Below, one piece after another: positions 1-56,030 of a stretch of DNA of 56,030 bases (its first letter is position 1; each line of letters opens with the position of its first letter). A program made the position numbers and the translations under genes. The stretch is from a virus. Below the pieces are notes generated by a model. It ran no database searches and was not told the origin of the DNA. It was given only the letters and a program-made list of their open reading frames with translations. The stretch lies in IMG/VR virus record IMGVR_UViG_3300030380_002075, positions 1 to 56,030 of that record, one strand, 5' to 3'.

Positions 1-241
1 AGGAACACAATGGAAATCACTACGGAAGTAAAAGTTAAAAGTCCTTACCTGACCTTTGACGGACAGACTGGGACTTACACGTTTAAGGCCGAGCGGGAAT
101 TTAAAGAAGGCAGACTGACTCGAAAGTACCTGACTGCTGACGAAGCGATTTGGCAGGTTCGTAAGTATGAAGCCGCCAAGAAACAGCTATGGCCGAATGA
201 GAAGTTTGTAACTTTCTAAAAAATAAAATCCTGGGATTTAC
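1..241. repeat. Left copy of the 241-bp terminal repeat
   Basis: These bases match positions 55790-56030 over their whole length with seven substitutions (about 97% identity). The repeat holds the whole small plus-strand gene and its trailing AT-rich sequence. True direct terminal repeats of one phage molecule are normally identical, so this is more likely the overlap of a circular assembly built from slightly different strains, or a recent gene duplication. Confidence 0.85.
10..219 (+). CDS. Small hypothetical protein, copy 1
   Basis: A 69-aa soluble, charged protein that I do not recognise. It begins MEITTEVKVKS and has a Lys/Glu-rich middle; no membrane segment or known motif is visible. 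The start sits just behind the end of an AAGGAGG ribosome-binding site, which is complete in the second copy at 55799-56008. It differs from that copy at three residues (Phe/Leu, Gly/Arg, Trp/Arg). It is one of very few plus-strand genes and runs towards the polymerase gene, facing the terminator at 253-270. Its position directly behind an operator-rich promoter in the circularised genome suggests an early or regulatory role, which is inference. Confidence 0.7.
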   Translation: MEITTEVKVKSPYLTFDGQTGTYTFKAEREFKEGRLTRKYLTADEAIWQVRKYEAAKKQLWPNEKFVTF

Positions 242-252
242 TTTATAAAAAA

Positions 253-270
253 GCCGCCCCTCGGGGCGGC
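253..270 (-). terminator. Rho-independent terminator of the replication operon
   Basis: On the minus strand a perfect GCCGCCC / GGGCGGC stem with a tight CGAG-type loop is followed by a run of six T. It lies 39 bases beyond the DNA polymerase stop codon and ends the leftward replication transcript, facing the small plus-strand gene. Confidence 0.85.
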
Positions 271-308
271 ATGATGAGAGAATAGTAGTCATGAAAAAAA
301 GCAGTTGC

Positions 309-2201
309 TTACTCTGCTTCTCCCCAACTAGGGCCGATCTCGACATCGCACTTGTTGGGTACCTCTAACGGTACCGCAGATTCCATCACTTTTGCAATTT
401 GCAATGCGTCATTTTTATCTTCTACGGACATCGCCAGTTCGTCGTGAACCTGTATTAACGGCAGTCGTCCCATCTTGTATAAATTAACCATCGCCTGCTT
501 GGTCATATCGGCCGCAGACGCTTGGATCAACCTGTTCAGCGCCTTGTACGTGTACGCTCGTTTTAGCCGCGTCGTATCGCCATATTCCTTCACGGCTTCA
601 CGATAAGGCAAAGCCTTGTTCATAGAGAAGCTGTCTGGCTCCCACAGATCGAACCGACACTTGCGTCCTAGTAGAGATCGGATCGAGCCCGACGCATCTT
701 TCTCGTTCAGCCTGTTCATCACGCCCTGCATCAAACCTTTTACAAACGGCACCCGCTCGTGATACTGGTTAATCAGTTTCTTAGCTTCATCCACTGGAAT
801 ATCTAGCTGGTCGGACAGTTTATTGACTCCCATGCCGTACATCATGCCGAGGTTAATCGTCTTGGCCTGCTTACGGCCGATGTTAGCCATCTCAGCCACC
901 ATCGTATGAAAGTCAGTATCGGGCTCGTCGTTATATCGTTGTACGAAGTCTTTAGCCCCCTGTAGCGGGATCCCTCGTGCTTTGCCGTAGACGTGTGCGT
1001 AGTGAACCAAGATCCGTGGTTCCTGTTGCGAGAAATCTATTGCCGCCCACTGCTCACCCTCTTCCGGCAAAAACAGACTGCGAATCATTGGCCCCAGTTC
1101 TGGGTCGCGAGCCGGTATCTGTTGCAGATTGGGGTTGGCCATCGACAGACGGCCTGAGACTGTTCCGCCGGCATCGGATCGGTTCTGATTGATGTGTCCG
1201 TGAATGCGGCCGTCCTTGCCGCAATATTTTAAAATGTTATTAATAAACGTGCCTGACGTTTTGTTCAGGTTACGTGCTTCGACGATCAGCTTTGCGAAGG
1301 GGTGTTGTTGTTCTGCAAGGAACGTCTTCGTAAACGAAGGCGAGCCTTTCTCCGTTTTAGGATACGCAATCCCGATTTCGTCAAACGCTTTGGATAGTGA
1401 TTGTGCCGCCCAGATTTCAACGTTGAACCCCGCTAGTTTTTTTATTTCTTTATGTACCTTGTTCTCGCGTTTTAGTAACGCGTCACGGGTACGCTCAGTT
1501 TTGTCCATGTCCACCCGCACACCACGGTAGGTCATTTCGATCAGACAAGGCAGTAGGTCAAGTTCCAAGTTAACGATATCCCACAACCCCTCCTTGCCAA
1601 CTTCCACGCTCATGTAATTCCAGAGTTCCAAAGTAAGCTTTGCGTCTACCTCGGCATACGGTCCAACATACATGGCCGGCATCTTCCACATCTCTGCTTT
1701 CGGGTCGAGCCCGAAGGTACGTGCCGCCTCCACCAGATCTTTTTCAGATTTAGTTTTGCCCAATAAATCAAAGGCCAGTGCATTGAGGCTATAGCTGAAC
1801 CTGTTTTCGTCTAACAGACTGCCGATCAGCATGGTGTCGATCAGCCGGCCGTTGAGTATGAATCCTTCGCGCTTGATCCAACCGGCGTCGTACTGCGCGT
1901 TGTGCATAATTTTGTCGCACGGCAGTTCAAAAACCTTCTGTAGCCACTTGCTTACAATTCTTTTGTCTAAGTTACCCCCGCCTTTATGCCCTACAGGAAT
2001 ATAGCCAGACCAGTTCTCGGTCGCGACAGCGTAGCCAACGACTTCACCGTTACCCGTCGCCCAACCCGCACCCATCATTTTAAGATCAGGGTCGCGTGTT
2101 TCTACGTCGATAGCGATCTGCTTGGCAGAACTCAGGTCGGGTAGCTCGGCCGGCGGCACCCACTCAGTCTTTGGCGTAAACATCGCCATTTGTAAGCTCA
2201 T
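309..2201 (-). CDS. polA: Family A DNA polymerase with 3'-5' exonuclease
   Basis: A 630-aa replicative polymerase of the Pol I type. The N-terminal proofreading exonuclease shows Exo I (D32, E34 in AIDVET), Exo II (N101, D105) and Exo III (Y182, D186). The polymerase domain shows motif A (D389, E394 in IDFSQQEPR), motif B (R443, K447, L451, Y455 in RKQAKTINLGMMYG) and motif C (H586-D587-E588). The residue equivalent to E. coli Phe762 is Leu451. There is no 5' nuclease domain and no DnaJ-like zinc insert. It is the last gene of the leftward replication operon, and its start overlaps the previous stop by ATGA, so translation is probably coupled. Confidence 0.97.
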   Translation of the reverse strand: MSLQMAMFTPKTEWVPPAELPDLSSAKQIAIDVETRDPDLKMMGAGWATGNGEVVGYAVATENWSGYIPVGHKGGGNLDKRIVSKWLQKVFELPCDKIMHNAQYDAGWIKREGFILNGRLIDTMLIGSLLDENRFSYSLNALAFDLLGKTKSEKDLVEAARTFGLDPKAEMWKMPAMYVGPYAEVDAKLTLELWNYMSVEVGKEGLWDIVNLELDLLPCLIEMTYRGVRVDMDKTERTRDALLKRENKVHKEIKKLAGFNVEIWAAQSLSKAFDEIGIAYPKTEKGSPSFTKTFLAEQQHPFAKLIVEARNLNKTSGTFINNILKYCGKDGRIHGHINQNRSDAGGTVSGRLSMANPNLQQIPARDPELGPMIRSLFLPEEGEQWAAIDFSQQEPRILVHYAHVYGKARGIPLQGAKDFVQRYNDEPDTDFHTMVAEMANIGRKQAKTINLGMMYGMGVNKLSDQLDIPVDEAKKLINQYHERVPFVKGLMQGVMNRLNEKDASGSIRSLLGRKCRFDLWEPDSFSMNKALPYREAVKEYGDTTRLKRAYTYKALNRLIQASAADMTKQAMVNLYKMGRLPLIQVHDELAMSVEDKNDALQIAKVMESAVPLEVPNKCDVEIGPSWGEAE

Positions 2202-2497
2202 TCTATGTCCTTCATATCATCGACAGCGTCGAAAAAATTATCTGCAATCTCGCCGCCCAAAGCCGCGTAGCCTGCAATATCTATCCAAGAGTCCTCATGG
2301 TCAGGTACCCGGCACAAGCGGCTCATTTTGACTGCGATCATGCACAGCACCACCTCCTCTGGCCGCACATCAACATCCAAAATTGCTGACCACATACCTG
2401 CAATGCGCTGATGATTGGTGAGCGGATCACCATAAACCTCGTCGCGTATCGCAGAAATCATTTCTTCTGCGTCTCTTAACACCTCTTCGCGGTTCAT
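2198..2497 (-). CDS. DUF6378-like (MazG-type helical) protein
   Basis: A 99-aa helical protein. The segment MSRLCRVPDHEDSWIDIAGY, followed by an Ala/Gly-rich helix, is typical of the phage DUF6378 group, whose fold recalls MazG-like nucleotide pyrophosphohydrolases. The family match is from memory of the motif and no catalytic proof is visible. It overlaps the helicase stop (ATGA at 2494-2497) and the polymerase start, so it sits inside a tightly coupled replication cassette. A role in nucleotide metabolism is inference. Confidence 0.7.
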   Translation of the reverse strand: MNREEVLRDAEEMISAIRDEVYGDPLTNHQRIAGMWSAILDVDVRPEEVVLCMIAVKMSRLCRVPDHEDSWIDIAGYAALGGEIADNFFDAVDDMKDIE

Positions 2498-4005
2498 AGC
2501 TCGTAACTCCTTGCTACGTCTTCTGGTTCAACAATAAAAAGGTTTTCTCTGGCCCGTGTGACACCCACGTAAAACACGCGATGTAGATCGTCTGGATTGC
2601 TTCGTGCCGCCTTCTCTGCGGCCGGGGATAAATCTGTAAAAAGTACAACGTTATCTGCCTCACCACCCTTTGACCCGTGGATCGTGGACACCGTAATGCG
2701 AGGCTCGCCATTGAACTTCTCACCGCGACGCAGTAACGCAATGATGTACGCACGATCTTGCTCCGGCAGTTTGTCCATTGCGACGTGCCAGATCATTTCT
2801 TTGTCAGCATTCAAGCCGTGATCCGCGATCAGTGTACTGAGGTCAACCAAATCCTCGTCCAGAACCGCAGGCAGTTTCTTAAACCCACGCGTGATGCGAT
2901 CCTTCGCGCTCATAAAACTGTAGATGTTACGCGCTGTCTTGCCTGATACCTCACGGCCTTTGCGTAACGCTTCCCAACCGTTGACGGCGTCAGCTACTTT
3001 TTCAGAAATAGAACGATGCCCGCGATAGTTGAACAGGTAGCCGTTTGACTTGAGGTCTTTAGCTACGGGCGTCAACTGATAGCCGGCCTGCGACAGTATG
3101 AGCCATGAGCCCTCCGCCATGTCTACGCCGTCAATAGTCGATACACGAAGCACCTTGCCGCAATCTGCCTTGGGGTTATACCGTTTAGGAAACCGCCGCG
3201 AGATTCGTTTGCTGATGTTTTCAGCAACGTTATGTACCTCCTGCGGTATTCGGAAGGACGTTTCTAATATCTCAGAGCCACCGTCCAGATTAATGAAGTG
3301 ATCGACGTCGGCCCCTGCCCAACGGTAGATAGCTTGGTCGTCATCCCCCGCGCAGTACATCTTATCGGACATATCGTCAAGAATATGCGCGATGTCCCAT
3401 TGTAGCGGTGACAAGTCCTGCGCCTCGTCGAGAAACGTCAGCTTGAACCTATGCTTGAACGTCGGTGCCTGATGCACAAACAACTCAAGCATATCTGTGA
3501 AATCATGGAGCTTGTACATCTTCTTGTATTTACGCAACGACTCGTCCACATAACGAACGGTGTTCCAGTCTGTCTCCAGTTCGCTCTCGTTATATTGCTG
3601 ACGCAGGTCAACCTTTCGTAGTCGAGCTAAGTTAATCAGCCCGAGCAATGGGTCGGTCGTTTTAGCCAGTTCAATAAAATCATCATCTATCTGGTTTTGC
3701 CCAAACAGTTCTACGCCAATAGCATGACTCAATTCTTTGTAATGCTCGCGTTGCATGATCTGATCCGACTGTATGTCGGTCATGGCTAACGCAAGCGAGT
3801 GAAGCGTCCGAAAGAACATCAAATCCTCCTTGGGGTCGAGCCCAAAGCGATCAGCCGCACGTTCCTTGGCTTCAGTTGCCGCTTTCTTGGTAAACGCTAA
3901 AAAGGCTATTTCCTGTGGCTGTATGCCAGATTCAAACGCCTTGTCTACCATGTTTAGCAGTGTTGTTGTCTTTCCGGTTCCCGGCGGCCCGAATATCCTG
4001 AACAT
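2494..4005 (-). CDS. SF1 DNA helicase (UvrD/Dda type)
   Basis: A 503-aa ATP-dependent DNA helicase. Motif I is GPPGTGKTTT (residues 6-15), motif Ia AFTKKAATEA, motif II LDEAQD, motif III GDDDQAIYRW, motif IV SFRIP, motif V TIHGSKGGEADNVVL and motif VI YVGVTRARE. At about 500 residues it is shorter than UvrD and close to T4 Dda. It probably unwinds DNA ahead of the family A polymerase, as no DnaB-type helicase is present. Its start lies inside the preceding small HTH gene, behind GAGG and an ACTACGGGA sequence that resembles the leader of the accessory genes. Confidence 0.95.
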   Translation of the reverse strand: MFRIFGPPGTGKTTTLLNMVDKAFESGIQPQEIAFLAFTKKAATEAKERAADRFGLDPKEDLMFFRTLHSLALAMTDIQSDQIMQREHYKELSHAIGVELFGQNQIDDDFIELAKTTDPLLGLINLARLRKVDLRQQYNESELETDWNTVRYVDESLRKYKKMYKLHDFTDMLELFVHQAPTFKHRFKLTFLDEAQDLSPLQWDIAHILDDMSDKMYCAGDDDQAIYRWAGADVDHFINLDGGSEILETSFRIPQEVHNVAENISKRISRRFPKRYNPKADCGKVLRVSTIDGVDMAEGSWLILSQAGYQLTPVAKDLKSNGYLFNYRGHRSISEKVADAVNGWEALRKGREVSGKTARNIYSFMSAKDRITRGFKKLPAVLDEDLVDLSTLIADHGLNADKEMIWHVAMDKLPEQDRAYIIALLRRGEKFNGEPRITVSTIHGSKGGEADNVVLFTDLSPAAEKAARSNPDDLHRVFYVGVTRARENLFIVEPEDVARSYEL

Positions 4006-4156
4006 TCCCGTAGTCCTCTATGTTATTTTCTACTTTTTCAACAATTTGTCGCACGCGCTCTCGAGACAAGCCCATACGTTTCCCTATGGCAACAAAGGTC
4101 ATGTAATACTTCGTTCTCATTTCCCAGATCTGATAATCTCTCTTTTTAATCTTCAT
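3932..4156 (-). CDS. Small HTH protein resembling sigma70 region 4
   Basis: A 74-aa protein. Residues about 19-47 read MTFVAIGKRMGLSRERVRQI, the classic helix-turn-helix of sigma70 region 4.2 (compare the RERIRQIE pattern). It overlaps the upstream gene by 11 nt and the downstream helicase by 74 nt in another frame. It lacks the other sigma domains, so it is more likely a small DNA-binding regulator or sigma-appropriation factor than a sigma factor. The long overlap makes the gene call less certain, but the HTH is clear. Confidence 0.65.
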   Translation of the reverse strand: MKIKKRDYQIWEMRTKYYMTFVAIGKRMGLSRERVRQIVEKVENNIEDYGNVQDIRAAGNRKDNNTAKHGRQGV

Positions 4157-4412
4157 TGTGTTCTACCCACTCTTCTAGTCCCTCGATACCCGATACTTTC
4201 TCAAGAAAGATCGGCGTGTATGAGCCTATATAAGCACCCATTACATTAAAATTCATATATTCGATAGCCTCCCAAAGGTCACAGTCTAGGCTTTTCTGCA
4301 AAACCTCTATCGACTTCTGTATGTCATACACCACAACGGTTGGTTCTCCACAACGGTGTGCAACGCCAATGATGGCATCATCAAGCCCATCTGCTTTCAG
4401 CATCTTTGTCAA
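4146..4412 (-). CDS. Conserved phage hypothetical protein (TTG start)
   Basis: An 88-aa acidic protein of a type common near phage replication genes (pattern LKADG.DDAIIG ... EYMNFNVMGAYIGSYTPIFL). Function is unknown. The proposed start is TTG at 4410-4412, inside the primase stop (TTTTGA) with GAGGG about 9 nt upstream; an ATG three codons later lacks a well-spaced ribosome site. The TTG start and overlap suggest translational coupling to the primase. Confidence 0.75.
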   Translation of the reverse strand: MTKMLKADGLDDAIIGVAHRCGEPTVVVYDIQKSIEVLQKSLDCDLWEAIEYMNFNVMGAYIGSYTPIFLEKVSGIEGLEEWVEHNED

Positions 4413-5941
4413 AATGGTGTACCCTCTTGATTAAATTTAGGTTTGAGTTCAACGTCTGCCGAATCAAAGCTTGGTATCGCCCACACTCGGACAGCCCGTC
4501 CTTTGATCTTGAGTACAGTGCTTTCGCCGCTTATGTCTCGTAAACGTTGCGCGATCTTATGTGACTTAAATTCAAAAAATTTATTCTTGCGTAGGTGCGC
4601 TTCAAAGTCTCGCAACCGAAAGTACGTGATGTTTGCGTCTTCATCTGTCCAAGGTCGGCGGAGCAAGATCTCTTCTTTGTCCTGCGCTTGTTGTAGGTGA
4701 CGGCAAAACTCTTCCAGATAGTCATAAAACTGTCCTGACGTGGAGGCATCCTGCGATACCTCCATGATGGCGCTCTCGTTGTCTCGCATCTCACCCATTA
4801 GAGTGCTAATCCGGCTCTCCCAATTCTGTTTCGTGGTAGTCCGCGGCATGAAATTAAGCTGTTCCATACACGCTTTTTGAAAAGTTGCTTGCGATAAGAG
4901 CGCGTCAGTATCGAGTTCCAAAGGCTCCCCGTTAATGTCCATAAACCAGACAGGCGGTGTCGAGTTGTATTTGCGGAGATTCGCAATCGCGGCACCCGAC
5001 GCCGCCGTCGCAATACCGAACTTGCGCGTTTGGCAGAGGTCCTTGTTACAATGGGCACAGATCGGCGTGTCTGAACAGCGGTATGCGTAGTCTTTCTTTT
5101 CAAGTTGTTTGGCGACAATGTTGACTTCATTGAGCGGTAAGGGTGGTTCCAGATACTGGGCATTGTACTCAAGAATTTTGCTTTCCCATTCGTCGGGATG
5201 CGCTTTCCGTAAGTAGACCCCCAAATTAAATAGCCCATTATTTCTACCCCCTTCTGATATTTTTTCTTTACACAAATACTGTAAGCACGGCGGTCCATCT
5301 TTAACGATAATACTGGACTCTTCTGACTCTTTGGTTAATGTGTCAATTTGCTCTGGCGTCTGAACGTGCGTGTCATATAGCGAGTAGAATTCTTCAAGCG
5401 TTGCCGAGGTGCCGTCGTCTTGTATTGCGTAGCGTAAGCCGTCCTCTGCGTTGTAATACGGCAGATTTAGAAAGTTACCGATGTCTCCACGATCAAGATG
5501 TAGCTTGACTTGCTTCGGGAAAATTTCACTATTACCGTAGCCAAGCGAGGTCGATATCTTTTGCAGGGTTTCCTGCATTTGTCTCGCTGTAATCCATTCG
5601 GTGACAAACAAAAAACAATGAGCGCCACCAGATTTTGAACGACAGACAACCAACGGTATCCGAGCCTGCCGAATCCGTGTAATTAAATCGGTGTGATCTA
5701 GCGGGTACTGGTCGATGTCTATACAGCCCCATTTGACATGGTTATCCTCGTTAATCGGGATAATCCCAATGCCTTTTCCCTCACCAGACAGATGCCCTTC
5801 CCAAAGATCTGTAGTGCGTGGTTCCCGTATGACTGCCGCTTTACCCGCGTTCTTCCCGTTCTGTGTCTGTTTTTCTATTTTAAACGTGCCGTAAGCCTGC
5901 TGTAGGCCGTCAAAGATGGCACTAAACTTTTCGACTGACAT
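4409..5941 (-). CDS. Archaeo-eukaryotic-type primase with PriCT-like and Cys-cluster region
   Basis: A 510-aa primase of the AEP superfamily, similar to the TOTE-conflict type. The catalytic DxD is D75/D77 in CIDIDQY, motif II is SGGAH (104-108), and the conserved GNFLNLPY segment is at 155-162. A primase C-terminal helical region begins near GRNNG (232-236). A Cys cluster at C289, C295, C298 and C303 probably binds zinc. It would prime synthesis for the family A polymerase; primase-polymerase activity cannot be excluded. It lies between the SSB-like gene, from which it is separated by a terminator hairpin, and the small DUF and HTH genes. Confidence 0.9.
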   Translation of the reverse strand: MSVEKFSAIFDGLQQAYGTFKIEKQTQNGKNAGKAAVIREPRTTDLWEGHLSGEGKGIGIIPINEDNHVKWGCIDIDQYPLDHTDLITRIRQARIPLVVCRSKSGGAHCFLFVTEWITARQMQETLQKISTSLGYGNSEIFPKQVKLHLDRGDIGNFLNLPYYNAEDGLRYAIQDDGTSATLEEFYSLYDTHVQTPEQIDTLTKESEESSIIVKDGPPCLQYLCKEKISEGGRNNGLFNLGVYLRKAHPDEWESKILEYNAQYLEPPLPLNEVNIVAKQLEKKDYAYRCSDTPICAHCNKDLCQTRKFGIATAASGAAIANLRKYNSTPPVWFMDINGEPLELDTDALLSQATFQKACMEQLNFMPRTTTKQNWESRISTLMGEMRDNESAIMEVSQDASTSGQFYDYLEEFCRHLQQAQDKEEILLRRPWTDEDANITYFRLRDFEAHLRKNKFFEFKSHKIAQRLRDISGESTVLKIKGRAVRVWAIPSFDSADVELKPKFNQEGTPF

Positions 5942-5957
5942 AGTTGGTCCTCAAAAA

Positions 5958-5979
5958 CGGGGCACATTGCTGTGCCCCG
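5958..5979 (-). terminator. Intra-operon terminator/attenuator after the SSB-like gene
   Basis: A perfect 9-bp stem (CGGGGCACA / TGTGCCCCG) with a GCAA loop is followed on the minus strand by five T. It lies between the SSB-like gene and the primase and would let the abundant SSB-like protein be made in excess over the primase-helicase genes. Confidence 0.8.
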
Positions 5980-5985
5980 ACTGGC

Positions 5986-6759
5986 TTAAAACGCAGGGTT
6001 ATTAGACTTGTCTTCCTCGTCATCCCCGTGTTTTACAACGACGTCGCCGGCCATAATGCTTTCAGCAAATTGCTTGGCCTGTTGGTATAACGCCGCATCC
6101 TTGACTGGACCTATGCGGGACATTTCCCACCCGTGCCAAGAGCCTTTTGAGTTTTCCTCACTTAACGTTTTGAGGTGATATGTGTGACTGAATCGAGCCG
6201 GTGTGAACGGCCCGTTTGCACCCTGCATTGTGAGAGACGCCACCATTGAGTTCCACTTACGGGACTTCTTCAACTGCGTAGATTTCATTGCGATCAACGC
6301 CGTTTCTGCTGAACCGTCATCGTTAACAATGATTACAAAATGCTGATGCGTTTCTTCGATGTATTCACCGTCGCCGCCGACAACATATTCCTTGTTGTCG
6401 TTTTCATCACGCTTAGTCTCAGGACGTTTTTCCTGTGGCGTGTAAATCGCCTGCGGAGCACCAGTGCCTTGCCCGCGAGGAGCCCACTGAATGAAACGAC
6501 GCTGATACGCGCACGGTATAACGGTGACACCTTCTTTACCGGAATAGACTTGTCCGGAAACGGTGTTCATGATGTCACCTTTACGCCCCGTAAAATCGTC
6601 GTCATCCAGTATTGGATCGAGTGCTGATATAATCTTGAGGAACGGTAGCGCAAGGTCCTCTTGCTCCATCTGCGCTCCAACGCCTGCATCTGCCTCAAAA
6701 ATTGAGGGATCAAACTCGACGACTTCGCCGCCTTTCTTTTCTGCTACTGCTTTTGTCAT
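5986..6759 (-). CDS. Putative single-stranded DNA-binding protein
   Basis: A 257-aa protein with a predicted beta-rich core (for example VIPCAYQRRFIQWAPRG and KKSRKWNSMVASL) and a strongly acidic tail, HGDDEEDKSNNPAF, ending in Phe. An acidic tail with a terminal aromatic residue is typical of phage and bacterial SSBs (T7 gp2.5, E. coli SSB). It lies in the replication operon next to the primase and is followed by a terminator, as expected for a highly expressed protein. The family assignment rests on these features and on similar phage proteins I recall, not on a search. Confidence 0.65.
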   Translation of the reverse strand: MTKAVAEKKGGEVVEFDPSIFEADAGVGAQMEQEDLALPFLKIISALDPILDDDDFTGRKGDIMNTVSGQVYSGKEGVTVIPCAYQRRFIQWAPRGQGTGAPQAIYTPQEKRPETKRDENDNKEYVVGGDGEYIEETHQHFVIIVNDDGSAETALIAMKSTQLKKSRKWNSMVASLTMQGANGPFTPARFSHTYHLKTLSEENSKGSWHGWEMSRIGPVKDAALYQQAKQFAESIMAGDVVVKHGDDEEDKSNNPAF

Positions 6760-7346
6760 TACTTGTTCCTCTTAATAACTGCACGTTGTCCTACCCACGC
6801 GCCGAATAGTTCCATTGGAAAATCATCACCGTTCTCAACTCGCTCTTTTACAAAGGCACGAAGTGTCTGCGGGTGAATCTCTGTTTTCTGCTCTGCCGCG
6901 TAGCCTTGCTGTGACGCAAGAGCTTGGAAAGCAGACGCCATGTCGTCTTCGCCACGGCCGAAAACACATAAGACTTGATTCTTAATGATGTCGTCATAGC
7001 CGTTGTCGCGTAGCCATTCATGGGCGGCGGGTCTGTCGTCTACTCGGATCGAGGCACCATACGTCTGCTTAACAGTAACGTCTGATCCGTCATCGAGTGT
7101 TAACGACTGCATACCCAGTTCCATCAACATGGTCGGTAGGTCTTCATCAGTCATTTTGATGAGAGCTTTCTTTTCTTCTTTGAGCGTCTGTTCCAGACTC
7201 TCAATAAGCTCTTCCTTGGTTTTGATAGCTTTCGCCAAGCCGGCCACAGAACCGAGGCTTTCTTGGTCAAGCTGTTCAAGTGAAGATGAACCAGAATCCT
7301 GCTCCATCAATTTCAGCATTTCTGCCGCTTCGTTTAGTGTACTCAT
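6759..7346 (-). CDS. Coiled-coil protein of the replication operon (DUF7173-like)
   Basis: A 195-aa protein. Residues about 35-75 form a charged coiled coil. The middle, with TLDDGSDVTVKQ, AHEWLRDNGYDDIIKN and FGRGEDD, resembles a family often placed just before phage SSB genes (DUF7173-like, tentative). Function is unknown; a recombination or replication accessory role is inferred from position. It is the first gene of the leftward replication operon, with a GGAG ribosome site 8 nt before ATG. Its stop overlaps the SSB-like start (TAATG). Confidence 0.75.
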   Translation of the reverse strand: MSTLNEAAEMLKLMEQDSGSSSLEQLDQESLGSVAGLAKAIKTKEELIESLEQTLKEEKKALIKMTDEDLPTMLMELGMQSLTLDDGSDVTVKQTYGASIRVDDRPAAHEWLRDNGYDDIIKNQVLCVFGRGEDDMASAFQALASQQGYAAEQKTEIHPQTLRAFVKERVENGDDFPMELFGAWVGQRAVIKRNK

Positions 7347-7380
7347 TCGCCATTCTCCGTGTTTAAAGGCACCGTTTGGG

Positions 7381-7425
7381 CCTTGACAGATACAGATATT
7401 ATCCTAGAATAAGCAAGTGTCAAGG
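7381..7425. promoter_or_regulatory. Interlocked divergent promoters of the replication operon and SNF2 gene
   Basis: Plus promoter: TTGACA at 7383-7388, 16-bp spacer, TAGAAT at 7405-7410. Minus promoter: TTGACA (7418-7423 read backwards), 16-bp spacer, TAATAT (7396-7401). The two -35 boxes form the ends of a perfect inverted repeat (CCTTGACA at 7381-7388, TGTCAAGG at 7418-7425). The promoters occupy the same 45 bp, so two polymerases could not bind at once. Confidence 0.7.
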
Positions 7426-7435
7426 GGAATGTTGC

Positions 7436-8890
7436 ATGAAGTACAAAAATTATGAATTCAAGACTGAGCCGTATGAGCATCAGTTGAAAGCACTAGCAGA
7501 ATCGTGGGACGCGGAGTTCTATGCGTTGTTCATGGAAATGGGAACCGGCAAGTCTAAGGTTGCTATTGATACGATGGGTATGTTGTATGAGAAGGGGCAT
7601 ATCGACTCGGCTCTTATTGTTGCTCCCAAGGGCGTCTACGATAACTGGGTTCAGAAAGAAATCAAGACACACCTACCAGACCGTATAAAAAGAAACGTGA
7701 TCCGTTGGGTGCCGTCATCTGCCAAGAGCTATCAGGCGGAGCTTGCCGAACTTGTTTACAAGCCCTTCGATGGAATCAAGATACTGGTTATTAACGTCGA
7801 GGCGTTTTCTACCCCGCGTGGCACACGTCTGGCCGAAGAGTTCTGCACCAAGAACCCAAACAACATAGTCATTGTTGACGAATCAACGACAATAAAGAAC
7901 CGCAAAGCACAGCGGACAGCGAACATCATGTCGCTGATGAAAAAGAGTAAGTATCGCCGCATCCTGACGGGGTCACCAATCACCAAGTCACCGATGGATT
8001 TATTCAGCCAATGTGCGTTCCTGTCTTCCAAGGCTTTAGGCATAAACTCTTATTACGCATATCAGAACCGCTACGCGGTCGTAGCAAGACGCACGATGGG
8101 TCACAAGACCTTTAACGAGATCACCGGCTACAGGCGCTTAGATGAGCTTAACGCGAAGCTGGACCGGTTTAGTAACCGCGTATTGAAGACTGATTGCTTG
8201 GATCTGCCGGATAAGATCTATCTGCGACGCAACGTGCGGCTCACAGACGAACAGTTGAAAGCGTACAAGCAGATGCAAAAACTTGCGCTTGCCAAGTTGG
8301 AATCAGGTGAGTTATCCACAACAACGTCTGTTTTAACTCAAATCATGAGGTTACAACAGATTTGCTGTGGACATTTACCGGATGACCAAGGCACCCTGCA
8401 TCCGCTGAAGAATAACCGCATGACTGAACTGATGGATGTGATCGAAGAAACATCGGGTAAGGTAATTATCTGGGCTACGTTCACGCATGACCTCAAACAA
8501 ATACAGGCTGAACTAGCGAAGAAGTACGGCGAAGAAAGTGTGCGGATGTACTTTGGTGAAACCGCGCAGGATGATCGGCAGGAAACTGTTGATGCCTTTC
8601 AAGACCCTGACAGTGATCTGCGGTTCTTTGTCGGTCAGCCGCGTACAGGCGGTTACGGTATCACCCTGACTGGTGCGAACACCATGATCTATTACAACAA
8701 CGGGTATGACTTAGAGATACGGTTGCAGTCAGAGGATCGGGCTCATCGGATTGGTCAGACGGCTAACGTTACGTACATCGACATTGTCACGCCTGATACA
8801 GTAGACGACAAAATACTAAGCGCGTTACGTGACAAGATTGATATCGCGGGCGAGGTACTGGGCGAAGATACTAAATCTTGGTTGATTTAA
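7436..8890 (+). CDS. SNF2-family DNA helicase/translocase
   Basis: A 484-aa SF2 ATPase with both RecA-like lobes: motif I MEMGTGKS (residues 33-40), motif II VDES instead of DEAH, motif III LTGSPI, motif V region GYGITLTGAN and motif VI QSEDRAHRIGQ. This is the minimal SNF2 core without extra domains, common in marine podoviruses. It starts at the ATG behind AAGGGGAA; an upstream in-frame extension would cross the promoter. It is the only large plus-strand gene. It converges on the late operon, with the last 20 bp of the two coding regions overlapping. Roles in replication, recombination or protein displacement are possible. Confidence 0.93.
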   Translation: MKYKNYEFKTEPYEHQLKALAESWDAEFYALFMEMGTGKSKVAIDTMGMLYEKGHIDSALIVAPKGVYDNWVQKEIKTHLPDRIKRNVIRWVPSSAKSYQAELAELVYKPFDGIKILVINVEAFSTPRGTRLAEEFCTKNPNNIVIVDESTTIKNRKAQRTANIMSLMKKSKYRRILTGSPITKSPMDLFSQCAFLSSKALGINSYYAYQNRYAVVARRTMGHKTFNEITGYRRLDELNAKLDRFSNRVLKTDCLDLPDKIYLRRNVRLTDEQLKAYKQMQKLALAKLESGELSTTTSVLTQIMRLQQICCGHLPDDQGTLHPLKNNRMTELMDVIEETSGKVIIWATFTHDLKQIQAELAKKYGEESVRMYFGETAQDDRQETVDAFQDPDSDLRFFVGQPRTGGYGITLTGANTMIYYNNGYDLEIRLQSEDRAHRIGQTANVTYIDIVTPDTVDDKILSALRDKIDIAGEVLGEDTKSWLI

Positions 8891-9521
8891 ACATTGCTTG
8901 AGGCAACCCGAGCGATCCGATGCCAGAAGTTACTGATCCCCCTTTCGCGTAAGTTTTGTCGAATTGAATACCAAAACCACCGGGCACTTTACCTACAGAA
9001 AATCCTCCGCCAATTCCTATGCGGCCGTCGCCAAATTGTCCCACGCCTAAAGCTTGATCCCGCGCTTGCTCCGGAGTCACTGCTTGATTCATATTAATCG
9101 CGTTCATCAAAGAACGTTCTCTCGCGCTTAAATCATTAACGTCTGGAATATTAACGTCTGGCATAACATCTACTGCTAAAGCGTCGTAAAGACCACCGGA
9201 GACTGTTGGAGTTGTGACTGAAGCAGGAGTAAATGGCTCTCGTTGTGTTGAAAGGTCAACAACTTCTGGAGTGCCTCGGGAGGATAAGTTGACCTGACCT
9301 TGAAACGGGCGAGAATAATCTTCGACAACAATACCGTTAGGTAGGATCTTTGTGTAGTTTGGAATTCTTTGAACTTCAACAGGTCCTGTATTAAAGTTGA
9401 CCCTGTTTCCTCCACTGTCGATGCGCGTGTTTTGGCCAGCCTTATTTACTTTCGAGCCCTGTCCTACCTGTTGGTTTGAGTAGGCATCGTCTGTTGTAGA
9501 GCCGCTTTTATCTCCAGACAT
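8871..9521 (-). CDS. Hypothetical virion-region protein with C-terminal YAKGG motif
   Basis: A 216-aa low-complexity protein rich in Gly, Ser, Asn and Thr, with no domain that I recognise. Near its C-terminus it has YAKGGSV, a motif shared with several other virion-region proteins here. It is the last gene of the leftward late transcript and overlaps the end of the oppositely oriented SNF2 gene by 20 bp. No terminator is visible between the two. Confidence 0.7.
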   Translation of the reverse strand: MSGDKSGSTTDDAYSNQQVGQGSKVNKAGQNTRIDSGGNRVNFNTGPVEVQRIPNYTKILPNGIVVEDYSRPFQGQVNLSSRGTPEVVDLSTQREPFTPASVTTPTVSGGLYDALAVDVMPDVNIPDVNDLSARERSLMNAINMNQAVTPEQARDQALGVGQFGDGRIGIGGGFSVGKVPGGFGIQFDKTYAKGGSVTSGIGSLGLPQAMFKSTKI

Positions 9522-9530
9522 ATCTAAACC

Positions 9531-9953
9531 TTAATGTATCGTCACTTTTTCCGAAGGTCTCGCAACCCGTCCTAATTTTTTACCTCGTGCCATTCTCACA
9601 AACAAACCCTCACTTGCCAAGGTAGTGTGACAATCCAGATAGGACCGACACTTCTTTGCTATGTCACGCGCATTGTTATAAGGTGCAATAAAATCAATGA
9701 CATAAAGCTGTCCTTCAGTTTCGTCTGTTTCCCAATCCTCGGGTTGAATTTTCCGGCCCCCGTTAAGATAACCTTCTTCTGCTTCAGGCGTTAAAAAGGT
9801 GTAACTGAACAGCCCCACGGCTAAATCATCTTGATAACAAAGCACCAATCTTCCGTTGTTAATGGCAGGAAATACAAGACGTTCCATGTCGGTTTCACTG
9901 TAATCATAGTGCCAATCAGACATTTGCATCAAATCGAATACATCATCGATCAC
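9531..9953 (-). CDS. HlyC-like toxin-activating lysine acyltransferase
   Basis: A 140-aa protein matching the HlyC/RtxC acyltransferase family, which transfers a fatty acyl chain from acyl-ACP to lysines of a protoxin. Compared with HlyC, the conserved blocks are FPAINNGRLVLCYQDD, E.GYLN, PEDW and VIDFIAPYN. The catalytic His aligns with H15 and the catalytic Asp with D87. It uses a GTG start that overlaps the stop of the 1,443-aa virion protein (GTGA), so expression is probably coupled to that protein. No RTX toxin is present; a virion protein is the likely substrate (inference). Confidence 0.75.
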   Translation of the reverse strand: MIDDVFDLMQMSDWHYDYSETDMERLVFPAINNGRLVLCYQDDLAVGLFSYTFLTPEAEEGYLNGGRKIQPEDWETDETEGQLYVIDFIAPYNNARDIAKKCRSYLDCHTTLASEGLFVRMARGKKLGRVARPSEKVTIH

Positions 9954-12900
9954 GAAAACAGGCTTCCAATGCCGCCTCTGCCGCCAGCCGCTTGTAAAAG
10001 TGGATCATTAGGAAACATAGCCGCTAACTGCTCACGTTGTTGCGGGTTCGCTTCACCTTGTGGCTGTACAGGAGCCGGTGCGGGAGCCGCGGGCCGTGGT
10101 TGGATGACCGTCGGTGTTGGTTGTGCGAACCGCTGTGCCATCAGATTCTGTTGTGGTGCTTGGACCGATGCTTGTGGTTCTGGGGCAGGAGCTTCTTCTG
10201 TTTCTTCCGGGGGAGCAGGGACAGGTTCTTCTCCTAATGCTCTTTGAACGTAAGGCAATCGACGTCCTACCTGTGTAGCTCCGCCCCCTAAAGCTTTATT
10301 TATTGCAGAAAATGTATTTTCTGCGTCTTTTTCGTCTTTGATGGTTTTTAACATAAGCGCCATAAGACGAGAATTTTTCATCATTTCAACCATATAGTCG
10401 ATTTTTGTAGACTCTGGCCCGCGAAGAATTAAGTCTTGAGCAATGGTAGAACCTTTTTGAGCCGCTACCATTCCTCCTCCGATTCCTCCCCCGGTAGTCC
10501 CCAAGCCCAATCGTTGTAACAACTTGTTCAAAGTTTCCTGCATCTTTTGTCCGCCGGTTGCACCGAACATTGCAACCATCAGCGATTTAGATGGAGTCGG
10601 ATTTTGAAACAAAATTCTTTCAAGATTTCCTTCAAAAAAAGCGGTTTCTACATCGATCATTTGAGATAGGTTTTGTTCCAATAACTTAATTTCATTTTCT
10701 GTCATCAAATTATTTTTCTTCATCCAATCGACTAAGATAAAATTTTCGTTAGGGCTTGTTCCTTTTACTCTCGTAAACAAAATGTCGGACATTCTTTTTG
10801 GACTGAAACTAAACCCTGTTCCGCCACTGGCCGTAACCGCGTAGTCAAAAACCGCTGTTTTCAATCCGCTAAGGGCTTCTTCTTGAGTAAATGTTTGACC
10901 AGTTACCGGGTTTTCAAACGTATCTTGGGACTTTGCTAATCTTAATAATTCGTTCAATCCGCCCGTCGGTTTTAATACGCGGTTCCCACTTTGAGGATCT
11001 AATGCTCGAATAGATAGAGCTGTAGCAATTGCCTTTGAAGGACTTTCCGCATTTTCAAGCACAGCCTTAAAAGCTAACGTTGGTAAATACTTTTCTGAAT
11101 CTGTTCCACGAATTAAAGTGGTGTTTACTAAACGTTGAGCAGATTCAAGATCGGCTAAATCAAGCGCAAGACTAGGAAAAATTCTGAAAACTGCTTGTGT
11201 TTCCGGCAAAGCTTTGTAGCTGTCCAGCTTGCCTTGATTAACTACAAAAGAAACTTTCCCGGTTTCTGGGTCTGTTTTACGAGTGACAATATTTTTACGA
11301 ACATCACGGATTAGCTTTTCCATTGTGTCCATAATGGTTTCAGCTTCATCTACAACAACTTTTTCGCCTTCAAACTCTTTTTGCATAAACAACTTTGCGG
11401 CTTGCATTTCATTAAGTCGTTGTAAAACAGGGTTTTCTCCACCTTGAAATAACCGGTGAACAAAAGACTCCGGATCTATTCGCAGATCTCTGGTTCTTCC
11501 GTCAAAAGTTTGTACTTCACCAAGAATACCTTCATTCCACACACGATTTCTTGCTCTCGTGTAAGATCTAGCTGTGTTATAAGCTTTAACCGCCGCTTCC
11601 GTACCTGTTTCCGCCATAATATCAGAAGGCATACCTGTTAAATCCTGAGTAATTGACGCGCCAAGTAAGTCTAAGTTACCGGCTAAATAGCTATCTCCGC
11701 TTGCTCGCGCTTTAGAAGCTTGATCTAAAACATGACTTCTTAACTCAAATAATCGGTCATAGTTTAAGGGAGCGCCATCTACGCCTTGAGGCATAAGAGC
11801 TGAACCTCTTGACGAATCCATTCTTGCAACAAGCATGTCCGCCTGTTTGTTAAGAGCATCTGCGTAACGTTTAGTTGCAGGAGTTGCAAGCTTGCCGCTG
11901 TATTTTGCGGCTTCTTCTCTTAAAAGACGAATAGGGTCATCTGTCTGCGGTACGCCTTTAAGATCAATTTGGTTGTCGGAAATAAACTTTAAAAACTGAT
12001 CCCCATAATTCGTTCCACGAATTTTACGCGCCGCAATTTCAGCGGCTTTAATTTCTGGAGCTTGCTTAGTAACAGTTCGTCCAATATAAAAATTAAGAAT
12101 TTCTTGAACATCTTCAGCGTAAGTGCCAAGGGCTTTCATAATTTCGCCCGTGCCACCTTTGTTAGAAAACTTCAATCCGCCATCATCACGAGGAATATCA
12201 AATATTTCGACCATGTTTGGCCGATTTAGTTCCGATCCATCTTTGTCAAAAAACCGCGTTACTGGATAGTTACGAATTTGTCCCCATAGTTCTTTTTCTC
12301 TTTTCTTACTAATATTTAGCTGATTGATTAGAGTTTTGTAGAGCTGTTCTCCATATTCAAGCCTTCGAGATACATCAGGAGCCTCTTTATCTTGATCCCC
12401 AAAAACTCGTCCAAAGGCAGAAGTCAATCGTGTAGTTGCGGCTTCTACGTTATTGAAAATATTTTCTTCAAACAACTTTTGTTGAATCAAAGCCGCTGTT
12501 GTCATAGCTTCTGGAGATCCTTCCTTTGTCAAAGCCATTATTGCCGCTTTAGAAGCCTGTATATAAACTTCTCGGCCATCTTTACTAGCCAAGGCAAGCT
12601 CTTGATGACTTTGTGCAAGCTCTTGTTCAATTATTCCGAGCGTCCTTGCCAAAGGTAGCCCGGAAGCTTGCGCTAAAGATGCCGCGGTTATGGGTATTAT
12701 TTCACCGGTTTGTGGATCAATCGCTCCTGCCTCAAACGCTTTAATTAAAACGTCCAGAGGAGTTCCTTCGACATACCCTTGCGATTTTAAAGAGTTTGCC
12801 TGTTCTATAAGATCTGGAGCATCTTGTGCAATGACTTGAAAATCTCCAGTTTCGTCATTTAGATAGAACACCCCCGGAGCCTCTTTGGGAATTCTTTCAT

Positions 12901-14281
12901 CCAAAGCATTAAAAATTCTTCGTGCCGCATCTTTTTTCATGCGACCTTCTAAAATTCCTTTTCTTTCCCCGGTGTAATACTCTGTAATGACTCGTTTTGC
13001 CGCTCTTAACCCTGCTGGTACAGATTCCATAAGGGGTCTAGCAATCAAAGGAGGTAAGGCCGCACCCGCAACCTCCATTAATAATCGAGGTCCGGTTTCT
13101 CCCGGAAAAAGGTTTTCAGATACATACGCTAAACTAGCGGCACCGCCTGCCGCAGTTGTTTCAAACCCAATGAAAGGGATCGGGTTTTTTCGTGCCGCTT
13201 GCATACTGGTTCCAACGCCTTTTTCGATGCCACCATAAGCGCGCATCCAAGCAGGTCCCTTTGTTGGATCAATCAGTTGCCCAGTCGGGCTGAATCGAGT
13301 TATGCCTAAGTTTAGTCCCGGTCCTGTTTTAGAAAACATTGTTTGAACACCGCCGGCTCTTTCAAGTTCTAAAGCTCGACGAAATTGTTTTGTTGTTAAT
13401 CCAAGCTCCTTTGCCGCAGATTCAATTGCTTTATCTGATAATCCTTTAAACTTTTCCCCTCGGGCAACCTTTGAAAAACCATCTAAAAATTGAACTGCAC
13501 CAGTTCCACCTTTTTCGACAGCTTTTCTGCTCCAAATGAGGGGACTTGCTAATGCCGACATACCGTAAGTTAAAGTTTCGCCGAAATTGTTTGAAGCTTG
13601 AAGAGATGGAATAACAGCATAATCTTCCCCAAAAACAGCCTCACTTCCCGCTTTGCCCGCTTCTTGTAAAGTCAAAGACCCTAATACTCCACCCGTCAAG
13701 TAGACTAAGCCTCTTCCGAAAATACCGGCAGGAGTGCTTGGCGGAATAAGATTAGCAATAGGAGCCGCCGCACGAATTCCTCCAACAAAGCCTGTAGTAG
13801 CGCCCGCGGCGGGCAATGCAGTTCTTTTTACTCGTTCTATAATTGCTTGGTATCCAGCTCCTTCACGACCTTCTTCGGTATACTTCCCAAAGTCTTCCAC
13901 GTTTGTAAACAAAGGTAAAAAAGCTTCGTCGTTTGAAAATATAGTTGCGCGTTGCTCTGAAGATAAATCTTTGTATCCGGGAAGCTGATCTAAGAGTGGA
14001 GCAGTTCCGTCTTTTATTGTTTCATAACTAAACAAGCCGGGGCGTTGCTCTGCGGCACTATCTACAATTCCAGTGACAACGTTTTTTAAGCCTAAATCGC
14101 GTATGGCCGCTTCAAAATTTTGAGGAGTAAAGGTATAGCTGTATAAAGAACTTTGACCCCCTGTTGCCGCAGGTACGAGCGCCGGCATGGAATCTGTGAC
14201 AGGTACTGGTGCATCCGATACTGGTGTATCAGGTATTACATCTACAACCATTCCAGCTTTTTCTAACTCTGTCTCAGCCAT
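9950..14281 (-). CDS. Giant putative internal virion/DNA-ejection protein
   Basis: A 1,443-aa protein, the largest here. Residues about 150-230 hold Gly/Ala-rich hydrophobic stretches that could insert into a membrane. The middle is long, charged and helical. The last ~120 residues are Pro/Ala/Gln-rich and disordered (PAPPEETEEAPAPEPQ). No lysozyme or transglycosylase motif was seen. Size and position after the tail genes match the internal core/ejection proteins of podoviruses such as T7 gp16, but homology is not shown. It ends in a GTGA overlap with the acyltransferase gene. Confidence 0.7.
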   Translation of the reverse strand: MAETELEKAGMVVDVIPDTPVSDAPVPVTDSMPALVPAATGGQSSLYSYTFTPQNFEAAIRDLGLKNVVTGIVDSAAEQRPGLFSYETIKDGTAPLLDQLPGYKDLSSEQRATIFSNDEAFLPLFTNVEDFGKYTEEGREGAGYQAIIERVKRTALPAAGATTGFVGGIRAAAPIANLIPPSTPAGIFGRGLVYLTGGVLGSLTLQEAGKAGSEAVFGEDYAVIPSLQASNNFGETLTYGMSALASPLIWSRKAVEKGGTGAVQFLDGFSKVARGEKFKGLSDKAIESAAKELGLTTKQFRRALELERAGGVQTMFSKTGPGLNLGITRFSPTGQLIDPTKGPAWMRAYGGIEKGVGTSMQAARKNPIPFIGFETTAAGGAASLAYVSENLFPGETGPRLLMEVAGAALPPLIARPLMESVPAGLRAAKRVITEYYTGERKGILEGRMKKDAARRIFNALDERIPKEAPGVFYLNDETGDFQVIAQDAPDLIEQANSLKSQGYVEGTPLDVLIKAFEAGAIDPQTGEIIPITAASLAQASGLPLARTLGIIEQELAQSHQELALASKDGREVYIQASKAAIMALTKEGSPEAMTTAALIQQKLFEENIFNNVEAATTRLTSAFGRVFGDQDKEAPDVSRRLEYGEQLYKTLINQLNISKKREKELWGQIRNYPVTRFFDKDGSELNRPNMVEIFDIPRDDGGLKFSNKGGTGEIMKALGTYAEDVQEILNFYIGRTVTKQAPEIKAAEIAARKIRGTNYGDQFLKFISDNQIDLKGVPQTDDPIRLLREEAAKYSGKLATPATKRYADALNKQADMLVARMDSSRGSALMPQGVDGAPLNYDRLFELRSHVLDQASKARASGDSYLAGNLDLLGASITQDLTGMPSDIMAETGTEAAVKAYNTARSYTRARNRVWNEGILGEVQTFDGRTRDLRIDPESFVHRLFQGGENPVLQRLNEMQAAKLFMQKEFEGEKVVVDEAETIMDTMEKLIRDVRKNIVTRKTDPETGKVSFVVNQGKLDSYKALPETQAVFRIFPSLALDLADLESAQRLVNTTLIRGTDSEKYLPTLAFKAVLENAESPSKAIATALSIRALDPQSGNRVLKPTGGLNELLRLAKSQDTFENPVTGQTFTQEEALSGLKTAVFDYAVTASGGTGFSFSPKRMSDILFTRVKGTSPNENFILVDWMKKNNLMTENEIKLLEQNLSQMIDVETAFFEGNLERILFQNPTPSKSLMVAMFGATGGQKMQETLNKLLQRLGLGTTGGGIGGGMVAAQKGSTIAQDLILRGPESTKIDYMVEMMKNSRLMALMLKTIKDEKDAENTFSAINKALGGGATQVGRRLPYVQRALGEEPVPAPPEETEEAPAPEPQASVQAPQQNLMAQRFAQPTPTVIQPRPAAPAPAPVQPQGEANPQQREQLAAMFPNDPLLQAAGGRGGIGSLFS

Positions 14282-14283
14282 GA

Positions 14284-16062
14284 CTACTGCCCCTCTAAGG
14301 TCGGTGCTTGTCCACTAAGATACTTAAAAACCATTTGTCGAGCCTGATTTCTATCTACTGCTTTTACTCCGCCAGAAAGACCCTCAAGGTATGTTCTGTA
14401 TGAATCTTCAAAAGCGGTAAGCTCGCCCATAATAGAGGTCAACTTGTTCATGTTAAGTCGAGTTTTAGTAATTTGAGACTCGGTATATCCGCTAGGGTCT
14501 CCGCCATACTCCGGTAAAACACGAGCCCCGTTGGCCCAAGCTTTACCGTAAGCTTTTCTTAAAGTGGACAGAGTGCCTAAAGCTTTTTCGTCCGAAGTAA
14601 ACAGACCCGGAGTTAACTTTTCTACGTCTTCTACAATCATTTCTTGAACAAATTTAAGAACACGATCATCAGACAAGTTCGTCATTTCAAGCATCAAAGT
14701 GTTTCTAAGGTTGATTAAGTCTCTGTCGGCTTGAACAATTTCACGCCCCTCTTCGCTAATCGGAGCGGATCCTGCAACTTCTCGTAAATTTTCGCTAAAG
14801 TAATTAGAAAGGCGCCGAAAAGCTTCACCAATACCCGTTGCTCGTTGATAACGAATTTTTGAATCAAACAAGGTTGTTGGAACACGTCTCCAATTTGGAG
14901 AATCTAAGTTGATTGATCCATCTGGATTCTTTAATGTTTCGTTAAACGGAGGTGTTCCAATTTCAAATTCAGTTTCCACTGAATCCGCCGTCGCGGCAAC
15001 TTGCGGGTTGGTGTTTTGAATTAGTTCAGCGCCAGACATTACAGGAACAGTTAGTCCTCGCGATTTTCGCAAATCAATTAATTGTTTAATTTCTGAAGTA
15101 AGCGGCAAACCCGGAACTTTTACATTTTTACCTAGCGTTTCGTCAAACGCCACTTTGCTAGCTATCAGCTCACCGATTTTTCCGTTAATTTCTGAAGTTA
15201 ACGTAGGATTTAAAGTGCCTTCTGCATAAGCTTTTGCATTTGCCGGATCCCCTAAAAGATTGAACAAAATGCTTGAGTCATCCTTACCAAACGCTGGTTC
15301 AATAGTATTGTCCGCTGTCAAAGAAGCTTTCCCACCCGGAACGTAGCCTTTTGACTTTAATTGATCGTGACGAGCTTTATCCTTTGGATTATTCAAATCT
15401 AAATAAACCGCGGTTTCCGCAGGACTTGTTGCATCTGGATCAACTAATGTAACGTAGCCTTTGGTCGGAGAATCATCGGCAGGGGGTGTTCCAACTTTAT
15501 AGGGCTGTCCTCCGGGAAATTGAGCCTGAATATTTTGTAGCTGTCTTCTTCCAAGCTGGCTCTTAACGTTGAAAGGACCATAAGTTTGCCCATCTACTTC
15601 GTAAATCATCGGCTCATATTCTTTGCCTTGCTTTAACAAAGCTTCTCGATAATCAGCCGCCGCTTTTTGCTTCGCCGACAGCGAGCTTTCCGCCGACTGC
15701 AACGCCGCCAGATCAAATTTTTGTTGTTGCTCATTCTGAGCCGCGGTCCGTGCCGCGATTGTCGGGAACAGCTTGGTTTCTAGCGCCGCCTCTGCCAAAC
15801 GCTCGGCAGGAGACATGCCCGGACGAGAGCCGGCTGTACTAAAGGCTAGTGCGGTATTGGCAATATCAAACAGCATCTGCGCTTGCGTCTGTTTTTTCTG
15901 TGCTTCTGGATCGCCCAAAATGCCGCGGTAAGTTTCACGACGGTCTTTAAATTCCTGCTGAAGTGTAGGAACAGTAGGAATCTGTGGCATCAAAGAACCT
16001 ACGCCCCGCCTACTTTGAAACGCTTCGGGTTTAAACCTTAACAATGCCGGAAGTTCCGCCAC
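14284..16062 (-). CDS. Putative internal virion protein (GTG start)
   Basis: A 592-aa protein of unknown family. The N-terminal third is Gln/Ala/Lys-rich and helical (QKKQTQAQMLFDIANTALAF), followed by a mixed alpha/beta region and a helical C-terminus. It is placed between the giant ejection-type protein and the EF-hand protein, so a virion core role is likely. The start is GTG at 16060-16062, just after the previous stop (TAATGTG) with GGGAGG upstream. Confidence 0.65.
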   Translation of the reverse strand: MAELPALLRFKPEAFQSRRGVGSLMPQIPTVPTLQQEFKDRRETYRGILGDPEAQKKQTQAQMLFDIANTALAFSTAGSRPGMSPAERLAEAALETKLFPTIAARTAAQNEQQQKFDLAALQSAESSLSAKQKAAADYREALLKQGKEYEPMIYEVDGQTYGPFNVKSQLGRRQLQNIQAQFPGGQPYKVGTPPADDSPTKGYVTLVDPDATSPAETAVYLDLNNPKDKARHDQLKSKGYVPGGKASLTADNTIEPAFGKDDSSILFNLLGDPANAKAYAEGTLNPTLTSEINGKIGELIASKVAFDETLGKNVKVPGLPLTSEIKQLIDLRKSRGLTVPVMSGAELIQNTNPQVAATADSVETEFEIGTPPFNETLKNPDGSINLDSPNWRRVPTTLFDSKIRYQRATGIGEAFRRLSNYFSENLREVAGSAPISEEGREIVQADRDLINLRNTLMLEMTNLSDDRVLKFVQEMIVEDVEKLTPGLFTSDEKALGTLSTLRKAYGKAWANGARVLPEYGGDPSGYTESQITKTRLNMNKLTSIMGELTAFEDSYRTYLEGLSGGVKAVDRNQARQMVFKYLSGQAPTLEGQ

Positions 16063-16063
16063 A

Positions 16064-16630
16064 TTAGCCTCCCATCATCGACATGATACCGCCGGCCATA
16101 TCACCCTGTACCGGCTGTTGCATCTCTTGCTCTGCAAGTCCGCCAATACCCTGATCGACCATCGACATCTGTACAACAGGCTGTACCAGTGCCAGTACAG
16201 ATTCAGGAGTTTGTGCGGCGTCTTCTTCTCCAACAAGAGTGGCAAGTTCGGCGCGGCGTTGCTCAACAGTTGCGTCGTCACCGCGAACGGAGTTCATCAT
16301 TGTCTCAAAGTCTTCGGCTTGTTCTGGATCACCGATTTCAGGGGCGACTTCAGATAGCATTTGCTCAACAGTTTCTTGGTCTACCTCGCCAACACCCATG
16401 TCTTCCATACCCATAGCAGGACCGGGGTCCGCGGGAGCCTGTTCTAGGGCCGCGATTCCGGCAGGTGGGGCCATTGTCGGCTCACCGCCCATTTGCATTT
16501 TTTTAAGATCAACCCCGCGACCCATCAAAATGTCCGCTTGAGTAATTTCGCCATCTTTGTTCATGTCTGGAAAACCTGCGGCTCCGCCTTTAGCAAACAT
16601 CTGTCGTTGCATTACACCTCTGTTCATCAT
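16064..16630 (-). CDS. Virion-region protein with an EF-hand-like calcium loop and AKGG motif
   Basis: A 188-aa acidic, Met/Gln-rich protein. Residues 22-33 (DMNKDGEITQAD) form an EF-hand/dockerin-type loop: ligands D22, N24, D26, T30 and D33 with the invariant Gly27 and Ile29. It is preceded by MFAKGG (11-16), the motif shared by other virion proteins. The rest is low-complexity and acidic. It probably binds calcium and belongs to the virion or its assembly; no function is known. It overlaps the next upstream gene by ATGA. Confidence 0.75.
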   Translation of the reverse strand: MMNRGVMQRQMFAKGGAAGFPDMNKDGEITQADILMGRGVDLKKMQMGGEPTMAPPAGIAALEQAPADPGPAMGMEDMGVGEVDQETVEQMLSEVAPEIGDPEQAEDFETMMNSVRGDDATVEQRRAELATLVGEEDAAQTPESVLALVQPVVQMSMVDQGIGGLAEQEMQQPVQGDMAGGIMSMMGG

Positions 16631-17445
16631 CCGAATAACCCTGCCCTGTTTGCGCCTGCCGCCGCTGACAGACCCGCAATACCCAGACCAAGATACTGCT
16701 GTGCCGGAGAGACACTGGGTGCTGTAGAAGAAGCAATAGTTTGCTGTGTTGATGGTGCGCCTTTATAAATGTCAGATAAAAACGCGTACCGCTGATATGG
16801 TTCGTACAGTTGAGCGAGGTCGCTCTGACGTTGCGCCTCAAGCTCTGCTTGCTGTTGTGCCTGCTGACGTTGACCCATGTCGAAGGCAAACTGCGCTTCT
16901 TGCTGGCCAAGCTGTTGGCCCAACTGTCCAAGACTTGCCTGACGCAGACCTAGAGTTCCAAGCTGTTCTGCGGCTGTTTGTGCCGCTCGCTGTGCCTGTA
17001 GGAAGTTCTGCGCTTGCGATTGAGCAAGGGCCGCGGCCCGATTACGATCAATCTCGCTTTGTGCTACTTGGGCTCTGGAACCGCCAAAAGCTCCCGCTCC
17101 TACCGATTGACCTGCCGCCTGATTCTGCTGAATGTCAAAAGCCCTGTTGATCTCGGACTGCACCGCGTCTTGATAGGGATTCATGTATTCTGTGACAGCA
17201 CCGGGTTGTATGGCTCGCAGTGCATCGCCCATCGTGTAACCAGCTTGTTCCAAAAACGGCGTAAACCCTCCAATACCCTGTGCCGCAAGTTGCCCAGCTT
17301 GTTGTTGCAAAGCAGACTGTCCTGCCACCTGTTGTACAGGTAGGTTAATTGGTACATCAGCAAGAGCCTTAGCATCTTCAAGAAGTCCTAGCTTATAGGC
17401 TTCAATTTCGGGAGCTTCGCGGACTATCTGCTCGGTTACACTCAT
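16627..17445 (-). CDS. Gln/Ala-rich putative DNA-injection protein
   Basis: A 272-aa protein with very high Gln and Ala content and a long predicted helix (residues about 95-215), including GAGAFGGSRAQVAQSEID. Gln/Ala-rich helical proteins of this size serve as internal or ejected proteins in podoviruses (for example P22 gp7/gp20 or T7 gp14 analogues). The analogy is by composition and location, not by identifiable homology. The C-terminus is hydrophobic and Gly/Ala-rich. Confidence 0.65.
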   Translation of the reverse strand: MSVTEQIVREAPEIEAYKLGLLEDAKALADVPINLPVQQVAGQSALQQQAGQLAAQGIGGFTPFLEQAGYTMGDALRAIQPGAVTEYMNPYQDAVQSEINRAFDIQQNQAAGQSVGAGAFGGSRAQVAQSEIDRNRAAALAQSQAQNFLQAQRAAQTAAEQLGTLGLRQASLGQLGQQLGQQEAQFAFDMGQRQQAQQQAELEAQRQSDLAQLYEPYQRYAFLSDIYKGAPSTQQTIASSTAPSVSPAQQYLGLGIAGLSAAAGANRAGLFG

Positions 17446-19247
17446 GACATCATTTGTCCTTTGTTTTCGAGATTACGCATCATTGAATACATATTGTTGA
17501 TACCCCGCGTCATATTGCCATTACCGAGTCCCTTGACCGCTTTCTTTGTCATTACAAACTCACCGGGCATCAACAGAGCGCGGACGCTGTCCTCGTCGGG
17601 TACACCTTCGTTAGGCATGATTCCGCCAGTTCGACGTGGGAAAACTTGTCCACCGTCCTCCGCGTACATTTCTGGTCGCACAAATGGATTACGCATTTGT
17701 GGAGGTAAAGAAGGGGGAGAGAAAGGACCGTAGTTGGTGCCTACCGTAAACGGGCCTTGTGCAAGAGAGGGTGTTCTTGCTTCTGGAGACAGCCTATATT
17801 GCTCCGGATTCTCTGCCAAAAGGTCTGCCCCTGTGCGCTCATTGACAAGGTTTGGCTCTTCTACGGGAGTCGGTTCAAAGAAACCACCCAACGCGGCGGC
17901 ACCTGTGCCTGCTACGGCTAGTGGTCCGTAACGCTCTATAAAGCCCGGAGTTGCTTTTGCAACATTTTCTTGAGCTATTTTAAGAGCAACATCGTCAGTA
18001 TATCCTAGCCCTTTTAATCGAGTTACTTCTGCCTCAAGACCGGGAACAGTGTCTGGAACACGAGGATCAAAAAAGTCTAGTACGTTTTGCCCAGTTTCTT
18101 TTAATGAATCTACAAAACCAGAACTAGCCTCGGCGGTGCCTACAGGAACTAGGTTACCTCCTGCATCCAACGTCAGTCCTGCACCGGGATCAACTACAGG
18201 GGTTGCTCCTGCACCCGAAGCGTAAGCCGCCGAAGTATCTACATAACCGGGGGCCCCTTTAGCAAATTGCTCGACTCCTGTTAAATCTCCAGTAGGAGCC
18301 ATAACAAGCTCGCCCGCGCTGTTTAACTTCATGTTTGCGCCGGGATCGACAGCGGTAGGAGAGTAAGTAACGTCTGTCGCTGACGCAATTTCTTGTCCCG
18401 GCGTGACCGGAACGTCTGAAGATGCCACATTCTGTATAGTTTCTGCCGCAGGTGTTTGATAAGCCGTACCACCTTCGGCAGTTGGACCTTGCGACATATT
18501 TTTCATAGAGAACCCTGAAAAGTCCCCAGTTGCCGCTTTTCCAATGCTTTCGATACCTGCCGAAACATTGCCGAGTTTAGCGGCATTTTTCATACCGCCC
18601 ATAAAAGTACCACCACTAAATTTAGACGAAAGACCCGCAGAAACAGCGCCCATTGCTCCCGCAGTCAGAGCAGATTTTAAAGCGTCCTTTATGTTGCCGC
18701 CTTGTATGAGAGTTCCAATCCCTGAACCAAAAGCGGCACCATACATGGGACCAAAAGCGGCAGTTCCTACAACAGTAAGCACTGCCGGAGCAATCTTCTT
18801 AAGTACCTTGCCGACCTTACTAACTGCTTTACTTACGCTTTTACCAATCTTGGAAACAGCCCGTCGAATTGATTTGAAGAAAAACTCAGGCAATCCGGTG
18901 TCCGGGTTGATTGAGTTCTCACCAGAACCAACGACGTACCGCTCGGGGTTCTCAATGCCCATCTCGCGAAGGTGCCCAAAAATAGACTCTTTGAGTTCTG
19001 GATTACCTTCGATCAAGGCCCGTGGTACGAGAAGCTCGCCTGTCTCAACGTGCGCTACTTTATCGTCGCCATAACGACCATAAGAAGCCATGCGCTTCGC
19101 AACATCTTCAAAGTTAGCAATACCCGCAGACCCAAACGCCTCTTTCGCTTCTTCTTTTTCAAGGTCTGCGATTTCTTCGGCGGTCATTATAAAATCGGCA
19201 ATCCCGCCGGCTGGTACTTCTTCTTCTATCAGTTGCGCTTGTGCCAT
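17442..19247 (-). CDS. Membrane-active-looking virion protein with Lys-rich helix and glycine zipper
   Basis: A 601-aa protein. Residues about 125-155 form a basic amphipathic helix (RRAVSKIGKSVSKAVSKVGK), directly followed by a hydrophobic Gly/Ala zipper (VVGTAAFGPMYGAAFGSGIG). This is a typical membrane-inserting arrangement. The C-terminus has YAEDGG, PNEGVPDEDSVRALLMPGEF and a Met/Asn-rich tail seen in other marine phage virion proteins. It is probably ejected or tail-associated. Its lysine-rich helix makes it a possible substrate of the HlyC-like enzyme (inference). Confidence 0.7.
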   Translation of the reverse strand: MAQAQLIEEEVPAGGIADFIMTAEEIADLEKEEAKEAFGSAGIANFEDVAKRMASYGRYGDDKVAHVETGELLVPRALIEGNPELKESIFGHLREMGIENPERYVVGSGENSINPDTGLPEFFFKSIRRAVSKIGKSVSKAVSKVGKVLKKIAPAVLTVVGTAAFGPMYGAAFGSGIGTLIQGGNIKDALKSALTAGAMGAVSAGLSSKFSGGTFMGGMKNAAKLGNVSAGIESIGKAATGDFSGFSMKNMSQGPTAEGGTAYQTPAAETIQNVASSDVPVTPGQEIASATDVTYSPTAVDPGANMKLNSAGELVMAPTGDLTGVEQFAKGAPGYVDTSAAYASGAGATPVVDPGAGLTLDAGGNLVPVGTAEASSGFVDSLKETGQNVLDFFDPRVPDTVPGLEAEVTRLKGLGYTDDVALKIAQENVAKATPGFIERYGPLAVAGTGAAALGGFFEPTPVEEPNLVNERTGADLLAENPEQYRLSPEARTPSLAQGPFTVGTNYGPFSPPSLPPQMRNPFVRPEMYAEDGGQVFPRRTGGIMPNEGVPDEDSVRALLMPGEFVMTKKAVKGLGNGNMTRGINNMYSMMRNLENKGQMMS

Positions 19248-19432
19248 TATTGAGTAGCTCCGCTTGCACTAGGTACTGTTACTTCAATCATTGTACTGCG
19301 TTTCTCAGATCCGGTCCAAGAATTACCGCATTCTGGACATTTACCTTCAGGATAGCTTGCTATCTCTTCAGGAGTGTTTACCTCGTTCGGACATGACGCA
19401 CAATGAACAGTGTCTTCAGCTTTTGCAGTCAT
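19247..19432 (-). CDS. Small zinc-ribbon protein
   Basis: A 61-aa protein with two CxxC knuckles (HCASC and KCPEC, about 18 residues apart), a zinc-ribbon signature. The following CGNSW segment resembles rubredoxin-like ribbons. It is packed between virion genes with short overlaps at both ends. Its role is unknown; it may stabilise or chaperone a virion protein. Confidence 0.7.
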   Translation of the reverse strand: MTAKAEDTVHCASCPNEVNTPEEIASYPEGKCPECGNSWTGSEKRSTMIEVTVPSASGATQ

Positions 19433-19728
19433 TCTATACTCACCTCTACTTGACCTAAATTAGTTGTTGCTCCGACACCTGCTACATGTGGTCGGTTTGC
19501 CTGACTTATCTTTAGTATACCGTCTACCTCAAAAACTGCTCCCACTTCAAGTCCTACGTCGTTACCTTCTTGTAAAGTAGTAAGTGTAAGGTTCGTGTGC
19601 CGCGTTTCGCCGGGGTTTTGTACTTGCTCAAGAAAGATGGAAAAGGCTCGAACAATCTGATCCTGATACTCTTGGTTGTAGCTGACCGGAGCTTGCGGAA
19701 AGAACGGGCGTATTAAACCTCTGCTCAT
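19429..19728 (-). CDS. Small structural-region hypothetical protein
   Basis: A 99-aa protein with predicted beta strands in its C-terminal half (GLEVGAVFEVDGILKISQ). The type often occurs next to the gp10-like tail hub in uncultured marine podoviruses. It overlaps both neighbours by 4 nt. A tail or hub accessory role is inferred from position only. Confidence 0.65.
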   Translation of the reverse strand: MSRGLIRPFFPQAPVSYNQEYQDQIVRAFSIFLEQVQNPGETRHTNLTLTTLQEGNDVGLEVGAVFEVDGILKISQANRPHVAGVGATTNLGQVEVSIE

Positions 19729-21290
19729 CGACTACCGTCCGGTCGAATATCTACACGCGGAGAACCTAACCGCCACCCCGTACCTGTAGCCGTAGACTCT
19801 ACACGCAAAGCAAACGACCGACCCCGTAGACGGACATGGGCTTGATTGGTAAATAGCTCTATGGGAACTGACGCCGATTGAGTCACAGTTGAATCGTCTG
19901 TATTTGAGTAAGTCGCTCCCGGAAAGTTACGCGCTTTTAGAGTAAAGACCGCAGAAGGCGCGTCCGTGCTTGAATTACGGAAAGTAATATCCGGTATCAA
20001 ACGCCGCAAAAATACAAAATCGTTTCCATCCTGAATGTCTTGTTGACTTGATTCAATAAAGGCAGTGATGCCTGTTTGAGGTGTCGTGGACCCATCATCA
20101 AAACCATCTTCATGAAAGAACAAATGCCCTGTTGAAGACGCCGCGATAGGATTAGATCTAATTCCTCTATCAACCCATGCGGTTCTTTCTAAGTTTCCGA
20201 TATACCATATCTTTTGTTCATAGTTGTAAATGACATATCGGTCTATTTCAGTAGCGGTGCTAGACGGGTAGAACCACCATACTTCACCAAAAGAACTGTT
20301 TATAGCTGTAAAAACTTTTTCTTTTTGCAACAAGTTAAAATCACTGAACACGTAATCTAAAACGGTGCAAGGTAATTTTTGCACGGCTCCCGTGTAGATG
20401 TAGAAGTCCTGTTCTCCCATCCAAAATACAATATCGTCTACAGCGATAGCGGCGTTTGGAGCTATAATTGTTGTATTTTCAGAAAGAATACCTAGCCCAA
20501 AAGTAAAGGGTGGCCCTAAGAACTGCATTGCGTGTAAAGAAACATCGGTAAAAACTAACATCTGTTGTTTTGTTTCTACCGCCGTAACGATTTCAGAACC
20601 CGAGGATATTCGCAGATCCCCGGCAGTGTTTGTGGCAGTTGGTAACCACGTTGTAGGAGTTTCTTGATCTGAAAAACGTATTAACAAAGGATCTACTGTT
20701 CCGATACTACCAATAGCATCACACCCAAAAGCGATGACATGCCGATCTCTGTCTGAGACAAGCACCTTTTTTGCAACTTGAGGCGTCGCTGAATCTGCGC
20801 CGGCTAAAGAATGAAGTGGAATTGCCCGAGAAGAAACTCCGTCAGTCCTATCCCAATAAAAAATACCACCGTTACGAATGTTAATAATTAAGTCTTCACC
20901 AAAATTATCATGAGACCAAAGCCTTAAAACGTCGCTGGTTGCAAGTGAGGTGCTGGCAGAGCCCCATGTCCCACGACCCCACGTTCCGGCTCCCCATCCA
21001 TTTCCCGGAACAACCGTGTCTAAGCCGGGATTGACTTGAAACTCTGCAATGATTGCAGAGCCCCCACCCGCGGAAACAGTGGAACTAGCTGTAGTGCTTA
21101 CTGTAATAGTAAAACTACTGGAGGTTACGTTTGAAACTTCATGCTCTTTGTTAAGGTCAGACGCAGGAACACCACCAACCGCTGTTGCTCCAGAAAAGCT
21201 AACGTAAGCAGTATTTATCGCACCGTGATTAGCAATGTTAACCGTAACGGTGGTAGAGCCGGAGGTCGTTGCAAAACAGTTTATAGGCAT
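19725..21290 (-). CDS. Tail hub/DNA-stabilisation protein, C-terminal part (split gene)
   Basis: A 521-aa beta-rich protein. It carries the WGAGTWGRGTWG turn-rich segment and repeated aromatic blades (LRLWSHDNFGEDLIINIR, IVFWMGEQDFYIYTG), typical of the beta-propeller, gp10-like tail proteins of marine podoviruses. In relatives I recall, the N-terminal FNPGIVKETT domain is in the same chain. Here it is encoded by the preceding gene (21299-21799). This part has its own ATG with AGGAG 5 nt upstream, so it is translated separately. Confidence 0.75.
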   Translation of the reverse strand: MPINCFATTSGSTTVTVNIANHGAINTAYVSFSGATAVGGVPASDLNKEHEVSNVTSSSFTITVSTTASSTVSAGGGSAIIAEFQVNPGLDTVVPGNGWGAGTWGRGTWGSASTSLATSDVLRLWSHDNFGEDLIINIRNGGIFYWDRTDGVSSRAIPLHSLAGADSATPQVAKKVLVSDRDRHVIAFGCDAIGSIGTVDPLLIRFSDQETPTTWLPTATNTAGDLRISSGSEIVTAVETKQQMLVFTDVSLHAMQFLGPPFTFGLGILSENTTIIAPNAAIAVDDIVFWMGEQDFYIYTGAVQKLPCTVLDYVFSDFNLLQKEKVFTAINSSFGEVWWFYPSSTATEIDRYVIYNYEQKIWYIGNLERTAWVDRGIRSNPIAASSTGHLFFHEDGFDDGSTTPQTGITAFIESSQQDIQDGNDFVFLRRLIPDITFRNSSTDAPSAVFTLKARNFPGATYSNTDDSTVTQSASVPIELFTNQAHVRLRGRSFALRVESTATGTGWRLGSPRVDIRPDGSR

Positions 21291-21298
21291 TTTTACTC

Positions 21299-21799
21299 CT
21301 AAACATTAACGTTTACATTACCACCGTTAACAACACTAACGGTAACAGAGCCTACGACTCCAAAGGCAAGTAAGTCTGATTCCAAAACTTCGACAGAGCC
21401 GACCTGACCTGTCGCTCTAACGCCCGTGTCTAGAGTTTCTTCTATGGAGTTAACATTTCCTACTGCACCTGTTGCAGAGACACCGTTACTGCTTAAATCA
21501 ACCGAACAAAAAATAGCTCGGACAGGATTAATGTCAGCGAAGCCTCCGCCCTCTTCAATATAGTATTTAAGGTTCGTCCCCACACCTAAAAAACTTGAAC
21601 CATCCAAAGCGACCCACGGGTGTAAAGCACGAGCCGTTCCTTCAAACTGAGAACTAGAAACTTTTGTCCAGCCGCCTATTTTTTCCGGATACCCTTGTCT
21701 AAACCGAACCTTGTCACAATCAAACCATCCACCCTCATTAGAATAAGAAGTCGTCTCTTTTACAATTCCGGGATTAAACTGTAGCTTAGTTAAAGGCAT
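21299..21799 (-). CDS. Tail hub protein, N-terminal part with inserted 'ATG.VG' repeats
   Basis: A 166-aa protein. Residues 1-95 (FNPGIVKETTSYSNEGGWFD ... GFADINPVRA) match the N-terminus of gp10-like tail proteins. After residue 95 the expected continuation is missing. Instead residues about 104-155 hold degenerate repeats (GVSATGAVGNV, GVRATGQVGSVEV, FGVVGSVTVS) like those of the 1,088-aa fibre at 26064-29330. A stop follows, and the expected sequence resumes 8 bp later in the next gene (MPINCFATTSGS). This looks like a repeat module inserted into, and splitting, one ancestral gene. Confidence 0.75.
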   Translation of the reverse strand: MPLTKLQFNPGIVKETTSYSNEGGWFDCDKVRFRQGYPEKIGGWTKVSSSQFEGTARALHPWVALDGSSFLGVGTNLKYYIEEGGGFADINPVRAIFCSVDLSSNGVSATGAVGNVNSIEETLDTGVRATGQVGSVEVLESDLLAFGVVGSVTVSVVNGGNVNVNV

Positions 21800-22359
21800 C
21801 AGATTTCATCAGGCCAATCATTGATCGGCGCATTACCTGTTGAATTCCCACTGCCGTCAACAGGCACATCATACAGAGCCACAAACTTTGCATGAGTGTC
21901 GCAAGCGGTTATGGCATCTTCGATAGTTTTGCTTTTAGTGCGGACAGCCGTTCTGTAAGTCGAGACTGTAGTTGGTATGGCGGTTCCTGCCTCTGCTTTT
22001 CGCGTAACATACCAATCAGTTTTCTGTAACAAACCTCCCGCTATTTGTTTCGTTCTGGCGATAGCAACTGATTTAAGTCCAAGAATGACAACTTGGTTGC
22101 CATCTTCATCTTTTAGCTTATTACCGCTTTCATCTGTAGCATCTTCGTCGTCTATCTTTCTTTCGATTAGATTCTTTTCTTCTGAGTCCCACCCGTGATA
22201 AAACCTATTGTCCCAAGTCTTTGGGTCAGATACATAAGTTAAACCCGCGGCTTTCTTTTCTGTGTCCGTCATTCTCGCCCACAAAGAAGAGTATTGAGTG
22301 CCATCAGACCCGACCCACGACCGTCCCTCTCGTATTATTTTGTTACCTAACTTCCACAT
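21799..22359 (-). CDS. Tail-fibre-associated protein (assembly-chaperone-like)
   Basis: A 186-aa protein. The segment QIAGGLLQKTDWYVTRKAE followed by VSTYRTAVRTK is typical of phage tail-fibre assembly/DUF4376-like C-terminal domains, in which a helical KTDWYV module packs on the fibre. The N-terminal half is charged and polar. It lies between fibre genes. Whether it is a virion part or a chaperone cannot be told from the sequence. Confidence 0.65.
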   Translation of the reverse strand: MWKLGNKIIREGRSWVGSDGTQYSSLWARMTDTEKKAAGLTYVSDPKTWDNRFYHGWDSEEKNLIERKIDDEDATDESGNKLKDEDGNQVVILGLKSVAIARTKQIAGGLLQKTDWYVTRKAEAGTAIPTTVSTYRTAVRTKSKTIEDAITACDTHAKFVALYDVPVDGSGNSTGNAPINDWPDEI

Positions 22360-22368
22360 AAAACTCTC

Positions 22369-24834
22369 CTATCTTGCGTTAGAGTACTTTAGAGGTTGAT
22401 CTGCAAACGCCATATAAATATATCTTTCGCCATCGTGGTTCCAGTTACCTACGTTGCCCTTTACCTTGAATCCGTTCGATAATAAATTTGGTCCACTTGA
22501 ATTGGTAGATTGCTCAAGAGATTCATTTGCTTCCAAAACTTCATTTGCTATGTTGTCTGGACTTCTAGCGTTATCAAAAATACTCCAATCCGTTGAACTA
22601 TCGTTGCTTTTAATCATAACAAAAGCGGGTCTAAATCCCGTGAATACAAACGTGCCGTCTGTCGCACCATTACCAACATAGTGGGAAAATTTACTAAATC
22701 CATCTACGCTATGAAAAACATACGCGATGTGGTCTTTGTTGTTTGTGTTCGAGAAAGAACCAATGGTCATAACTTGGTTGGTTGGCTCTGTCGAATTGAA
22801 AGCGTCGCTATTAGAGCTTACATCGCCGTTGGTAAACTGAAGACGGTCACTAAAACCATTTGGATTACCAGCATGACCAATTATCCAATTAACACTCACA
22901 TCAATACTTTTATAGATAATCATCTCAGGCTTTTGAGAAAGCCCGTGTGCCACCGTGACGACAGAACCTGTTGCTGTCCATTTAACTATACTAAACCCAC
23001 TTTCAGTGTTTGCTGAAATCCTTGTTGCCGCAAGCGTTCCTGCAAGTGCAGAACCTAAATTTGCGCCGTCAATCTTCACACTCCCTGCCGTTGGTGTTGC
23101 CCCTACTCCTGCGGAGTTATCGGCAGTCGGTGCGCCACCTGCTTTCCACGTCCATGCGACGTAATCATTTGCGGTCGTCCCTTTATTGACTAAACCGCGA
23201 GGATTCGATCCAGAGCTTCCCCCTGCGACCGTAAAACCATCAGAGGTGAACGCGGATAACACACCGTTACTATTTCCTTCTGCGTCAGGTCTGTTAGAGC
23301 CTATAGCCGTATTGGTAGACCCTGCTGTGGCTGTTCCCCGAAGCACGTCAAACCACGCATGTGAAATATTTGTGGTTACATCTTTTATCCACACCCAATC
23401 TGGCTGAAATTCCAAACCTGTGACCGACAGTGTTCCATTGTTTGGTGTGTATAGGATTGGGTCCATATATTGATCTGGTGTTTCATCAACATTTGGATCA
23501 ATCGCAGGATTTGGAAGGTCAGCCGTAGAAAGTTTTTTAGTAAAACCGCTAGGAACTGTTCCTGAACCATCCGTGCCATTAAATGCTTTCGTACCAAAGT
23601 TAAAAGTTACAATAGAGCTAGCAGATGAATTTGTATCTGTGACAAATGGAAATAAATCACCACTGTCCAACGAAAAGTCAATGTTAATAGAGCCTTGCGA
23701 TGTCCCATTCTTAAAAAACTCGACATCTGGCGTATCCGAATCTACTGCCACTCCTATAATATTTCCGCTCGTAAAACTAGCGAATGGAGCACTTGAAGAG
23801 ACCGTTGTGTTTGTAACACTATCTCCATTAGATCGATAAGCAAATCTTCGGAATGTACTCCCATCTCGCCTCACGGCTAACCCTAATTCAGTCGAATTTG
23901 TCGTCCCTGCGGTGATCTCAAAATAATATTTACCGCTTGTTGGTATAGCAAAAGTTCCATAAGTAATCGTCTTGGCAGTGCCTGTATCAACAACTAGATT
24001 ACCATCTGACAAGGTTCCGGGTGTCGCTCCATCGGAATGTCCGATTGGATTCATCACACAAAAATTATCCGTCGGGCTGTCAGAAGTTACAGAGTCCGCA
24101 GTGAAAGCGATGGTCGAACCATCTACGAAGTTGTTTCCGTTGCCAGAAGAGTCGGCCCCAATATTTGAAGTATCTGAAAAAGTCAGGTGAAACCCGTTGT
24201 CCCCAAAATCAGATGTTGAGATTGATGTCTCTTTAGGTATCCATATATCGTTTTTAGTCTCCGCAAAAGAACTGGGCGTCAAAGCCTGTCCGTCAACTAA
24301 ATACATCTCTGCGAGATAGCCGTCAAAATCAAAGTTCTCATTGACGGAATAGTTACCAATGTGATGTACTACAGCACTGTTAAGTGCAATCCCTTCATTT
24401 ATATTGGGGCGAGTCGGTGACGGATTAAAATCGGTTATTTCTGTACCGTTGACATATAATCTAGCTCGAAGTGTATCTGTACCGTTCGCTGAATCAAACA
24501 CGAAGACAATGTGATACCAACTTCCTGTGTCTTTGAACGTCCTAGCAGTTTCCATTTCGAGAGCGTTATTGCCTCTGATTTTTATAGTGTCGTCAGATTG
24601 AAACTGTATGTAACTAGCCCCACTAGTCCCCGCTGATATAATCATCTGAGAACCGCCCAAATTTGCTCTTTTGATCCACATTGAAATCGTGAACTTTTTA
24701 TTATTGGTGGGCGTACCCAGCGTTTTTTCTAGATAGGGGTTATCATTATCGTTGAATATTAACGACTGATCTATGGAATGCGGATAAAACCCCGTCGATA
24801 CTTCGCCTGACCCTACACCTTGAATAATGCTCAT
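22369..24834 (-). CDS. Large tail fibre with LamG-like and SPRY-like domains
   Basis: An 821-aa beta-rich adhesin. Residues about 25-190 form a concanavalin/LamG-like domain (KKFTISMWIKRANLGG ... FDGYLAEMYLVDGQALT). Residues about 290-420 look SPRY-like (GKYYFEITAG, IGVAVDSDTPDVEFFKNG). The C-terminal half carries the LEFQPDWVWIKD and YVAWTWKAGG modules common in marine phage fibres (DUF7483-like). It probably binds surface glycans and sets host range. Domain names are from motif recognition only. Confidence 0.8.
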   Translation of the reverse strand: MSIIQGVGSGEVSTGFYPHSIDQSLIFNDNDNPYLEKTLGTPTNNKKFTISMWIKRANLGGSQMIISAGTSGASYIQFQSDDTIKIRGNNALEMETARTFKDTGSWYHIVFVFDSANGTDTLRARLYVNGTEITDFNPSPTRPNINEGIALNSAVVHHIGNYSVNENFDFDGYLAEMYLVDGQALTPSSFAETKNDIWIPKETSISTSDFGDNGFHLTFSDTSNIGADSSGNGNNFVDGSTIAFTADSVTSDSPTDNFCVMNPIGHSDGATPGTLSDGNLVVDTGTAKTITYGTFAIPTSGKYYFEITAGTTNSTELGLAVRRDGSTFRRFAYRSNGDSVTNTTVSSSAPFASFTSGNIIGVAVDSDTPDVEFFKNGTSQGSINIDFSLDSGDLFPFVTDTNSSASSIVTFNFGTKAFNGTDGSGTVPSGFTKKLSTADLPNPAIDPNVDETPDQYMDPILYTPNNGTLSVTGLEFQPDWVWIKDVTTNISHAWFDVLRGTATAGSTNTAIGSNRPDAEGNSNGVLSAFTSDGFTVAGGSSGSNPRGLVNKGTTANDYVAWTWKAGGAPTADNSAGVGATPTAGSVKIDGANLGSALAGTLAATRISANTESGFSIVKWTATGSVVTVAHGLSQKPEMIIYKSIDVSVNWIIGHAGNPNGFSDRLQFTNGDVSSNSDAFNSTEPTNQVMTIGSFSNTNNKDHIAYVFHSVDGFSKFSHYVGNGATDGTFVFTGFRPAFVMIKSNDSSTDWSIFDNARSPDNIANEVLEANESLEQSTNSSGPNLLSNGFKVKGNVGNWNHDGERYIYMAFADQPLKYSNAR

Positions 24835-24843
24835 AGCTTATCC

Positions 24844-26052
24844 CTACGTTAATGCGCCAGAAACACCAACCAGTACAGAATTATCGCCACTAGATGCCGT
24901 GACAAAGTATGTAAGGAAGTACGTTCCCGTAACAGCTAGTGCGGCAAATCCCGTCGCGCTCATGCCCACAATGGCATTGAGGTTGACAGTATGGCCTCCA
25001 CTCTGAATAAACTTGATACAACCTGACTGCCCGACCGACACGTTTGAGAAGTTCATTGTCACAGTTCCTGCTGTTGTGGTTGTAAAATTATTTCCTACAG
25101 ACAAATCATAAACAGCATTATCAGCGGCGGTGAGGGTGCTTCCAACTGCCCGCCCTACAACTGTTACATCATCGTTTATGGTTAAAACGGTTGTACCGGT
25201 TGCGATTGAGGCAACAGTTGCATCTGCATCGTTTTTAATCGTCACATCGGTAGACGATCCCTGACCTGTCAGAATTAAGCCTTCAGAAGAAGTAAAACCA
25301 ATAGCGGCGTTATCCCCTGCTGAAGTGTCACCGTCTGGTTCAAAAGTCGAGGCAGTTGCAACACCTACGATGTCCACATTGGTGGTCCCTGTTGGGATCA
25401 CCAAAACATCTGCGTCAGCGTCGTTCTTAATCGTTACATCATTAGTAGAACCTTGACCCGTAAGGATTAGACCTTCGGTAGAAGTGAAACCAATGGCCGC
25501 ATCATCCCCTGAAGATGTATCTCCTGTAACGTTTAGTGTTCCGGAAGCAGTTATGTCAGAGCCAGTTATGTTGCCAGTGACGCTAAGTTTAGTGGCCGCT
25601 AAATCTGCGAAGACGTCTGTAACAGTCGCGCCACTGCCCGTGCCGCTAAACTTTAATAATACATCTTTACCGTTTTCAATTTGAAAATCGTTAGATGAGT
25701 TGTAGGTGCCTTGAAAAACAATGACTGCTCTGCTACCAGACAAGCTGTTTCGCATGTGAACTATTTTTTCAGCATCGTTAGGAGTTAGCTGTACAAAAGC
25801 AGTGCCACCTAAATCTCCCCCATCGTTAAATTCAATAAATTTGTTTCTACCGGTTGAAGAAGAACCATCAGTAATAGGAAGAGCCGTCGGAGAACCGGAG
25901 CTACCCGCACTAGACAAGGTAACTGTGAGAATACCGTTAACTGCTTCATCAATTATATCTAGGTTGGTGTTAGTGGTTGTTCCCCACGTTCCCGATTGTT
26001 CCCCGGTAGCAATCTTTTCAATACCGAGGTTAGTTGTATAGGTGCTAGGCAT
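24844..26052 (-). CDS. Tail fibre protein with internal duplication
   Basis: A 402-aa beta-rich, Thr/Ser/Gly-rich protein. It begins with the MPSTYTTNLGIEKIATGEQS element common at fibre N-termini. A block of about 45 residues occurs twice, near residues 180 and 245 (SGDDAAIGFTSTEGLILTGQ and AGDNAAIGFTSSEGLILTGQ), each followed by DVTIKNDADA. The C-terminal Gly/Thr-rich region ends in VLVGVSGALT. It is probably a trimeric fibre or fibre connector in the tail-fibre cluster. Confidence 0.75.
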   Translation of the reverse strand: MPSTYTTNLGIEKIATGEQSGTWGTTTNTNLDIIDEAVNGILTVTLSSAGSSGSPTALPITDGSSSTGRNKFIEFNDGGDLGGTAFVQLTPNDAEKIVHMRNSLSGSRAVIVFQGTYNSSNDFQIENGKDVLLKFSGTGSGATVTDVFADLAATKLSVTGNITGSDITASGTLNVTGDTSSGDDAAIGFTSTEGLILTGQGSTNDVTIKNDADADVLVIPTGTTNVDIVGVATASTFEPDGDTSAGDNAAIGFTSSEGLILTGQGSSTDVTIKNDADATVASIATGTTVLTINDDVTVVGRAVGSTLTAADNAVYDLSVGNNFTTTTAGTVTMNFSNVSVGQSGCIKFIQSGGHTVNLNAIVGMSATGFAALAVTGTYFLTYFVTASSGDNSVLVGVSGALT

Positions 26053-26063
26053 CGTAAAATCCT

Positions 26064-29000
26064 CTAAGCCGCTACATCATCCCAATTAGTACCGGGACTA
26101 GGTGTCTCTTCAGTATAAGTTGTTTGTTCACTAGGAACAATGTTACTCCACGTATTACCCGGAGATGGCGTAATCTGGCTATAGCTGGTACTTGCACCGC
26201 TAGATATCTCACTCCAAGATGCGTTTTGGTCAGGGATAATCTCTCCCCATAAGAAAAGTTCGCCTACAGCACCACTAGCACTTACACCAATTAAAGTGAC
26301 AGTTGATTCAGCCGTGGTGGTAACTGAACCAACTTGTCCGTTAGCGGCCACACCCGTGATAGCTACTGATTGAACTAAATCAACGGTAACAGAACCAACT
26401 TGTCCGCTAGCGGCCACGCCTGTGACAGTTGTGTTACTGTCGCCGGTAACTGTTGCGGTGCCAACGTCTCCTGTGGCCGCTACACCTGTAACATCTACTT
26501 CAAGTAAAAGCTCAACAGTAACAGAACCGAGTTGTCCTGTAGCCGCTACACCGGTAACAGAAACGTTAGCATCTGCTGTAGTGGTTATCGTGCCGACATT
26601 TCCGGATGCCGATACACCTGTGATAGAAACGTTAGAAGTACCCGTTATTGTAGGACTTCCAACTGCACCTGATGCAGACAACCCTTCTTCGGAAACATTT
26701 GCGTCAGCAGTTATTGTCACTGTGCCAACATCGCCCGATGCGCTAACGCCTGTAACAGAAATATCAATGTCTGCGATAGCGGTTGCTGTGCCTACGTTAC
26801 CTGTAGCCTTTAAACCTGTCTCTGGAACATTTGCGCCCGCAGTAACTGTCGCTGTGCCAACATTACCCGATGCGGCAACACCGGTTACATCTACTTCTGC
26901 GACACCAACAGCGGTTGCTGTTCCAACGGCTCCTGTAGCGGCAACACCGGTTACATCCACTGGTTGAATTAAATCAACTGTAACCGCGCCGGGTTGTCCT
27001 GCGGCGGCTAAACTGCCAAGAGTAAGATTAGAATCACCTGTTACAGAAAAACCGTTGCCAACTTGACCGGTAGCTTTTAAGCCTGTTTCTGTGATGCTTG
27101 AATCAATGACAACAGTAGAACCGCCGTCAACTTGACCGGTGGCTGACTGACCTGTTCCAGTAACACTAGAATTACCCGTTACTGTAAATCCAGCGCCTAC
27201 CTGTCCAGATGCGGCTAATCCAGTCTCTGTAACGTTGGAATCCGCTGTAACCGTAGTGCCGGTTCCTACTTGACCAGTAGCCGACTGACCCGTAACAGAA
27301 ACTTCTACGCTTCCAGCAAGTTCTACGATAACGGAACCTACGTCTCCTGTAGCAGATAGGCTTCCTACGGTGATTGAAATGTCAGCCTTACCTACGGCGG
27401 TTCCAACTTGTCCCGTCGCGTTTAAACCGGTAAGCGATAAGTTACTGTCTCCGGTAACAGTGACAGTGCCAATCTCCCCGGTAGCTTTTAAGCCTGTTTC
27501 TGTGACAGTGCCGGTGCCGGTTACGGTAACTGAGCCGACATCTCCTGATGCGGCAACTCCTGTACCTGTGACATTAGAGTCGGCTGTAACTGTTACCGTT
27601 CCAACATCTCCTGATGCGGCAACTCCTGTGCCTATAACATTAGAGTCGGCTGTAACTGTTACCGTTCCAACATCTCCTGATGCGGCAACTCCTGTACCTA
27701 TAACACTTGAATTACCAGAAGGAGTAACTGAACCAACCTTACCTGTGGCAGAGACGGCACTAACCGTTACATTGGCATCTGCATTGACTAAACCGGGAAA
27801 AGTTCTCAGTCCAAAAAGGTTTTCTTCATTGTCACCACTGTCGTCTTCAACAATAACTCCGACAGGAACTTCGGATACGATCCGCATACCAGCGGTCAAA
27901 TCGTAGGATTTCGCAATCGGTGTGAGGTTAGAGTCTGTTGTAGAGTTAGAAACTAATTGAAACTTAGTCGGAAAATCTGCATCTGTCGTATCTGCATCAA
28001 GTTGAACCGTGTCAATTAAGTTACCGCTTGAGTCAAAGACGTTAATATTACGACCTTTAGTCCCCGGCGCACCCATGATGGCGAGGAACTCTGCATCCTC
28101 AATTAACCTAAACTCGTGAGCAAAACATCCTTCGGCTATCCAGCTTGTCTTTTCTCCACCGTCACCATCGGCTAATGCAAAACCAGCTACATCCGCTCCA
28201 GTAACTACCCGAACGGACGGCCCTGTATAGTCTGAGGCACTACCTCCAGTGTTCTTAAATGTGCTTATTGTACTGGATGTGCCGCCTTCACCATTCGACC
28301 TAAACTCCACGTAACTAGCTGACGATCCATAGTCTTCAACTTTAACGACCGTTCCACCGCTTGAGGCAAAGCCGTAGATTTCTCGGCTTGCAGGAAATAG
28401 AGGATGTGTGTCTGCAAAACTAGCGTTACTAGATTTGAAGCCAACAATCGGCAGGTCTGAAAAGATTTGATATTCAGGGTCGCTTGTGTCGTCTGCGTAG
28501 GTTTGTGTAGTTGTGGTGTTGTCTGGGACACTGAGTGTTGTCTCTAATGACCCGTCCTTAAATATTTCAACTGTTGCGGTGCCGGATATGGATCTGAATT
28601 GTAGCCTGACACCTGTTCTGGTATTTCTAATACCAAACGAAGTACCTTGCCACGATGTAGGCACACCAGTAGTTTCGTTGTTGCTACTCTGTAGTGTGAT
28701 TGGCTTGTCAGCAGATATCAGTTTGTTTTTATAGTCTGACGCACTGACAGTAAGTGTCCCGCCAGCCGAACTGATTGTTCCAAGAGAAGACCCATCAGAA
28801 GAAACAGTGGTGCTGTCTTCAAATGCCATGACCTTGACATTTGGGTTGCCTGAGTCCGTAGGAACAAAGTACTCAGCGTTGAGAGCACCGCCTAGATCAG
28901 GGTTACCTCTAGCGTAAAGAGCTTGTGCTGTAACAGTGACATCTGCTGTAACGGTGACAGATCCAACATTACCCGACGCGGCTAAACCCGTCTCAGTAAC

Positions 29001-29330
29001 GCTAGACGCTCCCGTTATAGTAACGGCCCCAACATTACCAGATGCGGCTACACCTGTTTCAGTGGTATTTGAATCACCAGATGCCGTACCTGATCCAACA
29101 TCACCAGATGCAGAAAGACCAGTAGCGGAGACTGAAGCTCCTATTGAAACGGATACTGAACCAACTTGACCTGTTGCCGTAGCAACAGCTACATCACCTT
29201 GATTCCAGCCAAGCTCACCAAAACCCGCTCGACCCCAACCGGAAAAAGGAACGACAGCGTCAGCTTCGCCCTCTCCCCATGCAAGTTGACCCCATCCCGC
29301 ACGGCCCCAGCCGCTAGCGGGACTGGACAT
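26064..29330 (-). CDS. Giant repeat fibre/adhesin (22-residue repeats)
   Basis: A 1,088-aa protein. The N-terminus has WGRAGWGQLAWGEG-type turns, then about four 22-residue repeats. A central globular beta domain (about residues 140-570) follows, then about 22 more repeats of the form G[VL].A[ST]G.VG..TVT.D.NV..T. The C-terminus has short W..I.PSPGT repeats. Regular short beta repeats suggest a beta-solenoid fibre. Two neighbouring units are almost identical at the DNA level (66 bp each). It is probably a long side fibre or adhesin whose length may vary between strains. Confidence 0.8.
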   Translation of the reverse strand: MSSPASGWGRAGWGQLAWGEGEADAVVPFSGWGRAGFGELGWNQGDVAVATATGQVGSVSVSIGASVSATGLSASGDVGSGTASGDSNTTETGVAASGNVGAVTITGASSVTETGLAASGNVGSVTVTADVTVTAQALYARGNPDLGGALNAEYFVPTDSGNPNVKVMAFEDSTTVSSDGSSLGTISSAGGTLTVSASDYKNKLISADKPITLQSSNNETTGVPTSWQGTSFGIRNTRTGVRLQFRSISGTATVEIFKDGSLETTLSVPDNTTTTQTYADDTSDPEYQIFSDLPIVGFKSSNASFADTHPLFPASREIYGFASSGGTVVKVEDYGSSASYVEFRSNGEGGTSSTISTFKNTGGSASDYTGPSVRVVTGADVAGFALADGDGGEKTSWIAEGCFAHEFRLIEDAEFLAIMGAPGTKGRNINVFDSSGNLIDTVQLDADTTDADFPTKFQLVSNSTTDSNLTPIAKSYDLTAGMRIVSEVPVGVIVEDDSGDNEENLFGLRTFPGLVNADANVTVSAVSATGKVGSVTPSGNSSVIGTGVAASGDVGTVTVTADSNVIGTGVAASGDVGTVTVTADSNVTGTGVAASGDVGSVTVTGTGTVTETGLKATGEIGTVTVTGDSNLSLTGLNATGQVGTAVGKADISITVGSLSATGDVGSVIVELAGSVEVSVTGQSATGQVGTGTTVTADSNVTETGLAASGQVGAGFTVTGNSSVTGTGQSATGQVDGGSTVVIDSSITETGLKATGQVGNGFSVTGDSNLTLGSLAAAGQPGAVTVDLIQPVDVTGVAATGAVGTATAVGVAEVDVTGVAASGNVGTATVTAGANVPETGLKATGNVGTATAIADIDISVTGVSASGDVGTVTITADANVSEEGLSASGAVGSPTITGTSNVSITGVSASGNVGTITTTADANVSVTGVAATGQLGSVTVELLLEVDVTGVAATGDVGTATVTGDSNTTVTGVAASGQVGSVTVDLVQSVAITGVAANGQVGSVTTTAESTVTLIGVSASGAVGELFLWGEIIPDQNASWSEISSGASTSYSQITPSPGNTWSNIVPSEQTTYTEETPSPGTNWDDVAA
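26260..27785 (-). repeat. Tandem ~66-bp repeats encoding 22-aa fibre units
   Basis: About 22 in-frame units encode the repeat array of the giant fibre. Most are diverged, but 27541-27606 and 27607-27672 differ by only two bases, and a third unit begins at 27673 before diverging. This is a sign of recent tandem duplication and possible copy-number variation. A shorter array of about four units lies at roughly 28920-29190. Confidence 0.9.
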
Positions 29331-29776
29331 TACTCGACCCTAATAATCGCGTTCGATGAAGTAGGACTAGACCCGCCCGGAAAGACGATTGTAAATGTAC
29401 CTGCTGTTGACGTCTTATCCGCAGTGAAATCTAAAACAACAACTGCCGGATCTCCGGTCGCGCTGTCATTATAAATCAAAGCACCTCTAGCAGTGATCGT
29501 TGCCGTAGTAAAAGACAAATCAGCGAAGTCAGTGAAAGCTTTAGTTGACGATGTTGTAACACCAGAATTCGTTAAAGCACCTCCGCCCGCGGCATACGAC
29601 CCTGAATTACTAACCTCGTTTGAAGTTGTGTAACCAGTAGTTGCCGCCGTAAAACTAGCACTATTGCTGTACAGAGCTAATTTAAAAGTATTACCGCCGC
29701 TAGACTTAAAATTGTGAGTGCCCTCCATAAGCTCGCCTTTAAACGAGGTACACATGAAGTTTCCGCTAAATGCCAT
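29330..29776 (-). CDS. Conserved small virion/tail protein
   Basis: A 148-aa beta-rich protein with the pattern NTFKLALYSNSASFTAATTG ... TITARGALIYND ... TIVFPGG, frequent in marine podo- and siphoviruses near fibre genes. The exact role is unknown and a tail or fibre connector is possible. Its stop touches the giant fibre start (1-nt overlap). Confidence 0.7.
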   Translation of the reverse strand: MAFSGNFMCTSFKGELMEGTHNFKSSGGNTFKLALYSNSASFTAATTGYTTSNEVSNSGSYAAGGGALTNSGVTTSSTKAFTDFADLSFTTATITARGALIYNDSATGDPAVVVLDFTADKTSTAGTFTIVFPGGSSPTSSNAIIRVE

Positions 29777-29777
29777 A

Positions 29778-30068
29778 TCATAATCTCCTCAGTTGATCGG
29801 CAAGTTCATGTTGACCTGCCTTACGGAGGTCTGCACACAGTGTAGCACGATCCTGCTCAATTCCCATTTTAATGTAATGAGTAACAACTGCAAGCATTTG
29901 ATCCTTAAAGGCTCTTGCCTGTGCCTGAAGAAGTGGATGAGCATTATCTCCAACATTGATTAACTTATTAACACAAAAGTCTGCAACTTGTTCCGGAGAA
30001 TGCCCACCATTACTGCTCGTCACAATTGTTGGTGGTTCCACAGAACCGATAGTTTTTAAATTAAGCAT
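29778..30068 (-). CDS. Small helical hypothetical protein of the tail region
   Basis: A 96-aa helical protein (SPEQVADFCVNKLINVGDNA ... GIEQDRATLCADLRKAGQHE). Similar small proteins occur beside tail genes in related marine phages. No catalytic or membrane motif is visible. It may be a chaperone or structural helix bundle, which is inference. Confidence 0.65.
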   Translation of the reverse strand: MLNLKTIGSVEPPTIVTSSNGGHSPEQVADFCVNKLINVGDNAHPLLQAQARAFKDQMLAVVTHYIKMGIEQDRATLCADLRKAGQHELADQLRRL

Positions 30069-30070
30069 AG

Positions 30071-30769
30071 TTATCCTCTGTATAGCTCATCAGCATCCAC
30101 GGGTTCCGGAGCCTGCGTGATGCTGGATAAAGGTTGAATATTTATAGCGCCTTCGTCTGTAACAGAAACATGTGGTGGATCCTCCAGACGATGATAACCA
30201 TAAAGTTTTTGATGCGGCGGAATATTCGCGTCCATAAAGGGAGAATCAGGAGCTATTGACAATTTTATACCGTTGGCACAAATCAAACCGCACCAAAACT
30301 CACAACATCCTCGTCCCGCTTCAGCAAAGTGAACTGCTTCAGAATAAGAAAAGTCAATTCCGTAAATAGCTAACTCTCCAACTTCTTGATAGAGTGCATA
30401 AGCTAAAGCATACGCCGCAGTATTGTTTAAATACGAACAGCCCGTAGTTCTTATGACCTGCTCTATAGGATATTTTTCCACCGAAGGACACCGCTCATCT
30501 ACAGTGCAACTGTAAATAGGAAAGTCTTGCTTGCTAGAAATAACTTCAGAAACAATGCCTGTCTGTCCGCCAGCCTGTTCACCATCCAAGAATCGTGTTG
30601 GCGGATCCATCATAAACATACGGTCTGTTTTGTAAATACCCGCCGTGGCATTTATCGTCCAGACCTCATTAAATTTTTGAGAAAAAGCTAAAGCCATAGC
30701 AAAATTAACTTGAGACTTACCCATGGCTACAAGAGCGATTTTGGCACCTTTTAACTTTTTATACTTCAT
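30071..30769 (-). CDS. DUF115/MptE-like (glycosyltransferase-like) protein
   Basis: A 232-aa protein with a Rossmann-like N-terminus (KGAKIALVAMGKSQVNFAMA), then MMDPP and a later IYGIDFSY strand-loop, resembling DUF115/6-hydroxymethylpterin kinase-like and glycosyltransferase-like proteins. It may modify sugars on the virion or host, and substrates are unknown. The ATG behind GAGAGG is chosen; the longer reading frame would need a TTG four codons earlier. Cys-rich segments (GRGCCEFWCGLIC) are notable. Confidence 0.6.
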   Translation of the reverse strand: MKYKKLKGAKIALVAMGKSQVNFAMALAFSQKFNEVWTINATAGIYKTDRMFMMDPPTRFLDGEQAGGQTGIVSEVISSKQDFPIYSCTVDERCPSVEKYPIEQVIRTTGCSYLNNTAAYALAYALYQEVGELAIYGIDFSYSEAVHFAEAGRGCCEFWCGLICANGIKLSIAPDSPFMDANIPPHQKLYGYHRLEDPPHVSVTDEGAINIQPLSSITQAPEPVDADELYRG

Positions 30770-30835
30770 TAAACCTCTCAAATATCGTCTGCGATAATAT
30801 AAGAGTTTTGCATAAAGGGGAGAAAGTGTAAACTG

Positions 30836-31486
30836 CTACTGTTTCGGTATTACGATACGTCCTGCTGTGTATTCCTGCGTAGTCTCTTCGGCCTCACCAA
30901 GAATCTTCAGCGTCGCCAACGCTTCAGCGTATCTTTGACTGTAAATTTGTGTCAGGTCAGGCTCACCCTTCATGAAAACATAGGCTTCAACTAAAGAGCC
31001 ATATAACATTGCAAGCGAAGCATTTTCAGAAAGCCACGTAGTCCCAGAGTCTGCGCCAGCAGTAAGGCTAGTCGGTCGATAGTAATAGTGTAATTCAGCG
31101 GCATACGCAGAATCTGGGGTTGGTCCAATAATAAAATTACCGTTGTCAAAAACAGCGTAGTATCGAGGAGCCCCTGTAGTAGAAGACGATGGATTAAATT
31201 CTTGAATAAAATTAACGTCTTTAAACAATAAGAAAACTTTTTCACCACCAGAGGTGGTGAAAGAAAGCGAAAACGGAGCAAGAAAATCAGAGGGCGACGC
31301 TAAAAACTGATTAGATGAAGTGAAGTTAGCTGAAACGTTTTTACGAAATAGGTTTAATTGCACATTCTTTAAGATACGTTCTTCTGCGGCTCTTATAAAA
31401 ACAGGCAAATTAGTAACAAATGTCGTTTCGTTATTTTCCGTATAGTCTTGTATTGCCTGTTTAAGCTGGGCGTATGTAAAGCTCAT
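30836..31486 (-). CDS. Putative head-tail adaptor protein
   Basis: A 216-aa protein. The helical N-terminus (YAQLKQAIQDYTEN ... LPVFIRAAEERILKNVQLNL) resembles adaptor/tubular-A-type connectors that plug onto the portal, followed by a beta region (RYYAVFDNGNFIIGPTP). Its place between gp4-like and tail genes fits a head-tail connector. The assignment is by pattern and context. Confidence 0.6.
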   Translation of the reverse strand: MSFTYAQLKQAIQDYTENNETTFVTNLPVFIRAAEERILKNVQLNLFRKNVSANFTSSNQFLASPSDFLAPFSLSFTTSGGEKVFLLFKDVNFIQEFNPSSSTTGAPRYYAVFDNGNFIIGPTPDSAYAAELHYYYRPTSLTAGADSGTTWLSENASLAMLYGSLVEAYVFMKGEPDLTQIYSQRYAEALATLKILGEAEETTQEYTAGRIVIPKQ

Positions 31487-31788
31487 GATATGTTTACCTC
31501 CACCGATTCGACTTTAGCGTAGCTCACCAAAGGCTTTAACGTAGGTTTTTCCACTGTTGGAACACCCACATATACCTCAAAGGGCTCTTTTCTAGCCGGT
31601 CTAGCGTCTTTTATTGCCTGCGCGTCTACAACGCTACGAAAAGGACCTAATTGAGGGTGTTTCGGTTCAAATTCGTCCTTTCCAACTAATGCACCGTTCC
31701 ATTCTCTTCGCATGTCTTTGTAGCGATAACGCTGACCCGATCTATCAGAAATAGCGTAAGCAAATTTACCGCTAGCAAATTTAGACAT
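31483..31788 (-). CDS. Small structural-region protein
   Basis: A 101-aa basic protein with a compact N-terminus (FAYAISDRSGQRYRYKDMRR) and a conserved-looking EPKHPQLGPFRSV segment. It is common in this position in marine podoviruses. Function is unknown. It overlaps the adaptor gene by 4 nt and the gp4-like gene by 1 nt, so it is probably made in step with head-completion proteins. Confidence 0.65.
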   Translation of the reverse strand: MSKFASGKFAYAISDRSGQRYRYKDMRREWNGALVGKDEFEPKHPQLGPFRSVVDAQAIKDARPARKEPFEVYVGVPTVEKPTLKPLVSYAKVESVEVNIS

Positions 31789-32456
31789 TAGGTTGTCCTA
31801 AAATACTCGTATTGCGGAACAACGTTAAACGATGCTCGATCTCGATCTTCGGTCATAGCTCTTTCAAATTCTTCCTCATATACGGCTTTTAATATTTGTA
31901 ACCGTTGAGGGGCTCGCTTCAAAGCGATGTAATAAGCAAGACCTGCGGCTAGACAAGGATAAAACCGAAACGGAACCTCTAGGGTATTAACTTGCGTATC
32001 AGCATCCTGTATTCGGGTAAGCGCGTCGTAAAAAATAACGTCTGAACTGTTTTCCGGCGTCGGCCAAATTTTAAGATTTGGCGTAATCTGACGATCTAAA
32101 AAAAACTGTGTTGGACGCCCGGTGGTTGTTTTAGTTGGAATGTTTAAATATTCGTCTCGACTAAGCCTGTCTAGCGCAAAATCCGTTCCACTACGACGAA
32201 CAACTACCGATAGTATGTCAATAACATCTGTGCCCAGTGCTGTTGCGGCGGTTCCCGACGTGACTGTGAAAGAACGCTGTTCAATAGTCCATTGATTAAG
32301 CCCCCGATTCGCCCACTCTGCCAGCATCAAATTAAGGGATCGTTTAGCTGTTTTAAGATCATAACCAGTGCGAACCTCTAACCCACAGCGTTCAAAAGCT
32401 TCTTCAATGTAATCGGCTACATCAAGTTCAAAATCTGTTGAGCTAGAAGTTGTCAT
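31788..32456 (-). CDS. P22 gp4-like head-completion/tail accessory factor
   Basis: A 222-aa protein. The pattern EEAFERCG ... TAKRSLNLMLAEWANRGLNQ followed by WT is characteristic of gp4-like tail accessory factors, which bind the portal and close the packaged head. A helical first half is followed by strands (LSVVVRRSG, LKIWPTPE). The position between head and tail genes supports the call. Confidence 0.75.
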   Translation of the reverse strand: MTTSSSTDFELDVADYIEEAFERCGLEVRTGYDLKTAKRSLNLMLAEWANRGLNQWTIEQRSFTVTSGTAATALGTDVIDILSVVVRRSGTDFALDRLSRDEYLNIPTKTTTGRPTQFFLDRQITPNLKIWPTPENSSDVIFYDALTRIQDADTQVNTLEVPFRFYPCLAAGLAYYIALKRAPQRLQILKAVYEEEFERAMTEDRDRASFNVVPQYEYFRTT

Positions 32457-33133
32457 TCTTCTATTCCATCTGAATAAAGGTTATCAAACACTATATCAGG
32501 ATCTGTATAGCTTGTATGTCCCTCGGCAGAGTGTAGATACTGACTAGGTTTAAAATCAGGAGCCCCTTCTCCCGTATCCCATAAGGCCGGACTTGTGGCT
32601 CTGACTCGATTATTAGGTAAGGCGACAATGTTACCTTCCCACGGACCCTCCGTTAGATACAAAACGTGACTTTGTTTATGTTGATCTGGACTGTCTGCAA
32701 TAGGATTTTCCGTGTAATCAACCGTGAATACATATCGCGCCTCATAAAATTCATGATTAACTTTTGCGATCCAAGGACTAGAACTAACTCGATCCAACAC
32801 TACAACAGAATGATTAAAAGACTCACAATCCCAAGGCTGACAAAGATGATCTTCCATACGATCTGGCCAATCTTCAATGTCAATGTCTGCGACCAAAGCT
32901 TCTATGGGCATTCGTGCCCACATCGCACCTCCATGTAAATTTTCATCGCTATCCTCAAAATGTCTTTCACAACCAGTAAACACTACTTGAAAAGTCAAAG
33001 AACGATCAGGAATGGTGTTGACAGCAATCGCAAGTGCATGAAGATATTCACCGTGATACCGTTCATGATTACAGGTAAACTCGCGCCGCACCCAGCATTT
33101 GAAATGTGGGATATTGCTAATTAAATAGGACAA
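32453..33133 (-). CDS. Conserved marine-phage hypothetical protein (TTG start)
   Basis: A 226-aa acidic protein with a distinctive HFKCWVRREFTCNH N-terminus and many Trp and His residues. A similar protein is widespread in uncultured marine podoviruses. Function is unknown. The start appears to be TTG (33131-33133) with AGAGGA 7 nt upstream; no ATG is available before the conserved part. Confidence 0.7.
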   Translation of the reverse strand: MSYLISNIPHFKCWVRREFTCNHERYHGEYLHALAIAVNTIPDRSLTFQVVFTGCERHFEDSDENLHGGAMWARMPIEALVADIDIEDWPDRMEDHLCQPWDCESFNHSVVVLDRVSSSPWIAKVNHEFYEARYVFTVDYTENPIADSPDQHKQSHVLYLTEGPWEGNIVALPNNRVRATSPALWDTGEGAPDFKPSQYLHSAEGHTSYTDPDIVFDNLYSDGIEE

Positions 33134-33134
33134 A

Positions 33135-33350
33135 TTATATTCCTCTTACAACCGTAGTCCGAACTGTTCCGCCTTTACTCATTTTACGAACTGTTCCGCC
33201 TTTGGCTTTCTTCATTACAGGTCCGCCTTTAGCTTTCTTCATTACAGGTCCGCCTTTGGCTTTCTTCATTACAGGTCCGCCTTTAGCTTTCTTCATTACA
33301 GGTCCGCCTTTGGCTTTCTTCATTACCATGCTTCCTTTGGACTTTTTCAT
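33135..33350 (-). CDS. Lys/Gly repeat protein (MKKAKGGPV repeats)
   Basis: A 71-aa protein made almost wholly of the nonapeptide MKKAKGGPV repeated about five times, with flanking degenerate copies (KSKGS, KMSKGGTV). It is strongly basic and probably disordered, so it could bind DNA or an acidic virion surface. The DNA repeats are 27 bp long and alternate between two versions. A clear ribosome site (GAGGTAATT) precedes ATG. Confidence 0.75.
   Translation of the reverse strand: MKKSKGSMVMKKAKGGPVMKKAKGGPVMKKAKGGPVMKKAKGGPVMKKAKGGTVRKMSKGGTVRTTVVRGI
33190..33325 (-). repeat. 27-bp coding tandem repeats with 54-bp alternation
   Basis: Five tandem units of the pattern CCGCCTTTRGCTTTCTTCATT plus ACAGGT (plus strand) encode MKKAKGGPV. 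The R base alternates A/G from unit to unit, so the array reads as a 54-bp higher-order repeat produced by duplicating a pair of units. Confidence 0.9.
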
Positions 33351-33379
33351 AATTACCTCCTATGAATATCCTGCCCAAT

Positions 33380-33700
33380 TTAAGAGTATTGCGTTTTTTT
33401 TCGTCGATTATTCATTACGGCTCCACAGCCCCGATGATTCTTACGAACAGCACCGCCTTTTTCCATCTTAACTTCTGCTTTAGGGGTGTTCTTTACGACT
33501 TGCTCACCTTTTGCTCCAGCCTTTTTCTTTTTTCTAGCCGTAGCGGCGCGTTCTGACTTACTTAAACTTCTAGCTTTAGCGGCAGGTAAACATCTGTCAG
33601 GATTCTTTTTATCTTTAGAAGTTCCACATTTTCCTGCTATGTTTCCAGAACTATCTATACGGACCCAGTTCTGTTCTCGCCATTGCTTTAGCTGTCCCAT
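33380..33700 (-). CDS. Basic virion-region protein (DUF5872-like)
   Basis: A 106-aa Lys/Arg-rich protein. The core IAGKCGTSKDKKNPDRCLPA followed by AKARSLSKSERAATARKKKK is a recognisable phage and giant-virus element (DUF5872-like, from memory). It also has KMEKGGAV, the shared motif. It probably binds DNA or acts in packaging, which is inferred from charge. It overlaps the previous gene by one nucleotide (TAATG). Confidence 0.7.
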   Translation of the reverse strand: MGQLKQWREQNWVRIDSSGNIAGKCGTSKDKKNPDRCLPAAKARSLSKSERAATARKKKKAGAKGEQVVKNTPKAEVKMEKGGAVRKNHRGCGAVMNNRRKKTQYS

Positions 33701-33933
33701 TATTTTTTCTTCCGTTTAGAACCTTTAGCGTAGTTTGGATCCTTGCAATATTTGCTAGCGGCCATGTTTGCATAAGCTGACGGATATGTATCAAAGGTAC
33801 GTTTTGCCCACGCTTTACCCGCAGGACAAATCTTACCGCCAGATTTTACTTTACCGCCCTTGGCCATTCTACGAACAGCGCCTGTTCTTTTAGTAGGACA
33901 AGCTCCATTTCCTAGATTTACCCGACTCTTCAT
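33700..33933 (-). CDS. Basic virion-region protein with AKGG motif
   Basis: A 77-aa basic protein: a Cys/Gly-rich start, RRMAKGGKV, then KAWAKRTFDTYPSAYANMAA, a conserved helical segment of marine phage proteins, and a Lys-rich end (KGSKRKKK). The ATG at 33931-33933, with GGAG 8 nt upstream and an ATGA overlap, is preferred over a longer frame without a ribosome site. It forms part of a run of five small basic genes. Confidence 0.7.
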   Translation of the reverse strand: MKSRVNLGNGACPTKRTGAVRRMAKGGKVKSGGKICPAGKAWAKRTFDTYPSAYANMAASKYCKDPNYAKGSKRKKK

Positions 33934-34154
33934 ACAAATTTCTCCGCCACGAAAGTTGCAACTATTAATCCAGCTATTCCCCACATACGCATGTCTAACG
34001 TGTCAAGAGTTTTGCTTTGAGTAGTTAATTTATCGTTAATTGCGTCGTATCTCAAATTACATCCAGCCTCGTGCTTTTCTAGCAATAACAAAACATCTTT
34101 GGCTTGTAATTCTTTATCTTCTAACGACAAACTAATCACGGTTTTGTCATTCAT
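33930..34154 (-). CDS. Small coiled-coil protein with C-terminal membrane anchor
   Basis: A 74-aa protein. Residues 10-55 form a charged helix and residues about 57-74 (MWGIAGLIVATFVAEKFV) one hydrophobic segment. The layout resembles XhlA-like haemolysin/holin accessory proteins. It could help lysis or sit in the virion membrane-contact machinery. It lies in the basic-protein cluster rather than next to the lysozyme, so function is open. Confidence 0.65.
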   Translation of the reverse strand: MNDKTVISLSLEDKELQAKDVLLLLEKHEAGCNLRYDAINDKLTTQSKTLDTLDMRMWGIAGLIVATFVAEKFV

Positions 34155-34276
34155 TTCTTTTTGCCACGAATTACTTTAGATAAAGTTTTAGCTTGACCTG
34201 CGTGTAATTTAGATGCTTTTTTAAGACCTTTAATTACTTTTTGTATTCTTTTTTTACCTTTAGAATTTACACTCAT
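34151..34276 (-). CDS. Tiny basic protein
   Basis: A 41-aa protein of 13-14 Lys/Arg residues (MSVNSKGKKRIQKVIKGLKK ... VIRGKKK). Its start overlaps the preceding stop (TAATG), and its stop adjoins the next start (TGAATG), so it fills an otherwise odd gap in the gene chain. It is probably a DNA- or RNA-binding virion peptide, like its neighbours. Confidence 0.7.
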   Translation of the reverse strand: MSVNSKGKKRIQKVIKGLKKASKLHAGQAKTLSKVIRGKKK

Positions 34277-34566
34277 TAGCATTTCCATCTTCTACGAGCC
34301 GCGCAAATACGTTTGTTAGGTGTTTTCTTGCAGTCGATATTGTGCATTTTCTTTTGGCCCTCAGAACGCGCACAAAAAGACTTACGTCTCTTTGCATCCT
34401 TAGAGCCCTTCTTCACCTTTCCGGTAACAGCCGTTTTTAACTTACTGCCGGGGTTTTTCCGACGATAAGCCGCAACACCTGCTTTGGTCATGCCCGCCCC
34501 GGATTTGGTAGAACGAAAGTTCTTTTTATTCCGAGCGGGCATTTTTGACTTTTTACGCTCTGCCAT
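34276..34566 (-). CDS. Basic protein (DUF6321-like)
   Basis: A 96-aa Lys/Arg/Ser-rich protein. The core LTxxG-type start, here GAGMTKAGVAAYRRKNPGSK, followed by LKTAVTGKV and KRRKSFCARSEGQKK, is a known phage element (DUF6321-like, from memory). High charge and a few Cys suggest nucleic-acid binding. It is adjacent to capsid-region genes. Confidence 0.75.
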   Translation of the reverse strand: MAERKKSKMPARNKKNFRSTKSGAGMTKAGVAAYRRKNPGSKLKTAVTGKVKKGSKDAKRRKSFCARSEGQKKMHNIDCKKTPNKRICAARRRWKC

Positions 34567-34573
34567 TTGTTTT

Positions 34574-34846
34574 TTAATTAAAGAAAACCGTAGCGGCAGT
34601 TATTGCAGTAAACACTGACACGTTCACATCGCTCACCCTAATACCCTCCGCCGGAATATTGACGGAGTGCGTAGTAGAAGCATTAAAGTCAAGATCTAAA
34701 ACAGTTGATCCGCCACTACCGTCAGTAACGGTAAGTCGCGGTGTTCCGGTTGTAGTAGTTAACTGAATCTGACGAATACGCGCAGGGCCTACACCAAGAG
34801 ACCCTGTCCCAGTAATCCGTTTTGATCTTACATCAGAATCCGCCAT
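34574..34846 (-). CDS. Small beta-rich virion protein
   Basis: A 90-aa protein rich in Thr/Ser/Gly with short strands (RIRQIQLTTTTGTPRLTV). It looks like a capsid decoration or minor structural protein of marine phages. No specific family is recognised. It lies two genes downstream of the major capsid gene. Confidence 0.65.
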   Translation of the reverse strand: MADSDVRSKRITGTGSLGVGPARIRQIQLTTTTGTPRLTVTDGSGGSTVLDLDFNASTTHSVNIPAEGIRVSDVNVSVFTAITAATVFFN

Positions 34847-34862
34847 TATCTAGCCCTCTCTC

Positions 34863-35342
34863 TTAGCTATCAGCAAATGGAGTGGCCAGTGTGCCTGATC
34901 CCAGCAAAGTACCATTAACCAGATACTCATCTGCGGCGATTGCTGTAATTTCAACGTATGATCCAGCAAGTCCACCTGTGGTAGAGCCATTCATAGAAAT
35001 CACATCGTTTGTTGCACCCGGTGCGAAACCACGAGCCTGAGATGTTGCACCTGCGGCCAACACAAGATTACCTACAAATTTGTCGGTGCCATCAGTTTTG
35101 ATGTCTAAGTCAGTTGCGGCAGTTCCAACAAAAAAGGTGTACTTGGCACCAATAGTGTCGCTAGTTGCAGATGGAAGGGTGACCGCACCGTCAGCATCGT
35201 TGATTTCAATGATACGACCAACGTGGTCAGCATAGGTTAGAGTAGTTTCAGCAGTGATATTTACTACAGCAGTTGAACCAACTGCGGTAAATCCGCGCTC
35301 AGATCTCACTGGACCTGAAAAAGTAGTTTGACCCATTGTCAT
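34863..35342 (-). CDS. Putative capsid decoration/head fibre-like protein
   Basis: A 159-aa beta-rich protein (TLTYADHVGRIIEINDADGA ... GAKYTFFVGTAATDLDIKTD) resembling the beta domains of head decoration or fibre proteins. It is encoded right after the capsid gene and its terminator. Two starts are possible: ATG at 35342 or the second ATG at 35336; AGGAG is 7 nt before the latter, which fits better. Confidence 0.65.
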   Translation of the reverse strand: MTMGQTTFSGPVRSERGFTAVGSTAVVNITAETTLTYADHVGRIIEINDADGAVTLPSATSDTIGAKYTFFVGTAATDLDIKTDGTDKFVGNLVLAAGATSQARGFAPGATNDVISMNGSTTGGLAGSYVEITAIAADEYLVNGTLLGSGTLATPFADS

Positions 35343-35405
35343 CTCCTGTCTTGGGTTGCGTCAACCGCCCAATGCGGTTGTCAGAGACAATTAAATCTTA
35401 CAACA

Positions 35406-35435
35406 AAAAAGGGCGACTTAATAGCCGCCCTTTTT
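35406..35435 (-). terminator. Terminator after the major capsid gene
   Basis: AAAAAGGGCG pairs with CGCCCTTTTT around a 10-nt loop; on the minus strand it ends in six T. It would stop part of the transcripts after the capsid gene and so lower expression of later tail genes relative to capsid. Confidence 0.8.
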
Positions 35436-35452
35436 ATCAAGGATGTTAATCC

Positions 35453-36361
35453 TTATGCCGCGCCGGCTGTGCCGAATACGGACCGCCAGTCTGAGACGCC
35501 AAAGCTGTAACGCTCACGGGCCTTAAACCGCATATTTCCGGTGTCAAAGTCACCTTCCATAGCAGTCTTGATTGGCGAACGGTTAAAGTATTTAAAACCG
35601 TTAGGTGCATCAGTCATGACAAAGAACGCATCGGTGTCTGTTAAGAAATGGTTAACTACTGCCCCTTCGGGAAGCATACCCATGTTCTTCAGAGCGTTTG
35701 CGTCGTTGTCTGCTGTAGCTGAACGGAGGTTAGAGTTCAGAACGCGCTCTGCAATAAACTGAAGTTCCTTTGGAATAATCAGTTTAGTGCCGCGAACTGC
35801 AATCTTAAGTCCACGCTCATCCGTAAATCCAGCAATGTCGATCAGCATTTGCTCAAGAGAAGTCTCGTTGAGATCAGCCGCTACGGACAACTGGTTACGT
35901 TGATTTCCAGACAGGGACGGATGCGCTGATGAACACAGTGCCGCACCATCTCCCACAGGGAAGGTGGTGTCGAACGCATTGTTCAAAATAGCCGCCGCCT
36001 TGATCTGCTTAGTCTGTGCCATTGAACGAGCAAGGGCTCTCGTATATCGAGAGGCCAGACGATCATATAGATTGTCCTCGATAGCTTCCTCCGTAATTGA
36101 GAAGGCCAGTGCGATTGTCTCGTGTGTGTAACGAGCAGTATACGTCTCTTGTGCATCGTCAAATGTGATGGCAGAGCCTTCACCCTTGACTGGTGCAGTA
36201 GAGAAACCACCCAGCATTACTTCTTCTTCAAACGCACGATCCGAAGATTCTTCTGTGAAGATCTCGGCGTGTTCGTTCTCGTAACGCGAATATTCCATCC
36301 CGAACAGGGCATTAAGGCCCGGTTCAAGCTCTTTCGCTAATTGTGCGCGAGAGATTGCCAT
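35453..36361 (-). CDS. Major capsid protein
   Basis: A 302-aa protein of the HK97-fold, Mu gpT-like type. It has an N-terminal helical arm (LAKELEPGLNALFGMEYSRY), a TARYTHETIALAFSITEEAI spine-helix region, a CSSAHPSLSG loop and a beta-rich end (MRFKARERYSFGVSDWRSVF). It has a strong ribosome site (AAGGAG). Scaffold upstream and terminator downstream support the assignment. No N-terminal prohead protease site or protease gene is visible. Confidence 0.85.
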   Translation of the reverse strand: MAISRAQLAKELEPGLNALFGMEYSRYENEHAEIFTEESSDRAFEEEVMLGGFSTAPVKGEGSAITFDDAQETYTARYTHETIALAFSITEEAIEDNLYDRLASRYTRALARSMAQTKQIKAAAILNNAFDTTFPVGDGAALCSSAHPSLSGNQRNQLSVAADLNETSLEQMLIDIAGFTDERGLKIAVRGTKLIIPKELQFIAERVLNSNLRSATADNDANALKNMGMLPEGAVVNHFLTDTDAFFVMTDAPNGFKYFNRSPIKTAMEGDFDTGNMRFKARERYSFGVSDWRSVFGTAGAA

Positions 36362-36372
36362 TACCTATCTCC

Positions 36373-37020
36373 TTAAATGCCAGTAGATGCCGCTGTAGTC
36401 TGAGAATCAGAACTAGAGCAAGGCGCATTATGATGAAAGTTAAGCCGAACTACATAATTAACTCCGGCCGCGTCATAGTCCAAGTTCGCTACGTCGCCAG
36501 TAAGGCCAACGACACGAAGTGGCAATGTTGCAGTTGTTGCAACCCCTGAGATATCTAACTCAGCGGTGGAACGACCAGTGTTTGTAGAACCCGATGTAGC
36601 GGTTGCCATTGGAGCATTAGCAAAGACATTGGTCTGTGCTGTTGCTTTGTCGGTTGAGCTACCATCTGCGGCTATCATGAACAACTGATTTGGGTTGTCC
36701 GCAACGAAAGCTTTGACAGGAAAATTCGTGTCAACGCTTACGTTATTGGCACCCGGCCAGAAGTTTTTAAAGACAGTCTTTTTAGAAGAACTATCTACAT
36801 ATTCCACGCCCATCAGAACGCCCAGTAAAGGTACTGTTCCACCATTGGCATTACCAACAATATCTACCACACCAGCGGCCAGTGGAATAACTGGGGAATA
36901 CTGGAAAATAGCGTTAGTATTGTTACTGGCAATTTCATACTGAGTTACCCCAGTGGTGTTTGCACCTGAACCGTTCAACCCGATAGGACGTAGACCAAAC
37001 GCAGTATCTTGGTTTGCCAT
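36373..37020 (-). CDS. Capsid-associated structural protein
   Basis: A 215-aa protein starting MANQDTAFGLRPIGLNGSGA, a recognisable opening of marine phage head proteins, followed by beta-rich sequence (AAGVVDIVGNANGG, VPLLGVLMGVEYVD). It lies between the scaffold-side genes and the capsid gene and is probably a minor capsid or decoration protein. It has a strong AGGAG ribosome site. Confidence 0.7.
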   Translation of the reverse strand: MANQDTAFGLRPIGLNGSGANTTGVTQYEIASNNTNAIFQYSPVIPLAAGVVDIVGNANGGTVPLLGVLMGVEYVDSSSKKTVFKNFWPGANNVSVDTNFPVKAFVADNPNQLFMIAADGSSTDKATAQTNVFANAPMATATSGSTNTGRSTAELDISGVATTATLPLRVVGLTGDVANLDYDAAGVNYVVRLNFHHNAPCSSSDSQTTAASTGI

Positions 37021-37047
37021 TAGGCCATCTCCTATTTAGTGGGACCC

Positions 37048-37524
37048 TTACTTATTGCGAGGGCCACCAAAAGTTACACGTTGTTGCCGATCAGGATTAC
37101 TGATCCGCATCGTAGAGTGTTGATTCTCCCGCATCATATCGTGATCCACAGCTTCCATCTGATCTGAATTACGCTGACGAAAATACGCCGTGCGTTCCTC
37201 AATCGTTTCTACTGGGATCCTTGCGAGGATCAACCCGCCAACACCAAACACGCCTTCATATTTACCTGTATCTATAACCGGTGCTTCAAAGTCCGGGTAC
37301 TCGTCCGCACGGACTAATTCCCATCCCTCTCTTAGCTTTGCACTGATATTCTTGCGGTCATCAAAACCACGAGTCTCAGCGCGAATCCACCGATGCTTAA
37401 ACCCATCTGGGGCAGGCGGCGCGTCCAACATGGACGGTGGAGCCCACGGCTTACGCTGTTCCGTCTTAGCTCTCGTTTCACTAGCGCGGGAAGCCCGACT
37501 TACCGTTTTCGTTTCTTCAGTCAT
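37048..37524 (-). CDS. Conserved head-region hypothetical protein
   Basis: A 158-aa charged protein. A disordered N-terminus leads to FKHRWIRAETRGFDDRKNIS and YEGVFGVGGLILARIPVE, a compact module common beside marine phage scaffold genes. It may be an assembly cofactor. It follows the scaffold gene by 2 nt. Confidence 0.7.
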   Translation of the reverse strand: MTEETKTVSRASRASETRAKTEQRKPWAPPSMLDAPPAPDGFKHRWIRAETRGFDDRKNISAKLREGWELVRADEYPDFEAPVIDTGKYEGVFGVGGLILARIPVETIEERTAYFRQRNSDQMEAVDHDMMRENQHSTMRISNPDRQQRVTFGGPRNK

Positions 37525-37526
37525 GC

Positions 37527-38414
37527 TTAGTTCCTCACGTATTTCGCGTATTCTTCAAGTGGCACTCCTAGTTTTTTAGCCATAGTGACTTGGGTCTTGG
37601 AGAGACGGACCTTTCCTGTACTGCGCCCAGTTGCTTTTCCGCGGGATACAGAAGCCACCGTCTGGGCGGGACGGCGAGCTTCACCCGAATTCTTCAACTT
37701 ATGAGGGAATTCATCCGCCATACGTCGGTCTAATTCATTGTAGTAATCATCTGACTGCGGGTCAAATCCTTCCGTTTCCACAAGTTTTTTGTGAATACCA
37801 AAAACCGCATAAGTCATTGCTTCGTCCTGACCGAACCACTCATTACGCTCTGCCCAATCCTCTGCTTTAGGATCTGGACGACGCGGCTGTTGCGCCGGCA
37901 TAGGTTGTTGAACTTGTGCCTGCTGTTGAGCTTCATGTTGCTGGGCGTATCGTTCTTGCTGAACTTTAGCCTGCTTTGCTCGATCATTCTCAATCGCTAA
38001 GGTGGTGATTTTACGTTGAGCCTCTATAACTCCGGCCGTGTCACCCATCTCAATCGCACGAGCAAGTTCCTGCTCTGCCGCGGTGGTTTGAGTTTCTATA
38101 CGCCCCGCATATTCATTGACGTAATTGTCGCTCAGATTGTTCATGCGCTTCTTGAGATCTTCTGCCTCCGTTTGCACTTGTTGTGCATAACGAATTGCCT
38201 CTTCCCGCTCACGTTCCGCGGTACGCATTTTTTTGGTTAAACGATCAATGCGCTTTTGCGTTGCATTATTCGCTTTTTCAAAATTATCATCTTCCTCAGA
38301 CGCAGAAACTTCGACTGAATTTTCTTCAGGTTGTTCAACCTGAAGGTCTACCTCGGTTTCTTCTGCACCTTCAATGTCCAGTTCAATTTGATTGTCGTCT
38401 CTTTCTTCTGCCAT
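37527..38414 (-). CDS. Putative scaffolding protein
   Basis: A 295-aa protein with an acidic N-terminus, a long coiled coil (residues about 40-160), a Gln/Pro-rich linker (VQQPMPAQQPRRP), and a basic C-terminus (GKVRLSKTQVTMAKKLGVPL). This order, an acidic coiled coil ending in a small basic helical hook, is the layout of phage scaffolds. It lies directly upstream of the capsid genes. Confidence 0.75.
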   Translation of the reverse strand: MAEERDDNQIELDIEGAEETEVDLQVEQPEENSVEVSASEEDDNFEKANNATQKRIDRLTKKMRTAEREREEAIRYAQQVQTEAEDLKKRMNNLSDNYVNEYAGRIETQTTAAEQELARAIEMGDTAGVIEAQRKITTLAIENDRAKQAKVQQERYAQQHEAQQQAQVQQPMPAQQPRRPDPKAEDWAERNEWFGQDEAMTYAVFGIHKKLVETEGFDPQSDDYYNELDRRMADEFPHKLKNSGEARRPAQTVASVSRGKATGRSTGKVRLSKTQVTMAKKLGVPLEEYAKYVRN

Positions 38415-38423
38415 GATTAACCC

Positions 38424-38843
38424 TTAGAAATGTAAAACGTCTGCCGGATCGAGAATTCGAGCCAGAATTTCATCGTCGTTAAGAATCCGAACTTCGCCCC
38501 CGTCGATGTTGAAACGAGAGCCAGAGTATCGGGCAAACATTACCCAATCCTTCTCTTGGCACCACGCTCCATCCGGAAACTTATCGGTATCTTTGTATGC
38601 TAATGCTCCTACTTTAAGAACATAGCCAACTTGAGTAGAAACCTGCTGTTTCTCTATGGTTTTGTCAGCCAGAAGAATTCCACCTTCTGTCTTTCCTTTA
38701 CCACTATATGGCAGGATTAGTATTCGCCAACCAGTTGGAGTTGGGAGTCTTTCTAAGAGAGTTGCCCCAATTGCCTCGGGATCAAGAAACGTTTTACGTT
38801 CCTCCGTATATGCTTCTTCTAGCGTTGAGACTTCTTCAGTCAT
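38424..38843 (-). CDS. GroES-like co-chaperonin (Cpn10)
   Basis: A 139-aa protein. From residue about 35 it follows Cpn10: PTPTGWRILILPYSGKGKTE with the mobile loop GGILLAD (residues about 54-60), then VGYVLKVGALAYKD, DWVMFARYSGSRF and ILNDDEILARI. It would cap host GroEL to help fold the phage capsid protein, like T4 gp31. The N-terminal 30-residue acidic extension is extra. It sits next to the scaffold and capsid genes and overlaps the upstream gene by 8 nt. Confidence 0.85.
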   Translation of the reverse strand: MTEEVSTLEEAYTEERKTFLDPEAIGATLLERLPTPTGWRILILPYSGKGKTEGGILLADKTIEKQQVSTQVGYVLKVGALAYKDTDKFPDGAWCQEKDWVMFARYSGSRFNIDGGEVRILNDDEILARILDPADVLHF

Positions 38844-39033
38844 CTATTTGCTCCTGTTTATCTAGCAGGCCCTTGAGTTCCTGTTCGACGTGATCGAGGG
38901 CAGTCATCATGCCCATCATTTCACGGTAATGTTCCATTGTTTTCACGCCGTTATATTGCAGGCAGTCTACAATGGCCGTCCGCTGATCCCGGATAATCCG
39001 AAATACAGCTTCGGACAAGTATATATCACTCAT
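38836..39033 (-). CDS. Small helical hypothetical protein
   Basis: A 65-aa helical protein (YLSEAVFRIIRDQRTAIVDC ... EQELKGLLDKQEQIDD). It is common before GroES/scaffold genes in related phages. It has no good ribosome site of its own except GGTGA in the arm of the inverted repeat at 39038-39094. It overlaps the GroES-like gene by 8 nt. Confidence 0.65.
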   Translation of the reverse strand: MSDIYLSEAVFRIIRDQRTAIVDCLQYNGVKTMEHYREMMGMMTALDHVEQELKGLLDKQEQIDD

Positions 39034-39037
39034 TATC

Positions 39038-39094
39038 TTATATCACCGCATTTTATCTTAGATAGTCCCATATATAGCATAGGCGCGGTGATAA
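39038..39094 (-). promoter_or_regulatory. Inverted repeat with possible promoter before the GroES-scaffold-capsid genes
   Basis: TTATATCACCGC (39038-39049) and GCGGTGATAA (39085-39094) can pair apart from a two-base bulge. The loop holds TATGCTATATAT (minus strand), an extended -10-like sequence. The downstream arm contains GGTGA, the only ribosome-site-like sequence before the next start. It may be an operator, an RNA hairpin masking the start, or both. Confidence 0.4.
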
Positions 39095-39098
39095 GTAA

Positions 39099-39542
39099 CT
39101 AAACTACTGCTCTCATGCGGTTTACTAACCGATTTGCGCGGTTGGTGACCTGTTTATACCACAAACTGTCTACCATTTCGTCTGCGGCTTTTTGCCAGTC
39201 TCGGGCATCAACACCGGATTTCATGCCGACGAACTTACCCATTCTGGTTGCGCCGAGGTTAAACATCATATTAGCGATGATTAATTGAACCTCGTCAGGC
39301 AACATGTCAAAGTCTGGATACAGTCGCAAGCAGTCGTTATAAGTGATTTGAACATCGTCTTCAAACGCCTCTGCAACTCTCTCTTCGTTAATTTTTTCAC
39401 CAACATCACAACCGTACTCTGGGTCGGTATCGCGTATTAGATGGCCTATGCCGAAAGTCGGATACCCAAGATGATCCAAATACACCTCGTGTATGCAACC
39501 CTCATCGCTCTCCAATTCTATTCTTAATTGTTCTGTATTCAT
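39099..39542 (-). CDS. T4-type lysozyme (endolysin, GH24)
   Basis: A 147-aa muramidase cleaving peptidoglycan at lysis. The catalytic triad of T4 lysozyme is reproduced with exact spacing: E14, D23 and T29 (SDEGCIHEVYLDHLGYPTFG), followed by IGH. The helical C-terminal lobe has NMMFNLGATRM. No signal peptide is seen, so release needs a holin, which the next gene upstream supplies; the two overlap by 4 nt. Confidence 0.92.
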   Translation of the reverse strand: MNTEQLRIELESDEGCIHEVYLDHLGYPTFGIGHLIRDTDPEYGCDVGEKINEERVAEAFEDDVQITYNDCLRLYPDFDMLPDEVQLIIANMMFNLGATRMGKFVGMKSGVDARDWQKAADEMVDSLWYKQVTNRANRLVNRMRAVV

Positions 39543-39934
39543 TTCGTAAGTCCTTGTTTCTTTTCATAGGTACGAAGCCCACCGAGCCCGAGCATACCAA
39601 GAAGGACAGTCATCAACGAGTCCATATCGAACGTAGGGATTTCAGGTACCGGTGACCCATACCACGTAATTCCAAAAATAATGAGTGGAGCAAGCACGAA
39701 GTGATATGCCAACGCGACTCCGCAGGTCCATCCAATGAAGGGTCGCCATCCTGCGACGAAGATTGATTTATGTTTTGCTTCTTCTCTGTTGACAAGGATT
39801 TGTTGCATTGCGGCTTCGTGCGCGTGTTTTTCAGCCATTGTTGAAATTTCGTGGGCCAAAGCATTTTTTTGATCCTTGTCTTCAATAAACTTGTCTAGCA
39901 GTCCTGTTACTGGACCGATAAGTGCTTGTATCAT
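39539..39934 (-). CDS. Holin of the 3-TM (GTA/Holin_3TMs) family
   Basis: A 131-aa membrane protein. A helical N-terminus is followed by AGWRPFIGWTCGVALAYHFV with LAPLIIFGITWY and a C-terminal MTVLLGMLGLGGLRTYEKK, the pattern of the GTA-type holin family. Two to three membrane segments are visible. It would make the hole through which the lysozyme passes and is coupled to it by an ATGA overlap. Confidence 0.85.
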   Translation of the reverse strand: MIQALIGPVTGLLDKFIEDKDQKNALAHEISTMAEKHAHEAAMQQILVNREEAKHKSIFVAGWRPFIGWTCGVALAYHFVLAPLIIFGITWYGSPVPEIPTFDMDSLMTVLLGMLGLGGLRTYEKKQGLTK

Positions 39935-39938
39935 ACAA

Positions 39939-40145
39939 CTACCTCAAAATTTTACTGTCTTTAGCATTGACCCATTCCGGGATGCAATATGCCTGTACTT
40001 TACGCCTTGTCCAATAGTTATAACGAGTTCGGCTAACTCGTTCTGCAAAATAGTTACACCTGTTAATAGAATAAAAATACGCTTTTTTATCAGGTATGAC
40101 CGTTCCATCGGCAGTCATCACGATCAGTGCAAACACATAAATCAC
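39939..40145 (-). CDS. Small protein of the lysis cluster (GTG start)
   Basis: A 68-aa protein with a short hydrophobic N-terminus (VIYVFALIVMTADG) that could be a signal sequence or anchor, then a basic soluble part with two Cys. It lies between the holin and the EF-hand membrane protein. A spanin or lysis-accessory role is possible but unproven. GTG start with AGGAAG 7 nt upstream. Confidence 0.65.
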   Translation of the reverse strand: MIYVFALIVMTADGTVIPDKKAYFYSINRCNYFAERVSRTRYNYWTRRKVQAYCIPEWVNAKDSKILR

Positions 40146-40148
40146 TGG

Positions 40149-40463
40149 TCACTTCCTACTCATCCATGCCGTAGTGCCCATGTACGCACCGACGATACCG
40201 GCTCCTGAAATGTAGAAAAGGTTACTGATATCTGACAAAGCTTGAACTCGCTCTATGGGCACAAAAAACATTGCCGCCGTAAACGCACCCATAGCAATTA
40301 AAGTGAACCGCGCCATACGAAGTTGCGCTAAGTTTTTACGTAAAGAAGTCTCAGTTTCTTTAATAGCTTTTACGTGCGATAACTCTTCATCGCTAACAAT
40401 GCCGTCACCGTCTTCATCATATTCAGCATAGACCGATTCTTTTTGAAGTTTTTTCTGAGCCAT
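40149..40463 (-). CDS. EF-hand membrane protein of the lysis cluster
   Basis: A 104-aa protein. Residues 16-27 (DEDGDGIVSDEE) form a canonical EF-hand loop with ligands D16, D18, D20, S24 and E27 and Gly21. Two membrane helices follow: ARFTLIAMGAFTAAMFFVPI and the stretch around FYISGAGIVGAYMGTTAW. It is a small two-TM, holin- or antiholin-sized protein with a calcium-binding head, beside holin and lysozyme. A calcium-sensing lysis regulator is an attractive inference. Confidence 0.75.
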   Translation of the reverse strand: MAQKKLQKESVYAEYDEDGDGIVSDEELSHVKAIKETETSLRKNLAQLRMARFTLIAMGAFTAAMFFVPIERVQALSDISNLFYISGAGIVGAYMGTTAWMSRK

Positions 40464-40651
40464 TACGACATCTCTCCCTGAATCTGGTTAGTGGGTACGC
40501 ACACCACATTGTAGTTTACAAACGGCTTACCAATCTTTTGAACCATCTGCTCTCCTGCGTACAGGCACTCTATGTGCGTGGAATGTATCTCAAGAATCCT
40601 AAAATAAAATGTCATGTCTGCAACAAAGATTCCCAGCAATACCCAAGACAT
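40463..40651 (-). CDS. Small protein with N-terminal membrane/signal segment
   Basis: A 62-aa protein starting MSWVLLGIFVADMTFYF, a probable signal anchor, then a soluble tail with two Cys (ECLYAGE, VVCVPTN). The chosen ATG overlaps the previous stop (TGATG) and has AAGG upstream; a longer frame lacks a ribosome site. It sits in the lysis cluster; an inner-membrane spanin-like role is possible. Confidence 0.65.
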   Translation of the reverse strand: MSWVLLGIFVADMTFYFRILEIHSTHIECLYAGEQMVQKIGKPFVNYNVVCVPTNQIQGEMS

Positions 40652-41100
40652 CACCTTCCCTTCATAGCAATGAGAGTAAGTAAGAGCCAAATGCCACCAG
40701 CGACGGTGAGGCAACCGATAAGTACAAGAGCAGTATAAATAAGTCCGTTCTTAACGGCTTTCTTCTTAGCCAGTTTGCGAGCCTTTTCACGTTCTTCGGC
40801 CTTTCGCTTCATCTCTTTCCGGTTGCGAATAAAGGTTTGATAATCGTCCCAAAGGCCGGCGCGTCCACAGTATATGAATAACTGCTTGATTTCATACTCT
40901 TTTTTCTTGATATCCTCTAGAGCCCAAAACGCCTCCATTGATCCTTGTGCAGATTCTTTTTCTAACTCATCGTGCGCGTCGGCTAACTGAGTCAGTTGCT
41001 TTCCCATTTGGCCCACGGACGTAACGTGACCAGCTAGCTCTTTGATGCCCTTGATTGCCTGATTCGCAAGCTCGATAGCGGCGATGGCCTCAAAGATCAT
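40651..41100 (-). CDS. Helical protein with C-terminal membrane segment
   Basis: A 149-aa protein. A long helical, partly coiled-coil body (residues 1-110, very Lys/Glu-rich near KEMKRKAEEREKARKLAKKK) ends in one strong membrane helix (LIYTALVLIGCLTVAGGIWL). A single-TM protein with a long coiled coil next to holin and lysozyme suggests an i-spanin-like role or membrane contact in assembly; not proven. Confidence 0.65.
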   Translation of the reverse strand: MIFEAIAAIELANQAIKGIKELAGHVTSVGQMGKQLTQLADAHDELEKESAQGSMEAFWALEDIKKKEYEIKQLFIYCGRAGLWDDYQTFIRNRKEMKRKAEEREKARKLAKKKAVKNGLIYTALVLIGCLTVAGGIWLLLTLIAMKGR

Positions 41101-41228
41101 TAGAAGATTCCCCTAAACCTCTGCGGTCTAGCTATCTTACTAAATCTTTTAACAAAGCCCCCCTTCGCCGCCTTCATTAGCGGCTTTTGAGGCTTCTTGT
41201 CTGTACTAGACTCTTTTTTTAAAGGCAT
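41100..41228 (-). CDS. Tiny basic protein with AKGG motif
   Basis: A 42-aa basic protein (MPLKKESSTDKKPQKPLMKA followed by AKGGFVKRFSKI). It is joined to both neighbours by TAATG overlaps (41100 and 41226-41228), which strongly supports translation. It shares the AKGG motif with several virion-region proteins. Function is unknown. Confidence 0.7.
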   Translation of the reverse strand: MPLKKESSTDKKPQKPLMKAAKGGFVKRFSKIARPQRFRGIF

Positions 41229-41425
41229 TACGTAATGCCTTTGTAGTTCCCGCCACGTTTAGCCGCGCCCATACCACGAGCTACTCCATCTGGCACGTTC
41301 ATTGGAGCCTCTGGTAGCTCCTTATCGCTGGCATAAGGAATCTTACCCTGACCCTTTATGTCTGCATAATTTTGAGGAGTTGGACCCGCACCGGGTGTGT
41401 TTGTAACAATCTTTACTCTGGACAT
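41228..41425 (-). CDS. Small hypothetical protein after the portal gene
   Basis: A 65-aa protein (MSRVKIVTNTPGAGPTPQNY ... GAAKRGGNYKGIT), Gly/Pro-rich and probably disordered. The ATG is preceded by GAGGAAATTAA and lies one base beyond the portal stop; the longer frame upstream runs inside the portal gene and is rejected. Function is unknown; the end (AAKRGG) weakly echoes the AKGG motif. Confidence 0.7.
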   Translation of the reverse strand: MSRVKIVTNTPGAGPTPQNYADIKGQGKIPYASDKELPEAPMNVPDGVARGMGAAKRGGNYKGIT

Positions 41426-41426
41426 T

Positions 41427-43844
41427 TTAATTTCCTCTCTGCTTGAGTAATTCACGTTCTCGACCTGCATCAATACGAGCCCTTGTCTGAGCCGCCTGCG
41501 CCTGCAAACGATCATAGAACTGACGATCACGCATCTGCAAGGTCTGCTGATCCAACTGTAGCTTGGCCGCATCCAACTGAGCATCTCGCTCGGCTTCCTG
41601 CGCGTCCAACTGCAACTCCTGTTGCTTCAGTTGCACCACCGGATCTGGACCTTGTCCTGATATTTGCTGAGATAGGTCTTTAACTTCTTGCATTCCCTGT
41701 GCAATGTATTGAGCCACTAAACCCTCGTACTCTATCATCCGTTGTTCCGGATTTGCCGCAGGTCCTTGTTGCGCGGTAATCTGCTCAAACTCAGCCGTAG
41801 CCCGCTCCCGAGCAGATAGCTTAACGTGTTCCATGATGTGTTTCTGAAGAGCCATCGCCACAGCAGGCATACCAGCAACCATCGGCGTTGAACCAAAAAC
41901 CAGATGCGAGATAATATGCGCTTGATGATTTTGCCCCGTGAAGGCTTGCAGTTGACCCATGTCGAGTGCATCTATATTCTCCTGTGCAGGATCCGTGGGC
42001 CCCATCTCATCCTCTGGGGGTGCCTTCATGATCCGATCTACGTCTTTCACACCTAACGCGTCGTACATGTCGCGATAGACTTCATACATATTATGTATCT
42101 CTGGCGCGGCTCCAGCTAACTGAAGTTTAGTCTGCGCCATCACAATCCGTTGCGCCTGACTGAATACGTTTGGATCCGATATTGGAACTACATCCACACG
42201 CTCATCAAAGTCGCTTGCCATGATGCTGGCGTCTTCACCTTCGACAGAGTACGGGTACTGTTGTGGCAGACTTTCACCCATCACACGAGCAAGAATCTTA
42301 AATTCTAAACGCATTGCATAGTGCAACCGCTTGTGAATAGCAGACATGACGCGGGAACCTTGCTCCAGCATCGCGATTGTCGTGCCGACAGCGGCTCCCT
42401 GATTGCCATCCCCAACTTTGAGGTCTGTAATCGTCGCAAAACGTTGTCCGGCTTCCACAACAAAGCCTAAAAGGTTAAACAAGGTTGCATCCGGGCCCTT
42501 AAACGGCAACGGCATCAAAGAATCGCGGATGGCACCACCGGGAGCGTCCACATCTCGGAACTCTCCGGGCTGTAACGGATCATCATCGTCCCTGATCCGT
42601 AGTCCGCGGGCTTTGAATCCTGCCGGTAGGTTCGATAACGTACCCGCATCTATCAACTGACGCAGTGCAGAGGTCGCGGTTCTAGACAAACCACCAATTG
42701 TGTGGATAAGTCCGAGCCCGTAAAAGGCAAAACCCGGTAAAAACTTGTAATGCACAAAATATTGGATTTTTTTGCGTAGTTCGTCGCCCTCGGCATAGTT
42801 TCTACGAATCGCGAGGATCTCTCCGGTGTCATAACTTATAGTAACGATGTACGGAATCTTGATCCCGGTCATTTCTCCTTCGCTATCGACCTCTTCAAAG
42901 CCTTCTAAGTCCAAATCTACGTGGCACTCAAGCAATGTCGCGTCATAATCAATCTGAGAAGGGGTTACACCGTCAATTCGCTGTATTTCTTCGGTAACAG
43001 AATCGCTTTTTCCCTCTCCGGGAGTCACCGGAACGTCCAAATAGAAGCCTGAAACCTGATTTTTACGCAAATCATTCAACGGCATCCGTACAACTTGCGT
43101 AATATTTGGACAAGTATCCAAATCTGCCGTCTCATAAGGCACCACGAGGTTCTCAGCAGGGACAAACTTGCTGACTGCACGGCCCATGCTCTCGTCAAAA
43201 TAGACTTTTTTGAAGGTTGAGCCCGCTAGCGGCAGATAAAACAACATTTGATCCATGTCTGGCGTGTAATCTTCCATCACATTGGTGATGTAATAGTTCA
43301 TAAACTGACGAACACGCCGTGCCTGTGCTTCCTTGTCCTTGGAATTATCCCCAATAACGGTTGTGCGAACGGGTCCCGAAGCAGGAAGTAGCTCATTGAA
43401 TGCCTGTGCTTGGAATTGTGTGGCCGCCTCGGCCAGTAATGGATGCGTTACGCCAGAAGAACCGCGGAAGGGCTGAGTGCGCTCTTCATAGTTAAAACCC
43501 AGCAGTTCCAAACCGTCTGCATAGGCGTCTTCCCACTCCTGCCTTGACGCCTTATTGGCATCAAACTCTTCCATGATCTCTGAAGCAATCCGGCCAAGCT
43601 CACGATCAGGCAGTTGCTCCGCAAGGTTTGCGTAAAAACCACCGTCTTCCATCATCTCGTCTTGAGGCTCAAAATCTACCTCGACGCCACCGTCCTCTGT
43701 CGGAGAAATCTCAATCTCACCAATGTCCTCCGCCTGAATCATCGCAAGTACATTGTTCTGTGAATCGGGAAGCTCGATCTCAATCTCGGCTTCTAAATCC
43801 TCAACATCCAGTTGAGACGGTACTTTATTCTTCTCAATAGCCAT
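41427..43844 (-). CDS. Portal protein (P22-like)
   Basis: An 805-aa protein with an acidic N-terminal extension, a core (YEERTQPFRGSSGVTHPLLA, VRQFMNYYITNVME) matching P22-type portals, a beta-rich clip/wing region, and a Gln-rich helical C-terminal barrel (residues about 690-800). It forms the dodecameric ring through which DNA enters and leaves the head. The length is like P22 gp1 (725 aa) with a longer helical tail. It lies between terminase-side and head genes. Confidence 0.9.
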   Translation of the reverse strand: MAIEKNKVPSQLDVEDLEAEIEIELPDSQNNVLAMIQAEDIGEIEISPTEDGGVEVDFEPQDEMMEDGGFYANLAEQLPDRELGRIASEIMEEFDANKASRQEWEDAYADGLELLGFNYEERTQPFRGSSGVTHPLLAEAATQFQAQAFNELLPASGPVRTTVIGDNSKDKEAQARRVRQFMNYYITNVMEDYTPDMDQMLFYLPLAGSTFKKVYFDESMGRAVSKFVPAENLVVPYETADLDTCPNITQVVRMPLNDLRKNQVSGFYLDVPVTPGEGKSDSVTEEIQRIDGVTPSQIDYDATLLECHVDLDLEGFEEVDSEGEMTGIKIPYIVTISYDTGEILAIRRNYAEGDELRKKIQYFVHYKFLPGFAFYGLGLIHTIGGLSRTATSALRQLIDAGTLSNLPAGFKARGLRIRDDDDPLQPGEFRDVDAPGGAIRDSLMPLPFKGPDATLFNLLGFVVEAGQRFATITDLKVGDGNQGAAVGTTIAMLEQGSRVMSAIHKRLHYAMRLEFKILARVMGESLPQQYPYSVEGEDASIMASDFDERVDVVPISDPNVFSQAQRIVMAQTKLQLAGAAPEIHNMYEVYRDMYDALGVKDVDRIMKAPPEDEMGPTDPAQENIDALDMGQLQAFTGQNHQAHIISHLVFGSTPMVAGMPAVAMALQKHIMEHVKLSARERATAEFEQITAQQGPAANPEQRMIEYEGLVAQYIAQGMQEVKDLSQQISGQGPDPVVQLKQQELQLDAQEAERDAQLDAAKLQLDQQTLQMRDRQFYDRLQAQAAQTRARIDAGRERELLKQRGN

Positions 43845-44916
43845 TCGTTGCTCCAGTTATAAAGGGAACGTACTGCATAATACCATTGCTCCGTGGTCCG
43901 CGGGTCATGTTCACTGCTTTGTCTTTTAAAGATACGATGCCGCCTTCCGCATACGCTTGAACCGCCGATTCGCCTTCGCCAACCATACGGGGACCCGTAA
44001 GCTTCACAGAAGTATCGGAGAAGATTTTTTCGTATGCAAAAGCAGGCGCGGCCTTTAACAAAGCGTTGAAGTCCTCTTCTGACATATCCTCGGCATTATC
44101 CGGCGTAATAATGATGTTATCGAACTCCGGTTGTGGCTTCTCTCCCACTAATGATCCGAGGGCCGAGGATATCAATCCGGGAGCCTCTTTATAGGCGTCA
44201 AACGATTCTTGTAATTCTGCTTTATCGGTATCCGATAAGTTTTGAAACTGATCGTCGGTCATGGACATCGCGCCTTTCAACGCCAGTACTCGTGCTTTAC
44301 CCAAACCACGCGGCTGAGTCACGTCAACCCCAACTTGTTTAAGAAGCTCTTGCGCTTCCTCGGCATTGCCGTAACGTTTCATACGGAAATAATCTAACGC
44401 CCTGATTGCGTTTTCTTCTTCTTTTCTTGGAAGTTTAATAATCGGGTGCATACCCTCGTGAATGGGAGTCTGACCTTTTATCGAATCACCGGCAACTTGA
44501 ATGTCACGAGGAATCCCCAGTCGTTCTGCTATTTCTGGGTTTAAAGCTCCACCTTTGATTCCGTATCTACCCTGACGATATAAAAATTCAGAGTCTTCGT
44601 AACCAAAAGGCACTTTACCGGTATACACAGCTTCGTCAATCGCACGACGTTCTAACAGGTTGCTAGGGTCTTGCTCATATTGTAAAAAGTTGTAGTAATC
44701 GAGCATGTCTTGAGTGTTTTTGTCGATTACGTTTCTTGCGGCTTGATCTGCTAAGGGAAAGCCCTGTCTATCTCCAAGAACCTCTGCTGTTTGACGACGA
44801 CGATAATCTATCGCATCGGGCAACTCGTCTGCTTTACTAACTCGTGCCTGACTTAACATCTGCTGTCTTAGATACTGCTGAAGGTTTTCTTCCGCATTAC
44901 GAACCGGATCGGCCAT
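43834..44916 (-). CDS. Protein with HEXXH motif between terminase and portal
   Basis: A 360-aa protein of no family known to me. Residues 153-157 read HEGMH, a HEXXH zinc-metalloprotease signature within TPIHEGMHPII, and a helical region follows that could provide a third ligand. The C-terminal part has AYAEGGIVSL, the shared motif. A maturation protease or structural protein are both possible; the single motif is weak proof. It overlaps the portal start by 11 nt. Confidence 0.65.
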   Translation of the reverse strand: MADPVRNAEENLQQYLRQQMLSQARVSKADELPDAIDYRRRQTAEVLGDRQGFPLADQAARNVIDKNTQDMLDYYNFLQYEQDPSNLLERRAIDEAVYTGKVPFGYEDSEFLYRQGRYGIKGGALNPEIAERLGIPRDIQVAGDSIKGQTPIHEGMHPIIKLPRKEEENAIRALDYFRMKRYGNAEEAQELLKQVGVDVTQPRGLGKARVLALKGAMSMTDDQFQNLSDTDKAELQESFDAYKEAPGLISSALGSLVGEKPQPEFDNIIITPDNAEDMSEEDFNALLKAAPAFAYEKIFSDTSVKLTGPRMVGEGESAVQAYAEGGIVSLKDKAVNMTRGPRSNGIMQYVPFITGATNGY

Positions 44917-44935
44917 ATATCACATTCCTAGAATG

Positions 44936-46408
44936 TCAATAGTACGCAACAACTTTAGCAGATTGATCCGTATCTTCCCAATCATCCGTGGGTAACTGCA
45001 CAAAATTACCCTGACGATAACGCATTAACGCCTGCGTCATGGAATCCACCAAATCATCATGCTCACCATTTGGAAAGGCCGCGACCTCCTCAACAAGTTC
45101 CTCGGCCCAAGGTTCGTCGGGGGCCCAAACCATCCCCGCCTCAAACAAAGGCGTCACAGCATGTACCCGCGAAACTTTATCGTTACCCTTAGAAGGCGTG
45201 AAGTTAACCACAGGAATCCCAGTCTGTCTCATCTCGTGCGTCAACGGCATACCAGATGCCTTAGCCTCCACGATGACGGTGTCGGGGTCCCAAAAGTTAT
45301 ACTCCTCAAACGCTATGTTTTTGAGTTCTGGAAAGTCCCATCGTCCTTTTTTAGAGTCGAGTAAGATGAGGTTTGGGGCTCCTCCTTCTTCGGGATAAAA
45401 GACGCCCCACGTCGTGATGGCCGAGTAGTCCGCCGTCTCACGCTTTGAAAACGCCGTATCATAGCTCTGAATCACAAACTGTAATTGGGGTACGGTTTCT
45501 TTCTGCCAAACGTTCCACCATTCCCGCTTGATAATCGCGCTTTCTTCACCCGTCGGATTCTGCTGATACTGAGCGTTCCACTTGCTGACAGGTATAGATG
45601 CACGGACCCTTGTCAGATCATCTAAAGACCAGAACTCAGGCCAGCACGGCTCTTCCTCTTCTTCACCAGAATTAAAAATAGCCGGTAGCTCTACAATCTC
45701 CCACTGGTCAGCAAGGGGATCCTTGGCCATCGCTCGTAGTAACTGACCCGTCATATCCTTCTCAGACCACCGGGTCTGAACCAGAACAATACTGCCTCCG
45801 GGCTGTAAACGCTGACGAGGTCCACCAGTATACCAGTCCCACGCGTCATCAAATCCAGAGTTCGACATCGCCGTCTGCTCCGAATGCGGGTCGTCAATAA
45901 TAATCAAATCACCACCGCGGCCCGCGAGGTTCGAGCCCACACCCACCGCATAGTACATACCACCCTTATTCGTATCCCATCGGCCGGATGCCTTGGAATC
46001 AGCGGCCAACTTAACCTCTGAAAAAATATCCTGATAATCATCCGACTCAATCAGGTTCTTGGTCTTACGGCCAAAATTCACAGCAAGCTCTGTCGTGTGC
46101 GTCGCCTGAATGATCTTCTTGCTCGGATTACGGCCCATGAACCACGCAGGGAAAAGATAAGACGCAAACTCAGACTTCGTGTGCCGCGGTGCCATGTTGA
46201 TTATCAGACGCTTGAGTTCGCCCCTAGCAACGCGCTCTAGTTTTTCAGCAATAATTTTATGATGCCGCCCTGCAATGAACTCGGGCCAGACATGCCTGAC
46301 AAACGACAAAAAATTATTTTGGCACTTTTCAGTCTTCTCTAATTGAGCAAGTCGCAGACGCAACTTGAGTTCCTTATCAGAGAGCAATTCTAGGTGTTGT
46401 GAATCCAT
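44936..46408 (-). CDS. terL: Terminase large subunit (TerL)
   Basis: A 490-aa packaging motor. The P-loop is the variant NMAPRHTKSE (residues about 71-80; K78, S79) found in podoviruses, Walker B is LIIIDDPH (168-175), and a coupling region lies near QTRWSEKDMT. The C-terminal RNase H-like nuclease has SYDTAFS, VIVEAKASG and GEHDDLVD acidic residues. It is the first gene of the late block, next to the origin-like region. The small subunit lies 4.8 kb away (51223-51813), an unusual separation. Confidence 0.95.
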   Translation of the reverse strand: MDSQHLELLSDKELKLRLRLAQLEKTEKCQNNFLSFVRHVWPEFIAGRHHKIIAEKLERVARGELKRLIINMAPRHTKSEFASYLFPAWFMGRNPSKKIIQATHTTELAVNFGRKTKNLIESDDYQDIFSEVKLAADSKASGRWDTNKGGMYYAVGVGSNLAGRGGDLIIIDDPHSEQTAMSNSGFDDAWDWYTGGPRQRLQPGGSIVLVQTRWSEKDMTGQLLRAMAKDPLADQWEIVELPAIFNSGEEEEEPCWPEFWSLDDLTRVRASIPVSKWNAQYQQNPTGEESAIIKREWWNVWQKETVPQLQFVIQSYDTAFSKRETADYSAITTWGVFYPEEGGAPNLILLDSKKGRWDFPELKNIAFEEYNFWDPDTVIVEAKASGMPLTHEMRQTGIPVVNFTPSKGNDKVSRVHAVTPLFEAGMVWAPDEPWAEELVEEVAAFPNGEHDDLVDSMTQALMRYRQGNFVQLPTDDWEDTDQSAKVVAYY

Positions 46409-46424
46409 ATCGGGGGACCCTAAC

Positions 46425-46433
46425 GTATGCGAT
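46425..46433 (-). promoter_or_regulatory. Operator-like GTATGCGAT site upstream of TerL
   Basis: A single GTATGCGAT copy 17 bp before the TerL start, with TATAAAAT beside it on the minus strand (a possible -10). It matches the half-site found in the accessory-gene promoters but has no clear second half or -35 box, so only weak support for a promoter. Confidence 0.4.
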
Positions 46434-46529
46434 TTTATAAGTAAATATACGGTAGTTAGCGACTATATCATTTTTCTGGTGAATATTTGTGAAAAACATG
46501 GCCCTTGTAGCCGTGCCGCGACCGCCCGT

Positions 46530-46940
46530 CCTAGGCCGCCGGATCGCGCTCGATCTGCCAATTTTTCCGGTTTAGCCTCGATTGGCAGGGGGACCCGAAA
46601 CCACGGACCACGGCCCACGATTATCCACAGACGGCCAGACTTGACCTGTGGATAACTTTCGATTTTATCCACAAGGTTAAGTGGTTGAAAGTATGGGAAA
46701 AACGCAACCCCAGGTCCGCATCGCTGCAACTAGTTTTATCCACAGAAAAACGCGCATAGATTCGTTGCCTTGGTAACTGCCGGTCACGCGCCCCGATCCG
46801 CTGGCCACGATCCCCGATCCGGTGCGCTCGGTGTACGTTAAATTTTGACGTACAAGAAACATACAACCACGCGCCACGATCCCCGATCCGCTCCGATCCG
46901 GTGCGCTAACCACTGGCCAGTTATTCGCGGTGCAGGGATC
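46530..46940. other. Putative replication origin: DnaA boxes, GATC cluster, direct repeats
   Basis: Four perfect DnaA boxes (TTATCCACA) lie at 46621-46629 (+), 46647-46655 (-), 46665-46673 (+) and 46736-46744 (+). Nine GATC sites fall in about 400 bp. Two direct repeats follow: GCCACGATCCCCGATCCG (46804-46821, 46873-46890) and CGATCCGGTGCGCT (46815-46828, 46894-46907). An inverted repeat TGTACGT/ACGTACA (46832-46854) flanks an AT-rich spacer. The stretch 46409-47039 holds no convincing gene. Confidence 0.65.
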
Positions 46941-47003
46941 GCCATACGTTTCGCAGGGAGTCCGTTCGACGGCTCGCGGCTTGATTATCTACCGGCGAAA
47001 AAA

Positions 47004-47022
47004 AGCCGGCACAGGGCCGGCT
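47004..47022 (-). terminator. Terminator at the left end of the accessory block
   Basis: AGCCGGC pairs with GCCGGCT around a five-base loop and is followed on the minus strand by six to seven T. It stops leftward accessory transcripts before the origin-like region. Confidence 0.85.
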
Positions 47023-47039
47023 CGATTGGTTGGGGCTGG

Positions 47040-47213
47040 TTAGTCGTCGCGGGTAAGCATAGCGGATTGGTGCGCGTCTACGTATCTCGCCAGTCGCACT
47101 AAATCGTCCACGGCGTCGCGTTTCGCAATGTCGCCCGCATCGGGATTCTGCAAAACCTCGCAGTAGATACGAACCGCACTAACCCACGTTGGCGTCAAGT
47201 TAACCGCGCTCAT
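47040..47213 (-). CDS. Small hypothetical protein
   Basis: A 57-aa helical protein (MSAVNLTPTWVSAVRIYCEV ... LARYVDAHQSAMLTRDD). It overlaps the upstream gene by ATGA (47210-47213) and is followed by a strong terminator, so it is probably the second gene of a two-gene cassette. Function is unknown. Confidence 0.7.
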   Translation of the reverse strand: MSAVNLTPTWVSAVRIYCEVLQNPDAGDIAKRDAVDDLVRLARYVDAHQSAMLTRDD

Positions 47214-47560
47214 ACTGTCACCACTGGAGCATCGGTTAGGCGTTGAGTGACGATGTCGAAATACACCCGCTCAAACTCGCCGATCTCGACGACGTCACGG
47301 CCGATAATTAACACTGGCTCGAAATTGCGTTGGGCGAACCTGTACCCGATCCCGTAGAAGTTCAAAACGCCGTTAAGCCGCTCCCGTGTGGTCACAGTGG
47401 GCCAACCTGCCAGAGTTAACGCTATTATGTCCCCCTCACACTTGCAGGCTATCTCGTTACCGTGCAGGTAAATCTCGAAGCCGTTAGTGGACGTATTGCC
47501 ACTGGTCAGACTGTCGCCCCGCGCCCAAGCTTCAACAATGTTTCTAGTAACTTTTCTCAT
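47210..47560 (-). CDS. Conserved phage hypothetical protein
   Basis: A 116-aa protein of a type recurring in marine phages (IVEAWARGDSLTSGNTSTNG then YLHGNEIAC; a second half RERLNGVLNFYGIGYRFAQR). It looks like a small alpha/beta protein. Function is unknown. It is preceded by its own promoter, a 5' stem-loop and an AGGGAA ribosome site. Confidence 0.75.
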   Translation of the reverse strand: MRKVTRNIVEAWARGDSLTSGNTSTNGFEIYLHGNEIACKCEGDIIALTLAGWPTVTTRERLNGVLNFYGIGYRFAQRNFEPVLIIGRDVVEIGEFERVYFDIVTQRLTDAPVVTV

Positions 47561-47582
47561 GGTTTCTATTCCCTATAAGTTG

Positions 47583-47635
47583 CCGGCCGTTGTTGGCCAG
47601 TCGTGAGTATATAAGAGGTTATGCGAGAAACGCAA
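47583..47635 (-). promoter_or_regulatory. Promoter, operator and 5' stem-loop of the 47210 cassette
   Basis: -35 TTGCGT (47630-47635), 18-bp spacer, -10 TATACT (47606-47611). The operator-like TGCG-N5-CGCA is formed by 47621-47633 and overlaps the -35 box. At the expected mRNA start, CTGGCC (47595-47600) pairs with GGCCGG (47583-47588). Confidence 0.6.
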
Positions 47636-47640
47636 TAAAA

Positions 47641-47668
47641 AGGCCGGCGGGATCGCTCCGGCCGGCCT
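47641..47668 (-). terminator. Terminator of the 47685 cassette
   Basis: AGGCCGGC pairs with GCCGGCCT across a 12-base loop, followed on the minus strand by TTTTTATT. It separates two cassettes and directly precedes the next promoter. Confidence 0.85.
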
Positions 47669-47684
47669 TAAGTTTCTAGATTAA

Positions 47685-48164
47685 TTAAACGCTATCAAAC
47701 GTTAACCGAATGTCGCCGTCGTTTATCATCTCGCGCACCACGTCCCGAACCGCCGTATCAAACTGGCTATCCGAGATAGCCTCAGTGATCCGATCATTTA
47801 TGGCGTCGTCGTCAAGAAAATCCATATCATCAACGGTGTTTCTGACAACATCCTCGACGGCGCTCTCAAAAGAGCGTGAACTGGTAAACGCGTCGTCCAT
47901 CGCTTCTTCCAGCATCGACGTAAAAGCCGACAGTATTTCGGGTTCAATCAATGCAAATATACCCGCCGTGACCTTCTGATTTTTTTCGAGGTAATCGTCG
48001 GCACGTTTCCGCTCCCGTTCAACCTCGATCTCAGACACTCGCAGTTTGTTCGTGAGTTTATCCAGTTCAACGCGTAGATCGTCCGGCGTGAACTCGGCCT
48101 TCATCGGCTCAACGTTATCCACGTTATCCACGTTGGTCTCAGTGTTTTGGTTTAAATCAGTCAT
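47685..48164 (-). CDS. Acidic coiled-coil protein
   Basis: A 159-aa strongly acidic protein. Residues 20-75 form a coiled coil (DDLRVELDKLTNKLRVSEIE); the C-terminal half has repeated acidic helices (VEDVVRNTVDDMDFLDDDAI). The ATG at 48162-48164 has GGGAG 9 nt upstream in the AACTACGGGAG leader; the longer frame would start inside the promoter. It could mimic DNA charge or bridge proteins, but no homologue is recognised. Confidence 0.75.
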   Translation of the reverse strand: MTDLNQNTETNVDNVDNVEPMKAEFTPDDLRVELDKLTNKLRVSEIEVERERKRADDYLEKNQKVTAGIFALIEPEILSAFTSMLEEAMDDAFTSSRSFESAVEDVVRNTVDDMDFLDDDAINDRITEAISDSQFDTAVRDVVREMINDGDIRLTFDSV

Positions 48165-48185
48165 GTTAAATACTCCCGTAGTTAA

Positions 48186-48236
48186 GGCCGTCATTGGCCA
48201 GTGTTTAGTATGCGATAAAAGCAATACGCAATGCAA
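48186..48236 (-). promoter_or_regulatory. Promoter, operator and 5' stem-loop of the 47685 cassette
   Basis: -35 TTGCAT (48231-48236), 18-bp spacer, -10 CATACT (48207-48212). TATTGCTTTTATCGCATACT carries the operator-like palindrome across the spacer and -10. GGCC/GGCC (48186-48199) forms a short 5' hairpin before AACTACGGGAG. Confidence 0.6.
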
Positions 48237-48242
48237 TAAAAA

Positions 48243-48270
48243 AAGCCGGCAGGATCACTCCGGCCGGCTT
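48243..48270 (-). terminator. Terminator of the DUF932 cassette
   Basis: AAGCCGGC pairs with GCCGGCTT across a 12-base loop, followed by a run of T on the minus strand. Its sequence is closely similar to the terminator at 47641-47668. Confidence 0.85.
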
Positions 48271-48286
48271 GTATTAGTCGCAATGA

Positions 48287-49480
48287 TTACGCGGCGACTT
48301 TATCCAACAATTTACCCGCACGGCGTTCGATGTCGATCCGGTTATCTTGGTGCGGAATGTCCCGAGCGATAGCAGTGATCGCTTGAGCCGCGTCCCAGAC
48401 TGATTCAACCGGCCGGCCTTCCTCTTTCTCGTGGCGTTGCATAGCGGCCTTAGCCATGCGCTGAGAAAGCCCCGCACGTTTGGTTAAGAAGTCCAACCGA
48501 TCATCGTCAGTCTTGGCGACGTTAGCCGACTTGGCTTTCTGGACACCCTCGACAAATGTAGCCGTCGCACCAGTGGCAAACGATTGCAATGCGGGACGGG
48601 CCTCGATAGCGAACCGATCTGGCGCGAACTTGGTATGACGAATCTTGATTTCGTGGAAGTTTTCAACGCCCCACAAATTACGATTCATACAAACGCCGCG
48701 AAGGTACATCGCCGCGACGCCGGCCGTCTTGCTACCGGTCTCGGAGTTCCACGCATAGAAGCCTCGGAACATTAGATCAGGCTCGCCGTTTGGCAGTTTA
48801 CCAACCTCAATTGGATTGAGGTCATCAACCAGAAAAACAAAGATGTCTCGATCACTGGCGAACAGTGTCGTCGTATCTTTGGTGACCGGCACATGCGGAT
48901 CATAAACCGCCATGCCATTCTCGGCTCGGCTAACCATCATACCGGGGACTTTCCAACGTCCCTCACTGGCGTCAACCAGATCTTTGATAGGCTTTAGGAT
49001 CTCATGATCGTAGATCCGGCCGTAGTCAGCACCCGTTGCGGCTCGCAGTTCACCTGAATCGCCTCGGCTATACACCTTAACCAAATCGCGAGATCGGTTA
49101 TGTTGCAAACCCCACTGCAAACAGTCAGCAACCATCGGAGCGGGTAAGTCTTTGAGGTAACCGGCCGGCGCTCCTGCCAACTGAGATAGCTGACCAAATG
49201 ACCAGTTAGTAGGCATGTTCTCGCCCTCGATCCCGTTCTCATCACGGTACTCGATAAAGACGTCACCCCTCGATGGATTGTCGGCATCAACAGTCCCGAC
49301 GATATTCATCTTATGAGTATCGACGATGCGAGACTTCATCTGACCGGCGTCAAGCTTCTTGTGAGCCAACATATCATCCAGTGAAAGGAACCGCTCATCA
49401 TCAGGGCGGTTAAACCAGTTAGATGAAACAGCAGAGTTGCCGATGCCATGTGCAAAGGCGTTGGTTTGATAAGTCGTCAT
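48287..49480 (-). CDS. DUF932-family phage/plasmid-like protein
   Basis: A 397-aa protein of the DUF932 family found in phages and plasmids. It shows FIEYRDE, LRAATGADYGRIYDHEIL, a FRGFYAWNSETGSKTAG core and YLRGVCMNRNLWG near residues 245-300. Function is not established. The ATG at 49478-49480 lies behind AACTACGGGAG; a longer frame to 49597 would run through the promoter and is rejected. It is a single-gene cassette with its own promoter and terminator. Confidence 0.85.
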   Translation of the reverse strand: MTTYQTNAFAHGIGNSAVSSNWFNRPDDERFLSLDDMLAHKKLDAGQMKSRIVDTHKMNIVGTVDADNPSRGDVFIEYRDENGIEGENMPTNWSFGQLSQLAGAPAGYLKDLPAPMVADCLQWGLQHNRSRDLVKVYSRGDSGELRAATGADYGRIYDHEILKPIKDLVDASEGRWKVPGMMVSRAENGMAVYDPHVPVTKDTTTLFASDRDIFVFLVDDLNPIEVGKLPNGEPDLMFRGFYAWNSETGSKTAGVAAMYLRGVCMNRNLWGVENFHEIKIRHTKFAPDRFAIEARPALQSFATGATATFVEGVQKAKSANVAKTDDDRLDFLTKRAGLSQRMAKAAMQRHEKEEGRPVESVWDAAQAITAIARDIPHQDNRIDIERRAGKLLDKVAA

Positions 49481-49504
49481 AATCGTTTCTCCCGTAGTTA
49501 TGAC

Positions 49505-49555
49505 TGAGCGAAATTGCTCACTGGTAATAATCCGATAAAACGCAACACAATGCAA
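49505..49555 (-). promoter_or_regulatory. Promoter, operator variant and 5' stem-loop of the DUF932 gene
   Basis: -35 TTGCAT (49550-49555), 17-bp spacer, -10 GATTAT (49527-49532). The operator-like half TTGCG is intact and the other half is a variant (ATCGG). TGAGC/GCTCA (49505-49520) forms a hairpin at the mRNA 5' end before AACTACGGGAG. Confidence 0.6.
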
Positions 49556-49576
49556 GTAATTTTTTAGAAAATAAAA

Positions 49577-49604
49577 AGGCCGGTTAAGTTGCCCCAACCG
49601 GCCT
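49577..49604 (-). terminator. Terminator of the 49610 cassette
   Basis: A perfect 9-bp stem AGGCCGGTT/AACCGGCCT with a 10-base loop, followed on the minus strand by TTTTTATTTTC. Confidence 0.85.
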
Positions 49605-49609
49605 CGGTT

Positions 49610-49957
49610 TTACGCCTCGGTAAACACCCTGTTTTGATATGCTATCCAATCCTCGCAAGATTGCGTGTTCTTTGGATATGCTTTCTCATTAGCCTTTATA
49701 GGTCTTATGCTTCGGGCGGAAGCTATAAACATTCCCACCGGTAGTGGCGGGGTATCGATGTCCCAATCAAAACCCCCTAATCCAGTGCATTCGACTCCCT
49801 TCCCGTAAACGCAGGCTACTGCCTGATTAAGTTGGCTACCGGCCGCGTCTTTAATTGCGGTTATAGGGTCTTGCGCTTTTGCCCACCTGCTTCCAGAAAG
49901 GTTGATAGCTAAGAAGTAATGACCATTAGGCTGTTTAAAAGGCGTTGATTCACTCAT
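49610..49957 (-). CDS. Hypothetical accessory protein
   Basis: A 115-aa protein (MSESTPFKQPNGHYFLAINL ... ASARSIRPIKANEKAYPKN) that I do not recognise. It appears globular, with mixed alpha/beta sequence and no membrane segment. It is a single-gene cassette with the strongest promoter of the block, a two-hairpin leader and its own terminator. This suggests a strongly expressed early gene, possibly against the host. Confidence 0.75.
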   Translation of the reverse strand: MSESTPFKQPNGHYFLAINLSGSRWAKAQDPITAIKDAAGSQLNQAVACVYGKGVECTGLGGFDWDIDTPPLPVGMFIASARSIRPIKANEKAYPKNTQSCEDWIAYQNRVFTEA

Positions 49958-49964
49958 GGCGAAT

Positions 49965-50068
49965 CCTCCCGTAGTTGATTGTTAAACATCTACCTTGGGG
50001 GCTTCCCAAGGATGACTTAGATTTCCAAGTCATGTGGTCATTATCGCATACCTGATTTGGGTTGTCAA
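49965..50068 (-). promoter_or_regulatory. Promoter and structured leader of the 49610 gene
   Basis: -35 TTGACA (50063-50068), 17-bp spacer, -10 GATAAT (50040-50045) with extended TGC and an overlapping GTATGCGATAA site. The leader has hairpin 1 (ATGACTT/AAGTCAT, 50012-50033), hairpin 2 (CCTTGGG-AAGCC-CCCAAGG, 49993-50011), then TGTTTAACAATCAACTACGG and GAGG. Hairpin 2 keeps the loop of the 55315 leader with a different stem. Confidence 0.75.
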
Positions 50069-50108
50069 GTTAATTTTTTAAAAAGTTATTTGGGGTTGCT
50101 CATAAAAA

Positions 50109-50127
50109 AGCCCCGACTGGCGGGGCT
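50109..50127 (-). terminator. Terminator of the five-gene 50134-51813 group
   Basis: AGCCCCG pairs with CGGGGCT around a five-base loop, followed on the minus strand by six T. Confidence 0.85.
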
Positions 50128-50133
50128 CGATGG

Positions 50134-50229
50134 TCAGCGACGGCGTCGCCGCTTAATTGGTTTCTTCATTGCTTTATCAACGGCTTCTTCGCCGTAAATT
50201 AATTTGGCAATCCAATTCAATAAAAACAT
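50134..50229 (-). CDS. 31-aa peptide with hydrophobic start and Arg-rich end
   Basis: A 31-aa peptide, MFLLNWIAKLIYG ... PIKRRRRR. GAGGGGG lies 4 nt before the ATG, which overlaps the previous stop as TGATG, so translation is well supported. A hydrophobic helix followed by a poly-Arg tail suggests membrane or nucleic-acid contact. No homologue is known to me. Confidence 0.65.
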   Translation of the reverse strand: MFLLNWIAKLIYGEEAVDKAMKKPIKRRRRR

Positions 50230-50474
50230 CAATCCCCCTCAACGTAGCTCATGTTAAAGCCCAATTTTTTACAAGTATTAGTAACGCCCTCGGGCAGTTC
50301 AAAGACGCCGTCATAGTCAACCAGAACGACGCCGTCAAACCACAGACCGCCGCTCCCCCCTTCATCGCCTAATGTGGCGTGTTCAAAACCAATCGGCATA
50401 CCCCGTTCATCGAGATAAACCGTCCAGTCATTACACGTCACATAACGATTCAATAAGCTTTCATGTATTTGCAT
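50229..50474 (-). CDS. Small acidic hypothetical protein
   Basis: An 81-aa protein (MQIHESLLNRYVTCNDWTVY ... GLWFDGVVLVDYDGVFELPE), acidic and beta-rich. The ATG at 50472-50474 has GGAGG 6 nt upstream and overlaps the previous gene by 14 nt; the longer frame has no ribosome site. Function is unknown. Confidence 0.7.
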   Translation of the reverse strand: MQIHESLLNRYVTCNDWTVYLDERGMPIGFEHATLGDEGGSGGLWFDGVVLVDYDGVFELPEGVTNTCKKLGFNMSYVEGD

Positions 50475-50664
50475 CAGATTCCTCCACTGCATAAGTGTCG
50501 CACCAACCGATGGCTTCAAAAATTTCATGGTCAGTCAGCAATGCGATTCGTTCAACAACAGCCAACCGAACTTGAGCCGGAGTAATATCCCGGCCGTCTT
50601 CTTGATAAGAAATGATGGTGAAGGCGATGTCGTACATGTGGTTGTACGCTGTTTGATCTGTCAT
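50461..50664 (-). CDS. Small hypothetical protein
   Basis: A 67-aa helical acidic protein (MTDQTAYNHMYDIAFTIISY ... ALLTDHEIFEAIGWCDTYAV). It starts by an ATGA overlap with the previous gene and AGGAGG upstream. It resembles short early phage proteins of unknown role. Confidence 0.7.
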   Translation of the reverse strand: MTDQTAYNHMYDIAFTIISYQEDGRDITPAQVRLAVVERIALLTDHEIFEAIGWCDTYAVEESDANT

Positions 50665-50828
50665 AGCTCGTCCTCCTGTTCGACTGTAAAAACGACGCAC
50701 AATTGAACGTCAGTATTGACAAGGTTTGACTCTTCCCATTCATACCAATCATTGCCTGTTTGTTCTGCGAACTTCATTAACGCTTCTATTAATTCCTGCC
50801 GTTGCAAGCCTTTTTTTAATTTAATCAT
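50661..50828 (-). CDS. Small hypothetical protein
   Basis: A 55-aa protein (MIKLKKGLQRQELIEALMKF ... VQLCVVFTVEQEDEL). It is preceded by the AACTACGGGAGG leader and its own promoter, and overlaps the next gene by ATGA. The end EQEDEL, followed directly by the next ribosome site, resembles that of the 53539-53790 product (EEQEDEI), suggesting shared ancestry of the gene ends. Confidence 0.7.
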   Translation of the reverse strand: MIKLKKGLQRQELIEALMKFAEQTGNDWYEWEESNLVNTDVQLCVVFTVEQEDEL

Positions 50829-50844
50829 GGCCGATTCCTCCCGT

Positions 50845-50891
50845 AGTTGTTAGCCAACTTGCATAGTATGCGACTAATGCGAACAAATCAA
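50845..50891 (-). promoter_or_regulatory. Promoter and 5' stem-loop of the 50661 gene group
   Basis: -35 TTGATT (50886-50891, inside the nuclease 3' end), 17-bp spacer, -10 TACTAT (50863-50868). Two TCGCAT half-sites lie in the spacer. AGTTG/CAACT (50845-50859) can form a 5' hairpin that uses part of the AACTACGGGAG leader. Confidence 0.6.
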
Positions 50892-51335
50892 GTCCCAAAG
50901 TGATTTCCAGTCAAACGGCTCAGTCAAACGAATTACTGGCTCGACTTTAGATATGCCTTCCATTTTCAGATCGAGAGCGTCGTATCCGCGATACAGAAGT
51001 ATTTCCGGTTCAGATGTACGGGGCTGTCTTTTAACAAGCACCCAAGTTGAAGCATGGCTATGAATATTAAGAAAGGCCACTTGGTGCGGCCGCAGATCGA
51101 CAGTGTTCCCTTTAGTCACCTTTAACTCGATCAGATGTAGTGCTCCTTGGTCATCACAAACTAAGAGATCGGGTATGCCTGCGGTCAACCAAGTCTCTAA
51201 TCGAGTCAATATTAACTTGCGGTCAAGCTTCTTCGCCCCGTCCCGAATTTGTCTGTAAAAGTTGCTCTCCGTCGTGTTGGTCTTCTTCTTGGTCGCTTCC
51301 TCCCATGGGAGTAACGTCGATGATGTTTGACTCAT
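50874..51335 (-). CDS. VRR-NUC-like PD-(D/E)XK nuclease
   Basis: A 153-aa nuclease. ESNFYRQIRDGAKKLDRKLI is followed by the catalytic core GIPDLLVCDDQGALHLIELK (PD ... ELK), the PD-(D/E)XK signature as in VRR-NUC/Holliday junction resolvase-like enzymes. It may resolve branched DNA before packaging. It lies next to the small terminase gene and overlaps its end by 113 nt in another frame, with both readings coding. Confidence 0.82.
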   Translation of the reverse strand: MSQTSSTLLPWEEATKKKTNTTESNFYRQIRDGAKKLDRKLILTRLETWLTAGIPDLLVCDDQGALHLIELKVTKGNTVDLRPHQVAFLNIHSHASTWVLVKRQPRTSEPEILLYRGYDALDLKMEGISKVEPVIRLTEPFDWKSLWDLICSH

Positions 51336-51813
51336 AGGTATCTCTTAATTCGTCTAAGGCTTTCATAACTTCTTCTTTACTCATTTGGTCAATCGAGCCA
51401 TGTCGTATTTCAGATTTACTGACGTAGATGTCTCCTTGAGCTTGACCTCGACGATACTCCGCTTGAACTGCGGCAGAATAAGCCCCGTTCTGAATAGCTA
51501 AGTCCCGAATGTTTTGTAGATCCCGAACATGACGCTGATAAGTAATGCCATATTTGGCGTCCAGTTCATCTCGATATGCTTTGATTGCCGCCACAATATG
51601 CGGACAGATCAAAGGGTTTGTCATTTCATACGCTCTGGTATGTGCGCTTGAGGGCGGAAATCCCGCGTTGATAGCGGCTTCTCTCATGGTTATCTGGCCG
51701 TCGTTGCTAACAAGCTCCTTAACAAATAGCTCCTGACGGCGCGTAAGTTTTTTACTTCTTAGCTTATTTAGCTTGTCTTTATCTGCAACGGCATTTCGTT
51801 TAGTTCTAGGCAT
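51223..51813 (-). CDS. terS: Terminase small subunit
   Basis: A 196-aa DNA-recognition subunit of the packaging motor. KKLTRRQELFVKELVSNDGQ ... REAAINAGFPPSSAHTRAYE then NPLICPHIVAAI is the helix-turn-helix of the terminase_2 family. The middle is coiled coil and the tail acidic. The first 25 nt of its mRNA fold into a hairpin that includes the GGAG ribosome site. It is separated from TerL by the origin-like region and several accessory genes. Confidence 0.8.
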   Translation of the reverse strand: MPRTKRNAVADKDKLNKLRSKKLTRRQELFVKELVSNDGQITMREAAINAGFPPSSAHTRAYEMTNPLICPHIVAAIKAYRDELDAKYGITYQRHVRDLQNIRDLAIQNGAYSAAVQAEYRRGQAQGDIYVSKSEIRHGSIDQMSKEEVMKALDELRDTYESNIIDVTPMGGSDQEEDQHDGEQLLQTNSGRGEEA

Positions 51814-51819
51814 TCAAGT

Positions 51820-51879
51820 CTCCGACAGTTAAAAGCAGTATCGGAGATAAAATATAGTCCCTTTTCTTATATAGAGCAA
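51820..51879 (-). promoter_or_regulatory. Promoter and ribosome-site hairpin of the TerS gene
   Basis: -35 TTGCTC (51874-51879), 17-bp spacer, -10 TATATT (51851-51856). The leader pairs CTCCGA (51841-51846) with TCGGAG (51820-51825), burying GGAG, the TerS ribosome site 6 nt before its ATG. Confidence 0.6.
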
Positions 51880-51940
51880 AATTCAAAAAATATTTTTTTG
51901 ACCAAGACCCCCCGCTAACGCACTTTTGATTCTTTGATTT

Positions 51941-52190
51941 CTTGGTTACATATTTATGGTTACATGGTGTAACGGTTTATGTAACTGCTGAAAGTATTGA
52001 TACATATAGTATAGAGCGATTTGGTTACACGGTTACACCGGTTACGGGTGTTTTTCGTAAAAATATTTTTTCTAATTTTCCTGCTATATAAGTAACGTGC
52101 GTTTTTTGTAACCCAAAAAAGAAAAGCCCCGTGAGCCGTGGCCTACGGAGCCTGATCCTTTGTTACGCAATCTGTAACGGTTACACCGCG
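51941..52190. repeat. Cluster of nine GTTACA/TGTAAC iteron-like repeats
   Basis: GTTACA occurs at 51945, 51959, 52024, 52032 and 52180, and its complement TGTAAC at 51968, 51980, 52107 and 52173, plus near copies (GTTACG) at 52041 and 52162. The last pair makes a perfect palindrome TGTAACGGTTACA (52173-52185). The stretch is AT-rich and non-coding, upstream of TerS and behind the 445-aa gene. Confidence 0.75.
52125..52152 (-). terminator. Terminator of the 52205 gene
   Basis: GGCTCCGT pairs with ACGGGGCT (one or two G-T pairs) around a 12-base loop, followed on the minus strand by TTTTCTTTTTT. It lies within the iteron-like cluster. Confidence 0.7.
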
Positions 52191-52204
52191 GGCTGTTTTT
52201 CCTC

Positions 52205-53542
52205 CTAACCTGCTTTTTTATTTACAAGATGATAGTCGTGAATAATTGTTCCCAACTTGGCATCACCTGCCCAGTATGGTTGAACCCATTTACGCTTGAT
52301 TAACCCGCTTTTATAGTGAATTGTTCGCCAGTGACCACGTCTCAAGTGTTTACGCTGACGGGTTATGCACTGTTTGAATATCTTTCCATACAGCTTGACC
52401 CCCGCATCTTTGGGTAGGTTGATCTCGACAACCTTTACCTCGTTGATGGGCTCGTGCAATACCAAATGCTTTTCGATATCGTCGTTGTCCACGATCTCTA
52501 TGTCGCGCTCTACTTCACGTTGATAGTTCAATAGACCAAGAACCGCAATTACGAAACGTAAGTCCATGGCCCACGAATGTCCATCAAGCCATTCCGAAGA
52601 AGGAGTTCCGTTGTTTATAAAATTTATGTAATCTGCTTGCCAGTTACTGGCATATCGATCTTTTGTAAGTGGAGCAAACAAATGCTGACAAAAGCCAAAT
52701 CGTAAAAACAGCCCGTTCAAGAAAGCCTTTTGAGCTTTTTTATTCGAGTAATAATCAACATATTCTTGTGTTAATATTTCTATACCTCTCTTTTCTGTAG
52801 AGTGCTTTTGGTAGTCCTCCCTCGACATGGGTTTTCCGGTACGAAAGTCGATTAGCAGTCTTTCATTAAGCTCTCTTTCCTCCTCACCATAGGAAAACAA
52901 AGCTCCACATTTGGGTGCTATAAGTGTTTGCTCGTTTGACTCAGGACGGTGAATAAATTTATGAAGCTCAAACCAATTATTTTCAAAACCCATCCGTGGG
53001 GTGAGGCGGTAATCGGGATACCATTCTGGATTAATGGTTCTTTCGCGTACCCTTTTAGCCCTTTCTTTTGGACTGGCTTGTTCAGCTTCAAACTGGTTAT
53101 AATTTTCCCAACCAACCTTCTGTATTAAATAACCAAATCGTACTCCCGTCATCTCTCTACTAAACCCCGGATCCCATTCAATCCACATCGAATTAAATGC
53201 GGGAATGCCTGTCATGAACGCATTCAATAAATCTTTTGGCGGCATCTCACAGGCCTCTATAGCGTGTTCAATCAAGCTTTGCCCAATGTTTATCTTGGTT
53301 GCGTTTTGAAAAATGTTATGTGTTTCTCTGAGGAGAAATTTTTCTCGTCCTTCAAAGTTTTTACACATCTTCTTAATAGCCTTTTTGTCCCCCTGCTCCT
53401 TCAGGTTCAGTACATCTGTGTCATAAAGTTTAATAGCCGCCGCTACTGCCTCTGATCTAGAACGTTTACCAAACGCTTTGTGAAAAGACGTTAAGTTTAT
53501 CGACGCTTCGCTAATCGCGTCGTGTGTTGGATAATTGCTCAT
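52205..53542 (-). CDS. Unrecognised 445-aa protein with basic C-terminal domain
   Basis: A 445-aa protein of unknown family. The first ~120 residues are helical; the middle has RLTPRMGFENNWFELHKFIH and a Cys/His-containing stretch. The last ~70 residues are basic (RQRKHLRRGHWRTIHYKSGL), with KRKWVQPYWAGDAKLG, a small domain that recurs in phage and plasmid proteins. It is adjacent to the GTTACA cluster, so a DNA-binding or initiator role is a reasonable guess. It overlaps the upstream gene by ATGA. Confidence 0.75.
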   Translation of the reverse strand: MSNYPTHDAISEASINLTSFHKAFGKRSRSEAVAAAIKLYDTDVLNLKEQGDKKAIKKMCKNFEGREKFLLRETHNIFQNATKINIGQSLIEHAIEACEMPPKDLLNAFMTGIPAFNSMWIEWDPGFSREMTGVRFGYLIQKVGWENYNQFEAEQASPKERAKRVRERTINPEWYPDYRLTPRMGFENNWFELHKFIHRPESNEQTLIAPKCGALFSYGEEERELNERLLIDFRTGKPMSREDYQKHSTEKRGIEILTQEYVDYYSNKKAQKAFLNGLFLRFGFCQHLFAPLTKDRYASNWQADYINFINNGTPSSEWLDGHSWAMDLRFVIAVLGLLNYQREVERDIEIVDNDDIEKHLVLHEPINEVKVVEINLPKDAGVKLYGKIFKQCITRQRKHLRRGHWRTIHYKSGLIKRKWVQPYWAGDAKLGTIIHDYHLVNKKAG

Positions 53543-53790
53543 ATCTCGTCCTCCTGTTCTTCTTCAAAACCATCGGGCTCAAAAGTCTTAACAAGGTGTT
53601 GCCAAAGCAGTGAGTCATACTTGACTTCATCATAAGTCTGACGTGGCAGTTCAGTGATCTCAGTGATCTCAAGAACGGCTCCGGTCTCTTCGTCTGCTTC
53701 GTAATAAACTTCATAAGATTTTTCTAACCAATGTCGGTAATCGACGTGGTCTATTATTTCAGTATGGATAGCTTTCATTCGTTTAATCAT
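53539..53790 (-). CDS. Small acidic hypothetical protein
   Basis: An 83-aa protein, strongly acidic towards its end (PDGFEEEQEDEI). The ATG at 53788-53790, with GGGA 8 nt upstream, is preferred; a longer frame to 53820 would begin at the -10 box. It is the first gene of a two-gene unit with the 445-aa protein. Confidence 0.7.
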   Translation of the reverse strand: MIKRMKAIHTEIIDHVDYRHWLEKSYEVYYEADEETGAVLEITEITELPRQTYDEVKYDSLLWQHLVKTFEPDGFEEEQEDEI

Positions 53791-53821
53791 GACTAAAATC
53801 CCGTTTGTTGACCGAAACATT

Positions 53822-53850
53822 AAAGTATGCGCTTATCGCATACTTGTCAA
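53822..53850. promoter_or_regulatory. Palindromic operator with promoters in both directions
   Basis: Minus promoter: -35 TTGACA (53845-53850), 17-bp spacer, -10 TACTTT (53822-53827). The spacer carries the perfect palindrome AGTATGCG-CTTAT-CGCATACT (53824-53844). On the plus strand, TTGACC (53808-53813) with a 17-bp spacer and an extended -10 TGCGCTTAT (53828-53836) could start transcription the other way. Confidence 0.65.
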
Positions 53851-53864
53851 CCTCTACACATAAA

Positions 53865-53905
53865 AAAATCCCCGAGGGTCATAGGGGCGACGCCACGGGG
53901 ATTTT
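53865..53905 (-). terminator. Terminator of the 53941-54759 gene group
   Basis: A perfect 10-bp stem AAAATCCCCG/CGGGGATTTT around a 21-base loop ends in seven T on the minus strand. On the plus strand the same stem lies directly before AACTACGGGAAT. Confidence 0.8.
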
Positions 53906-53930
53906 CAGAGTCAACTACGGGAATAGTTGT

Positions 53931-54083
53931 ATGTCGAGAGTCATGATAATGACTTATCAGATGATTGCAACCTTTTTCTTTCATTTTCTCGGGCAAGTTC
54001 ACCGACTAGCCTTGCAAATTCACCAAGCTCCTCTCGGTTTGCAAGGTAGCCGCGCCCTCCAATACCCTCCATGCAGAGTGTGA
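53931..54083 (+). CDS. Candidate hidden antisense membrane peptide with the conserved leader
   Basis: A 50-codon plus-strand ORF (MSRVMIMTYQMIATFFFHFL ...) with a hydrophobic N-terminus, antisense to the 53941-54141 gene. It has AACTACGGGAATAGTTGT directly before its ATG, nearly identical to the leader of the 55315 gene, plus a stem-loop upstream and a possible promoter at the palindromic operator. The leader match is the main support; coding is not proven. Confidence 0.35.
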   Translation: MSRVMIMTYQMIATFFFHFLGQVHRLALQIHQAPLGLQGSRALQYPPCRV

Positions 54084-54141
54084 AATCTTCATCGCGGACG
54101 ATACCCGCTTTGTATGCTAGGTCATGAACAAGGTCAGACAC
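53941..54141 (-). CDS. Small hypothetical protein
   Basis: A 66-aa helical protein (MSDLVHDLAYKAGIVRDEDF ... EFARLVGELARENERKRLQS). It overlaps the upstream gene by 8 nt and is followed by a strong terminator. Function is unknown. Confidence 0.7.
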   Translation of the reverse strand: MSDLVHDLAYKAGIVRDEDFTLCMEGIGGRGYLANREELGEFARLVGELARENERKRLQSSDKSLS

Positions 54142-54391
54142 TGTCTCTACCGCGAAGGGTTATATCTAACCATATCGCTCGATCTTCAACCTTCTTCGCT
54201 TTTTTATATAGGCGTTTGGCCTTGGCATTCAAGTAACCCAAGTACCAACGTTTAAGAGCGATCACGCTTTTTGCCCCTAGACGGCGCGGTGTGTTGGTAT
54301 AAGCCACAGGTAGTTTTTTCTTTTTTACCAATTTTAGACTGCCGAACTTTTTCGCCACGACGTGCATTGATTGCGCTATTGCCTTCCACAT
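54134..54391 (-). CDS. Basic hypothetical protein
   Basis: An 85-aa Lys/Arg-rich helical protein (KLVKKKKLPVAYTNTPRRLG ... KRWYLGYLNAKAKRLYKKAK). It probably binds nucleic acid by charge. It overlaps the previous gene by 140 nt in another frame, which is unusual, so the start may be further inside than shown. Confidence 0.55.
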   Translation of the reverse strand: MWKAIAQSMHVVAKKFGSLKLVKKKKLPVAYTNTPRRLGAKSVIALKRWYLGYLNAKAKRLYKKAKKVEDRAIWLDITLRGRDSV

Positions 54392-54569
54392 TTCTACAAT
54401 TTAACTCCGCTACTAGCATGGATCTCTTTGGGCGATACGAAGTATCCAGAACATAATACTTGTTATTTTTATTTTTGAACATGCGGTGCGTGAGCCGTGA
54501 TTCGCGGACTAGGAAGTCCAGTTCTTCCATTGCGTCCAGTGGATTGTCGAACAGTGTTGCGCTAGTCAT
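54252..54569 (-). CDS. Hypothetical protein overlapping the next gene
   Basis: A 105-aa protein: an acidic N-terminal half (LFDNPLDAMEELDFLVRESR) and a basic Lys/Arg C-terminal tail (EKVRQSKIGKKEKTT). Only the first ~60 residues lie outside the 140-nt overlap with the 54134-54391 gene. It begins inside the regulator's stop (TATGACTAG). Frameshift between the two frames is an alternative reading. Confidence 0.5.
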   Translation of the reverse strand: MTSATLFDNPLDAMEELDFLVRESRLTHRMFKNKNNKYYVLDTSYRPKRSMLVAELNCRNVEGNSAINARRGEKVRQSKIGKKEKTTCGLYQHTAPSRGKKRDRS

Positions 54570-54759
54570 AGACGTTTATCCGACGGGGATCTTTCTTGTT
54601 TCCATACCGATGTTGCTTGTCGAAGCCCTGCTCGATGTACGTTTCAAAGATCAGGCGCAGTTGTCCGGAGATAGTTCTGCCATCTTTCTGAGCAAGATCC
54701 TTAATTTCCTCGTATACGTCACGGGGAACAAGCACACTTTTCCAACGTTGTGTATCCAT
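54562..54759 (-). CDS. Ribbon-helix-helix (CopG/Arc-like) regulator
   Basis: A 65-aa protein. MDTQRWKSVLVPRDVYEEIK (strand, then helix A) and DGRTISGQLRLIFETYIEQG (helix B) follow the ribbon-helix-helix fold of Arc, MetJ and CopG, which bind as dimers to short symmetric half-sites. It has its own strong promoter (TATAAT) and AAGGAGGGG 4 nt before the ATG. It is the best candidate for the protein that binds the TGCG-N5-CGCA sites repeated in the accessory promoters (inference). Confidence 0.75.
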   Translation of the reverse strand: MDTQRWKSVLVPRDVYEEIKDLAQKDGRTISGQLRLIFETYIEQGFDKQHRYGNKKDPRRINVYD

Positions 54760-54778
54760 AGGCCCCTCCTTATCTGCG

Positions 54779-54807
54779 ATTATATGCGAATCTATGCGAA
54801 CATACAA
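54779..54807 (-). promoter_or_regulatory. Promoter of the RHH regulator with triple TCGCA half-sites
   Basis: -35 TTGTAT (54802-54807), 17-bp spacer, -10 TATAAT (54779-54784). TTCGCATAG, TTCGCATAT and TCGCAG half-sites follow at about 10-bp steps across the promoter, as expected for self-regulation. Confidence 0.7.
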
Positions 54808-54813
54808 TAAAAA

Positions 54814-54831
54814 AGCCGCCCGAAGGCGGCT
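54814..54831 (-). terminator. Terminator with TTCG loop
   Basis: AGCCGCC-TTCG-GGCGGCT hairpin on the minus strand followed by six T. It ends the 54836-55269 gene pair just before the regulator promoter. Confidence 0.9.
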
Positions 54832-54835
54832 CTGA

Positions 54836-55054
54836 TTATTTTTTACTAATCGTCACTTTGAAGTGCTTCTCATGAAGCAGACAATTACTGATTTCGTTTA
54901 TTGCATGACTCAACTCAGTGACTTGATCTTCAGTCCAATCGAAACCATTGCGTCCTTCGATAAAATCGTCGCCTATATAAACAGACCCTTCGCCTAAGAC
55001 CCATTCCAAGCCTGCGGCTATCCTTTTATTTACTTTGATGGTTCTAATGCTCAT
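54836..55054 (-). CDS. Small hypothetical protein, possible paralogue of the next gene
   Basis: A 72-aa protein (MSIRTIKVNKRIAAGLEWVL then GEGS ... FDWTEDQVTEL). It shares the order [basic start]-V[LF]GEGS-acidic-[FY].WT.[DE] with the upstream neighbour (55051-55269), which suggests an old tandem duplication. It overlaps that gene by ATGA. Function is unknown. Confidence 0.7.
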   Translation of the reverse strand: MSIRTIKVNKRIAAGLEWVLGEGSVYIGDDFIEGRNGFDWTEDQVTELSHAINEISNCLLHEKHFKVTISKK

Positions 55055-55269
55055 TTCCCCCTCCTGTCTTCAGTAACATAGAGCCACTGTTCACCAGCCA
55101 TAAAAGGAATTTTTCTAGCAACTGCTTTTTCTGCCGGAGTCCAAGGGTAATCGTCAGGATCTTCAATCATGGTTGAACCTGAACCCTCACCAAAGACTGA
55201 TCTTAAAACACTCATTTCGGTATCGCTCAAGTTGATGCGATAACCTCTTTTTAGTCTTGTTACTTTCAT
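55051..55269 (-). CDS. Small hypothetical protein, possible paralogue of the previous gene
   Basis: A 72-aa protein (MKVTRLKRGYRINLSDTEMS then VLRSVFGEGS ... YPWTPAEKAV). It is distantly similar in pattern to the 54836-55054 product. Function is unknown. A hairpin (55291-55308) without a T-run lies just upstream. Confidence 0.7.
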   Translation of the reverse strand: MKVTRLKRGYRINLSDTEMSVLRSVFGEGSGSTMIEDPDDYPWTPAEKAVARKIPFMAGEQWLYVTEDRRGK

Positions 55270-55290
55270 TACTCATCCCCTATTAGAAGT

Positions 55291-55308
55291 GCCGCCCCGA
55301 AGGGCGGC
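55291..55308 (-). promoter_or_regulatory. GC-rich intergenic hairpin without T-run
   Basis: GCCGCCC-TTCG-GGGCGGC on the minus strand, followed by ACTTCTAATAG rather than T. It may slow polymerase, protect the upstream mRNA 3' end or divide the transcript; as a terminator it would be weak. Confidence 0.5.
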
Positions 55309-55314
55309 GGTTGA

Positions 55315-55596
55315 TTAAACACTTAACTCTCTTTCAATCTCACGCAACTTGTCGTAGACCTCATCCCATCCAAGACAGAACTTTTCATCGTCCCAACCTT
55401 CGTACTCAATCCAGTACCCCCGGTCGTTACCAAGATCATCAATGATGATTTCAATCCCCAACTTTTTAGCGAGCCGTTTGGCTTTACCGTAGTAAGGGTC
55501 GTACTTTCGCTTGGTTTTTTTTGGTTTAAACGCCTTATCTAAAACAGGCAGACTGAACCACCGAGCTAACGCTTGGTTGTCACGTTTTTTCAACAT
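55315..55596 (-). CDS. Small hypothetical protein with conserved structured leader
   Basis: A 93-aa protein: a basic N-terminus (AFKPKKTKRKYDPYYGKAKR) and an acidic C-terminus (YWIEYEGWDDEKFCLGWDEV). It could contact nucleic acid and a protein partner; no family is recognised. The ATG at 55594-55596 follows AACTATGGGAATATTTATC, the variant leader; the earlier ATG overlaps this leader. Confidence 0.75.
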   Translation of the reverse strand: MLKKRDNQALARWFSLPVLDKAFKPKKTKRKYDPYYGKAKRLAKKLGIEIIIDDLGNDRGYWIEYEGWDDEKFCLGWDEVYDKLREIERELSV

Positions 55597-55604
55597 GATA
55601 AATA

Positions 55605-55687
55605 TTCCCATAGTTAATTGTTAAACATCATTAAGTTGGGGCTTCCAACTTATCTAACATGATACAGCATGTATGCGATAAACGCAA
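55605..55687 (-). promoter_or_regulatory. Promoter, operator and covarying leader hairpin of the 55315 gene
   Basis: -35 TTGCGT (55682-55687), 17-bp spacer, -10 TATCAT (55659-55664), with TGCG-TTTAT-CGCA at the -35 side. The leader has AAGTTGG-AAGCC-CCAACTT (55633-55651), then TGTTTAACAATTAACTATGG. Loop and flanks match the leader of the 49610 gene while the stem is changed in paired fashion. Confidence 0.7.
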
Positions 55688-55701
55688 CCATTAAAGTTAA
55701 A

Positions 55702-55773
55702 CTAATTTGGTATTAGTCCCATACCAATATGATATTGGTCTAATACCGTATGCGATTTTAGCAATGTTATAAT
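55702..55773 (+). promoter_or_regulatory. Operator array and extended -10 promoter of the small plus-strand gene
   Basis: A perfect palindrome ACCAATAT-G-ATATTGGT (55723-55739) is nested inside GGTATTAG (55709-55716)/CTAATACC (55740-55747); another CTAAT..ATTAG pair lies at 55702-55716. A GTATGCGAT site follows (55749), then TGTTATAAT (extended -10, 55765-55773) and AAGGAGG before the ATG at 55799. No consensus -35 is present, so an activator may be needed. Confidence 0.65.
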
Positions 55774-55789
55774 GCCCTTTCCAAAAAGG

Positions 55790-56030
55790 AGGAACACAAT
55801 GGAAATCACTACGGAAGTAAAAGTTAAAAGTCCTTACCTCACCCTCGACAGACAGACTGGGACTTACACGTTTAAGGCCGAGCGGGAATTTAAAGAAGGC
55901 AGACTGACTCGAAAGTACCTGACTGCCGACGAAGCGATCTGGCAGGTTCGTAAGTATGAAGCCGCCAAGAAACAGCTACGGCCGAATGAGAAGTTTGTAA
56001 CTTTCTAAAAAATAAAATCCTGGGATTTAC
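55790..56030. repeat. Right copy of the 241-bp terminal repeat
   Basis: Matches positions 1-241 with seven substitutions, of which three codons change an amino acid. It holds the second copy of the small plus-strand gene; see the left copy for interpretation. Confidence 0.85.
55799..56008 (+). CDS. Small hypothetical protein, copy 2
   Basis: A 69-aa protein, the same gene as 10-219 with three substitutions (Leu for Phe, Arg for Gly, Arg for Trp). The start is set by AAGGAGG about 7 nt upstream; a longer frame beginning at 55772 would use a start inside the -10 region and is rejected. It is driven by the operator-rich promoter to its left. Function is unknown. Confidence 0.75.
   Translation: MEITTEVKVKSPYLTLDRQTGTYTFKAEREFKEGRLTRKYLTADEAIWQVRKYEAAKKQLRPNEKFVTF

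Follow-up and report, generated by a model that had tools for sequence, protein, structure and literature searches.

A switching repeat array beside terS is a probable replication origin, with the winged helix of the phage's own primase as its proposed reader

The word repeated in an array upstream of the small terminase gene (terS) of an environmental virus was found to covary strictly, at individual word positions, with residues 476 and 478 of the phage's archaeo-eukaryotic primase (AEP). Judged from the comparison of sequences, the element is most probably a replication origin, with iterons that would be bound by the C-terminal winged helix of the phage's own AEP primase. Replication origins are unknown for most phages seen solely in metagenomes, and here one array and one alignment yield a likely origin together with its likely reader. 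The virus is IMG/VR record IMGVR_UViG_3300030380_002075, and the window analyzed is the whole stretch of 56,030 bases.

We counted nine exact copies of GTTACA/TGTAAC in both orientations, as the initial annotation had reported (starts at 51945, 51959, 51968, 51980, 52024, 52032, 52107, 52173, and 52180), and 12 GTTAC/GTAAC cores in total across 51945-52185. Local dinucleotide shuffles of 51941-52190 gave a mean of 0.36 copies and a maximum of 4, and 0 of 5,000 shuffles reached 9. The expectation of about 0.1 copies given earlier was therefore slightly low, while the conclusion that the word is enriched stands. This is the strongest 6-mer clustering anywhere in the window (nine copies, with seven for the runner-up). 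The stretch had rightly been described as AT-rich and non-coding (38% GC over 51814-52204 compared with 46.5% in the whole window), and the palindrome TGTAACGGTTACA that had been pointed out lies at 52173-52185. A search of the element against RNA families returned no match, and GC skew gave no informative signal, with no switch at the array. A second hexamer cluster, of seven CGATCC/GGATCG copies, is located at 46794-46936 between the large terminase gene and a Kyano_Gp96-like gene, and similar clusters were also seen in four other genomes (G001, G003, G009, and G011).

The actual repeat word was found to be YGTAACC (GGTTACR on the plus strand), in a fixed arrangement of three direct copies, spaced by 9 and 8 bp, followed by inverted copies. 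The element extends past the cluster noted at the outset, since inverted A/T-rich arms carrying TATATA are located at 51863-51910 and 52046-52095 and form an inverted repeat with an 80% match between them. Its core (51863-52095, no strand assigned) is thus an imperfect inverted repeat of TATATA arms and A/T tracts around a central word array, a layout common to the relatives. On the terS side, the arm at 51863-51910 (minus strand) consists of an A/T tract and CTATATAA, some 60 bp ahead of where terS starts, and could plausibly also serve as the -10 of a terS promoter. The distal arm (52046-52095, plus strand) is its inverted copy, with an A/T tract and CTATATAAG. Between the arms lie the core triple of direct copies (52023-52046, minus strand, GTAACCGGTGTAACCGTGTAACC) and an inner group (51944-51986, no strand assigned) with GTTAC at 51945 and 51959 and GTAAC at 51969 and 51981. 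Outer copies at 52092, 52108, 52162, 52174, and 52180 (52092-52185, no strand assigned), which include the palindrome, are less well conserved than the core. A terminator-like hairpin with a T run (52118-52150, minus strand; hairpin at 52125-52137 plus a T-rich tail) follows the gene of a 445-aa protein. As in iteron-type origins, a specific word is directly repeated several times within an AT-rich region.

Relatives were collected from IMG/VR by their TerS; most are metagenome contigs, among which chimeras are possible, yet the pattern recurs over many samples and clades. The array was observed upstream of terS in almost all of these relatives, and the core triple in 195 of the 204 with enough upstream sequence. 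Read on the terS strand, the layout opens with a TATATA arm and an A/T tract. Three direct words follow (spaced by 9 and 8 or by 9 and 9) and then, after a spacer, the inverted words; a second A/T tract and TATATA arm lead up to terS. Across 191 loci the triple starts at a median of 228 bp upstream of the terS start codon (interquartile range 218-233), the arms are separated by about 217 bp, and TATATA is found in the left (distal) arm in 176 loci and in the right (terS-proximal) arm in 184, compared with a background of 0.042 per 90 bp. At least two inverted copies besides the triple are present in 161 of 190 relatives. The locus's own word is 16 times denser inside the element than elsewhere in the locus, and each genome has a single such array. 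A 41-base exact terminal repeat in a 59,977-base record of a relative (L093-L095) is consistent with a circular map.

The array word switches in concert across the relatives. Because the bare 5-mers GTAAC and GTTAC are reverse complements, we defined word classes relative to the triple, whose frame is fixed, as YGTAACC vs YGTTACC. In this frame the 4-base core was GTAA in 110 of the 195 loci, GTTA in 49, GGAA in 20, GGTA in 9, and GGGA in 7. Conservation in relatives, which the initial annotation had proposed as a check, was thus strong, though it took the form of concerted word change. Mixed arrays, with one GGTAC among GTTAC copies or with GTTAC beside GTAAC, were seen in four loci (L225-L227 and L209) and are possible intermediates of switching. 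Pelagiphages of the HTVC023P type have arrays of their own before terS (L090, 7590-7890; L270-L349), in which the word likewise switches, here between CTAGGAA, CTAAGAA, CCAGGAA, and CTGGGAA. In phage 023Pt_psg01 (L091, 7559-7769), A/T tracts and a TATATAG arm accompany seven copies of TGGCACA, and terS is on the opposite strand. Within open-licence literature, a term search of the available portion of the HTVC023P-type phage paper returned no mention of such repeats.

To find the reader of the word, we took every neighboring gene family and searched its alignment columns for residues that vary with the word and remain constant as long as it does. The conspicuous column was residue 476 of the phage primase. 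Among 49 training sequences the rule held in all: V in 34/34 with GTAA, L or T in 8/8 with GTTA, Q in 2/2 with GG(T/G)A, and K in 5/5 with GGAA. It also held in 14 of 14 new loci that were found via the primase and not via terS, several of them near-copies of one another. We constructed a tree of 55 primases without the C-terminal part, on which the word changes 15 times and residue 476 changes 16 times; the rule fits all 55. Seven of seven independent, well-supported pairs agree (sign test, p=0.016, for GTAA/V vs the rest). Of 45 close pairs with different words, 42 also have different residues at 476, which is true of 0 of 40 close pairs with the same word; the three exceptions are all pairs of GGGA with GGTA, both with Q. 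The primases of L395 (GTAA) and L393 (GTTA) differ at only four residues, including T475M and V476L. These counts cover the window-type relatives and exclude the pelagiphages, where too few contigs carry both primase and array.

Residue 478 was found to follow base 6 of the word, with K in 48/48 sequences that have mostly C/T and R in 7/7 that have mostly A/G, as counted in the set in which the pattern was noticed. Two sister viruses illustrate this: G023 has R478 with GGAACA, and G024 has K478 with GGAACC. This coupling is separate from that of residue 476. The pairing of V, L, or T with T at base 2 and of polar Q or K with G at base 2 would be chemically sensible.

The proposed reader is a primase of 510 aa (4409-5941, minus strand) with an AEP-TOTE domain (Pfam, E=6e-12), a PriCT-1-like region (PriCT_1, E=4e-4, just below the cut-off), and a C-terminal winged helix; its structure model matches the Prim-Pol fold. 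It has no fused helicase, the helicases being separate genes. The proposed origin-binding domain comprises residues 405-510 (4412-4729, minus strand), for which a structure model of moderate confidence (106 residues, pLDDT 73) predicts helices at 39-48 and 56-65 and wing strands at 69-75 and 78-86. Residues 476 and 478 (codons of 476-478 at 4508-4516, minus strand) fall in the first wing strand of the model. As positions i and i+2 of a strand they share one face, from which V476 would contact word bases 2-3 and K478 base 6. The wing of the distant relatives HTVC023P and HTVC027P does not align with that of window-type primases. In a further lineage (L421-L464), the primase is 39-40% identical and has a related C-terminal domain.

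Other candidate readers were rejected. The VRR-NUC-like nuclease adjoining terS is identical in L079 and L076 despite their different words, and the ribbon-helix-helix protein (54562-54807) has an identical core across the pairs L050/L061 and L134/L157. The latter family, retained across much of the lineage, has an almost invariant KWKSVLVP strand. No column equal to primase 476 was found in the helicases, PolA, or the two adjacent replication genes, and none tracked the word in the same way in the DUF932 and GP88/DUF7227 proteins or in the 257-aa and 195-aa genes. For the helicase, at 99.6% identity, exclusion came from the column test and not from identity. Some families with apparently low identity turned out to be mixed families rather than a signal.

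The array hugs terS and, should the map be circular, is about 8.6 kb away from the primase gene, a location that a role in regulation or packaging would fit as well. A pac/cos-like packaging site with a word read by TerS would explain the fixed position adjoining terS in hundreds of relatives, and the pac site of P1 is likewise a hexamer cluster. However, TerS (196 aa, 51223-51813, minus strand; phrog_51, E=1.1e-10) is unchanged across word switches, so it does not read the word: L079 (GGTAC) and L081 (GGGAC) share an identical 214-aa TerS, and TerS is also identical between L139 (GTTA) and L083-L086 (GTAA). Contig ends close to the element are scattered, with no pile-up at a single point. In a pac/cos site TerS would set the specificity of the word, and here it does not; this reading, one of those offered by the initial annotation, is refuted for the word and, as an explanation of the array, very improbable. 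No TerS relatives were confirmed in bacterial genomes. The chance that the word is bound by the neighboring 445-aa protein is close to nil. This orphan (52205-53542, minus strand) has no Pfam match; it is real, adjoins the array, and has a basic C-terminus, as the initial annotation had stated. The importance given there to the adjacency did not hold up, because another gene is found at that place in L010-L014, relatives whose word is the same and whose TerS proteins are 95-96% identical. Homologues of the protein are rare (six loci), and neither it nor any other upstream neighbor is universal, other genes replacing them in relatives. Almost every relative has a gene of its own upstream of the array, which makes the slot (52205-53542 in the window) a gene-replacement hot spot and the 445-aa protein a chance neighbor.

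The main rival to the origin reading assigns the same binding to an operator, by which the primase winged helix would control, instead of the start of replication, the terS/late promoter (right arm) and perhaps also a divergent one (left arm). A constant distance separates the array from terS just downstream, in nearly all relatives the right TATATA precedes the start of terS by about 60 bp, and the genes downstream of the array are the late genes through the tail. Against this, the left arm faces unrelated, codirectional genes in most relatives, a similar array is present in 023Pt_psg01 even though its terS is inverted, and no sigma-70-like promoter scored above chance at the element. Primases are not known to act as late regulators, which also counts against an operator, and we regard this explanation as unlikely. 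Alternatively, another phage or host protein might read the word while the primase residue hitch-hikes. The genes compared were fewer than all genes of all genomes, and in the 195-aa neighbor of the primase one column reaches 0.81, based on few pairs. Yet the same residue recurs at many switches, the pattern is chemically sensible and sits within a predicted DNA-binding wing, two separate couplings of residue and base are present, and the near-identical primases of L395 and L393 differ mainly in the wing. We therefore consider hitch-hiking very unlikely.

The covariation, its location in the predicted wing, the possible likeness of the modeled domain to TcpK, the single array per genome, and the AT-rich arms argue for a replication origin. 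The (second) origin suggested by the initial annotation was the closest of its three guesses and is supported in that residues of the phage primase vary with the word. At such an origin, the primase winged helix would bind the repeated YGTAACC, with its wing inserted into the major groove, and thereby bring the primase to the origin. The A/T tracts and arms beside the iterons may then melt, and primer synthesis would begin at the adjacent A/T-rich arms. More broadly, it seems rather probable that, in a large lineage of environmental phages, an AEP primase serves as the phage's own origin-recognition protein with a two-residue wing code, and that the repeated, concerted switching of word and residue amounts to a change of replicon-compatibility group, perhaps as an escape from competition or interference in co-infection. 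An explicit amino-acid-to-base code follows from the more than ten natural switches, and one domain with a few oligonucleotides would suffice to test it. This raises the question of why the lineage keeps changing its origin password while the neighboring terminase stays identical.

In P1 pac, lambda cosB, and SPP1 pac, short words likewise cluster close to the gene of the small terminase, and there the terminase reads them; in the window lineage, unlike these, TerS stays identical as the words change. The nearest solved fold to the primase C-terminal domain was TcpK bound to oriT (probability 0.99, TM 0.52, yet E=0.025 and 11% identity). TcpK, of plasmid pCW3, uses a wing in the major groove to read tandem nine-nucleotide boxes GGAACTTTA in oriT (PMC6137059). 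It is a free conjugation protein and not part of a primase, and its boxes are spaced by 12, compared with 8-9 in the window array. An AEP primase combined with a C-terminal winged helix is also found in pRN1 ORF904, PolpTN2-like proteins, and PrimQH, and origin recognition has been proposed for that domain (PMC5862659; PMC4234260). That proposal comes from structure, and pRN1 has a stem-loop and not iterons; the window primase differs from this type in that its nearest Pfam family is AEP-TOTE and in that it lacks a fused helicase. Phage P4 alpha is a priming protein whose winged helix binds repeats at ori/crr, according to the part of PMC4234260 that cites Yeo et al. 2002. The window primase would resemble it as a priming protein with a winged helix, on a model of moderate confidence. 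P4 alpha is a Toprim (bacterial-type) primase that unwinds DNA itself, whereas the window has an AEP-TOTE primase with separate helicases, so that a chain of Toprim and helicase is absent, and the window word differs from the P4 repeats and switches. By analogy, P4 alpha offers a precedent for a primase that docks on origin repeats via a winged helix.
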